Part shown: one piece after another, positions 1 through 37,335 of the stretch | Numbering within the stretch: position 1 is the stretch's first letter | Layout of the letters: every line of letters starts with the position of its first letter | Assembly: GCA_016783745.1 (NCBI GenBank) | Contig: JADHVZ010000019.1 | Location: 1 to 37,335 of the forward strand | Source of the DNA: Candidatus Omnitrophota bacterium | GTDB lineage: Bacteria > Omnitrophota > Gorgyraeia > JAHIPI01 | Reading direction: 5' to 3' | DNA length: 37,335 nucleotides | Position numbers and translations under genes: made by a program | The notes under the pieces: generated by a model | Database searches by the model: none | What the model saw: the letters and a program-made list of their open reading frames with translations, nothing else | What the model was told of the DNA's origin: nothing

Positions 1-330
1 GCGCTGGCAAAGGCACGTTCTGAAGGATTCGCACCCTCATCTGCCCTCACCTTCTTCGAAACGGATCATATCATAGATTCTGAAGGTAAAGCCCACCTTG
101 CCGGAGACTGTAAGCAAAACAGCATGATATCCCTTAAGCGCGGAATCAAAGCAAAACTCGATGCCCTGAACGCCCAGATCTCCAGATCCGGTGACATCCT
201 ACTCCAAGTCCTCTTAGAGCATGAGCTCAGGCATGAAGCAACCGGCCAAACCGGCGAAGAATCTGAAAAACAATTTATGCAACTCGATGCCAAAAGACTT
301 GTCGAGTTGGCTATTGGTAATGGCATTATG
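1..330 (+). other. HExxH metallopeptidase-like module, copy 1 (inside giant gene)
   Basis: Contains FFETDHI, HLAGDCKQN and then HELRHE encoded at 220-237, a zincin-type HExxH motif. It is homologous to the module at 3966-4500 (FFEADHI, HLAGDCKQN, HELRHE at 4369-4386) and more distantly to the C-terminal module with HELGHE at 13102-13119. Copy 1 is cut by the window edge. Metal binding and proteolysis are inferences from the motif only; the third ligand was not identified with certainty. Confidence 0.6.
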
Positions 331-3300
331 TATCCTTTCAGTCTGTCTACTGTATTAAGCAGAGAGAAACTGATAGCGGATGAATTTAAAGACGCTATTG
401 CCCTGGAGGCAATTGGATTTGAATTACGTGTTGAAAGAGACAGCGTTACGGAATTAGTAAACGGATATAACGAAAATAATGATATTGAGAAAGTCTATGA
501 TTACGACGGTACCGTATGGCAGGATTATGAGTATGATGAGATTACCAATGAATTAAAATTCGTAACATTGTTTAATCCTGTAATGGGCGAAAATATAAGA
601 GTACGCCTTATAGATTACAATTATGAAGATAATTATGAAGAATGGGAGATCCTTGTGGATGCTGCGGAAGTGGGCGATTTTGTCAAAAGAGGGACTTTCT
701 TTGTCCGCTTTATATCTCCGCGTAACATAAATTTCAACTATATAGAAGTGGATCCCGGTCACGATGATCAGGGTATAGCAAAAACCGTTTTGAGATGGTT
801 GGCCCTTAGTTCTCATAGAAGCGGGGGAGATAACGCTTTATTATCCATGGAGCAGAACTATAACCCGAAAACGGCTCATATCTCAAGCACTCTCTATGAT
901 TATGACCAGTTGATCCTTACGACAGGCGGCTGGTTCGGAACGCAAGGTGCCACGGCAATAGAAGGCGCGGATGAATCAAATATCGATAGGATCTTACTTG
1001 AGACAAAATTCTACTTCAGGCATGGCTCCGAAGAAATAACCATAGAAGTCGTAAATGCGGACACGCGGGAAATATCCGTGACAATTACCGATCTAGTAAC
1101 CCATGCGACAATTGCGGAGGGGCTGTCAGACATCCCATATGGCTATAAGTTTTCTATCGAAAATATGCGCTTAATAGTGCGAAATGACCAGGACGAAATT
1201 ATCGATCTTAGATATCCATTATCTTCCTCTTTTTACTGGAAGGGCCGGCCGGATGCGGCAAGAATCGCCCGCGACCAAAAGGCAGATTTGCAGAAATTTC
1301 TCAGCGGACTGATAGAGATAAGTTACAACGACGGTCTTATTACAGAAGTGATCGACCGTATTAACGGGCAGGAAAAAAATACGTCGGTTACCTATAGCGG
1401 CGAAGACAGCGCCACCATCACGTTCTCCGATGGAACAAGCGTCACCTATACGATAAATAAGACGCCCGACCCGGAACACGGCATAACGCTTCCGGATAGA
1501 AAAGATGAGATAAATAACTCCATTACATATCTTGCGAATCTTAAGAATCAAGCGCTTTTCAAGGACGGGCTCGATACGTTGAATATAGAGCCCATATATC
1601 AGGATATGCTGCTTAACATTACAGAGCTGTTCGGCATGATGTCGCGGTATGTATCGCCGGAAAATCCCTTCTCGCCGCACAACGCAAGAACGGCGCTTGT
1701 CAATAATCAACGGGTCGCGGAGAATACGGCGCGGTATCTAAAGGCCAAGCTTTTCGATAAGGCATCATCCGGCGCCCTGGCTGAATTAAGACAGGAGATC
1801 GCTGGTTCGATACTTGAGGACCAGGAAATACTTCTGAGGCTGCTTGATGCTATAGAAGCGGTTATTTCTACTAACGCTTATTCAGTGCTTAAAGCTCAAG
1901 ATATACCGCTATCACTTACTTTTGACGGCGCGGCTCTCACCGGCAATGAGCTCGTGAGGGAGATTGAGTTTATTTATGAACCGGCGGCCGGATTTATCGT
2001 CACCAATCTGGTCGGCGATCCTGAAACGGATATATATACAAAAGGGGGCATGAGGAACAAGGAAGCTTCCACGCTCAATGAAGAATTCAAAATCTGGCAG
2101 AATAGCTATAAAGAGATATATGACTTGGCTTACGCGATGTTACCCAAGAATCTGCTCTCCGGCATAGCGTATGAAGGCGCTAAGAGCCTTATAAAGATCT
2201 CGCCGCAAGCCGAGAAAACTGAACTTCTCTCGTCCTGGGCAAAATCAGCAGTCGATGCGGGGCTTATCGCAAAATACGTAGGCGGGCCTGATATGGCCAT
2301 GTATGCGGAGGATATGCAGTTAATAGCGGATACTATAGCCGCGCGATATAAGGAGCATTTGATTAATGAATTAAATATATTGAACGGCGTAGTCTCCCTC
2401 CGGCAGATCGCGGAGGGCCAAGATAGTGTCGCGTATTATAATGCAGCCCTTTCAGGGCGGGAAGCCGCCATGGGTGTACGTTTCTTAAGCGATGAGCTTA
2501 TGAGCCTTATCCGTGAGCATGCCCTGCGGGCCATAAAAGACGGCGCCATCGATTTAAGCTCTATCGCCATACCGGATGAGCTCGATGTGATCATCACAAA
2601 GATATTAGGCGCCTGCGTTACGGGAGGGGAGGAGGACAGAGGAGCCTTCCCGCATACAAAATTGGCAGTTACGGGACACGGCACGGCAAAGTCGGTTGAG
2701 ATGGCGGCGGAATATCTCGGAATGACGCCTTCAGAGACCAGAATAATCGTTTCGGGCGCAGGCGATGGTGGAGGCTCTGTGGCGCTAAAGCTTGCAAGGC
2801 GCGGCTATAAGATTGTAGGAATAAGCGACATAAATGGTATGGTACATAATCCGGACGGATTTACAATCGAGGAGCTGCAGAGACTGAACAACAAACCCGT
2901 AAAAGAAAGAAATGTGTTAAATGACCTTACCGGCACCGAGACTTCAACTAATCCAGATGACCTCTTCTCGCTCAATGCCGACATCCTCGTTCCCGCAGCT
3001 ACTGCCTATAGCATAAATGATGAAGTAATATCTAAGCTTAAGGTAAAGGCAATAGTAGAACTCGCAAATAACTCATTTCTTGGATATGAGAACCTGCTTT
3101 ACGAAAGAGGTATCCTTGTCCTTCCCGGAGCAACAGTAAACTTCGGCGGAGTCTATACCTCTTACAATGAGGATATGAACAAGCATTTATATAGCATCTC
3201 AGAGCTAAGGGATCTGGTGATCAACGCCGAGGGAGGGATAAGCTTAAGTACAGGCATGGATACAAATTATATCGAGACGGTTCCCATAGCAGGCAAAGGC

Positions 3301-6300
3301 AGCGTAACGGCAGTAGACGGCCTCATCAACACATCGGATATACAGGAGCTCCCCGTAGGGACATATATAGATGTCATAGAAGGAAAGGTCTATACCATGG
3401 CCGAATATATAGGAGATGTCGGAGCTGGCTATACCCAGACTATCCCCGTAGATCATGACGGGATCACAAGGCAGGTCATAATAACAGACGGCGCCATAAC
3501 CTTCTCTGAGATACCGGAATTATCTGTGGGGCTGAGCGCCACAGTTTATGACAGGATCGATGACCTTAAGACACGGCTCTACGCAGAAATCGATGAGACG
3601 GCCGTCAAGCTTAATGGCATAATATTGGCACTGCACGATAAGAATAAAAATTCAACCTTAATTGTCGAAAAGCTTAAGGAAGCTATAGCGGCCTTAAAGA
3701 ATGAGATATATCTCGACATAGAGGGTGCCTATTCCGCGAGAATCGATGAAATTGTGCAGGGTTATAGAGATAACGGCTATTTACTAACAGATACAATCGC
3801 AAGGCATAACGCCGCCATAAAAATTGCCTGGGAGGAAGAAATAACGATAAATCTCGAAATAAACTCAGACAATATAGATGATGACGTGACAATAGATCTA
3901 AAGACGGGAAGAATTCTAAATATTGGAAATGACGGCATCGGCACCACCCCCGCCTCATGGTCAGTGGATGAGGAGGGGAATCCCAGGGGATTAGATGAAG
4001 GCGTGTATTTGGATGAAAACAAACTCTCTCCTCAAAACCTCACCTCCAGCGTGACATTTGAAGCAGTGAAACAAGTAGAAGGCTATAATGTGCTCGTTGA
4101 GGCAAATTCTATATTCTCTGATGGTCAATACGGCGCAATCCTGCAGGCGGCACTGGCGCAGGCACGTTCTGAAGGATTCACAACCACATCACTCCTCAGC
4201 TTCTTCGAAGCAGACCACATCATAGGCTCAAACGGTAACGCCCACCTTGCCGGTGACTGTAAACAGAACGGCCTTATAGCCCTAAAGCACGGCCTCAAAG
4301 CAAAATTAGATATCCTAAACGCCCAGATCCCCGGAGCAGGAGACATCCTCCTCCAAGTCCTTATAGAGCATGAGCTGAGGCATGAAAGAGACGGAGAGGC
4401 CCTTGAAGAGATAATAACCAAGAATGATATTAAGAGACTTGTAGAGCTCTCACTTGAGAAAGGCCTTAATCCTACTACAGTAATGGATACTCTCTTCACT
4501 AATGGCCTTGCCGAAAACCCTGCCGGCAACCCCGCCAGCATCACATTCAGTGACGGCTCTATTGTGACGATTCGTTATAATGAGGATGGCGAGGATGTCA
4601 CGCGCCTCGATGTAGATTTCATAAATGGCGAGACGACTGAACTTCCGGGCAATGGCGAGTTTACCCAAACTCTCGCTAACGGCCATACCGTCCATTTTAC
4701 CCAAACAGCAGCAGGCTACGAATTATCCATCAACGATGGAGATAATACGAAAATATATAAGTTTAGGCCGGATGGTACAAAAGTAGATGCGCCGGCAGAC
4801 GGAGCCTCGATTACTTTTGAGGGCCTTATGGAATGGGCGAGGGGGTTTGTCACCAGTTTTAGCGAGAGGCATGGGGTTACCTTCCGTGAAGAGCCGTTCG
4901 GAACCGCTTTTTATGTCTTTGAGTCGAAAGATGTTGGCGAGGTCCTTAAGCTTTCAAGGGATACTGCCACGCCCGAGCTTTTCAGCAAACTCTTCGTTGA
5001 GCCTTATAAGCTGGTTACGGAGAGATTGAGCGGCCGTTTTGCTGATGTCAAGGCGGTTCGCATAACATCTGACGGGAGATTAGAAGAATGTGCAGTAGAA
5101 GACGCGCACGGGTATGTTCAGGAAGGACTTAAGCCGCTGGATGAGGAGATTCGTGAGCTTCTTGCAGATGGAAGCAGTGTCGCCGTTCAGAGAGCTAAGG
5201 ATCTTATCAATGAGACCATCTCCCTTTATGGTGAAATAATAAGTAAGGGAGTTATTGATATAGATATTAATCAGTTATTCCTGAGGCATTTTGGAATCGA
5301 TAAAGAGGGCAGGGTGAAGCTTATGGATTTAAGCCATCTGCAGGATACGCTTAACCTGCAGAACCATCAGATGCACCTGGCAAATTCGAATACGAAGCTT
5401 CACAGCCAGTTGTCAGGGTGGGCCGTATCGTGCGGGGCAGCGGGACAAGAGCTCTATAGTGAGTTCTTCATTCATCCAACCGACCCATCCACCGGCGGCC
5501 TCATGACAAGAATCAACCTCGCTGAGCTCTTGCCTGACGCAGAGCAGGCGTCCGAGCGCGCGGTTCCAATGCAGGACTGGACGCCGAAGCTGGTTTCGAT
5601 GGGGGGATTCAAGCCTGCTGCTCTGGGTAATAATGAGAGGCTCACCGGGAGCGACTATATGGCTGCGGTAAATGAGAGAAATCTCGCGGTAGCGGAAGAC
5701 GAGATATTAAAGTCTAATCTCAGAAGCTATGGAGAGGCCGTTGTATTAAAATATGACGAATTGGTGGAGGCGGGAGTGAATATCCGTTTCTTCAGAGGAT
5801 TGAAGACCCTTGCTTTTAGAGATACGGAGACGAATACGGTATGGTTAAACGAGGCGCTTGTGCTGGAGAATCAGGCAGATGCTCCGCCTGAGGAAATCGG
5901 GGCTCTGGAGGTGGTCCTCGAGGCGCTCCTTACGCATGAATCGGTGCACAATTCCACGACAGGGACCCTCTTCGAAGAATGGTCTGAAGAGATTGAAGCG
6001 GTAGCGGCCGAATGCGGAGTATATTCACGAGCTGCAGCTGATAATTATTACATAGTGGATAGCATAAGTGACTTTCTCGATAAAAAGTTTGGTATAAATA
6101 ATATCGCGGATGATGAGCTCCTCTTTATGGCCGGAACCAGGCCACCCATGATGAGAATTGTGAAGTTTGTGACTAAGTATTACAGTAAATATGGAATTTA
6201 TAACAATGGTATCCTCCATCCGGCCTTCATAGGAAGCGACATTACGCAGTGCGACATTGTGAACCCGAATCACGAACGTGACAAGACGGGTCTTTACTTT

Positions 6301-9300
6301 GCCGCAGGTGCCGATCTTTCGAATGCCATTCTTTCGATGGATGCCGACAACTTGATATTTGCGGGAAAGGATGTGGTGAACGCTGAGACATTGGGCATAG
6401 TCAAGAATACCATGTGGGAGACGATAGAGTCCTCTCCGGGCGCTGCAAAATATATGAGCAATAAGTACAAAGAAGGCTTTGCGTATGCGCAAGATTTTAG
6501 AGATATGGGCGTTGAGAAGGCGCTCATTTTAGAATTGAAGGAGGTGGGGGTTTTAAAAGAGGATGTTGAGGATCCTATAGAAGTGGATGATAAGGGCGAG
6601 CCTATAACATCGGCAGAATACGAGGGGAACAGATATGCGCAGATAAGTTTCTGGTGGAAATATCCCGGTGGAACGGTAAAGCGAAGGTACACTGTAACCT
6701 TTGATAAAGAAGATGATCTTACAAATACGCAAGCTTATAGCAGTCTATTGAATAACGTACTGGATGGCGGAATCGACTATTTTTACCAGCGTGCAGCCGA
6801 AGATATGCCGATGAAATATATGCAATATATACCCAGGATATCACGTGCGATTAAGCAGGGGGGATACTCTATTACGGGTGATAAATACGGTGGAGTCGCG
6901 TATGATCGCGATATCGAAATGGCGCTATCTGCTTCCGGATCAAAATATACACGTGCCGATGAGACAGAATCTTCCGCTATGGCAAGATGGAATGGATACA
7001 TTGTCGAAACAAAGCCTGATCGCTACGGATGGCACATGAATATGCGCAAAAAATTATGGGATGGTTATGAGCTTAATGAAGGGGATACCGTCGAAGAGGG
7101 TCGTGACAGAGCATACGTGATTCGCCGCAATAGCGCGGGGAATATAAGGGAGATAAGGACGAAGGATGGCAACGTTATATTGTCTGCAACATACAGCGCT
7201 GACCCATCTGGCGCGATCAAGAGTATAACGGTGACAGACGCCTTACGTAACGCGGCAGAATATAGCGTTGATGCGCCTGCCGCGTTTACCATACCCCTGG
7301 CAGACGGCGGTGCGATATCTGTGGTGAAAGGGTATGATGCGGCGTATACGATCAGTGAAATAGTTGCAACCAGCGCTGTTCGGATTAGTAGATTTAACAA
7401 CGACGGAATGGCTATTGGAGAACGGGAAGAAATAATCCTTAATACTTATAGTGGGATATATGCAAATATGCCGGACTTTGAAATTCTTTCCGTAGAAGAA
7501 AAGTGGCAGCTCTTTTTGAAGATCCCACTTATAAAGCGGTTATGGAGCGTCTGTGATGCCTTTTTGCGGCACAGTATTGACATAGCGGTGAATACAATTC
7601 AATGGGTTATCATACATTACGGGTATTCACAAAAGAACCGGCTTAATAGTTTCTATAATGTTGTTATAGAGAAGTACATTCCGAAAGATGGAAGTAGATT
7701 TGTGATAGGTGAATGGGGTGTTAGCTCAGCTATTACGAGTGTTGACTTTGCAAGGTTGCTTGAATCGAGGGGGATAAATGGAAATATAGTTGCCTCGGAT
7801 ATCATAAGAACGCTAAGGCTTGTGCAGGTCGGAACTAATGCCGCGCTTTTTGACAATCAGGGAAGTATAGATACGCTTTTAATGGACGGACGGTTATACC
7901 GCAATGGTCCACAGCTCCATTCTTCCGAAGCCGACATTTTACGCCAGGCATATGACAGAGGAGAATATATAGAATTTACAAGGACGGTGCCGGAGGCGGA
8001 AGCATACGCTTCTGAACATCCGGAGCAGTTCATACTCAAGGATGCCGATGCCCTGGATCCGCGCATTGAAAAAAACACTTATGATGTATCAATTTCGATG
8101 GATCTTGGGATGTACCTTGATAAGGACGAAAAATATAGACTTATAAAGAACCTGGGAAGATCAGTTAAAGAAGGCGGATATGTGATAGTAGGAGAGGAAA
8201 AAACCGGCATTACCAAATATGGGGTATGGCAGAGAGCAGGCAGCAGACTTGTTAGAGTCGATTATGAGGAGCCTGGCGCAACTTATCTTATCGATTTAGA
8301 TCCCGAGCTATTTATGCATATTGATCTTGCCGGCCTTGCCGAAGACCCTGCCGGCAACCCCGCCAGCACCACCTTTGACGACGGCTCGATCGCGACGATA
8401 CACTACGCTGACGGTGAGCCGTCAAAGCTCGACATCGCCTTTATAAATGAGCAGACTACATCACTGCCAGAGTTCACAGGCACCATGAATAATAGCCGCG
8501 AAGTCAGCTTCAAGCAGACGCAGTATGGCTATGAGCTGGCCATAACCGAAGGCGAACAGAGGAAAATATACGTATTCGCCGGTGACGGCACAAGGGTTAA
8601 AGTAATCGATAACTACACACCTGAGCTTGAATGGGCGCGCCAGCACCGCGAAGAGGTAATAAAGGCGACACTCGGAAATCCCGCCAACTGGGCCGATCCC
8701 AGCATCGAAAACGGCAAGGGCTGGACGTGGACGGATTTACGTAGGGACAGTTCTATCGATGCCTATAAGTGCGAATACAGACGTGAAGATAACGGCCCTA
8801 TTGTATATACAAAGTATGTCAAAATTCCTGTTGAAGGGACACCGCCTAATATATCTGAAGTTTTTGATAGGTTTGGGAACCGCTTTGCGAATACAACTGT
8901 AGTTAGAAATCTAAGATATTACGACGCAGATGGAAAAGAACAGATTGCGCCAGTGGCGTATGTACAGGATGAAGTACAGCCTGTATACAATTTGCTCGAT
9001 ACTTTATCAGAATCCGCTGATCCGACAGATGAACAAAGAGCCAGAGATATTATAGATGATTACTTAAACATGCTTCAAGAGATGTGGGAGGTCGGCCTCA
9101 GCATACCCTCACACCAGCTTACATTAGTTAATGTCGGCGTTGACACTGATGACAAGGTCTATTATTTTGATTTAGAAAGATTTGATACAGAGCTTCCATT
9201 TGATTTAGAAGATTACTTTCATTACCTTATTGCAAACAATTCTGGTTGGCTGCCTAGGAAATTTAGGACTTACTTCAAGGAGCGATTTACCTCCAGATTC

Positions 9301-12300
9301 ACACCTGAGAAACTGAGAGGTTGGTTTGAAAGTCCAAAACCCGGCACCCCGATTCAACCTTCATGTGATGATGTGCTTGAAGAACGCGTCCGCAGACAAA
9401 TGGCTATAGGCGATCTCACCGCTTCAGGCACACCCGAGGCAGCCCAGGCGCTCCTCGACTTTATCGAGCAGGAGACCGACACTGCACTTATCAAAACTGC
9501 AGCAGAGGCTTTACACTCAATCGGCATATCATCCAGGACCGGGATACCGTTTGAGGATGGGATATTGACGATTACGCGTGACCAGATGGATAAGGTGACA
9601 TCATCGGTTGATGGCGCGGGAAGGACCGGTTTGAATGAATATACTTTAGGAAACGGTATTGCCCTCTTCACAGAAGACGCAACACCCTGGGAAATCGCAG
9701 AGGGCTTGACGCATGGGTGTAACAGAACCGTGATGACAGGTGATTGGGATGAAGATTCTCAGAAATTCACAGGCGAGACGGCAGCCCTGTTAGACGCTAC
9801 TATATACATGCCGGAGATTACTTATTATGAAGATCTTAAAGATCTATTCAATATCCCCGAAGCTTGCGTTACGGCAAACAACCCCGTGGAAAAGCAATAT
9901 GCCTATGTATTAGACGAAGCACTCGCAAAGTTATCCGTATACGAAGGCAAAAGAGCCCTCGGCATGGCGGCAGGACACATAGAAGGAGTAGGACAGTATG
10001 GCCTGTCATCGGAAGAAGCCTCAAAACTCGGAGAGCTGGAATTGATATTCAAACTTACTTATAATGAAAGAACAAACGTCTACACCTCAACCATCCCGAG
10101 CTTCAACGCATTGAGAGCAAAAATAGACCAGGTCAAAGAGCTCCACGTCACCCCCGACGTCCTCGCGGCAATTGCGAACGGGTACGGGAGAAGATCTTTT
10201 GGCGAGCTTTATGATGTAGCACAAGGGTTTATTAGGGAGCTTGGGGAGAGAGACGGCTTAAGTTTCGAAGAAGAAGAAGGTACTTCTTACATTGTCTGGG
10301 GTTCTCCCGGGTTTGGTGAAGTCCTTAAGATATTCAGGGGCATCTCTTCAGCCGAAGAGACCGAAAAGCATCTCGTAAAACCTTATAAACTAGTTAGAAA
10401 TCAATTAGACGGTCTTTTTGCGGATGTGAAAGCGATACGCTTCACCCCTGACGGGAAAATTGAAGAATGCAGCATCGAGAATGCGGAAGGTTATGTATCT
10501 GAAGAGCTTTCGCGGCTGGATAAAAGATTGGATGAACTTCTTTATCTTTATGATATGGCAGGAGCTGAAGCTATTGAAGCAATAAAGGACTTAATTGAAG
10601 ACGCAATATCTCAATATGCCGAGATTATAAAGAAAGGCGTTATTGACACGGATGGTGTTCGATTATTCCTGACTCACTTCGGAGTTAAAGAAGACGGTAA
10701 AGTGAAATTTCTGGACCTCAGCCATTTAAGATCAACCGCTGACATGGATATTTTAGAGTGCCAGCAGTATTTGGAACGGTCCAATCAATTACTTTATGAT
10801 TCTCTTAATGAACGAAGAGGAGCATATGCTGAAGATGCGGCAGACGAGATATTCAACTATTTCTTCCCGGATGCGGATGACCCATCCACCGGCGGCCTCA
10901 TGACAAGAATTAACCTCGCTGAGCTCTTGCCTGACGCAGAGCAGGCGTCCGAGCGCGCGGTTCCAATGCAGGACTGGACGCCGAAGCTGGTTTCGATGGG
11001 GGGAGATGGGGAAGAAGGGGAATACAGCATTCATCATAATGATGCGGGGAACATTGAGGAAATAAGGCTTAGGGACAGCGGCGAATTGCTCTTGCAGGCG
11101 CATTACGGCGATGACCCGGCCGGTGCGATACAAAGCATTACCGTAACCGAAGCCTTACAGCAGGCCGCGGATTACACAGTTAACCAGCCCGCCGCGTTTG
11201 CCATACCCCTTGCTGACGGCGGTGCGATTTCTATTGTGAAGAACTACGACGCGGCGTATACGATCAGTGAAATAGTTGCAACCAGCGCTGTTCGGATCAG
11301 TAGATTTAACAACGACGGAATGGCTATCGGAGAACGGGAAGAAATAATTCTTGATAGTTATGATAGCATATACGCAAATATGCCGGACTTTGAAATTCTT
11401 TCCGTAGAAGAAAAGTGGCAGCTCTTTTTAAAGATCCCGCTTATAAAAGAGTTATGGAGCGCCTGTGATGCCTTTTTGCAACACAGTATTGACATAGCGG
11501 TGAATACAATTCAATGGGTTATCATACATTACGGGTATTCACAAAAGAACCGGCTTAATAGTTTCTATAATGTTGTTATAGAGAAGTACATTCCGAAAGA
11601 TGGAAGTAAATTTGTGATAAGTGAATGGGGCGTTAGCTCATCTATTACGAGTGTTGACTTTGCAAGGCTGCTTGAAGCAAGGGGGATGAACGGGAGTATA
11701 GTTGCGTCGGATATCATAAGAACGCTACGGCTTGTGCGGGTCGGTGCCAATGCCGCGCTTTTTGATCATAAGGGAAATATAGATACGCTTCTAATGGATG
11801 GACAATTATATTGGTATGGCCCACAGCTTATTTCGCCCGAAGCTGATATTTTACGCCAGGCTTATGGCAGAGGAGAATACGCGGAATTTACAAGAATGGT
11901 GCCTGAGGCCGAGGCATACGCTTCCGCGAATCCGGATAAGTTTATACTTAAAGATGCCGATGCCCTCGATCCGCGCATCGAGAAAAACACTTATGACGTA
12001 TCAATTTCGATGAACCTTGCGCAGTACCTTGATAAGCACGAAAAATATGAACTTATAAAAAACTTAGGAAGATCAGTTAAAGAGGGTGGATATGTAATAA
12101 TAGGAGAGGAAAAAACCGGCATTATCAAATATGGGGTATGGCAGAGAGCAGGCAGCAGACTTGTTAGAGTCGATTATGAGGAGGCTGGCGCAACTTATCT
12201 TATCGATTTAGATCCCGAGCTATTTATGCATATTGATCTTGCCGGTTTGGTCGAAGACTCTGACGGCAACCCCGCCAGCACCACTTTTAGTGACGGCTCG

Positions 12301-13308
12301 ATCGCGACGATACACTACGCAGACGGTGAGCCGTCAGAGCTTGACATTACCTTTATAAATGAGCAGACTACATCACTGCAAGAGTTCACAGGCACCATGA
12401 ATAATAGCCGCGATGTCAGCTTCAAACAGACACAGTACGGCTATGAACTGGCGATAACCGAAGGCGAACAGAGGAAAATATACGTATTTGGCCAGGATGG
12501 TATTAAAGTCGACACCGCCCCCGCCTCATGGTCGAGGACGGGTGTGGAACTTGATCCTGTGCTGGAGGCGGCTGCAGAGGCGGATGCCACTATAAGTGAT
12601 ACCAATGTAGCGGCACTTACCGGTGATACGCTCGAAAGCCGCATAACTAACCTTGCCGAGCTGCAAGCTGACGCGGAAGCACTCCTTGTAGGTGTTCCAG
12701 ATACACAGAGCACGTTATCACTAAATATAAAGACACAGGACGGCTCAGAAAAAGCTACGGCCTTCTATATACTGCGGGATTTTGGTGTGGAGAACAGAAC
12801 CTTTCTCATACCGGCTGAGCTTGTCTCTTCGCAGGACTTTATGTTTGCCCTCTTCTTTTCCCTCACAAGCGGAAATTATGGAAGCCTGCCTGAGGGAAAA
12901 CCCTACATTTTCATGCCTGTTGATCATATACTTAGTAAAGACTCAGATGGTAATGTCTATGACCACATGCTGGGAGATTGCACCGGTAACGGAGTCGTGC
13001 TTGTAAACAAGGCCTATCAGGAAGCAGTAACCACACTCAACGATCACCCAAATCTATTGGGCCAACTCGCCGGAAGGCTCTACCTGCAAGTCCTCATAGA
13101 GCATGAGCTTGGGCATGAGACAGATGCATTGAACGGCGACGCCGCGGAAGAGTTCCTTGTGGGCCTCGATGTGGAGTTCTTTATTGATCTGGCCCTGGCG
13201 AATAACATAGACCCCGTAGAATTCACGAATATCCTTTCAGAGATCCCCTTGATCTCAGATGAATTTAAAAGCATGGTCAACGCGCGGTTATTCTCGCCAG
13301 TTAATTAG
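1..13308 (+). CDS. Giant modular protein, 5'-truncated by window edge
   Basis: The reading frame is open from base 1 (the codons before the first ATG at 124 translate into sequence homologous to an internal repeat), so the true start lies outside the window. About 4,435 codons are visible, ending in TAA at 13306-13308. Modules in order: HELRH metallopeptidase-like (1-330); GNAT-like patch (about 640-900, motif DDQGIA); glutamate-dehydrogenase-like (1990-3220); PASWS linker (3949); second HELRH module (3966-4500); beta module (4510-4788); kinase-like (4800-5420); repeated linker (5482-5607); HESVH module (5608-6060); Rossmann/methyltransferase-like region (6100-7000); duplicated block B1 (7135-8577); divergent kinase-like region (8620-9350); unknown helical region (9355-10190); kinase-like (10195-10840); repeated linker (10879-11004); duplicated block B2 (11044-12489); PASWS linker; HELGH module (12700-13305). 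No signal peptide or membrane segment can be judged without the N-terminus. Giant ORFs are known from Omnitrophota; function, localisation and processing are unknown. Frame integrity over 13 kb argues for a real gene. Confidence 0.9.
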   Translation, partial: ALAKARSEGFAPSSALTFFETDHIIDSEGKAHLAGDCKQNSMISLKRGIKAKLDALNAQISRSGDILLQVLLEHELRHEATGQTGEESEKQFMQLDAKRLVELAIGNGIMYPFSLSTVLSREKLIADEFKDAIALEAIGFELRVERDSVTELVNGYNENNDIEKVYDYDGTVWQDYEYDEITNELKFVTLFNPVMGENIRVRLIDYNYEDNYEEWEILVDAAEVGDFVKRGTFFVRFISPRNINFNYIEVDPGHDDQGIAKTVLRWLALSSHRSGGDNALLSMEQNYNPKTAHISSTLYDYDQLILTTGGWFGTQGATAIEGADESNIDRILLETKFYFRHGSEEITIEVVNADTREISVTITDLVTHATIAEGLSDIPYGYKFSIENMRLIVRNDQDEIIDLRYPLSSSFYWKGRPDAARIARDQKADLQKFLSGLIEISYNDGLITEVIDRINGQEKNTSVTYSGEDSATITFSDGTSVTYTINKTPDPEHGITLPDRKDEINNSITYLANLKNQALFKDGLDTLNIEPIYQDMLLNITELFGMMSRYVSPENPFSPHNARTALVNNQRVAENTARYLKAKLFDKASSGALAELRQEIAGSILEDQEILLRLLDAIEAVISTNAYSVLKAQDIPLSLTFDGAALTGNELVREIEFIYEPAAGFIVTNLVGDPETDIYTKGGMRNKEASTLNEEFKIWQNSYKEIYDLAYAMLPKNLLSGIAYEGAKSLIKISPQAEKTELLSSWAKSAVDAGLIAKYVGGPDMAMYAEDMQLIADTIAARYKEHLINELNILNGVVSLRQIAEGQDSVAYYNAALSGREAAMGVRFLSDELMSLIREHALRAIKDGAIDLSSIAIPDELDVIITKILGACVTGGEEDRGAFPHTKLAVTGHGTAKSVEMAAEYLGMTPSETRIIVSGAGDGGGSVALKLARRGYKIVGISDINGMVHNPDGFTIEELQRLNNKPVKERNVLNDLTGTETSTNPDDLFSLNADILVPAATAYSINDEVISKLKVKAIVELANNSFLGYENLLYERGILVLPGATVNFGGVYTSYNEDMNKHLYSISELRDLVINAEGGISLSTGMDTNYIETVPIAGKGSVTAVDGLINTSDIQELPVGTYIDVIEGKVYTMAEYIGDVGAGYTQTIPVDHDGITRQVIITDGAITFSEIPELSVGLSATVYDRIDDLKTRLYAEIDETAVKLNGIILALHDKNKNSTLIVEKLKEAIAALKNEIYLDIEGAYSARIDEIVQGYRDNGYLLTDTIARHNAAIKIAWEEEITINLEINSDNIDDDVTIDLKTGRILNIGNDGIGTTPASWSVDEEGNPRGLDEGVYLDENKLSPQNLTSSVTFEAVKQVEGYNVLVEANSIFSDGQYGAILQAALAQARSEGFTTTSLLSFFEADHIIGSNGNAHLAGDCKQNGLIALKHGLKAKLDILNAQIPGAGDILLQVLIEHELRHERDGEALEEIITKNDIKRLVELSLEKGLNPTTVMDTLFTNGLAENPAGNPASITFSDGSIVTIRYNEDGEDVTRLDVDFINGETTELPGNGEFTQTLANGHTVHFTQTAAGYELSINDGDNTKIYKFRPDGTKVDAPADGASITFEGLMEWARGFVTSFSERHGVTFREEPFGTAFYVFESKDVGEVLKLSRDTATPELFSKLFVEPYKLVTERLSGRFADVKAVRITSDGRLEECAVEDAHGYVQEGLKPLDEEIRELLADGSSVAVQRAKDLINETISLYGEIISKGVIDIDINQLFLRHFGIDKEGRVKLMDLSHLQDTLNLQNHQMHLANSNTKLHSQLSGWAVSCGAAGQELYSEFFIHPTDPSTGGLMTRINLAELLPDAEQASERAVPMQDWTPKLVSMGGFKPAALGNNERLTGSDYMAAVNERNLAVAEDEILKSNLRSYGEAVVLKYDELVEAGVNIRFFRGLKTLAFRDTETNTVWLNEALVLENQADAPPEEIGALEVVLEALLTHESVHNSTTGTLFEEWSEEIEAVAAECGVYSRAAADNYYIVDSISDFLDKKFGINNIADDELLFMAGTRPPMMRIVKFVTKYYSKYGIYNNGILHPAFIGSDITQCDIVNPNHERDKTGLYFAAGADLSNAILSMDADNLIFAGKDVVNAETLGIVKNTMWETIESSPGAAKYMSNKYKEGFAYAQDFRDMGVEKALILELKEVGVLKEDVEDPIEVDDKGEPITSAEYEGNRYAQISFWWKYPGGTVKRRYTVTFDKEDDLTNTQAYSSLLNNVLDGGIDYFYQRAAEDMPMKYMQYIPRISRAIKQGGYSITGDKYGGVAYDRDIEMALSASGSKYTRADETESSAMARWNGYIVETKPDRYGWHMNMRKKLWDGYELNEGDTVEEGRDRAYVIRRNSAGNIREIRTKDGNVILSATYSADPSGAIKSITVTDALRNAAEYSVDAPAAFTIPLADGGAISVVKGYDAAYTISEIVATSAVRISRFNNDGMAIGEREEIILNTYSGIYANMPDFEILSVEEKWQLFLKIPLIKRLWSVCDAFLRHSIDIAVNTIQWVIIHYGYSQKNRLNSFYNVVIEKYIPKDGSRFVIGEWGVSSAITSVDFARLLESRGINGNIVASDIIRTLRLVQVGTNAALFDNQGSIDTLLMDGRLYRNGPQLHSSEADILRQAYDRGEYIEFTRTVPEAEAYASEHPEQFILKDADALDPRIEKNTYDVSISMDLGMYLDKDEKYRLIKNLGRSVKEGGYVIVGEEKTGITKYGVWQRAGSRLVRVDYEEPGATYLIDLDPELFMHIDLAGLAEDPAGNPASTTFDDGSIATIHYADGEPSKLDIAFINEQTTSLPEFTGTMNNSREVSFKQTQYGYELAITEGEQRKIYVFAGDGTRVKVIDNYTPELEWARQHREEVIKATLGNPANWADPSIENGKGWTWTDLRRDSSIDAYKCEYRREDNGPIVYTKYVKIPVEGTPPNISEVFDRFGNRFANTTVVRNLRYYDADGKEQIAPVAYVQDEVQPVYNLLDTLSESADPTDEQRARDIIDDYLNMLQEMWEVGLSIPSHQLTLVNVGVDTDDKVYYFDLERFDTELPFDLEDYFHYLIANNSGWLPRKFRTYFKERFTSRFTPEKLRGWFESPKPGTPIQPSCDDVLEERVRRQMAIGDLTASGTPEAAQALLDFIEQETDTALIKTAAEALHSIGISSRTGIPFEDGILTITRDQMDKVTSSVDGAGRTGLNEYTLGNGIALFTEDATPWEIAEGLTHGCNRTVMTGDWDEDSQKFTGETAALLDATIYMPEITYYEDLKDLFNIPEACVTANNPVEKQYAYVLDEALAKLSVYEGKRALGMAAGHIEGVGQYGLSSEEASKLGELELIFKLTYNERTNVYTSTIPSFNALRAKIDQVKELHVTPDVLAAIANGYGRRSFGELYDVAQGFIRELGERDGLSFEEEEGTSYIVWGSPGFGEVLKIFRGISSAEETEKHLVKPYKLVRNQLDGLFADVKAIRFTPDGKIEECSIENAEGYVSEELSRLDKRLDELLYLYDMAGAEAIEAIKDLIEDAISQYAEIIKKGVIDTDGVRLFLTHFGVKEDGKVKFLDLSHLRSTADMDILECQQYLERSNQLLYDSLNERRGAYAEDAADEIFNYFFPDADDPSTGGLMTRINLAELLPDAEQASERAVPMQDWTPKLVSMGGDGEEGEYSIHHNDAGNIEEIRLRDSGELLLQAHYGDDPAGAIQSITVTEALQQAADYTVNQPAAFAIPLADGGAISIVKNYDAAYTISEIVATSAVRISRFNNDGMAIGEREEIILDSYDSIYANMPDFEILSVEEKWQLFLKIPLIKELWSACDAFLQHSIDIAVNTIQWVIIHYGYSQKNRLNSFYNVVIEKYIPKDGSKFVISEWGVSSSITSVDFARLLEARGMNGSIVASDIIRTLRLVRVGANAALFDHKGNIDTLLMDGQLYWYGPQLISPEADILRQAYGRGEYAEFTRMVPEAEAYASANPDKFILKDADALDPRIEKNTYDVSISMNLAQYLDKHEKYELIKNLGRSVKEGGYVIIGEEKTGIIKYGVWQRAGSRLVRVDYEEAGATYLIDLDPELFMHIDLAGLVEDSDGNPASTTFSDGSIATIHYADGEPSELDITFINEQTTSLQEFTGTMNNSRDVSFKQTQYGYELAITEGEQRKIYVFGQDGIKVDTAPASWSRTGVELDPVLEAAAEADATISDTNVAALTGDTLESRITNLAELQADAEALLVGVPDTQSTLSLNIKTQDGSEKATAFYILRDFGVENRTFLIPAELVSSQDFMFALFFSLTSGNYGSLPEGKPYIFMPVDHILSKDSDGNVYDHMLGDCTGNGVVLVNKAYQEAVTTLNDHPNLLGQLAGRLYLQVLIEHELGHETDALNGDAAEEFLVGLDVEFFIDLALANNIDPVEFTNILSEIPLISDEFKSMVNARLFSPVN
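1990..3220 (+). other. Glutamate/leucine/phenylalanine/valine dehydrogenase-like domain inside giant gene
   Basis: The C-terminal half (about 2660-3220) follows the ELFV-dehydrogenase dinucleotide-binding domain closely: TGHGTAKSVEMAAEYLG, a Rossmann glycine motif GAGDGGG (about 2755-2775), then SDINGMVHNPDGFTIEEL, DILVPAATAYSI, ELANNSFL, ERGILVLPGATVNFGGV. The N-terminal half (about 2038-2400) has recognisable remnants of the catalytic domain: KGGMRN, YEGAKSLI (position of the catalytic lysine of GGGKGG) and GGPDMAMYAEDM. The usual second active-site surroundings are altered, so activity is uncertain. A complete metabolic-enzyme fold embedded in a giant protein is unusual. Confidence 0.75.
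3966..4500 (+). other. HExxH metallopeptidase-like module, copy 2 (inside giant gene)
   Basis: Begins just after a PASWS linker (about 3949-3963) and contains SFFEADHI, HLAGDCKQN and HELRHE (4369-4386). It matches copy 1 almost motif for motif, which also proves that the reading frame before the first in-window ATG is coding. A beta module follows directly. Confidence 0.6.
4510..4788 (+). repeat. Beta-rich repeat module, copy 1 of 3 (inside giant gene)
   Basis: Encodes the pattern NPAS-TF-DGSI--I-Y--G, then FIN--TT-LP, then a GYEL-I-------YKF-DGTKV ending. Copies 2 and 3 lie at 8338-8601 and 12250-12513 and are much closer to each other than to this copy. A shorter relative (ATITFSDGTSVTYTI) occurs near 1411-1455. 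The short alternating hydrophobic strands suggest a small beta sandwich or hairpin domain used as spacer or binding element; this is inference. Confidence 0.6.
4800..5420 (+). other. Kinase-like module, copy 1 (inside giant gene)
   Basis: The module has a VAIK-like segment GEVLKLSRD (about 4936-4962) and a DFG-like segment with preceding turn, GRVKLMDLSHL (about 5308-5340), in the spacing expected for an aminoglycoside-phosphotransferase or protein-kinase fold. The HRD-type catalytic loop is not evident, so it may be a pseudokinase. Copy 2 at 10195-10800 keeps both segments (GEVLKIFRG, GKVKFLDLSHL). A third, very divergent relative may lie at 8620-9230 (YTKYVKIP, KVYYFDLERFD). Family assignment is an inference from motif order. 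Confidence 0.45.
5482..5607 (+). repeat. 126-base near-identical linker, copy 1
   Basis: Encodes DPSTGGLMTRINLAELLPD followed by a segment ending TPKLVSMGG. The second copy at 10879-11004 differs by a single base over 126 (aatcaac here, aattaac there), although the kinase-like modules just upstream of both copies have diverged strongly. This implies recent copying or gene conversion restricted to the linker. Confidence 0.9.
5608..6060 (+). other. HESVH zincin-like module (inside giant gene)
   Basis: HESVH is encoded at 5935-5949 and is followed by an acidic helix, EEWSEEIEA, which could supply the third zinc ligand as in gluzincin-type peptidases. The upstream strand NTVWLNEALVL resembles the edge-strand segment preceding the active-site helix in many zincins. 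The module is unrelated in sequence to the HELRH modules, so it is a separate putative peptidase site. Confidence 0.5.
7135..8577 (+). repeat. Large internal duplication, block B1
   Basis: Block B1 corresponds to block B2 at 11044-12489. From 7341 onward the two are collinear at a constant offset of 3912 bases with no indel; one 3-base indel lies further upstream. Bases 7570-7696 are identical to 11482-11608 (127 bases). The block encodes a beta-hairpin region (RRNSAGNIREI, LADGGAIS), a methyltransferase-like domain and a beta module. Confidence 0.9.
7630..8335 (+). other. SAM-methyltransferase-like module, copy 1 (inside giant gene)
   Basis: The order FVIGEWGVSSAITSVDFARLL (motif I region), IVASDI (acidic end of strand 2), YDVSISMDLGMYL (motif IV region) and LGRSVKEGGYVIVGEE (late beta strand) matches class I Rossmann methyltransferases. 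Motif I lacks the usual GxGxG, so SAM binding is not assured. The second copy is at 11542-12247. Confidence 0.5.
10195..10840 (+). other. Kinase-like module, copy 2 (inside giant gene)
   Basis: Homologous to the module at 4800-5420: GEVLKIFRG (about 10315-10341) and GKVKFLDLSHL (about 10696-10728) align with the VAIK-like and DFG-like segments, and ADVKAIRFTPDGKIEEC matches ADVKAVRITSDGRLEEC of copy 1. It is followed by the same 126-base linker as copy 1. A catalytic HRD loop is not evident. Confidence 0.45.
10879..11004 (+). repeat. 126-base near-identical linker, copy 2
   Basis: One mismatch to 5482-5607 over the whole length. Here the linker leads into block B2, whereas copy 1 leads into the HESVH module, so the linker marks a module-exchange junction. 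Confidence 0.9.
11044..12489 (+). repeat. Large internal duplication, block B2
   Basis: Duplicate of 7135-8577 (offset 3912 bases over most of its length; see block B1). It contains the second methyltransferase-like module (11542-12247) and third beta module (12250-12513), and ends shortly before the second PASWS linker at about 12520-12537. Confidence 0.9.
12700..13305 (+). other. HExxH metallopeptidase-like module, copy 3 (C-terminus of giant protein)
   Basis: Contains HELGHE at 13102-13119 preceded by LYLQVLIE, matching LLQVLIEHELRHE of the earlier copies, and upstream MLGDCTGNG matching LAGDCKQNG. The giant protein ends about 60 residues after the motif, so a putative peptidase module forms the C-terminus. 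Confidence 0.55.
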
Positions 13309-13323
13309 GGACAGATATCGTTA

Positions 13324-14484
13324 TTAAGAATTCAAAGTGATTTTCTTGTAGCTCATTATGTTATAACCGAAGTGCGCGAAAGATCGGCTCCCCCCATATA
13401 TGAGATGCCCCCTGACGTTGTTTCCGGGGTTTAGTTTCCTATAATACCTCAGCCCTTTTAGGAAGTCTTCGTTCATAGTTTTACCAAGCTTTATTTCGAC
13501 CGGTATAACACTTGTACCATGATCCAATATGAGATCGACTTCGTTGCCGATATTGTCCCTGAAGTAAAAAAGATTACTTCTCTTTCCGGAATTAAATCTC
13601 GATTTAAGGATCTCAGATACTATGAACGTCTCAAAGAGCGAGCCTTTCAGCGGGTGGTTGGCTACCTGCTTACTATTTTCTATGTCCAATAGATAACATG
13701 CCAAACCTACGTCTACAAAGTAAAGCTTAGGGGATTTGATAAGTCTTTTTCTGAAGTTTTTATGATGAGGTTTTACCATGTGAATGGCGTAACTTGCCTC
13801 AAGGACAGAAAGCCAGCTTTTGGCCGTGTTATGATTGATACCGCAGTCATTTCCCAAGCTGGCTATATTGAGCACTTGCGCGGTTCTTGATGCGCATAAT
13901 TTCAGAAAGAGATCAAATTTTGAAAGGTCTTTAATATTAATAAGATTCCTTATGTCGCGCTCAAGATAGGTATTTGTGTAGAACGCAAGGGCTTCAGTCG
14001 GGTTAAGGCGCTTGTCATGTATGCGCGGATAAAATCCCGTATATAAGATCTTATCCAACGTGACACCCTCTTTATTTTTATAAATCTCGTCATATGAAAA
14101 GGGAAGAAGCGTTGCCAGAGCGGTTCTTCCCGCCAATGTTTGGGTAATAGACCGCAATAGTTCGAAGTTCTGACTGCCTGTCAAAATAAAAAGGCCGTCC
14201 TTTTTTCTTTTGTCCGCAATAGTCTGTATATATGAGAGCAGTTCAGGAAGGCGCTGCACCTCATCTAACACCGCGCCGCCTTCGGCACATTCTTCCAAAA
14301 AAGACCTCGGATCGCTTCGGGCCCTGTTACGCACGTCCGGATCTTCCAAAGAAAAATATTTTTTTTTCGGAAAAAGCATTTTGCAAAGAGTGGTTTTGCC
14401 TGATTGCCTGGGGCCGGTTATGGTAACGACAGGAAATTGTTTGGCGTAACCGAGGACCTTAGACTGGATATCCCGTTTGATCAT
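13324..14484 (-). CDS. AAA-type ATP-binding protein with DUF4143-like C-terminus
   Basis: 386 residues. Walker A GPRQSGKT lies about 25 residues from the N-terminus, a Walker B-type AVLDEVQR follows at about 75, and LTGSQNFEL is the sensor-like segment typical of this family. The C-terminal half (SLFETFIVSEIL, FYFRDNIGNEVDLIL, PVEIKLGKT) has the PD-(D/E)xK nuclease-like look of DUF4143, with the D...E-x-K order. Such proteins are common and poorly characterised; some are associated with toxin-antitoxin-like or mobile contexts. The start chosen is the ATG at 14484 rather than the in-frame ATG at 14499, because the -10 box (14491-14496) lies between them and predicts transcription starting at 14484. 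The gene is convergent with the giant gene, with 15 bases between stop codons. Confidence 0.85.
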   Translation of the reverse strand: MIKRDIQSKVLGYAKQFPVVTITGPRQSGKTTLCKMLFPKKKYFSLEDPDVRNRARSDPRSFLEECAEGGAVLDEVQRLPELLSYIQTIADKRKKDGLFILTGSQNFELLRSITQTLAGRTALATLLPFSYDEIYKNKEGVTLDKILYTGFYPRIHDKRLNPTEALAFYTNTYLERDIRNLINIKDLSKFDLFLKLCASRTAQVLNIASLGNDCGINHNTAKSWLSVLEASYAIHMVKPHHKNFRKRLIKSPKLYFVDVGLACYLLDIENSKQVANHPLKGSLFETFIVSEILKSRFNSGKRSNLFYFRDNIGNEVDLILDHGTSVIPVEIKLGKTMNEDFLKGLRYYRKLNPGNNVRGHLIYGGSRSFAHFGYNIMSYKKITLNS

Positions 14485-14490
14485 GCTATA

Positions 14491-14519
14491 AGTATACATG
14501 ATTCTTTACAGTTTGTCAA
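14491..14519 (-). promoter_or_regulatory. Sigma70 promoter of the AAA ATPase gene; leaderless start
   Basis: On the minus strand, TTGACA (14514-14519), a 17-base spacer and TATACT (14491-14496). Exactly six bases separate the -10 box from the ATG at 14484, so +1 coincides with the A of the start codon. There is no room for a Shine-Dalgarno sequence on such a transcript. Confidence 0.75.
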
Positions 14520-14817
14520 TATAACTATAATATTGTAAAGAAAGTATTCAATAAAGAATCTTAATTCGGCGAAAAGATTAGCGAGCGGGACAAAAAACAT
14601 AGATACCTTACAATGTAAGTAACTATAATAAAGTTACCGAATTACTGAGCTATTACAATGGAGCCTAATTGGGGCCGGAGGCTGATTATTTAAAAGGAAG
14701 GGATTGGCCGCGCCGCGGATGGGAGCGGCACTTTCTCGGACATTTCGTCCTCGGTCGCTTCGCCCCTACGGGGCTCGCAATGACGAGGCTTGGATTCCTG
14801 CCCTAATTTAAATAAAA
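14520..14817. other. Intergenic region with dispersed-repeat-like GC-rich hairpins
   Basis: No gene seen. The left part is AT-rich with small dyads (CTTACAATGTAAG near 14607; GTAACT...AGTTAC near 14619-14637). Bases about 14700-14800 are GC-rich and include the perfect hairpin GCCCC-TAC-GGGGC (14762-14774) followed by CTCGCAATGACGAGG. That wording resembles the dispersed intergenic repeats containing CAATGACG that occur in many bacterial genomes; membership in a repeat family cannot be verified from one copy. Confidence 0.4.
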
Positions 14818-14846
14818 TTGACCTCTATAAAGAAAGGTGGTAGAAT
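14818..14846 (+). promoter_or_regulatory. Sigma70 promoter of the rubredoxin gene
   Basis: TTGACC (14818-14823), 17-base spacer, TAGAAT (14841-14846). Predicted start near 14853 gives a ~47-base leader that carries AAGGAGG about six bases before the rubredoxin ATG. Confidence 0.65.
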
Positions 14847-14899
14847 TATGCTTGGTTGATTTACAATAATCGCGAACGATATATTTAAGGAGGATACCA

Positions 14900-15058
14900 A
14901 TGCAGTTATACAGATGCACAAAGTGTAATTATATTTATGATCCCGCCGCAGGCGATGCCATAGGAGGCATTAGTCCGGGTACGCCGTTTGAGAAGCTTCC
15001 GGATGACTGGACCTGCCTGTTATGCGGGGAAAAGAAGGATAAATTTGTTAAAGAATGA
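14900..15058 (+). CDS. Rubredoxin
   Basis: 52 codons encoding a classical rubredoxin with the two iron-binding cysteine pairs CTKC (residues 6-9) and CLLC (39-42), the aromatic YIYDPAAGD segment and the conserved [10 protein letters not shown]. It is a small cytoplasmic one-electron carrier; in anaerobes rubredoxin commonly feeds oxygen- or peroxide-reducing enzymes such as rubrerythrins. A strong Shine-Dalgarno AAGGAGG precedes the ATG. Its stop overlaps or closely abuts the downstream TPR gene. A ferritin-like protein and hybrid cluster protein lie a few kb downstream, fitting an anaerobe with stress defences. Length is normal for the family. Confidence 0.95.
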
Positions 15059-15069
15059 GGAGAGAGCCG

Positions 15070-16377
15070 ATGACAAAAAAGAAAAAATTGAAGTATATGC
15101 CGCAGGCAAGTCATGCTAAAGTGATCGCCGCGCTCTTTTTAACAGGGCTATTAATATCATTTTTAGGATGGAACTATTGTTTGAGGCCTGCCTCTTACGG
15201 GAGAGTGGTTAAGAAGTATATGGATGGCGGCGTTACTACTCTGAAAGAAAAGAAACTGGTCAGCGCCGCCGATGAATGGCTGCGTAAAAAAAAGGACAGG
15301 GGCGCTAAGCTCAGCGAGCTTGAACTGGAATTTTTGGCCGAAAGAGAGATCGATAGCAATAGCTTTAAAGCGGTGATGGCGCTTTCCGGAAGAGAACCTG
15401 ATTATGAAACGGCCGCGCAGTCTTATGTAAAGATCTTATCATTTGACCCGGATAATGAAGAAGCCCTTTCCGGATTAGCCGCCATTTTCGCGGCTATGGA
15501 TAATTATGATAAAGCGGCGGAATATTGCCAAAGCCTTATAAGTAAATATCCGAATAAATCTAATTATTACATCCTGTTAGCGGAGCTGCAAAATGAGCAC
15601 TCTGTAGGTGATCCTATAGAGACTCTGGAGTCGGGAATAGGGCAGATACCTGACAGCTATGACCTGAACGTCAATTTAGCGTATTATTATTCCGCGAAGG
15701 GTGATGATGATGCCTCACTGGAGAAAGCGGATCGCGCTACGGACATCAATCCTTCCGGAGAATGGGCATACAGATTAAAAGGCCGCGTCTATCATAAAAA
15801 AGGCGAGCTGGCGAAAGCAAGGGAAGCTTATCAGATGGCCAATGAGTTAAATCCGGACGACGAGACCGCCAGGCAGTTCCTGCGTAACTTTGACACATTG
15901 GAATATATAGCTGTTTTGATGAAATTCGTTGACGATTTTGCTTACGCTGACAGCCTGGCGGCCAAAGGTGTGGATGAAACAGCCTCCGCGGGCCAGACTC
16001 TGGCATATTCCGAAGAGAAGATCATAACTGAACGCAAGGCAAGCCCGGACATATTACTTGCCAGAGAATTGTTTAAGAATGCCTGGACCGCGATGAAGGA
16101 CTATAATACGGATAACGGCGGGATCAAAGAGGTAAACAATTCTTTTGTCAAGGCCTGTGAGCAGAGGGTGGACAGTGTTACTTTGCTGAACAAGAGTTTT
16201 TATAACCAGGAGATCGATAAGAGCCGGATAGGCGAGGCCAGCAGCGCGAAAAAGAAAGAAGGCAACCGTTATATCGTAGATGCCCTTACGCGCCTTTTAA
16301 AAATATTGCCGGAGAATGAAAACTGGAGAAGGCAGTATTTAGACTATCTTGTACTTCATTTTAGCGATGGAAAATAA
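15070..16377 (+). CDS. Membrane-anchored TPR-repeat protein
   Basis: 435 residues. A lysine-rich N-terminus is followed by one membrane segment (VIAALFLTGLLISFLGWNY, about residues 18-36), then a mostly helical region with several tetratricopeptide repeats (for example DNEEALSGLAAIFAAMDNYDKAAEYCQ, WAYRLKGRVYHKKGELAKAREAYQMANELNPDD shortened here to their recognisable cores A-Y-KA and NP). It is probably anchored in the inner membrane with the TPR domain outside, acting as an interaction scaffold. The ATG at 15070 is preferred because GAGGAGAGA precedes it; an in-frame ATG at 15055 overlaps the rubredoxin stop (ATGA) but has no ribosome-binding site. The 3' end overlaps the convergent dus gene by 17 bases. 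Specific partner unknown. Confidence 0.85.
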   Translation: MTKKKKLKYMPQASHAKVIAALFLTGLLISFLGWNYCLRPASYGRVVKKYMDGGVTTLKEKKLVSAADEWLRKKKDRGAKLSELELEFLAEREIDSNSFKAVMALSGREPDYETAAQSYVKILSFDPDNEEALSGLAAIFAAMDNYDKAAEYCQSLISKYPNKSNYYILLAELQNEHSVGDPIETLESGIGQIPDSYDLNVNLAYYYSAKGDDDASLEKADRATDINPSGEWAYRLKGRVYHKKGELAKAREAYQMANELNPDDETARQFLRNFDTLEYIAVLMKFVDDFAYADSLAAKGVDETASAGQTLAYSEEKIITERKASPDILLARELFKNAWTAMKDYNTDNGGIKEVNNSFVKACEQRVDSVTLLNKSFYNQEIDKSRIGEASSAKKKEGNRYIVDALTRLLKILPENENWRRQYLDYLVLHFSDGK

Positions 16378-17350
16378 CAGGAACGGATAAATGCCGTCCA
16401 TCTCTAAGCCTTATTCCATCTATAAGTCCGTTCAACTCCTTATATGACTTTATCCTGCATATTCCGTCGCGTATTCTTGAGGCATCGGGCAGGCCTTTAA
16501 GATACCACATGGCTACTTTACCCATGAAGCCTGCTTTATGCGAAGGTGATATCAGGCTGTACTTGTCTATAAGGAAGAGGTGTTTTTTCAGGGCCTTCTT
16601 TTTTACAGATAGTGCCGGCTTCTTCGCTATATTACCGTTTTTTAGATATCTTTCAATGTCCCTGAATATCCACGGGTTTCCAAGCGCCCCTCTGGCAACA
16701 AGTATTCCGTCACAGCCTGTTTCATCAAACATCTTCTTGGCTAAGACAGGATCGAATATATTTCCGCTTCCGAAAACAGGTATTTTTAAAGCGTCTTTTA
16801 CGGCTTTTATCGACGCGTAATCCACATCTCCCGCATATCCCTGCGAGACTGTTCTGCCGTGTAAAAAAACTGTTGACGCCCCGGAATCCTGGGAGATCCT
16901 GGCCAGCTTTAGAGTATCCTTCAAACCTATCCCATTGAAAGCCGTTCTCAGCTTGACTGTAACGGGGATACTAAGATTGGAACTCAATTTCTTCAATATC
17001 TTTCCCAGCCTGACGGGATCTTTCAAAAGGTACGCGCCCGCCTTCTTTTTTATCACCTTCTTCGCCGGACAGGCGCTATTTACATCAAGAAACTGGATAT
17101 CCGCAAGGCTCATTAACTTTTGCGCGGCGTCAAGCATCACGGATGGGTCTGAGCCGACAAGCTGGGCCGCTACCGGACTGTCTTTCTTAATGGTTTTTAC
17201 GAGGCGCTTTGTTCCCGGATGGCTATGGGTGAGGGCATTTGAGTCGAGCATTCCGAAAAAACACAATTTTGCCCCGAATTCGCGGCTCATCAACCGAAAG
17301 GCAAGATCAGTTACGCCCGATAACGGAGCCATAAATATCTTCTTATTCAT
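16361..17350 (-). CDS. dus: tRNA-dihydrouridine synthase (Dus family)
   Basis: 329 residues, normal for the family. FMN-dependent reduction of uridines in the tRNA D-loop. Visible motifs: N-terminal MAPLSGVTDLAFR (flavin-binding barrel start), VNSACP with the catalytic cysteine at about residue 94, K and R residues of VKLRTAF, the FLHGRT segment with histidine-glycine-arginine, FGSGNI and GILVARGALGNPWIF (phosphate binding). The pattern is closest to DusB-like enzymes, though a subfamily cannot be fixed by eye. The ATG is directly preceded by a -10 box with six bases in between, so a leaderless mRNA is expected. It is convergent with and overlaps the TPR gene at its 3' end. Confidence 0.95.
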   Translation of the reverse strand: MNKKIFMAPLSGVTDLAFRLMSREFGAKLCFFGMLDSNALTHSHPGTKRLVKTIKKDSPVAAQLVGSDPSVMLDAAQKLMSLADIQFLDVNSACPAKKVIKKKAGAYLLKDPVRLGKILKKLSSNLSIPVTVKLRTAFNGIGLKDTLKLARISQDSGASTVFLHGRTVSQGYAGDVDYASIKAVKDALKIPVFGSGNIFDPVLAKKMFDETGCDGILVARGALGNPWIFRDIERYLKNGNIAKKPALSVKKKALKKHLFLIDKYSLISPSHKAGFMGKVAMWYLKGLPDASRIRDGICRIKSYKELNGLIDGIRLRDGRHLSVPVIFHR

Positions 17351-17356
17351 GGGGAT

Positions 17357-17362
17357 ATTATA
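17357..17362 (-). promoter_or_regulatory. -10 box of dus promoter; leaderless start
   Basis: Perfect TATAAT on the minus strand, six bases (ATCCCC) before the dus ATG, placing +1 on the A of ATG at 17350. The -35 region is weak. It is divergent from the cyclophilin promoter in the same 94-base gap. Confidence 0.65.
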
Positions 17363-17390
17363 CTATTCAACCGGCCGCAAATAAAGGGTT

Positions 17391-17419
17391 TTTAACGCAA
17401 TGCCATTTTGTGGTATAAT
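17391..17419 (+). promoter_or_regulatory. Extended -10 promoter of the cyclophilin gene
   Basis: TATAAT at 17414-17419 with the extended TGG just upstream; a weak -35 (TTTAAC) is 17 bases away. The 14-mer TTTTGTGGTATAAT (17406-17419) recurs exactly on the minus strand at 37291-37304. A good Shine-Dalgarno (AGGAGG, 17435-17440) lies in the short leader. Confidence 0.65.
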
Positions 17420-17444
17420 ATGATTCCAACAAACAGGAGGTGGT

Positions 17445-18023
17445 ATGAGGAAGATCTTACTGGTATCAGCGATTTTCGCGGTTTTTATGTTAAGCGCGGG
17501 ATCATCGGCCGCGGAAACGGCGGATCCCGATTTAAACGGGGGATCTAAAATGGAGGAAAAAATTGTAGTTCTGGAAACATCGCTCGGTAATATAGAGCTT
17601 AAACTGATGCCGGAGGTCGCGCCTAAAGCGTGCGAAAATTTTGCGGCATTAGTTGAAAAAGGTTATTATGACGGAATAATATTTCATAGGGTCATAAAGG
17701 ATTTTATGGTGCAGTGCGGAGACCCTACCGGTACGGGCCGGGGAGGCTCCAGTATTTGGGGAAGTCCTTTTGAGGATGAAGTGACAAGTGAGATAACATT
17801 TAATAAACCGGGCCTTTTGGCGATGGCAAATTCCGGGGCCAATACTAACGGGAGCCAGTTTTTTATTACAACAGTTCCCACCCCCTGGCTTAATATGCGG
17901 CATACGATATTCGGGGAAGTTGTTTCTGGCTACGATATAGTGGAGAAATTGAGTAACCTGCCTGTAAATGCCTCTAGCAGGCCTCTTGAAGACCAGAAGA
18001 TTCTTAAGGCGGTGCTCAGATGA
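17445..18023 (+). CDS. Cyclophilin-type peptidyl-prolyl cis-trans isomerase, probably exported
   Basis: 192 residues. An N-terminal signal sequence (MRKILLVSAIFAVFMLSAG, with cleavage likely after SSAAA-type residues near 24) suggests export to the periplasm. The catalytic domain shows FHRVIKDFMVQCGDP with the active-site arginine, GRGG, MANSGANTNGSQFFIT and the PWLN tryptophan region followed by HTIFGEV, all characteristic of cyclophilins. It catalyses proline isomerisation during protein folding. A second in-frame ATG at about 17550, preceded by GGGGGATC, would give a cytoplasmic form without the signal peptide; whether it is used is unknown. The stop codon overlaps the ATG of the ferritin-like gene (ATGA), implying co-translation. 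Confidence 0.93.
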   Translation: MRKILLVSAIFAVFMLSAGSSAAETADPDLNGGSKMEEKIVVLETSLGNIELKLMPEVAPKACENFAALVEKGYYDGIIFHRVIKDFMVQCGDPTGTGRGGSSIWGSPFEDEVTSEITFNKPGLLAMANSGANTNGSQFFITTVPTPWLNMRHTIFGEVVSGYDIVEKLSNLPVNASSRPLEDQKILKAVLR

Positions 18024-18547
18024 ACGATCAGCTATTGCAGGAAACGCTGAACAAGGCCTTGGAGATGGAAGAAAAAGGCTATAAATTCTATAAGGAAACA
18101 GGCCAAAAAAGCCCGAATGATGTTACGAGGAGAACATTCGATTTCCTGGCAAGCGGTGAGGTGCTGCATATTGAATCTATAAAAAAGTTTTTCAAGGCTA
18201 TGGAGGAAAAAAACGAGTTTCCGTCTATTGCCTTAGACGATGTCAGGGGAAAACGCGTAGAAGATCTGAATATATTCTCAAAAAGCATATCTACCTTAAA
18301 AGAAAAAGTCAAGTCTGTGGCGGACGACAAAAAAGCATATGAGTTCGCGATGGAGTTCGAGAACAGCGGATATAAATATTATGAGAGCATGCTTAAAGAC
18401 GCGAAAGACGAAAAGCTGGCCGCGCTGTTGAAATTTTTGCTCAAAGAAGAAAGCAAGCACCATGATCTGCTCTTGAACACATACACATATTTAACGGATT
18501 CGCAGAACTGGTTCATGTACGAGGAAGGCTCTTTCCCCCAGGGTTAA
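18020..18547 (+). CDS. Ferritin-like di-iron protein (rubrerythrin-type domain)
   Basis: 175 residues, mostly helical. Iron-binding glutamates and histidines are in the expected order: EMEEKGYKFY in helix 1, SGEVLHIESIKKF (ExxH) in helix 2, EFENSGYKYYE in helix 3 and KEESKHHDLL in helix 4. This is the four-helix bundle of the rubrerythrin/ferritin-like superfamily; the rubredoxin-like domain of true rubrerythrin is absent, but a separate rubredoxin gene lies 3 kb upstream. Likely role: peroxide reduction or iron handling in an anaerobe. It is translationally coupled to the cyclophilin gene by a four-base overlap. Confidence 0.85.
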   Translation: MNDQLLQETLNKALEMEEKGYKFYKETGQKSPNDVTRRTFDFLASGEVLHIESIKKFFKAMEEKNEFPSIALDDVRGKRVEDLNIFSKSISTLKEKVKSVADDKKAYEFAMEFENSGYKYYESMLKDAKDEKLAALLKFLLKEESKHHDLLLNTYTYLTDSQNWFMYEEGSFPQG

Positions 18548-18655
18548 AATAAAATTTCATCTCTGACACTGTGAAACTCTGATACTCTGACACCCTGATG
18601 TCTTCGCCTGGTGACCTTGCAACCCATGTATTAAAAAATGAAAAAGGAGGTAGTT
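18548..18655 (+). other. Leader/intergenic segment before hcp with short direct repeats
   Basis: Contains the short reiterations CTCTGACAC (twice, near 18562 and 18585) and CTCTGATA between them. No convincing promoter was found, so hcp may be read from the cyclophilin promoter or from an unrecognised one. A strong Shine-Dalgarno AAAGGAGG ends about eight bases before the hcp ATG. Confidence 0.4.
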
Positions 18656-19957
18656 ATGTTTTGTTATCAGTGTGAACAAACGGCAGGCGGGGCCGGTTGC
18701 GTCAAGACAGGTGTATGCGGGAAAAATCCTGATATCCAGTCCCTGCAGGATATATTACTTTTCGGGCTTAAGGGGATTGCGGCATATGCCTATCACGCCA
18801 GAGAGTTAGGCGGGGTAGATCCCGAAGTGGATGCGTTTATGCATGAGGCGCTGTTTAAAACGGTCACCAACGTGAGCTTTGACCTGAAACAGCATATAGA
18901 TATGGTACTTAAATGCGGTGAAGTGAACCTGAAGACAATGGAACTTTTGGATAAGGCGCATGTGGAAAAATTCGGCGCTCCTGTCCCGACTGAAGTCGAA
19001 ACAGGAACAAAGGCCGGCCCCGGTATCCTTATAACCGGACATGACCTTCTTGATCTATATGAGCTACTGAAGCAGACTGAGGGAACAGGCGTTAATGTAT
19101 ATACGCACAGCGAGATGCTGCCCGCTCACGGCTATCCGAAGCTTAAAGGATTCAAGCATTTTGCGGGAAACTTCGGAGGGGCGTGGCAGGAGCAGAAAAA
19201 AGAGTGGAAGGAATTTTCAGGCGCTCTGCTGGTTACCACGAATTGCGTTATGACACCGCCACCTAATACATATTTAGACAGGTTGTTTACGGCCGGGATA
19301 TCGGGTGTTGAGGGAGCTACCCATATAAAGGATAGGGACTTCACAGCGGTAATAGAAAAAGCTAAGCAACTGCCTCCGCTGCCGGAAGCGCCGGGCAAGA
19401 AGATCATGACAGGATTTCACCACACAGCTATCCTTGGGCTGGCGGATAGGATCGTGCCTCTGGTCAAGCAGGGCAAGATCAAGCATTTCTTTCTGATCGG
19501 AGGATGCGACGGAGCAAGGCCGGGACGTAATTATTACACGGAATTTGCCGAAAATGTACCGAAAGACAGCGTTATTTTGACACTCGCCTGCGGTAAATAC
19601 AGATTCAATAAACTTGAATTCGGAGATATCGAAGGCATCCCAAGGCTTATCGATATAGGCCAGTGCAATAACGCCTATTCCGCTATACAGGTGGCTGTTG
19701 CCCTTTCAAAGGCTTTTAACTGCGGTGTGAACGAATTACCGCTATCGTTTGTCCTGTCGTGGTTTGAGCAAAAGGCAGTAGCTATATTGCTGACACTCTT
19801 TCATTTAGGTATCAAGGGTATCCGTCTTGGCCCGTCTTTACCCGCTTTTGTGACACCTAATGTGCTTAAGATATTACAGGATACATTTGACATACAGCCG
19901 ATTACGACACCGGATCAGGATTTGAAGGTTTTGCTGGGAGAGTCGGTCTCCGCTTGA
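18656..19957 (+). CDS. hcp: Hybrid cluster protein (hydroxylamine/NO reductase family), class III
   Basis: 433 residues. The N-terminal [4Fe-4S] cysteines are C-x2-C-x8-C-x5-C (MFCYQCEQTAGGAGCVKTGVCGK region). All hybrid-cluster ligands can be located in order: ITGHD (His), HSEMLPAHGYP (Glu), TTNCVMTPP (Cys), GGCDGARPGRNYY (persulfide Cys), LACGKYRFNK (Cys), DIGQCNNAYSA (Cys) and WFEQKA (Glu and Lys). The cysteine spacing and a length about 100 residues shorter than E. coli or Desulfovibrio Hcp fit class III, known from anaerobes and archaea. The protein reduces NO or hydroxylamine under anaerobic nitrosative stress. The start at 18656 follows the Shine-Dalgarno; the in-frame ATG at 18638 lies upstream of that site and is unlikely. 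The 3' end overlaps the convergent methyltransferase gene by 56 bases. Confidence 0.95.
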   Translation: MFCYQCEQTAGGAGCVKTGVCGKNPDIQSLQDILLFGLKGIAAYAYHARELGGVDPEVDAFMHEALFKTVTNVSFDLKQHIDMVLKCGEVNLKTMELLDKAHVEKFGAPVPTEVETGTKAGPGILITGHDLLDLYELLKQTEGTGVNVYTHSEMLPAHGYPKLKGFKHFAGNFGGAWQEQKKEWKEFSGALLVTTNCVMTPPPNTYLDRLFTAGISGVEGATHIKDRDFTAVIEKAKQLPPLPEAPGKKIMTGFHHTAILGLADRIVPLVKQGKIKHFFLIGGCDGARPGRNYYTEFAENVPKDSVILTLACGKYRFNKLEFGDIEGIPRLIDIGQCNNAYSAIQVAVALSKAFNCGVNELPLSFVLSWFEQKAVAILLTLFHLGIKGIRLGPSLPAFVTPNVLKILQDTFDIQPITTPDQDLKVLLGESVSA

Positions 19958-20561
19958 TCACTCCGAAACCGGCTCCTTTTCTTATGCTGATATCCGAAGC
20001 GTCATATGCGTTGTCCGCGAACTCTTGTTTTAGTTCGCTCCATAATCTTTTCATCTCGTTACATTGCCTTATGTCGTCCAGGATAACATAGCGGGGGTCA
20101 AGGCAGGCGGTATAGATACTTAGATTCTTTTTGGTATGCCCATACTCGTGTACTGAGTCTATATAAAGAAGGTCTATCCCCCTATCAAAGGAGACGTATA
20201 CCTTTTTCGCTACTTCCTCATCCAGTGAATCACCCTGTATCCTCATGATATGAGGATATTTTTTAAAACCATCGTTGTTTTTGCTGATAATATCTACCGT
20301 TACAAGCCTGCTGTTCCCGGTATCTTCATGTAACCCCTTACTTATTGACATGATCGACCCACCGGAATTTGTCCCTATTTCGAGCACGTGAGTAAGCCTT
20401 AAAGATCTGACAAAGCCGGCGAGAAAAAAGTAATAATTAGTCGGCCGGCGTAAAAAGTAACCAGACCCGGTAGTTTCCCCGTAAGGACAATCAGACAGGT
20501 CTATTTTCATACCTGCATTCATAGCCTTTTCGCATATTTCTTTTAAGTTTATAGTTGCCAT
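19902..20561 (-). CDS. Class I SAM-dependent methyltransferase (Methyltransf_24-like)
   Basis: 219 residues. Motif I HVLEIGTNSGGSIMSIS (about residues 58-74), LVTVDI with the acidic residue at the end of strand 2, and DLLYIDSVHEYGHTKKNL with the IDxxHxY signature seen in this subgroup of small methyltransferases; RYVILDDI is a later strand. Substrate unknown. The ATG at 20561 is chosen over the in-frame GTG at 20567 because the -10 box at 20570-20575 predicts +1 at about 20563, leaving at most a two-base leader. It shares 56 bases of convergent overlap with hcp. Confidence 0.8.
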   Translation of the reverse strand: MATINLKEICEKAMNAGMKIDLSDCPYGETTGSGYFLRRPTNYYFFLAGFVRSLRLTHVLEIGTNSGGSIMSISKGLHEDTGNSRLVTVDIISKNNDGFKKYPHIMRIQGDSLDEEVAKKVYVSFDRGIDLLYIDSVHEYGHTKKNLSIYTACLDPRYVILDDIRQCNEMKRLWSELKQEFADNAYDASDISIRKGAGFGVIKRRPTLPAKPSNPDPVS

Positions 20562-20569
20562 ATTCACAC

Positions 20570-20597
20570 ATTATACAATAAAGGCCGTAATAATCAA
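20570..20597 (-). promoter_or_regulatory. Promoter of the SAM methyltransferase gene; near-leaderless
   Basis: On the minus strand, TTGATT (20592-20597), 16-base spacer, TATAAT (20570-20575). +1 is predicted at 20563, two bases before the ATG at 20561. It is divergent from the Rrf2 promoter. Confidence 0.65.
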
Positions 20598-20622
20598 ACA
20601 TAAAAAAATTTAAAAAAAGGGA

Positions 20623-20650
20623 TTGACAATTTAGGATTTTATGGTATACT
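20623..20650 (+). promoter_or_regulatory. Promoter of the sulfur-assimilation/siroheme operon
   Basis: TTGACA (20623-20628), 16-base spacer, TATACT (20645-20650) with an extended TGG. It drives the Rrf2 gene and, given tight spacing and overlaps, probably everything down to 27822. Confidence 0.75.
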
Positions 20651-20653
20651 TGA

Positions 20654-20680
20654 TATTGTCGATTGAGAATAAGAACAATA
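20654..20680 (+). promoter_or_regulatory. Candidate operator dyad for the Rrf2 regulator
   Basis: TATTGT (20654-20659) and ACAATA (20675-20680) form an interrupted inverted repeat spanning the predicted transcription start (about 20657). Rrf2-family regulators bind dyads of this size and often repress their own operon. Assignment is inference. Confidence 0.35.
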
Positions 20681-20689
20681 GGAAATCTT

Positions 20690-21151
20690 ATGAGGTTTTC
20701 AAAAAAGAGCGAGTATGCTTTAAAGGCACTGATCGAGCTGGCCATTAACCATGGAAAAGGCATTAATATAACTCTGATTCATGATATTTCGGAGCGTGAG
20801 GACATACCTCCAAGATATCTTGAGCAGATATTGCTCAATCTCAAGAATTCAGGGATACTGGCAAGCAAGCGCGGAGTAGGGGGAGGTTATACATTGGATA
20901 AGGAACCCGCGAATATCAGCTTGGGGGATATAATAAGGGTAGTGGACGGGCCCTTATCGCCATTAGGTTATTCCAAAAAAAGAGGCCAGATCAAGGATAC
21001 TAACGAAGCGTCCTATGTTGTTCGCGAGGTAATGGAAGAGATAGGCAGCGCCATAAAAGATATAGCTGACAATATTTCATTACAGGATATGGCCAAAAAG
21101 GTGCTTGATCGGGCAGAGAGAGAAAGAAATATTCCGAACTATGTTATATAG
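20690..21151 (+). CDS. Rrf2-family transcriptional regulator, cysteine-free
   Basis: 153 residues. The N-terminal MRFSKKSEYALKALIELA, the winged-helix segment PPRYLEQILLNLKNSGILASKRGVGGGYTL and the SLGDIIRVVDGPL transition are typical of Rrf2 proteins. The Fe-S cysteines found in IscR, NsrR and RsrR are absent; the whole protein has no cysteine. In this respect it resembles CymR, the cysteine-metabolism regulator, which fits its place at the head of a sulfur-assimilation operon; a signal such as O-acetylserine or a partner protein is possible but not shown. The start at 20690 has AGGA eight bases upstream and matches the conserved family N-terminus. Confidence 0.9.
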   Translation: MRFSKKSEYALKALIELAINHGKGINITLIHDISEREDIPPRYLEQILLNLKNSGILASKRGVGGGYTLDKEPANISLGDIIRVVDGPLSPLGYSKKRGQIKDTNEASYVVREVMEEIGSAIKDIADNISLQDMAKKVLDRAERERNIPNYVI

Positions 21152-21166
21152 GTAAAGGGAGATAAA

Positions 21167-21388
21167 ATGGATCATCCAAAAAGAACGTTAGTCAAAACAA
21201 TAACCTGGCGCCTAATAGCCTTTGCGATCACTATTGTCGTGGTGTATTTATATAGCGGCGATGTGAAGGAATCTCTTATTGTGGGCATAGGCGCCAATCT
21301 TCTTAAAATGGTATTCTATTATGCGCACGAACGCGCATGGAACAGAGTGCGGTTTGGGAAGATAAGAGAACCGGAATACCAGATATAA
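21167..21388 (+). CDS. DUF2061 membrane protein
   Basis: 73 residues with the characteristic KRTLVKTITWRLIAF start, two hydrophobic segments (about 15-30 and 38-52) and the GIGANLLKMVFYYAHERAWNRVRFG signature of DUF2061. Family members are frequently found beside, or fused to, sulfate-activation genes, consistent with the neighbouring cysH; the biochemical role is unknown. AAGGGAG precedes the ATG, and 15 bases separate it from the Rrf2 gene. Confidence 0.88.
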   Translation: MDHPKRTLVKTITWRLIAFAITIVVVYLYSGDVKESLIVGIGANLLKMVFYYAHERAWNRVRFGKIREPEYQI

Positions 21389-21404
21389 AAAAAGGAGGAG
21401 TGCT

Positions 21405-22112
21405 ATGGGTTTGCTTGAAGGTAAAGAAGATCTAAAGGTACTGGTCGAGAAGCTTAATTTCAAGGAAAAAGTGGAGCGTTCAAAAGCACTGATCAGTGAG
21501 GCGTATAAAAAGTACGGAGATTCCCTGGTCGTGGCGAACTCGCTCGGAAAAGATTCTGTCGTGGTATGGGATCTTGCCAAACGTGTCGATCCAAAGATAA
21601 GAGGTTTTGTCGTGACCACACGGTTTAAGCCGCCGGAGACGATCAAGTTCATGAACGAAATAGTGGCTAAGTACCCTGAGACTAAGGTCTATAAAAGTGA
21701 CGCCGAGACACCGCCGGAGCTTTATAAGAGTGATCCGGACCGTTGCTGCGACATCTTAAAAGTGGAGCCGGTCAAGCGGGCCATTGATGAAATGGGCGTT
21801 AAGTGTTGGGTGACGGGACTGCGCTGTACCGAAGGCCGCACCCGGACGGATTATAAGGAGATAGAAGAAAGGGATGCAGGGCTTACCAAGCTTAATCCCA
21901 TACTTATATGGAAGGAGAGAGAGGTATGGCAGTATCTTGCTCTCTATGGCGTCAAAGTGAACCCGCTTTACGGCGAGGGGTACCGTTCTCTGGGGTGTTC
22001 GCCCTGCACAAAGATCACGACAGGTGATAATGAGCGCGCCGGGCGCTGGATAGGTACAAGTAAATGCGGCGGTGAGTGCGGCATTCATACCAGGCCGTTA
22101 AAATCAATTTGA
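21405..22112 (+). CDS. cysH: Adenylyl-sulfate/PAPS reductase (CysH)
   Basis: 235 residues. It reduces activated sulfate to sulfite with thioredoxin-type donors. Motifs: SLGKDSVVVWDLA (PP-loop-like nucleotide site), the four cluster cysteines CC (DRCCDILKVEP) and C-x2-C (GCSPCTKI), and the C-terminal ECGIHT matching the catalytic ECGLH. The paired CC...CxxC cysteines indicate a [4Fe-4S] enzyme, usually APS-reducing. No sulfate adenylyltransferase gene is in the window. A strong AAAGGAGG lies upstream. Sulfite would be the substrate of the siroheme enzyme at the end of the operon. Confidence 0.93.
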   Translation: MGLLEGKEDLKVLVEKLNFKEKVERSKALISEAYKKYGDSLVVANSLGKDSVVVWDLAKRVDPKIRGFVVTTRFKPPETIKFMNEIVAKYPETKVYKSDAETPPELYKSDPDRCCDILKVEPVKRAIDEMGVKCWVTGLRCTEGRTRTDYKEIEERDAGLTKLNPILIWKEREVWQYLALYGVKVNPLYGEGYRSLGCSPCTKITTGDNERAGRWIGTSKCGGECGIHTRPLKSI

Positions 22113-22123
22113 GCGCGGGAAAA

Positions 22124-22630
22124 ATGAAAAAAAATACCCCACATCAGTATTATCCGATTTCCGTGCGTTTAGGTGGCCGGCCTGCCGTTGTCGTCGGCGG
22201 AGGGCAGGTCGCGGAGCGTAAAGTAAGATCATTACTTGATTCCGGAGCCGATGTAAAAGTTTTTTCTCCTCAGGCTGCGACTGCCCTGGGCCGCATGGCA
22301 AAAGAAAAGCGGATCCGCTGGGTGAAGAGGAAGGTCCGCAAAAATGATATACGCAATGCCGGTATTGTCGTAGCGGCAACCGATGATACAAAAATAAACA
22401 GAGATATAAGCCGCTGGGCTAAAGAATACAGGATACTGGCTAATATAGTGGACCAACCATTATTGTGCAGTTTTATATCGCCTGCCGTGTTCAGGATCGA
22501 TGAGGCGATCATAGCTGTTTATACTGACGGCAAAGATCCGGTTCTTTCCCGGGACGTAAAGAATTTCTTAAGGGAGCGCTGGGATGAATTTGTTTCTTAT
22601 AGGAATAGACCACAAGACCCTCCCGCGTGA
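22124..22630 (+). CDS. Precorrin-2 dehydrogenase / siroheme synthase N-terminal domain type
   Basis: 168 residues. YPISVRLGGRPAVVVGGGQVAERKVRSLLDSGA is the NAD-binding start of the CysG N-terminal/Met8 family, followed by VVAATDDTKINRDIS, NIVDQPLLCSFISPAVFR and TDGKDPVLSRDVKNFL. It oxidises precorrin-2 to sirohydrochlorin and, in this family, may also insert iron to make siroheme. The start at 22124 is tentative: an in-frame ATG at 22076 would overlap cysH by 37 bases and adds residues not typical for the family. The 3' end overlaps hemA by 47 bases. The protein is slightly shorter than Met8 or CysG-N (about 200 residues). Confidence 0.88.
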   Translation: MKKNTPHQYYPISVRLGGRPAVVVGGGQVAERKVRSLLDSGADVKVFSPQAATALGRMAKEKRIRWVKRKVRKNDIRNAGIVVAATDDTKINRDISRWAKEYRILANIVDQPLLCSFISPAVFRIDEAIIAVYTDGKDPVLSRDVKNFLRERWDEFVSYRNRPQDPPA

Positions 22631-23609
22631 TATGCGCGAAGAGGCTAACCGTTTGCGGGAAAAAATAACCGGATACTGGAAGAGCGCAGGCTTCAATAAT
22701 ACGGCCGTACTTTCTACGTGTAATAGAGTAGAGATATACGGTGCTGCCGGCGATCACAAGGAAGTGGCCACTCAGGTGGAGTCTTTCCGGAGATCATTCA
22801 GGAGACAATTCGCGAGCGCCTACATTTATTACAGGGAGGATGAGATCTTCGAGCACGGCCTGCGCCTGGCATGCGGCCTTGAATCGCAGTTCCGCGGCGA
22901 ATATCAGATCCTGGACCAGATCGAGGCATGGACAGCGAGCGAGGTATTTCCGGCATTCCTTAAAGGCATTTGGGAAAATATCATAATAGCGGCAAAAGAA
23001 ATACGCGCTGAAGCGGGATTAAACAGAGATGCCGTTGACATAGCTTCACTTTTATTTAATAAACTGAAAGGGGACATAGGGTTTAAAAGACAGGCTAAGA
23101 TCATAGTCATAGGCACGGGTAAAATAGCCGCTCTTCTGGCTGAGAAGAGGCCGCCCTGGGTAAGCCTTTTCTTTGTGGCCAGAAAAAAGCGTTCAAAAGC
23201 GCAAAGGCTTGTCTCGCTTGCCGGAGGAAAGGCATTGTTGCCGGAAGAGCTGCCGGAGCACCTGGCCTCGGCTGACGCGGTAATAAGCGCTACATCAAGT
23301 CCGCACTATGCCGTAACGCCGCGTCATTTTAATAAAGCTTTTTTTAACCGCAAGGATGACCTGTATATTTACGATGTAGCAACGCCCCGCGATGTCGCGC
23401 CGGGTGTCAGCGAAATACCGTTTGTGAAGTTGAAAGACCTTGACAGCATGGCATTATATTTTTCTAAGGAAAATCATTATATTGACGCCAGGATAAAACT
23501 GGCCGGAGAGCTTATAGAGGAAGTGCTGTTTAAACGCAGGGAGTCGATGCATGGTGAGACGGATAAGGCTTGGAACAAGGCCCAGTTTGCTCGCGCTCAG
23601 GCAAGCTGA
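22584..23609 (+). CDS. hemA: Glutamyl-tRNA reductase, short form lacking the C-terminal dimerisation domain
   Basis: 341 residues versus about 420 in typical HemA. It reduces glutamyl-tRNA to glutamate-1-semialdehyde, the first step to 5-aminolevulinate. LSTCNRVEIYG carries the catalytic cysteine (residue 46); LACGLESQFRGEYQILDQ matches the family's glutamyl-binding and recognition segment; IIVIGTGKIAALLA is the NADPH Rossmann loop, unusually followed by little consensus. The protein ends right after the spinal helix (RIKLAGELIEEVL), so the dimerisation domain is missing. AAGGGAG precedes the ATG. Its end overlaps hemC by 59 bases, and the last 19 residues are read in another frame of hemC. 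Confidence 0.93.
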   Translation: MNLFLIGIDHKTLPRDMREEANRLREKITGYWKSAGFNNTAVLSTCNRVEIYGAAGDHKEVATQVESFRRSFRRQFASAYIYYREDEIFEHGLRLACGLESQFRGEYQILDQIEAWTASEVFPAFLKGIWENIIIAAKEIRAEAGLNRDAVDIASLLFNKLKGDIGFKRQAKIIVIGTGKIAALLAEKRPPWVSLFFVARKKRSKAQRLVSLAGGKALLPEELPEHLASADAVISATSSPHYAVTPRHFNKAFFNRKDDLYIYDVATPRDVAPGVSEIPFVKLKDLDSMALYFSKENHYIDARIKLAGELIEEVLFKRRESMHGETDKAWNKAQFARAQAS

Positions 23610-24204
23610 GGAAATAAGGCGCCTTCTGCCGCATCTTGATCTTGATGTGGCCGCCATAGAGACCAAGGGCGACCGTGATAAGACGACACCTTTACCCGCT
23701 GTGGAGGCGACAGATTTTTTTACAAGCGATATAGAGAAGGCGCTTCTTGATGGCAGGATAGACGCGGCCGTACATAGCGCGAAGGATCTGGAAGAGAATA
23801 TTCCGAAACAACTATACATCGCGGCGGTAACTCGCTCGATCAGCCCATTGGAATGCCTCGTCTCCAGAGGGAAGGTCAAGCTTGAAAAGTTGCCTGCCGG
23901 ATCAGTTGTCGGAACAAGCAGCCGGAAGCGTAAAGCCGCCATTAGCGATATACGCGGCGATCTTATTATTAAAGATATCCGCGGTAACGTCGATGAGCGC
24001 CTGCGGCAGCTTGATAGGGGAGACTTTGACGCGGTTATCACCGCTTACGCGGCGTTGCTTAGGCTGGGATATCAGGGCCGCGCCGCGCAGATATTTTCCC
24101 CTGATGTCATCGAACCGCATCCCCTGCAGGGCAGATTAGCCGTGCAGGTCAGGCGGGACCGGCAGGATATGATCAAGGTGTTCGGGAGCATACATGAAAA
24201 CTAA
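23551..24204 (+). CDS. hemC: Hydroxymethylbilane synthase lacking domain 3 and the cofactor cysteine
   Basis: 217 residues versus about 310 normally. It should polymerise porphobilinogen into hydroxymethylbilane. Domains 1 and 2 are well preserved: RLGTRPSLLALRQA, the catalytic aspartate in HSAKDL (residue 79), GTSSRKRKAA with the substrate-binding basic pair, IIKDIRGNVDERLRQLD and AALLRLG. The protein then stops after PLQGRLAVQVRRD. Domain 3, which carries the cysteine that binds the dipyrromethane cofactor (Cys242 in E. coli), is absent; the only cysteine is residue 102. The stop lies just inside the start of the next gene (overlap 24194-24204), and no homologous remnant of domain 3 was seen in other frames. 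Confidence 0.88.
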   Translation: MVRRIRLGTRPSLLALRQAEEIRRLLPHLDLDVAAIETKGDRDKTTPLPAVEATDFFTSDIEKALLDGRIDAAVHSAKDLEENIPKQLYIAAVTRSISPLECLVSRGKVKLEKLPAGSVVGTSSRKRKAAISDIRGDLIIKDIRGNVDERLRQLDRGDFDAVITAYAALLRLGYQGRAAQIFSPDVIEPHPLQGRLAVQVRRDRQDMIKVFGSIHEN

Positions 24205-24904
24205 GACAGGAAAAGTATATATTGTCGGCGGAGGGCCGGGGGATCCCGAGCTTATTACTCTCAAGGGTATAAAGGCTCTGGAGAAGGCCGATTGCATATT
24301 GTATGATTTTTTAAGCAGTCCGAAATTACTTGATCGTGCGAAGCCGTCATGTGAAAAGATCTGCGTGGGCAAGAGTGATAAATTGCATCTGAAGGAACAG
24401 GGTGACATCAATACCCTCCTCTATAAGAAGGCGCGTGAACATAAAAGGGTAGCGCGCCTTAAAGGCGGTGATCCCTTTATATTCAGCCGCGGCAGTGAAG
24501 AAGCGGCATATCTTTTGCGCAGGGGTATTGATGTAGAGGTCATCCCGGGCGTTACCTCAGCCATTGCCGGCCCGGAAAGCTTTGGTATCCCGCTTACAAA
24601 GAAAAACAAAATACAATCTGTCGGCATTGTCACCGGCAGGAAAAGTGATCCCGGCGCGGCAATAGACGCGCCTGCCTGCGATACCCTTATCTATCTGATG
24701 GCGGTAGCCAATATTGAAAATGTCATCAAGGCATTACGCAATAGCGGCCGGAGCGATAAAACGCCGTGCGCTTTTATTGAAAAAGCGACTTGTGACGATT
24801 CCCGCATAGTGCGTGCTACGTTAGGGACTATCGCGGCGGAAGCCAGGCGGAATAAAGTAAAACCGCCGGCGGTTCTGATAGTGGGGGAGGTAGTCTCATC
24901 ATGA
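24194..24904 (+). CDS. cobA: Uroporphyrinogen-III C-methyltransferase (SUMT)
   Basis: 236 residues, the length of a stand-alone SUMT. It methylates uroporphyrinogen III at C2 and C7 to precorrin-2. VYIVGGGPGDPELITLKG (SAM-binding loop), RLKGGDPFIFSRGSEEA and PGVTSAIAGPESFGIPLT are signature segments; TLIYLMAV and the final AVLIVGEVV also fit. In many bacteria this gene is fused to hemD, but here nothing follows the methyltransferase domain. It overlaps hemC by 11 bases and hemB by 4 (ATGA). Confidence 0.93.
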   Translation: MKTKTGKVYIVGGGPGDPELITLKGIKALEKADCILYDFLSSPKLLDRAKPSCEKICVGKSDKLHLKEQGDINTLLYKKAREHKRVARLKGGDPFIFSRGSEEAAYLLRRGIDVEVIPGVTSAIAGPESFGIPLTKKNKIQSVGIVTGRKSDPGAAIDAPACDTLIYLMAVANIENVIKALRNSGRSDKTPCAFIEKATCDDSRIVRATLGTIAAEARRNKVKPPAVLIVGEVVSS

Positions 24905-25836
24905 ACAATGGATTTAAGCTTTCCTCATTGATCTATCCGGTATTCGTCACTCCGGGCAAAGGCAGGCGGGAAGCGGTATCATCTATGCCCGGTATTTATA
25001 AGACTTCTCCTGATGTCCTTGTAAAGGAAGCCGGCAGGCTCCGGAAGCTTGGAATAGAAAAAGTCCTTTTATTCGGTTCGTCTGATGATAAAGATGAATG
25101 CGGGTCATCCGCGTATAAGTACGGGAATATTGTCGCGCAAAGCGTCAGATCGTTGAAAAAACGGTTTCCGAAGCTTACTGTCATGACTGATGTCTGCCTG
25201 TGCGCGTATACATCTCACTCACACTGCGGCATAATAAAACCCGGGTTTCCTGTGTCTATAAGTAAAGAACCCACGTTGTCCGCTCTGGCAAAGATGGCAG
25301 TATCGCATGCGGAAGCCGGAGCTGATTATGTGGCGCCTTCCGCCATGGCAGATAAGCAGGTGCGCGTGATCAGGCGGATCCTTGATAAAGAAGGGTACAG
25401 GGATACAAAGATCATGGGATATTCCGCCAAATTCGCTTCACAGTTTTACGGCCCATTCAGAAATATCGCTGATTCAGCTCCGAAATCAGGGGACAGGAGG
25501 CAGTATCAACTGGATTTTACGGACAAGAAGCGCGCTTTGCTTGAGGTAAAGAAGGATATTGACGAAGGCGCGGATATTGTCATGGTCAAACCCGCGTTAA
25601 GTTATCTTGATATAATCCGGGACGTAAAAAATAAATTTGACTGTAAGCTGGCAGCATACAATGTAAGCGGGGAATATTCTATGGTGAAAGCAGGCTCACG
25701 AGCCGGATACTGGGACGAAAGAAAAATGGTCTTCGAGATCATTACGGCCATACGCAGAGCCGGCGCTGATATTATCATTACCTACCATGCTCCTGATATC
25801 GCTAAATGGGTAAGGGGGAAGATGTGGGGGCTGTGA
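24901..25836 (+). CDS. hemB: Porphobilinogen synthase (5-aminolevulinate dehydratase)
   Basis: 311 residues. It condenses two 5-aminolevulinate molecules. The Schiff-base lysines are in MGYSAKFAS (residue 177) and MVKPAL (residue 230). DVCLCAYTSHSHCG contains the three zinc-binding cysteines (99, 101, 109), so it is a Zn-type enzyme. AYNVSGEYSMVKAG is also conserved. The ATG overlaps the cobA stop by four bases. Confidence 0.96.
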   Translation: MNNGFKLSSLIYPVFVTPGKGRREAVSSMPGIYKTSPDVLVKEAGRLRKLGIEKVLLFGSSDDKDECGSSAYKYGNIVAQSVRSLKKRFPKLTVMTDVCLCAYTSHSHCGIIKPGFPVSISKEPTLSALAKMAVSHAEAGADYVAPSAMADKQVRVIRRILDKEGYRDTKIMGYSAKFASQFYGPFRNIADSAPKSGDRRQYQLDFTDKKRALLEVKKDIDEGADIVMVKPALSYLDIIRDVKNKFDCKLAAYNVSGEYSMVKAGSRAGYWDERKMVFEIITAIRRAGADIIITYHAPDIAKWVRGKMWGL

Positions 25837-27122
25837 TTAAAAAAATAAGACACAAAAAAAATCGTGATATATATAAGGCGGCACGTCGCGTGCTTGTAGG
25901 CGGTGTAAACAGCCCTGTACGCGCGTTCACGTACACCGGAGGCGACCCCATACCGATACGCCGCGGCAAAGGATCAAAGGTATACGATTATGACGGCAAA
26001 AGCTATATTGATTATGTGCTTTCATACGGGGTGCAAGCCCTCGGCCACGCCAACCCTGAAATAACGAGGGAAGTAAAAAAAACGCTCGATTCAGGCATGG
26101 GGTTCGGCGCTACTCATGAGCTTGAAGTACAACTGGCAGAACGCATTCAGGACGCTATCCCGCTTTTAAAGAAGATAAGGTTTGTTGGTTCCGGAACTGA
26201 GGCTGTGATGGGAGCGGTGAGATTGGCGCGCGGAGCCACCGGCAGAAATAAGATAGTGAAGTTTGAACATTCCTACCACGGGCATGCTGATTACCTTTTA
26301 GCTAAAGCCGGCTCAGGGCTTTCCACATTAGGGTTGCCCGCGAGTAAAGGCGTGCCGGATGATTTTACCCGGAGCACTCTTATATCTGCCTGTGGCGATG
26401 AAAAGCAGATAGATAGTATTTTTAAAAGGTACGGACCGGACATAGCGGCCGTTCTTGTGGAGCCGGTCGGAGGCAATAGCGGGGTGGTCCCGCCCGATAT
26501 AAAATATCTCAGGAAGCTAGAGTCTCTCACGCATAAGTCAGGAGCGCTGCTGATATTTGATGAGGTAATAACCGGTTTCCGTTTCCACTACGGCTCGGCA
26601 GCTGATCTCTTTGGTATAAAACCGGACATTATATGTTTGGGGAAAATAATAGGAGGGGGCCTGCCCATAGGGGCATATGGCGGGAGCGGAGCTATAATGA
26701 AGCATCTGGCGCCTCTGGGCGAAGTGTACCAGGCATCCACTTTTTCCGGCAATCCTATCGTAATGAGCGCGGGGTTGGCGGCATTGCGCGTGTTAGAGTC
26801 ATATAAAAAAGAATATAAAACCATAGAATGTATGGCTTCACACCTTGGCGGAGAGTTTAAAAAACAAGCCGGATCCTGCGGTATCGGCCTGACCGTACGG
26901 CATTTTGGCCCGATGTTCAGCCTGCGTTTTGAAAAAAAAGAACATTTTCAAGATTTTCACAGAATATTGCTGAAAAAAGGTATTTATTTAGCGCCGTCTG
27001 AATATGAATCAAATTTTGTATCATTTGGGCACAGCGAAACGGATATTAAAAAAACCATAATCGCGAGCGAAGAGGCGTTTGCCTTAATAGCGCGAAAGGA
27101 AGGACGAGATGGGCAATATTGA
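25824..27122 (+). CDS. hemL: Glutamate-1-semialdehyde 2,1-aminomutase
   Basis: About 432 residues. This PLP enzyme converts glutamate-1-semialdehyde to 5-aminolevulinate. GGVNSPVRAF, VRFVGSGTEA-type substrate segment (here FVGSGTEAVMGAVRLAR), SYHGHAD, DEVITGFR, and LGKIIGGGLPIGAYGG with the PLP lysine are signature motifs. The start is uncertain: ATG at 25806, GTG at 25824 and GTG at 25833 are all in frame inside the 3' end of hemB. The GTG at 25824 has AAGGGGG five bases upstream and is preferred. The end overlaps the sulfite reductase gene by 14 bases. Confidence 0.94.
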   Translation: MGAVIKKIRHKKNRDIYKAARRVLVGGVNSPVRAFTYTGGDPIPIRRGKGSKVYDYDGKSYIDYVLSYGVQALGHANPEITREVKKTLDSGMGFGATHELEVQLAERIQDAIPLLKKIRFVGSGTEAVMGAVRLARGATGRNKIVKFEHSYHGHADYLLAKAGSGLSTLGLPASKGVPDDFTRSTLISACGDEKQIDSIFKRYGPDIAAVLVEPVGGNSGVVPPDIKYLRKLESLTHKSGALLIFDEVITGFRFHYGSAADLFGIKPDIICLGKIIGGGLPIGAYGGSGAIMKHLAPLGEVYQASTFSGNPIVMSAGLAALRVLESYKKEYKTIECMASHLGGEFKKQAGSCGIGLTVRHFGPMFSLRFEKKEHFQDFHRILLKKGIYLAPSEYESNFVSFGHSETDIKKTIIASEEAFALIARKEGRDGQY

Positions 27123-27822
27123 TTACGACGCTTTTAAGAAGAGAGGATTTCTGCGGCAAAAGCAGGAAGGCTTGTTTGTGCTGAGAACGCGAGGCCAGGC
27201 CGGCAATTACAGCGCTGAACAATTGTCGATACTTGTGGGATTATCCGGGAAGTTTGGCCGCGGGATCTTGCACGCTACGACCAGACAAGGAGTGGAAATC
27301 CCCTTTATAAAATTTGAGAATATAGATGAGGTGGAAGGCGAATTACAAGGTTCGGGCATAAAAACAGGTACATCAGGGCCGAGGATACGGACCACGACAT
27401 GCTGCCCCGGAAATAGCCGGTGCAAGAGCGGGCTGATCGATACATTCGGGCTTTTTGACAGGATCGAAAACGAACTCAATATACGATGCGCTGTGGACCT
27501 GCCGCATAAATTGAAGATATCCATATCAGGATGCCCAAACAAATGCACGCGCGCAGAGGCTTCTGAAATAGGAATCCATGGCCAGGCCTATGCCTCAGAC
27601 GGTAAAAGGCAGACCGGCTACGTAGTGTATCTGGGCGGTTGCGGAGGCAGGACGCCGCAGTTGGGCATAAAGATCGAAAAGATCTTTACTGTCGATGAGG
27701 TTTTATCTCTTATTGAACGCGTGGTGAAGTTTTATAAAGAAAACGCCAGGCCCGGGCAGAGGCTCGTTCTTTTAATAAATGAGACAGGGAAAGAGGAATT
27801 TTTGAGAAAAATGGGATTGTAG
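27109..27822 (+). CDS. Small siroheme-[4Fe-4S] sulfite reductase (low-molecular-weight assimilatory type)
   Basis: 237 residues. Siroheme/cluster cysteines are C-x5-C (C99-C105 in TTCCPGNSRCKSG) and C-x3-C (C142-C146 in SGCPNKCTRA), the pattern of the nitrite/sulfite reductase superfamily. HATTRQGVEIPFI is the conserved siroheme-contact segment, and LGGCGGRTPQLG also fits. At this length it corresponds to the single-domain assimilatory-type sulfite reductases such as that of Desulfovibrio vulgaris (about 220 residues) rather than to CysI or DsrAB; the AsrC type is an alternative. It reduces sulfite to sulfide with six electrons. It is the last gene of an operon that makes both its substrate (CysH) and its cofactor. 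AAGGAAGGA precedes the ATG. Confidence 0.88.
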   Translation: MGNIDYDAFKKRGFLRQKQEGLFVLRTRGQAGNYSAEQLSILVGLSGKFGRGILHATTRQGVEIPFIKFENIDEVEGELQGSGIKTGTSGPRIRTTTCCPGNSRCKSGLIDTFGLFDRIENELNIRCAVDLPHKLKISISGCPNKCTRAEASEIGIHGQAYASDGKRQTGYVVYLGGCGGRTPQLGIKIEKIFTVDEVLSLIERVVKFYKENARPGQRLVLLINETGKEEFLRKMGL

Positions 27823-27861
27823 AAGGCTCTTGCGCCGAATAAGATTTTTACATTATTTTTA

Positions 27862-27890
27862 TTGACAAGTGAGCCGATATAGTGTATACT
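27862..27890 (+). promoter_or_regulatory. Strong consensus promoter upstream of a terminated short transcript
   Basis: TTGACA (27862-27867), 17-base spacer, TATACT (27885-27890): the best promoter in the window apart from 35080-35108 and 14491-14519. +1 near 27897. Confidence 0.75.
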
Positions 27891-27896
27891 CACTTC

Positions 27897-27960
27897 CGTA
27901 GTGAATAGGAGAAAGATCTAAGGCCGCAAGGCAGTAGGAAAGTTCGCCTTGTGGCTTTTT
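27897..27960 (+). ncRNA. Candidate ~64-nt small RNA or attenuated leader
   Basis: Delimited by the promoter at 27862-27890 and the intrinsic terminator ending at 27960. The transcript has no convincing ORF. Because a separate promoter follows for the cold-shock gene, it could be an independent small RNA; alternatively it is a transcription-attenuation leader of the cold-shock mRNA. I do not recognise a known RNA family. Confidence 0.4.
27923..27960 (+). terminator. Intrinsic terminator in front of the cold-shock gene
   Basis: A 10-base-pair stem GCCGCAAGGC (27923-27932) with GCCTTGTGGC (27946-27955), one G-U pair, a 13-base loop, followed by TTTTT (27956-27960). Confidence 0.65.
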
Positions 27961-27986
27961 GCATTTTTGGAGTTATTTGCTATAAT
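27959..27986 (+). promoter_or_regulatory. Proximal promoter of the cold-shock gene
   Basis: Perfect TATAAT (27981-27986) with extended TGC; a weak -35 (TTGCAT, 27959-27964) 16 bases upstream, overlapping the terminator U-tract. +1 near 27993, directly before the AAGGGAGG ribosome-binding site. Confidence 0.55.
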
Positions 27987-28010
27987 TTTAATGAAGGGAG
28001 GTACGTACAA

Positions 28011-28214
28011 ATGACAACAGGAAAAGTAAAGTGGTTTAGTGACCAAAAGGGATACGGTTTCATCACACCGGATGACGGAACTAAAGACGTTTTTGTCCAT
28101 CACAGCTCTATTCAGGGTGAAGGTTTTAAGACCTTGAAAGACGGACAGGCAGTCGAGTTCGGAGTTGAAGAAGGCCCGAAAGGTCCTCAGGCTACGAGTG
28201 TAGTAAAGCTTTAA
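28011..28214 (+). CDS. Cold-shock domain protein (CspA family)
   Basis: 67 residues, the usual length. KGKVKWF-type start ([20 protein letters not shown]) contains the RNP1 motif KGYGFI, followed by DVFVHHSSI (RNP2) and [10 protein letters not shown]. It is a single-stranded nucleic acid binding protein that melts RNA structure. The ATG at 28011 has AAGGGAGG ten bases upstream; upstream in-frame codons from 27951 overlap the terminator and promoter and are not coding. It is monocistronic, ending in a strong terminator. Confidence 0.97.
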
Positions 28215-28227
28215 AAAAAAGCGAAAA

Positions 28228-28265
28228 AGCCCGGTATTGTAAAAATACCGGGCTTTCTTTTTTTT
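28228..28265 (+). terminator. Intrinsic terminator of the cold-shock gene
   Basis: Perfect 11-base-pair stem AGCCCGGTATT (28228-28238) / AATACCGGGCT (28244-28254), five-base loop, then a T-rich run to 28265. The A-run before the stem makes it potentially bidirectional. Confidence 0.92.
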
Positions 28266-28311
28266 AATACCGCAGTAAGCCCCTCTTTTGATCAATTCTA
28301 TACGCATAGCC

Positions 28312-28339
28312 TTGTAATTCAGTATAAATAGTGTATATT
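28312..28339 (+). promoter_or_regulatory. Weak promoter candidate for greA
   Basis: TTGTAA (28312-28317), 16-base spacer, TATATT (28334-28339), about 95 bases before the greA ATG. Nothing else is evident in the 28266-28432 gap. GGAGGT precedes the greA start. Confidence 0.35.
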
Positions 28340-28432
28340 TTATGTAAATATCGGTAAGATTATGGAGAAAAAAATTTGTTCGCAGGCAGTATGGAAACCA
28401 GCATAGTAAAATGATCGTGCGGAGGTATAAAG

Positions 28433-28912
28433 ATGAGTAGCGGCGCGTATCTGACTCACGAAGGATATGAAGAACTTAGAAAAAAACTGGAATATTTAAA
28501 GACAAAAAAACGCAGAGAGCTCTCGAAGGCTATCAAAAAGGCGCGGGGGCACGGCGATATAAGCGAAAACGCCGAATACGACGCGGCAAAGGAAGCTCAG
28601 GGCCTTAACGAAAAAAGGGTAGCCGAGCTTGAGCAGAGGTTGTCCAATGCTCAGATGTTAGACGATACGCAGATCCCGAAAGACGAGGCGCTCCTCGGCG
28701 CCACAGTCCTGTTAAAAGACCTGGCTTCCGGTGAAGAATTCCAGTATATGCTTGTATCGGAGCTCGAGGCTGATTTAGCTCAAGGCAAAGTTTCCGTGAC
28801 CTCGCCGGTAGGGAAAAGCCTGTTAGGCCATAAGAAAAACGAGACCGTCGAGATCAATGCTCCCGTGGGCGTATTAAAATATAAAATACTTAAAATATCA
28901 CGGACTTCATAG
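28433..28912 (+). CDS. greA: Transcription elongation factor GreA
   Basis: 159 residues, normal length. LTHEGYEELRKKLEYLKTKKRRELSKAI forms the coiled-coil N-terminal domain; GDISENAEYDAAKE is the catalytic hairpin tip (acidic D and E residues) that enters the RNA polymerase secondary channel to stimulate cleavage of backtracked RNA. The C-terminal domain ends SPVGKSLLGHKKNETVEINAP. GGAGGT lies nine bases before the ATG. Confidence 0.96.
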   Translation: MSSGAYLTHEGYEELRKKLEYLKTKKRRELSKAIKKARGHGDISENAEYDAAKEAQGLNEKRVAELEQRLSNAQMLDDTQIPKDEALLGATVLLKDLASGEEFQYMLVSELEADLAQGKVSVTSPVGKSLLGHKKNETVEINAPVGVLKYKILKISRTS

Positions 28913-28921
28913 CTTTGTTAT

Positions 28922-29731
28922 ATGATAACTGATAAAAAGACCGGCATTATATACAAGGAATGGAAGGCCGCATCTGCGGATGCCGTTTTTTTACTGGTGC
29001 ACGGCCTTGGCGCTCATACCGGCAGGTGGATATTTTTAGCCGATTTCTTCCTTAAAAGAAATATCTCATCTTACGCAATAGAGTTGAGAGGTTTTGGCGA
29101 GACAAAGGGCTTAAAAGGCCACATAGATTCGTTTAAGACATATCTAAATGACATAGCCGGCCTTCGCGAAATAATAGCTAAAGAAAATAAGGGTAAAAAG
29201 ATCTTTCTGATCGGCGAAAGCGTGGGAGGGCTTATCTCATTTTTGACAGCGAGCGTCTTGCCCGATTTTTTTGCCGGACTTATCTCTATCTCACCCGCAT
29301 TCGCGAGTAAACTGAAAGCCACCCCCCTGGCTTATTTCAAAACACTCGCGCCGCTTATCTACAACCCGAAAAAGCAATTCCCTATTCCGTTCGATTCTAA
29401 GATGTGCACCCGGGACACTGAATATCAGAGGACCATGAATTCGGATCTGAGGGAGCACCGCCTGGCGACCTCAAGATTCATATTTGAGTTGATAAAGGCA
29501 CAATTGAGTTGTAATATTTTTAGTAAGATCGTTGATGTGCCGGTACTTTTTTTACTATCCGGAAACGATAAGTTGGTGATCCCTGAGGCAACGAGGAGGG
29601 TTTTTAACCGCCTTCGAGCCAAAGATAAAAAAATAATAGAGTATCCCCGCATGTACCACGCCCTTTCAATAGATCTAGACAAGGAAAAGGTATTTAATGA
29701 TATTTTGGACTGGGTAGAGAAGCGGATTTAA
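28922..29731 (+). CDS. Alpha/beta hydrolase (lysophospholipase/monoacylglycerol lipase-like)
   Basis: 269 residues. Oxyanion segment LVHGLGAHTGRW (27-37), nucleophile elbow GESVGG (serine about 100), acid in LSGNDKLV and histidine in MYHALS complete the triad. The ELRGFGETKGLKGHIDSF segment is typical of the serine aminopeptidase S33 / monoacylglycerol lipase group. Location just upstream of glycerol kinase suggests it may release glycerol from glycerolipids, feeding the glp genes; this is inference from context. It starts nine bases after greA with no clear Shine-Dalgarno. Confidence 0.85.
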   Translation: MITDKKTGIIYKEWKAASADAVFLLVHGLGAHTGRWIFLADFFLKRNISSYAIELRGFGETKGLKGHIDSFKTYLNDIAGLREIIAKENKGKKIFLIGESVGGLISFLTASVLPDFFAGLISISPAFASKLKATPLAYFKTLAPLIYNPKKQFPIPFDSKMCTRDTEYQRTMNSDLREHRLATSRFIFELIKAQLSCNIFSKIVDVPVLFLLSGNDKLVIPEATRRVFNRLRAKDKKIIEYPRMYHALSIDLDKEKVFNDILDWVEKRI

Positions 29732-29743
29732 AGGGAGTTATTC

Positions 29744-31225
29744 ATGAAATACATTTTAGCCATTGACCAGGGGACGACAGGCAGCCGGGCAGTCTTATAT
29801 GACAGGTCCGGAAAGACAGTTGCAAGCGCTTATCAGGAATTTCCGCAGTATTTTCCGAGGCCGGGCTGGGTGGAGCATGATCCTGATGAGATCTGGGATA
29901 GTGTCAAAAGGACGATCCTGAAGGCCCTTAAGAAATTGCCAAAAGGCTCTATTGCCGCAATAGGTATTACAAATCAGCGCGAAACAACGGTTATATGGGA
30001 TAAGAAAACAGGTAAGCCCGTTTACAATGCTATTGTATGGCAGTGCAGGAGAACGGCTGGGCGCTGTGACCGCTTGAAAGACAAAAAGGGCGAGGCGGCA
30101 TTTTTCAGGAAAAGAACAGGGCTTCCCATTGATGCCTATTTTTCCGCTACAAAGATAGAGTGGATATTAAAGAATGTTAGAGGCGCCTTATCAAAGGCAA
30201 AAAAAGGCAGGCTCTGTTTTGGTACTACAGATTCGTGGATCCTATGGAAATTGACCGGCGGAAAGATCCACGCCACTGATCACACAAATGCCTCGCGCAC
30301 GATGTTATTTAATATCGACAGGTTTCAATGGGATGAAAGCATACTTAAAAGATTCGGTATTCCGGAGGCAATGCTTCCCAGAGTCAGAAGATCATCGAGT
30401 GTTTTCGGTAAAACAATAAAAATAGGGAAGCTGCCTTCAGGTATTCCTATATCCGGAATAGCCGGGGACCAGCAGGCAGCGCTTTTCGGACAGATGTGCT
30501 TCATGCCCGGTACGATGAAAAGCACATACGGAACAGGTTGCTTTGTCCTGCTCAACACCGGAAAGAAGCGGCCCGTCTCAAAACACGGCCTTATAGTCAC
30601 GCTTGGCTGTGGAACTACAGGTGAGCCGGTATATGTTCTCGAGGGGGCCATATTTATTGCCGGAGCCGCTATCCAGTGGTTGCGTGACGGCTTAAAACTG
30701 TTAAGGAACGCTTCGGATTCTGAAAAAATGGCGTATGCTGTAAGCGATAACGCAGGGGTATATTTTGTACCTGCTCTTGTAGGCATGGGTGCGCCTTACT
30801 GGGATCAGAATGCCAGAGGCAGTATAACGGGTATTACAAGGGGCGCGAGGAGTGATCATATCGTCAGGGCTGCGCTTGAGGCGATGTGTTACCAGACTAA
30901 GGATGTGCTTGAAGCCATGCAAAAGGATTCAGGGTTGAGGATAAAAAGCCTGAAGGTCGACGGCGGCGCTGTAGCGAATAACTTTTTATGCCAGTTCCAG
31001 GCTGATGTCCTGGGAGTGGACGTAATAAGGCCTGAGACTATTGAAACTACATCCTGCGGGGCGGCGTATCTGGCGGGACTTGCCACAGGTTACTGGAGTG
31101 ACGCCTCAGAGATAAAAAAATACTGGAAAAAAGACAGAGTTTTTAGTCCGAAGATAACAAGGGCCGTTGCATCGAAGCTGTATAAAGGGTGGCGGGAAGC
31201 GGTTGGAAGAACGCTTACAGATTAG
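29744..31225 (+). CDS. glpK: Glycerol kinase
   Basis: 493 residues, normal length. YILAIDQGTTGSRAVLYD is the ATPase phosphate-1 loop of FGGY kinases; GITNQRETTVIWDKKTGKPVYNAIVWQCRRT contains the glycerol-binding segment; SRTMLFNI, GIAGDQQAALFGQMCF and YGTGCF also match. It phosphorylates glycerol to glycerol-3-phosphate. AAGGGAG precedes the ATG, and the gene is 12 bases downstream of the hydrolase. Confidence 0.96.
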   Translation: MKYILAIDQGTTGSRAVLYDRSGKTVASAYQEFPQYFPRPGWVEHDPDEIWDSVKRTILKALKKLPKGSIAAIGITNQRETTVIWDKKTGKPVYNAIVWQCRRTAGRCDRLKDKKGEAAFFRKRTGLPIDAYFSATKIEWILKNVRGALSKAKKGRLCFGTTDSWILWKLTGGKIHATDHTNASRTMLFNIDRFQWDESILKRFGIPEAMLPRVRRSSSVFGKTIKIGKLPSGIPISGIAGDQQAALFGQMCFMPGTMKSTYGTGCFVLLNTGKKRPVSKHGLIVTLGCGTTGEPVYVLEGAIFIAGAAIQWLRDGLKLLRNASDSEKMAYAVSDNAGVYFVPALVGMGAPYWDQNARGSITGITRGARSDHIVRAALEAMCYQTKDVLEAMQKDSGLRIKSLKVDGGAVANNFLCQFQADVLGVDVIRPETIETTSCGAAYLAGLATGYWSDASEIKKYWKKDRVFSPKITRAVASKLYKGWREAVGRTLTD

Positions 31226-31272
31226 TTTATAATTTGTTTATTGTTAATCGTATTTTGCATTGTGGTCACCTT

Positions 31273-31360
31273 GGTTCGGTTTTCGGTTTTCGGTTTACGG
31301 TTTACGGAACAACCCTCGGATTTTAAAAACCGTGAACCGTAAACCGTGAACCGTAAACCG
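31273..31360. repeat. Inverted arrays of a 7-base repeat between glpK and glpA
   Basis: Left array, five units at 31273-31307: GGTTCGG, TTTTCGG, TTTTCGG, TTTACGG, TTTACGG. Right array, four units at 31330-31357 on the opposite strand sense: CCGTGAA, CCGTAAA, CCGTGAA, CCGTAAA, then CCG. The two arrays are mutually complementary around a 22-base loop and could form a long hairpin. GATATAC twice (31361-31374) is a further 7-base reiteration. The rest of the 31226-31397 gap is AT-rich with no clear promoter. Confidence 0.85.
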
Positions 31361-31397
31361 GATATACGATATACGAATAATACCCATAACTCAAAAA

Positions 31398-32834
31398 ATG
31401 AAACCATTCGACATCTTAATAATCGGCGGCGGGGTCATCGGGGCCTCGATCGCCCGCGAACTTTCCCGGTACAGGCTGCGCATCGGACTTGTTGAAAAAG
31501 AAGAAGAGCCTGCCTTCGGCGTATCAAAATCCAATAGCGGTATCATACATCCCGGGACACAGAATCCCGCAGGTTCATTAAAGGCAAGGCTATGCGTTCA
31601 AGGAAACATCCTGACAAGGAAGATATGTAAAGAGCTTGGAGTCGATTTTAAAGAAGTCGGAGAACTGATAGTCGCCTTTGACGAGACAGAAAGGGGCCGG
31701 CTTTTACAATTAAAAAAGGAAGGCGAGGCGCTGGGTGTTCCCGGATTGGAGATCGTTGATAGCGCCTGGCTAAAAGCAAATGAGCCAAACCTGAGCGATA
31801 AAGCCATAGCCGCGCTTTATGCCCCCACTGCCGGCATAGTAAGCCCGTACCGGCTTGTATATGACCTTTCAGAAAACGCCGGAAGAAACGGAGTCAAGTT
31901 TTACACCGGCGCCGGAGTAGAGGGCATAAGCCAGAGGGGGGAACGCCGTTTTGAGATTCACACCCCTCAAGGCATTTTCAATACAAGATACCTTATTAAT
32001 GCCGCCGGACTTTTTGCGGACGAAATATCAGCGATGGCCGGGGTGGATGACTTCAAGATAAGGCCCCGCAAGGGCGAAGAATTTCTTCTTGATAAGAAAA
32101 GAGAGCACATAACAAATCATCTTCTTTTCCCCCTGCCGTCACAAACATCAAAAGGCATCCTGGTAATAAAGACTTCCGACGGAAACCCCATGATAGGCCC
32201 CACGGCCGAGGATGCGGCGGACAAAGAGGATCTTTCCACGAGCGACGCGGGTTTTAAAAAGGTACTTTTATCGGCACAGAAGATGATCCCTTCCATAAGC
32301 GAAGATGATGTCATAGCGTATTTTGCGGGCTTGCGGCCCTCTGCCGGAAAAGATTTCATCATCCGGCACGAAGATAAAGTACCGGGATTTATAAATGTGG
32401 CCGGAATACAATCACCGGGCCTGACAGCCGCGCCCGCCATCGCGCTTTTAGTGGCGGATATTTTAAAGAAAAACGGATTATCGCTTAACAAAAAACTTAT
32501 TTTTCACGGACACCGCGAGAAGACTATGCAACTATTCGCGATCCCGCAGGAGAAGACAAGGAGGCTTATTAAGAAGGATGCCTCATACGGAGATATAGTC
32601 TGCAGGTGCGAGATGGTATCCGCTAAAGAGGTCAAAGACGCTATAAAACGGGGGGCCAGGACACTGGATGGTATCAAATTCAGGACTCGCGCGCAGGCCG
32701 GAAGATGCCACGGCAGTTTTTGCACCACCAGACTTTTAAAGATCCTTTCCGAAAGCATAGAGAAGCCTGTGACAGAGATAACGAAACGGGGTCCGGGTTC
32801 TGAAATAGTGAAAGGGAATAAATCGGGTGATTGA
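31398..32834 (+). CDS. glpA: FAD-dependent glycerol-3-phosphate dehydrogenase with BFD-type [2Fe-2S] domain (GlpA-like)
   Basis: 478 residues. ILIIGGGVIGASIARELSRY is the FAD-binding loop; KSNSGIIHPGT, IVSPYRLVYDLSENA and NAAGLFADEISAMAG are typical of the DAO/GlpA fold; the C-terminal region has C-x-C (IVCRCEMV) and C-x4-C (GRCHGSFC), the ligands of a BFD-like [2Fe-2S] domain. It oxidises glycerol-3-phosphate to dihydroxyacetone phosphate and passes electrons to partner subunits. No Shine-Dalgarno is evident before the ATG. The end overlaps the next gene by eight bases. Confidence 0.9.
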   Translation: MKPFDILIIGGGVIGASIARELSRYRLRIGLVEKEEEPAFGVSKSNSGIIHPGTQNPAGSLKARLCVQGNILTRKICKELGVDFKEVGELIVAFDETERGRLLQLKKEGEALGVPGLEIVDSAWLKANEPNLSDKAIAALYAPTAGIVSPYRLVYDLSENAGRNGVKFYTGAGVEGISQRGERRFEIHTPQGIFNTRYLINAAGLFADEISAMAGVDDFKIRPRKGEEFLLDKKREHITNHLLFPLPSQTSKGILVIKTSDGNPMIGPTAEDAADKEDLSTSDAGFKKVLLSAQKMIPSISEDDVIAYFAGLRPSAGKDFIIRHEDKVPGFINVAGIQSPGLTAAPAIALLVADILKKNGLSLNKKLIFHGHREKTMQLFAIPQEKTRRLIKKDASYGDIVCRCEMVSAKEVKDAIKRGARTLDGIKFRTRAQAGRCHGSFCTTRLLKILSESIEKPVTEITKRGPGSEIVKGNKSGD

Positions 32835-33804
32835 AAGAGACCTTGTGATAGTCGGGGGAGGGCCTGCCGGAATGGCAGCGGCTATTGCCGCGCATGAAAG
32901 CGGCGTAAAAGACATTTTATTGCTTGAAAGAGATCAATATCTGGGCGGAATACTTAACCAGTGCATCCATACCGGGTTTGGTATAGAATATTTTAAGGAA
33001 GTGCTTACAGGGCCTGAATATGCTCAGCGGTTTATAAAAGAAATCAAAAAAATACCCGATATAGAGATCAGCTTAAAGTCATTTGTGGTGGACTTGACAA
33101 GAGATAAAACACTGACCTTTATAAAACCCGGTATTTTGGAAAAAGTGAAAGCCAGGGTTCTTATTATGGCTACAGGCTGCAGAGAAAAGACGCGCGAGAT
33201 GATACATATTGCCGGCACAAGGCCCTCAGGCGTATTTTCAGCCGGGCTTGCTCAAAAATTAATAAATATAGAAGGATTGTTGCCGGGTAAACGTGTTGTG
33301 ATAGCCGGCTCAGGAGATATCGGCCTTATTATGGCCAGGCGCTTTATGTTGGAAGGGGCTGAAGTCAGAGCCGTCATAGAAATAGAAAAAAAGACAAGGG
33401 GGCTTCTCCGCAATGTGGTACAGTGTATCGAGGATTTTGAGATTCCTATGTATTTTAATCACCGCATCTCTAAGATCAACGGCAAAGATAGGGTGGAAAG
33501 CGTTACTGCCGTTAAAGTGGATGATGATCTTAATGATATACCCGGGACAGATGTACGCTTTGACTGTGACACAGTCCTTATATCCGTAGGGCTTATACCG
33601 GAAAATGAGCTAATAGAGATGGCAGGCGTTCAGATAGACAAAAAGACCAATTCACCGGTGTCCCATGAATTAAATAAGACATCGATCCCGGGTTTGTTTG
33701 TATGCGGCAATTCATTTAAGGTATATGACATTGTTGATTCGGTCTCCCTGGACAGTGAGATAGCCGGACGGCTTGCGGCTGAATATTTGAGGAAAAAAAT
33801 ATGA
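32827..33804 (+). CDS. NAD(P)/FAD-dependent oxidoreductase, partner of GlpA
   Basis: 325 residues with a GTG start (AGGGAA upstream). DLVIVGGGPAGMAAAIAAHESG is an FAD Rossmann loop; VVIAGSGDIGLIMARRFMLEGAEV is the second dinucleotide-binding loop; VLISVGLIPENEL and the late VCGNSFKVYDIVDSV segment complete the pyridine-nucleotide-disulfide-oxidoreductase fold. Such proteins stand between GlpA-type and DUF1667 genes in many anaerobes and are thought to form an electron-transfer complex with GlpA. A redox-active CxxC typical of thioredoxin reductases is not seen. Confidence 0.88.
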   Translation: MIERDLVIVGGGPAGMAAAIAAHESGVKDILLLERDQYLGGILNQCIHTGFGIEYFKEVLTGPEYAQRFIKEIKKIPDIEISLKSFVVDLTRDKTLTFIKPGILEKVKARVLIMATGCREKTREMIHIAGTRPSGVFSAGLAQKLINIEGLLPGKRVVIAGSGDIGLIMARRFMLEGAEVRAVIEIEKKTRGLLRNVVQCIEDFEIPMYFNHRISKINGKDRVESVTAVKVDDDLNDIPGTDVRFDCDTVLISVGLIPENELIEMAGVQIDKKTNSPVSHELNKTSIPGLFVCGNSFKVYDIVDSVSLDSEIAGRLAAEYLRKKI

Positions 33805-34160
33805 ATAAAAAACTGACATGCATAGAATGCCCTAGGGGATGCGTTTTGTCAGTGGACGCGGAAAACGGCAAGTTAGTCAGGCTGGAAGGTTATGAGTGTC
33901 CGAAAGGTGAAAAATATGCCATAGCCGAAATAGAAAACCCCACCAGGATACTTACATCAACCGTTCTGACTGAAGGACTGTTTTTAAAGATGATCCCGGT
34001 AAGGACCAGTGACCCTATCCCAAAGTCCGATATCAAAAAAGCAATGTCAGAGATCATAAAAATAAGAATAAAACGTTCCATTCGTACGGGAGACGTCATA
34101 ATAAAAGACTTTTTAGGTTCAGGGGCGGATCTTATTGCGACGCGGGATTGCTCCGTATAA
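33801..34160 (+). CDS. DUF1667 protein (small cysteine-containing subunit of the glycerol-3-phosphate dehydrogenase system)
   Basis: 119 residues. CIECPRGC and YECPKG contain four cysteines in the N-terminal third, probably binding a metal or Fe-S cluster; TSTVLTEGLFLKMIPVRTSDPIPK is the conserved later segment. DUF1667 genes regularly follow a GlpA-like and an FAD-oxidoreductase gene as here. The ATG overlaps the preceding stop (ATGA). Confidence 0.88.
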   Translation: MNKKLTCIECPRGCVLSVDAENGKLVRLEGYECPKGEKYAIAEIENPTRILTSTVLTEGLFLKMIPVRTSDPIPKSDIKKAMSEIIKIRIKRSIRTGDVIIKDFLGSGADLIATRDCSV

Positions 34161-34165
34161 AAAGA

Positions 34166-34274
34166 GGACAGACACTTTTTTTGAAGCATAGGGACAGACA
34201 CTTTTTTGAGGCTACGTACAGAGCTTCAAAAAAGTGTCTGTCCCTGACAACGCCGCAAAAAAAGTGTCTGTCCC
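34166..34274. repeat. Cluster of four GGGACAGACACTTTTTT palindromic repeat units
   Basis: Two units in plus orientation (34166-34182, 34191-34207) and two in minus orientation (34227-34244, 34256-34274). The pairs are mutually complementary and can fold as hairpins, and probably act as a bidirectional terminator between the DUF1667 and RRM genes. The word resembles REP-type palindromes that spread in genomes carrying RAYT transposases; no such transposase gene is in the window. Confidence 0.75.
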
Positions 34275-34289
34275 CTTTAAGTTTTTATA

Positions 34290-34649
34290 CTAAAATCTGG
34301 GGCGTCTTCCGCCGCCAAAACCTGATCTGCCGCGTTCGCCTGAACCGCCGCCAGGTCCGCCTGAGCTTCTGCCCGGCCCGTCTGATCTCTCTCTCGGCGG
34401 TTTTGCCTTGCTAACCGTCAGCTTCCTTCCGCCAAGTTCCTGGCCGTTCAAAGCTTCAATGGCCTTTTGAAGTATTTCCTCGGAACTTACTTCAACAAAG
34501 CCAAATCCCTTTGATCTATCCGAATATTTGTCTTTTATTATGGTTGCCGTTTTAGTTTCTATGCCCTTTTGCTCGAAATAACTTTTAAGTTCATCCTCAG
34601 TTGTGTTAAAATCCAGATTGCCTACATAAAGTTTGCTTACCTGATCCAT
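34290..34649 (-). CDS. RRM-domain RNA-binding protein with glycine/arginine-rich tail
   Basis: 119 residues. RNP2 LYVGNL (7-12) and RNP1 KGFGFVEV (about 47-54) mark a complete RNA recognition motif; the tail (about 85-119) is rich in glycine, serine, arginine and proline. It resembles the small RNA-binding proteins of cyanobacteria and other bacteria that are often cold-induced and linked to rpsU. AGGAG lies eight bases before the ATG. It is transcribed after rpsU, with its own possible -10 box in between. Confidence 0.95.
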   Translation of the reverse strand: MDQVSKLYVGNLDFNTTEDELKSYFEQKGIETKTATIIKDKYSDRSKGFGFVEVSSEEILQKAIEALNGQELGGRKLTVSKAKPPRERSDGPGRSSGGPGGGSGERGRSGFGGGRRPRF

Positions 34650-34704
34650 TTTTCAGTTCTCCTGTTTTCCGGTTCGAGTGGATTTCCGGATGTCCCAAAC
34701 AACT

Positions 34705-34710
34705 ATTATA
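34705..34710 (-). promoter_or_regulatory. -10 box for the RRM gene
   Basis: Perfect TATAAT on the minus strand directly after the rpsU stop; no good -35 is seen. A start near 34698 would give a ~49-base leader carrying AGGAG. Alternatively the gene is read through from rpsU. Confidence 0.4.
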
Positions 34711-34713
34711 CGT

Positions 34714-34875
34714 TTACTTTTTCCTCTTTCCCTTTTCCCTCCTTTTTTGAGACGGTTTGACAAAATGCCGCCTTTCGCGGCACTCCCTGAAAATACCTTC
34801 CTTTATGCAGCGCATTTTAAAGCGTTTTAGCGACTTCTCAAAATCGCGTTCATTGTAAATTTTTATCTTTGCCAT
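34714..34875 (-). CDS. rpsU: 30S ribosomal protein S21
   Basis: 53 residues, short enough to be missed in ORF lists with a 60-residue cut-off. The sequence MAKIKIYNERDFEKSLKRF continues with CIKEGIFRECRERRHFVKPS and a basic tail ending KGKRKK, which matches bacterial S21. It is a small-subunit protein involved in translation initiation by helping 16S rRNA pair with Shine-Dalgarno sequences. The RRM gene follows 64 bases downstream. The Shine-Dalgarno is weak (GAGAAAG), and a long, possibly structured leader precedes it. Confidence 0.94.
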   Translation of the reverse strand: MAKIKIYNERDFEKSLKRFKMRCIKEGIFRECRERRHFVKPSQKRREKGKRKK

Positions 34876-35009
34876 AGTTTCTTTCTCATTTATTAGTTTT
34901 TTACGGGGTTAATTGGCATTCGATTTCCTAGAAAGGCCAGTACGAGGTTGGCTTAACTATTCAGAATGTCCGGAAGTTCAATCAACTCTCTGAAATAACC
35001 CTAATTTTC
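34876..35009 (-). other. Long possibly structured 5' leader of rpsU
   Basis: From the predicted start at about 35009 to the ATG is roughly 134 bases. On the minus strand, TTCAGA/TCTGAA encloses an inner GTT-GATTG-AAC, and GCCA/TGGC plus flanking GTTAA/TTAAC could form further stems. No known leader family is recognised. Confidence 0.35.
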
Positions 35010-35015
35010 GAAGTA

Positions 35016-35044
35016 ATAATACCATATTTCGTTATGAATATCAA
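35016..35044 (-). promoter_or_regulatory. Promoter of rpsU
   Basis: On the minus strand, TTGATA (35039-35044), 17-base spacer, TATTAT (35016-35021) with extended TGG. Confidence 0.55.
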
Positions 35045-35045
35045 G

Positions 35046-35067
35046 AACTTTCTTATAACTTTCTTAT
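35046..35067 (+). repeat. Perfect tandem 11-mer upstream of the plsC promoter
   Basis: AACTTTCTTAT occurs twice without interruption (35046-35056, 35057-35067), ending 12 bases before the -35 box. The 11-base period is about one helical turn. Confidence 0.8.
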
Positions 35068-35079
35068 AATATGAGCCGC

Positions 35080-35108
35080 TTGACATCATATTTGAAATAA
35101 GTTATACT
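35080..35108 (+). promoter_or_regulatory. Promoter of the acyltransferase gene; near-leaderless
   Basis: TTGACA (35080-35085), 17-base spacer, TATACT (35103-35108). +1 is expected at 35115, two bases before the ATG at 35117. Confidence 0.75.
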
Positions 35109-35116
35109 GAATTTTG

Positions 35117-35857
35117 ATGAGAATACTTATATCGGTGGCAATATGGACGGCGAGCACATTAGTTACAATAGCCGTTTCCTTCTTACAGCTATTAACGCTT
35201 ATAATCCTCTTCCCCTTTGATAAAAAGGGAAAGATAATTCATGCTCAGTCTTGCTGGTGGGCAAGTACGCTTATCAGGCTGAATCCGTTCTGGAGGATGT
35301 CTGTGCGCGGCCTGGATAACATTGATCCGCGTAAGACTTACGTTATTGTGGCAAACCATCAAAGCCTGGCCGATATCATCGTTATATATAATATACGTAC
35401 GCAGTTTAAGTGGGTAGCGAAGGAGAGCACATTTGGCATCCCTTTTATAGGCACAATGCTTTATATAGGAAAGCATATTAAGCTCTTACGCGGTGATCTG
35501 GGAAGTATAAAGCAGGTCTATAAAGAGGCCAAACACTGGCTTAACCAGGATATATCTGTCGTATTTTTCCCGGAAGGGACCCGGAGCGAAACGGGCAGCA
35601 TAAACGAATTCCAGAACGGGGCGTTCAAACTGGCGATACGTGAAAAGAAGCCGATATTGCCCGTTGCGATCAAAGGTACCCGTAATCTTATCCCGAAGAG
35701 AAGCTGGGTCTTTAACGCCAAGGTAGCTGTCAGTATAGAAGTGTTTTCTCCGATAGAGACTAAAGATCTACACACCGCTGATTTCACCCAGCTAAGAGAT
35801 GCGGCGCGGACTAAACTGTTAAACGCGATTAATGAGAGGAGTATATATGAAAAGTGA
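35117..35857 (+). CDS. plsC: 1-acyl-sn-glycerol-3-phosphate acyltransferase (PlsC family)
   Basis: 246 residues. An N-terminal hydrophobic segment (about 5-33) anchors it in the membrane. Acyltransferase motifs: VANHQSLADI (NHx4D), FKWVAKEST, FFPEGTRSETG and LPVAIKGTRNLIP. It makes phosphatidic acid from lysophosphatidic acid, linking to the glycerol-3-phosphate genes nearby. The ATG at 35117 is chosen over an adjacent in-frame TTG (35114) because of the promoter position. The 3' end overlaps the next, broken gene by 11 bases. Confidence 0.92.
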   Translation: MRILISVAIWTASTLVTIAVSFLQLLTLIILFPFDKKGKIIHAQSCWWASTLIRLNPFWRMSVRGLDNIDPRKTYVIVANHQSLADIIVIYNIRTQFKWVAKESTFGIPFIGTMLYIGKHIKLLRGDLGSIKQVYKEAKHWLNQDISVVFFPEGTRSETGSINEFQNGAFKLAIREKKPILPVAIKGTRNLIPKRSWVFNAKVAVSIEVFSPIETKDLHTADFTQLRDAARTKLLNAINERSIYEK

Positions 35858-36156
35858 GTTAATGGCGTTGTACATTACCGCCGCTTCTATTGGTTTTTTC
35901 CATACGCTTTTAGGCCCTGACCATTATCTGCCGTTTATCGTCATAGGTAAGGCGAGAAAATGGTCGTTAGCTAAGCTGTCTATTGTGACCTTCCTCTGCG
36001 GGCTTGGCCACCATCCTTACTATGCTCGGCATAGTAATAGCGATATCGCTGGGGTTTAACGTCATTCCCTTGAGGAGGTTTGAGCGGTATGCTCACGTCA
36101 TGGCAGGGGCGGTGATATTTTTAAGCGGGGCCGCCATCCATTTTCTGGGACTCTGA
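35847..36156 (+). pseudogene. Membrane metal-transport-like protein (NicO/UreH/TauE-like), internally deleted and frameshifted
   Basis: The N-terminal part (35847-36059 frame) reads MALYITAASIGFFHTLLGPDHYLPFIV and VTFLCGLGH, typical of a family of polytopic transporters with a histidine-rich first helix. At GLGH (about 36000-36015) the frame becomes nonsense, while the +1 frame continues with ATILTMLGIVIAISLG, RRFERYAHVMAGAVIFLSG and AIHFLGL to the stop at 36154-36156, which is the expected C-terminal end of the same family. The middle of the protein (roughly four helices and a histidine-rich loop) is absent. AGAGGAG precedes the ATG at 35847. Either a genuine pseudogene or an assembly collapse. 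Confidence 0.75.
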
Positions 36157-36957
36157 CCGCTTGCGATCGATCCAGTATAAATCTATAGAATTTGCTATAA
36201 AATTGATCTTTTTGAGAGAGAATGTGTACGCAAATATAGCAAGTCCCACGTAACCCAGCAGAACAACCTGTATACGCAGATATGTGATCACGAATAAGTG
36301 ATCCACCCGCCAGAACCCGAATCCGAGATAGGTTATATTCTTATAAAAAAGAAACAAAAATGCGCCGGCCGCGCAGAAAAAACCAAGTAAAAACCTCTTT
36401 TTCTTTATGTTATCGATATGGATACAGGCAAGGAAGGCGGCTATTGTATAAACCGCGAGCACTATTCCGTAAAATGTATCCGTGGCACTGCTTTCTCCCA
36501 CCTTTACCTCTATATAATAAGAGTTCAGCGCGTAGCAAAAACGCCTGCACAGGGCATCGATCAGGAGAAGAAAACTCGCCATGCTCAAAAGCCTGCACGG
36601 CAGGGAAAACTCGATGAAACGGTTCATAAAGCCGGAGACCATATTTTCGTCTTTTTCCGAAAGGTCGGCATAGAGGCATCCATATCTCAGGATCCCGTCC
36701 ACCTCTCTTTTATATCTGGCCTCAAGCATCATCTTTATGGGCTTGAAATGCCCGGGCAGGCGCATCCTCAGCTCAAAGAGGTCCGGCAGGGCCAGCTCAT
36801 CCTTTGCGGAAAAACCCACGCCTCCTATACTTATATCCTCTATAAGGACTTTTTTATAGAAACGGCCGTTTATGAATATCTGCGCAGGCAGCTTAGCGGG
36901 AATCCGGAAATATATACGTTGATTCTGGATAGGCTTATCGCCGAAATTATCAGGCAA
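36121..36957 (-). CDS. PilZ-domain membrane protein
   Basis: About 278 residues. The PilZ domain is N-terminal: R-x3-R (QRIYFRIP) and DISIGGVGF (D/NxSxxG) are the c-di-GMP binding signatures, followed by beta strands up to about residue 120. The C-terminal half has four or five hydrophobic membrane segments (LLSMASFLLLIDAL, IVLAVYTIAAFLACI, FLLGFFCAAGAFLFLFY, LLGYVGLAIFAYTF). It likely senses c-di-GMP at the inner membrane; output unknown. Start uncertain: the TTG at 36957 follows AAAGGAG and lies just after the upstream stop, while an in-frame GTG at 37014 has no ribosome-binding site. The 3' end overlaps the broken transporter gene by 36 bases. Confidence 0.8.
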   Translation of the reverse strand: MPDNFGDKPIQNQRIYFRIPAKLPAQIFINGRFYKKVLIEDISIGGVGFSAKDELALPDLFELRMRLPGHFKPIKMMLEARYKREVDGILRYGCLYADLSEKDENMVSGFMNRFIEFSLPCRLLSMASFLLLIDALCRRFCYALNSYYIEVKVGESSATDTFYGIVLAVYTIAAFLACIHIDNIKKKRFLLGFFCAAGAFLFLFYKNITYLGFGFWRVDHLFVITYLRIQVVLLGYVGLAIFAYTFSLKKINFIANSIDLYWIDRKRSESQKMDGGPA

Positions 36958-36959
36958 GG

Positions 36960-37241
36960 CTACATGAGCTCCTTTACATATTGAAGTAGATAATTCCTTT
37001 TTATCTGCTCGCACTGCGAAAGCGATATACTGAAATATTCTTCTTTTATCTCAACGTAAATCTCTTCCCCATCCTCTATGATGATCCAGCCCTGAATAAC
37101 AGAGCCGTTTTTTAAATAGATCATATCCTTATCTAATACCCGGCCTAAATTTACACGGAACCGGGGATCCACATACGGGGCAAAGTATATGATGACCGTA
37201 AAGAATATACCTATAATAAAGCCTATTAGAAATTTTTTCAT
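36960..37241 (-). CDS. Small membrane-anchored protein of unknown function
   Basis: 93 residues. One N-terminal membrane segment (KKFLIGFIIGIFFTVIIYFA) is followed by a soluble part with short beta-like strands (MIYLKNGSVIQGWIIIEDGEEIYVEI). The strand pattern KNGSVIQGWI resembles small SH3-like beta barrels, but no family is recognised. It is directly upstream of the PilZ gene (two bases between stop and the preferred TTG start), so the two are probably co-expressed. Confidence 0.75.
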   Translation of the reverse strand: MKKFLIGFIIGIFFTVIIYFAPYVDPRFRVNLGRVLDKDMIYLKNGSVIQGWIIIEDGEEIYVEIKEEYFSISLSQCEQIKRNYLLQYVKELM

Positions 37242-37290
37242 CGCGATAAGCCCTTTGTATTATTGGTTTACACTGAACTCTTTTGTTTAA

Positions 37291-37304
37291 ATTATACCAC
37301 AAAA
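37291..37304 (-). promoter_or_regulatory. Extended -10 promoter of the small protein/PilZ genes
   Basis: TATAAT at 37291-37296 on the minus strand within TTTTGTGGTATAAT, the same 14-mer as at the cyclophilin promoter. Leader about 45 bases. The -35 region is weak. Confidence 0.6.
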
Positions 37305-37335
37305 CCCGCAAAAACCACAAAAAAATGCGATTTTT

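What the first reader, a model, noticed from the sequence alone, without database searches (positions are those of the whole stretch)
1..13308. Giant protein built from repeated peptidase-like, kinase-like and methyltransferase-like modules plus a GDH domain
Seen directly: one frame over 13.3 kb with three related HELRH/HELGH modules, a separate HESVH module, two clear and one possible kinase-like modules, two methyltransferase-like modules, three beta modules and a GDH-like domain. Repeated enzyme-like modules rather than adhesin repeats are unusual for giant proteins. One possible reading is a polyprotein or a delivery system whose peptidase modules free effector modules; this is inference.
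Basis: partly seen in the sequence, partly recalled or inferred. Interest (0 to 1): 0.88.

Follow-up and report, generated by a model that had tools for sequence, protein, structure and literature searches.

The report
Exported giant multi-enzyme protein of Omnitrophota
The start of this window is the tail of a giant gene from a tiny uncultured bacterium (phylum Omnitrophota), coding for one huge, probably exported protein stitched together from metallopeptidase-like, kinase-like, methyltransferase-like and glutamate-dehydrogenase-like parts, of a kind already suspected of serving predatory or parasitic contact with other cells.

Summary
Bases 1-13308 are one open frame (4435 aa, cut by the contig end, 5' part missing) built from repeated enzyme-like modules. 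Relatives place it in Candidatus Omnitrophota, whose giant ORFs are already known. I confirm three HExxH modules (a zincin-like family without Pfam or PDB sequence match, HExxHE mostly conserved), a GDH domain keeping the aligned catalytic Lys and Asp, two full kinase-like modules plus a third without the catalytic Asp, and three (not two) methyltransferase-like modules. Correction: the HESVH module is HQxxH in both relatives found, so probably not an active peptidase. Module copies are under purifying selection (dN/dS 0.21-0.25 for the methyltransferase block). New here: in 384 phylum genomes the HExxH module never occurred in a frame below 1097 aa, and 11 of 12 relatives with an in-contig 5' frame end begin with an export signal; export is thus well supported for relatives and inferred for this gene, which is also cysteine-poor. 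Most likely an exported multi-enzyme protein acting on other cells; peptidase-driven release of modules is plausible but untested. A new variant of a known kind.

The parts
1..13308 (+). Giant open frame, 4435 aa, 5' end missing (contig end)
1..411 (+). HExxH (zincin-like) module A, copy 1, N-terminal part cut off; HELRH at 220-234
424..1443 (+). Module B (function unknown), shared with giant frames of G001, G003, G044, G418
1918..3225 (+). Glutamate-dehydrogenase-like domain (dimerisation part about 2038-2337, NAD-binding part 2656-3180); aligned catalytic Lys and Asp kept
3934..4521 (+). HExxH module A, copy 2, preceded by the PASW border motif; HELRH at 4369-4383
4504..4800 (+). Beta module E, copy 1
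4678..5607 (+). Kinase-like module, copy 1 (aa 1560-1869; its first part overlaps the end of the beta module in the self-comparison), ends with the MQDWTPKLVSMGG linker
5620..6030 (+). HESVH module; Glu is Gln in both relatives
6205..6882 (+). Module X: class I methyltransferase-like Rossmann domain, the most widespread module
7522..8295 (+). Methyltransferase-like module J, copy 1
8332..8604 (+). Beta module E, copy 2
8668..9249 (+). Third, divergent kinase-like module, catalytic-loop Asp not kept
9385..10176 (+). Module K (HEAT-like start, rest unknown), shared with G001, G003, G044
10063..11004 (+). Kinase-like module, copy 2 of the full type (aa 3355-3668; its first part overlaps the end of module K as delimited), same linker as copy 1
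11434..12207 (+). Methyltransferase-like module J, copy 2
12244..12528 (+). Beta module E, copy 3
12514..13290 (+). HExxH module A, copy 3, with PASW border; HELGH at 13102-13116; C-terminal end of the protein

Best explanation
This is the C-terminal 4435 residues of an exported giant multi-enzyme protein of an Omnitrophota bacterium. Shown: one continuous frame; a mosaic of duplicated modules shared with other Omnitrophota giants; constraint on the modules; export signals at the N-termini of relatives carrying the same modules. Inferred: this gene too starts with a Sec signal; the protein is placed on or outside the cell and used in contact with other cells (prey or host); NAD-, ATP- and SAM-dependent folds make most sense where those cofactors exist, i.e. 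in the cytoplasm of another cell; and the conserved HExxHE modules either trim the giant protein so that modules are freed, or attack target proteins. I rate export of this protein at about 0.85, a role in attack on or interaction with other cells at about 0.55, and self-cleavage by the HExxH modules at about 0.35.
For: Frame and modules. Same modules in giant frames of other Omnitrophota genomes, in different order; organism names. dN/dS 0.21-0.25 between methyltransferase-block copies and 0.25 between kinase-like copies. HExxH module: 29 of 384 phylum genomes, 41 matches, smallest frame 1097 aa, median 3797 aa; HExxHE plus a downstream Glu kept in most copies. AlphaFold gives it pLDDT mostly 80-92 with helix, beta sheet, then helices, HExxH on one of them and a further helix after it, in line with the description of zincin-like domains in PMC5512222. 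Export: 11 of 12 module-A frames with a 5' frame end inside the contig start with a Sec or lipoprotein signal (exception G122); six X or J relatives likewise; a complete GDH relative, G051:C15. Kinase and X folds: Foldseek to PRPK/Bud32 (E 2e-3) and NNMT/Dot1 methyltransferases (E about 1e-2). GDH catalytic Lys and Asp aligned in the window and in four giant relatives. Cys 0.36% against 1.28% in 12 neighbouring genes, p 1.4e-6. Literature: giant ORFs common in Omnitrophota, one whose peptides rise threefold in attached cells (PMC10066038); gigantic Omnitrophota proteins with peptidases and methylases proposed as predatory (PMC12419801).
Against: The 5' end of this gene is missing, so its own signal peptide is not seen, and no second contig with the missing part was found. 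Foldseek E-values are weak and the second AlphaFold model failed for most of its length. Export signals were judged by hydropathy and by eye, not with a trained predictor. No prey, expression or cleavage data exist for this organism. Exported enzymes needing NAD, ATP or SAM would be inert outside a cell unless delivered, and no delivery mechanism was identified. No transmembrane helix in this part.
Confidence: 0.55

Rival explanations
1. Self-processing polyprotein: the HExxHE modules cut between modules (possibly near the PASW or DW-P-LV-MG borders) so that separate GDH, kinase-like and methyltransferase-like pieces act on their own. (A more specific form of the best explanation, not exclusive of it.)
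For: Three HExxHE copies split the protein into blocks; conserved border motifs precede each module A with known upstream sequence in G000, G001 and G044 and end both full kinase-like modules; processing by zincins is proposed for polyvalent proteins (PMC5512222).
Against: No cleavage site shown; border motifs are found only in close relatives and may be part of the fold; peptidase modules may instead act on foreign proteins.
Confidence: 0.3
2. Exported enzymes serving nutrition or the organism's own envelope, with no attack on other cells: peptidases digest extracellular protein and GDH uses released glutamate.
For: Export signals in relatives; GDH catalytic residues kept.
Against: NAD, ATP and SAM are not normally available outside cells (general knowledge); kinase-like and methyltransferase-like modules have no evident role in nutrient digestion.
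Confidence: 0.15
3. Cytoplasmic mega-enzyme or scaffold, where fused enzymes act on internal substrates.
For: All recognised folds are typical of cytoplasmic enzymes and this part has no transmembrane helix.
Against: Complete relatives of several modules carry export signals; cysteine depletion; no conserved domain order.
Confidence: 0.08
4. Degenerate fusion: a non-functional frame grown by loss of stop codons and by duplication.
For: HESVH module lacks its Glu in relatives, third kinase-like copy lacks its Asp, some distant module A copies are degenerate.
Against: dN/dS 0.21-0.25 between copies of the methyltransferase block and the kinase-like modules; GDH and HExxHE residues kept across genera.
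Confidence: 0.06
5. A polyvalent protein of a phage or conjugative element.
For: Same theme of several zincins with unrelated enzyme domains in one polypeptide (PMC5512222).
Against: No match in 50,697 phage and 72,556 plasmid records, none for module A in viral contigs, no informative PHROGs match, housekeeping neighbours, export signals in relatives.
Confidence: 0.03
6. Assembly chimera.
For: The frame ends exactly at a contig end, as in several relatives.
Against: Same module combinations in independent assemblies; uniform composition. Repeats explain why contigs break there.
Confidence: 0.02

Closest known systems
Giant ORFs of Omnitrophota (Seymour et al. 2023, PMC10066038; Ca. Velamenicoccus archaeovorus 39,678 aa; West-Roberts et al. 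preprint 2023 as cited in PMC12057145)
   Same: Same phylum, very long single frames, mosaic and poorly conserved, relatives exported, several relatives with transmembrane helices
   Different: Described domains are mostly adhesion, polysaccharide or cell wall related; the part seen here is a soluble array of peptidase-like, GDH, kinase-like and methyltransferase-like modules with no transmembrane helix
Gigantic Omnitrophota proteins with lipocone domains (PMC12419801)
   Same: Combine peptidases of the zincin type and diverse methylases in one giant polypeptide; predatory role proposed
   Different: No lipocone domain was recognised here (not specifically searched); GDH and this HExxH family are not named in the passages read
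Polyvalent proteins (Iyer et al. 2017, PMC5512222)
   Same: One to several zincins interspersed with unrelated enzyme domains; processing proposed
   Different: Phage and plasmid encoded; here chromosomal-looking, with exported relatives
Glutamate dehydrogenase (PF00208/PF02812)
   Same: NAD-binding and dimerisation parts with the aligned catalytic Lys and Asp
   Different: Embedded in a giant, probably exported protein with a long insertion (about aa 780-885); scores far below NCBIfam equivalog cut-offs
M48-like gluzincins (resemblance recalled, not tested)
   Same: HExxH followed by a Glu and then a helix with D and a 'GxNP'-like end
   Different: No Pfam or PDB sequence match; different spacing

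Membership tests
Omnitrophota giant ORFs | Genome belongs to Omnitrophota | tested here: met
   Nearest module relatives G001 and G044 are named Candidatus Omnitrophota and are in the same family/class as the window's genome
Omnitrophota giant ORFs | Open frame longer than 20 kb (threshold used in PMC10066038) | tested here: inconclusive
   13.3 kb seen, cut by contig end
Omnitrophota giant ORFs | Exported or membrane-associated protein | tested here: inconclusive
   Own N-terminus missing; signals in complete relatives
Polyvalent proteins | Zincin-like peptidases with unrelated enzyme domains in one polypeptide | tested here: met
Polyvalent proteins | Encoded by phages or conjugative elements | tested here: not met
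Glutamate dehydrogenase | Dimerisation and NAD-binding domains detected above or near curated cut-off | tested here: met
   PF00208 111.5 bits (cut-off 23.4); PF02812 22.5 bits, just below its 25.3
Glutamate dehydrogenase | Catalytic Lys and Asp | tested here: met
   YEGAKS and GGPDM aligned to GGGKGG and PAPDV of stand-alone GDHs
Glutamate dehydrogenase | Enzyme activity | not testable with these tools
   needs assay
Zincin metallopeptidase (module A) | HExxH with downstream Glu conserved in homologues | tested here: met
   a few degenerate copies (L113, L115)
Zincin metallopeptidase (module A) | Sequence or fold match to a solved zincin | tested here: inconclusive
   no sequence-profile match; not among the 50 best Foldseek matches, which the other domains of the same model dominate
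Zincin metallopeptidase (HESVH module) | Catalytic Glu conserved | tested here: not met
   HQTKH and HQAHH in relatives
Protein kinase-like fold | Fold match | tested here: met
   PRPK/Bud32, E 2e-3, probability 1.00; also divergent kinase 6m7z
Protein kinase-like fold | Lys, catalytic-loop Asp and Asn, DFG-type Asp | tested here: inconclusive
   Lys and last Asp kept, catalytic loop atypical, Asp lost in third copy
Class I methyltransferase | Pfam or fold match | tested here: met
   J copies by Pfam, X by Foldseek only (weak Pfam hits in 4 of 19 relatives)

The most novel reading that the evidence does not exclude
A self-processing exported polyprotein: a giant Sec-exported chain whose own family of zincin modules cuts it into separate enzymes (GDH, kinase-like, methyltransferase-like) that are delivered into and rewire another microbe's cytoplasm.
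Probability: 0.2. Interest if true: 0.9.

Novelty: new variant of a known kind. Interest (0 to 1): 0.55.

Why it matters
The roles of giant ORFs in Omnitrophota are described as poorly understood (PMC10066038). Here one such protein has recognisable enzyme parts with conserved active-site residues, and a small, widespread HExxHE module that is found only inside large proteins with export signals. That gives short, expressible pieces (GDH about 440 aa, HExxHE module about 190 aa) with which the question of what these proteins do, and whether they cut themselves, becomes testable.

Tried and rejected
DNA overlap of the contig end with another contig of the genome: none. Missing 5' part sought with an N-terminal domain of another giant and with G044's protein: no extension found. 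A mosaic alignment with fragment flanks misaligned and was replaced. Second AlphaFold model (aa 3129-4200) was poor except module K, and its Foldseek search returned nothing. Profile searches of modules A, X, kinase and K against PDB sequences gave no believable match; the PPR hits for the kinase profile are repeat artefacts. The 70,450 aa frame in G230 was not accepted at face value: 72 kb of it are masked N, leaving about 46,430 aa. Mobile-element origin rejected.

Full report
Observation. Bases 1-13308 form one frame of 4435 residues with no stop, open at the 5' end because the window begins at base 1 of contig C2 of a 1.66 Mb genome in 54 contigs. Composition over the frame is even. I add a third methyltransferase-like module, X, at aa 2069-2294.

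Origin. The nearest module relatives are named Candidatus Omnitrophota, and those genomes are in the same family and class as the window's genome. Giant ORFs are common in this phylum (PMC10066038; PMC12057145).

A mosaic family. In a set of 59 genomes eight match, the window's own included, and in 384 of the class 37 match. The modules recur in different order in long frames of G001 (4010 aa), G003 (2941), G044 (5709), G017 (4389) and others. Many of these frames are cut at contig ends; I infer that repeats break the assemblies there. A frame of 70,450 aa in G230 contains 72 kb of masked N and is credible only for about 46,430 aa.

The HExxH module A. It has no Pfam or PDB sequence match. In the phylum it is found in 29 of 384 genomes with 41 matches, never in a frame under 1097 aa (median 3797). 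Its core HExxHE and a Glu some residues further on are kept in most copies; some copies are degenerate. AlphaFold models it with pLDDT mostly 80-92, as a helix, a beta sheet and further helices with the HExxH on one of them, in line with the zincin-like domains described in PMC5512222. Its end resembles M48 peptidases to my eye; that is a lead, not a test. Each module A with known upstream sequence in G000, G001 and G044 is preceded by a (P/S)ASW motif.

The HESVH module. Only two relatives were found, with HQTKH and HQAHH. The Glu needed for a zincin is thus not conserved, and this module should not be counted as a peptidase on present evidence.

GDH. PF00208 is found at E 6.7e-32 and PF02812 at 1e-4; the aligned catalytic Lys and Asp are present. 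GDH-like domains also lie in large frames of G010, G017, G049 and G051. In G051:C15 the 1731 aa frame is complete and begins with a signal-like sequence; the frame upstream of it looks to my eye like the large subunit of glutamate synthase.

Kinase-like and methyltransferase-like modules. Foldseek puts the kinase-like module nearest PRPK/Bud32 (E 2e-3) and X nearest NNMT and Dot1 methyltransferases (E about 1e-2); no match passed 0.001. The kinase catalytic loop is atypical and its Asp is lost in the third copy.

Constraint. Between the duplicated methyltransferase blocks dN/dS is 0.21-0.25, between the kinase-like copies 0.25, between two HExxH copies 0.47. The frame is not drifting freely.

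Export. Of 12 module-A frames whose 5' end lies inside the contig, 11 begin with a Sec-type or lipoprotein signal (two of them, L126 and L127, are nearly the same protein; nine pass a hydropathy threshold and two, L131 and L133, were judged by eye). The exception is G122, whose start cannot be placed. Six frames with modules X or J also start with signals. This protein has 0.36% Cys against 1.28% in 12 neighbouring genes (p 1.4e-6), and pI 4.6. Its own N-terminus is missing, so export of this protein is an inference.

Mechanism. Exported proteins with NAD-, ATP- and SAM-dependent folds are best explained as acting inside another cell; a predatory or parasitic life is proposed for the group (PMC10066038, PMC12419801). 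In Ca. Velamenicoccus peptides of the giant protein rose threefold in attached cells (PMC10066038), and transfer of material into prey is suggested (PMC13153191). Whether module A frees other modules or attacks foreign proteins is open.

Surroundings. Downstream genes are mostly housekeeping: an AAA/DUF4143 protein, TPR, Dus, cyclophilin, prismane, haem synthesis and glycerol metabolism. Nothing phage- or plasmid-like matches.

Verdict. A real, well-conserved modular giant protein, a new variant of the known Omnitrophota giants; the delivery idea is reasonable, the self-cleaving idea untested.

Noticed in passing
G230:C2:80001-219298 (loci L054-L060): Frame of about 46,430 aa after a 72 kb masked stretch, with two X modules and dozens of hydrophobic segments; G026:C1 (single-contig genome) has a 45,379 aa frame with a weak X-like match.
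   Followed up: partly
L100 (G051:C15:31165-40960): A complete 1731 aa protein with GDH domain and signal-like N-terminus overlaps the end of a frame that looks like glutamate synthase large subunit.
   Followed up: partly
N-termini in L130, L131, L133, L134, L135, L087, L088: Many giants share an N-terminal domain after the signal sequence with a motif like IHIQDAH...LEGGSG; unidentified.
   Followed up: no
L140 (G000:C31:23951-24340): A 186 aa piece related to G044's giant with an internal TAA; possibly a decayed remnant of a second giant gene in the window's own genome.
   Followed up: no
window 5515-5607 and 10912-11004: The linker NLAELLPDAEQASERAVPMQDWTPKLVSMGG is identical in protein in two places; the 56 codons there have low dS (0.20) compared with 1.58 over the whole module pair, which suggests recent gene conversion.
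   Followed up: partly
L080 (G039:C17:5353-6768): A kinase-like module in a frame of only 472 aa bounded by stops, an exception to the large-frame pattern; may be a fragment.
   Followed up: no
window 18638-19957: Prismane/CO dehydrogenase family gene (439 aa) downstream of Dus and cyclophilin genes; its Pfam match starts only at model position 162, so it may be a shortened form.
   Followed up: no
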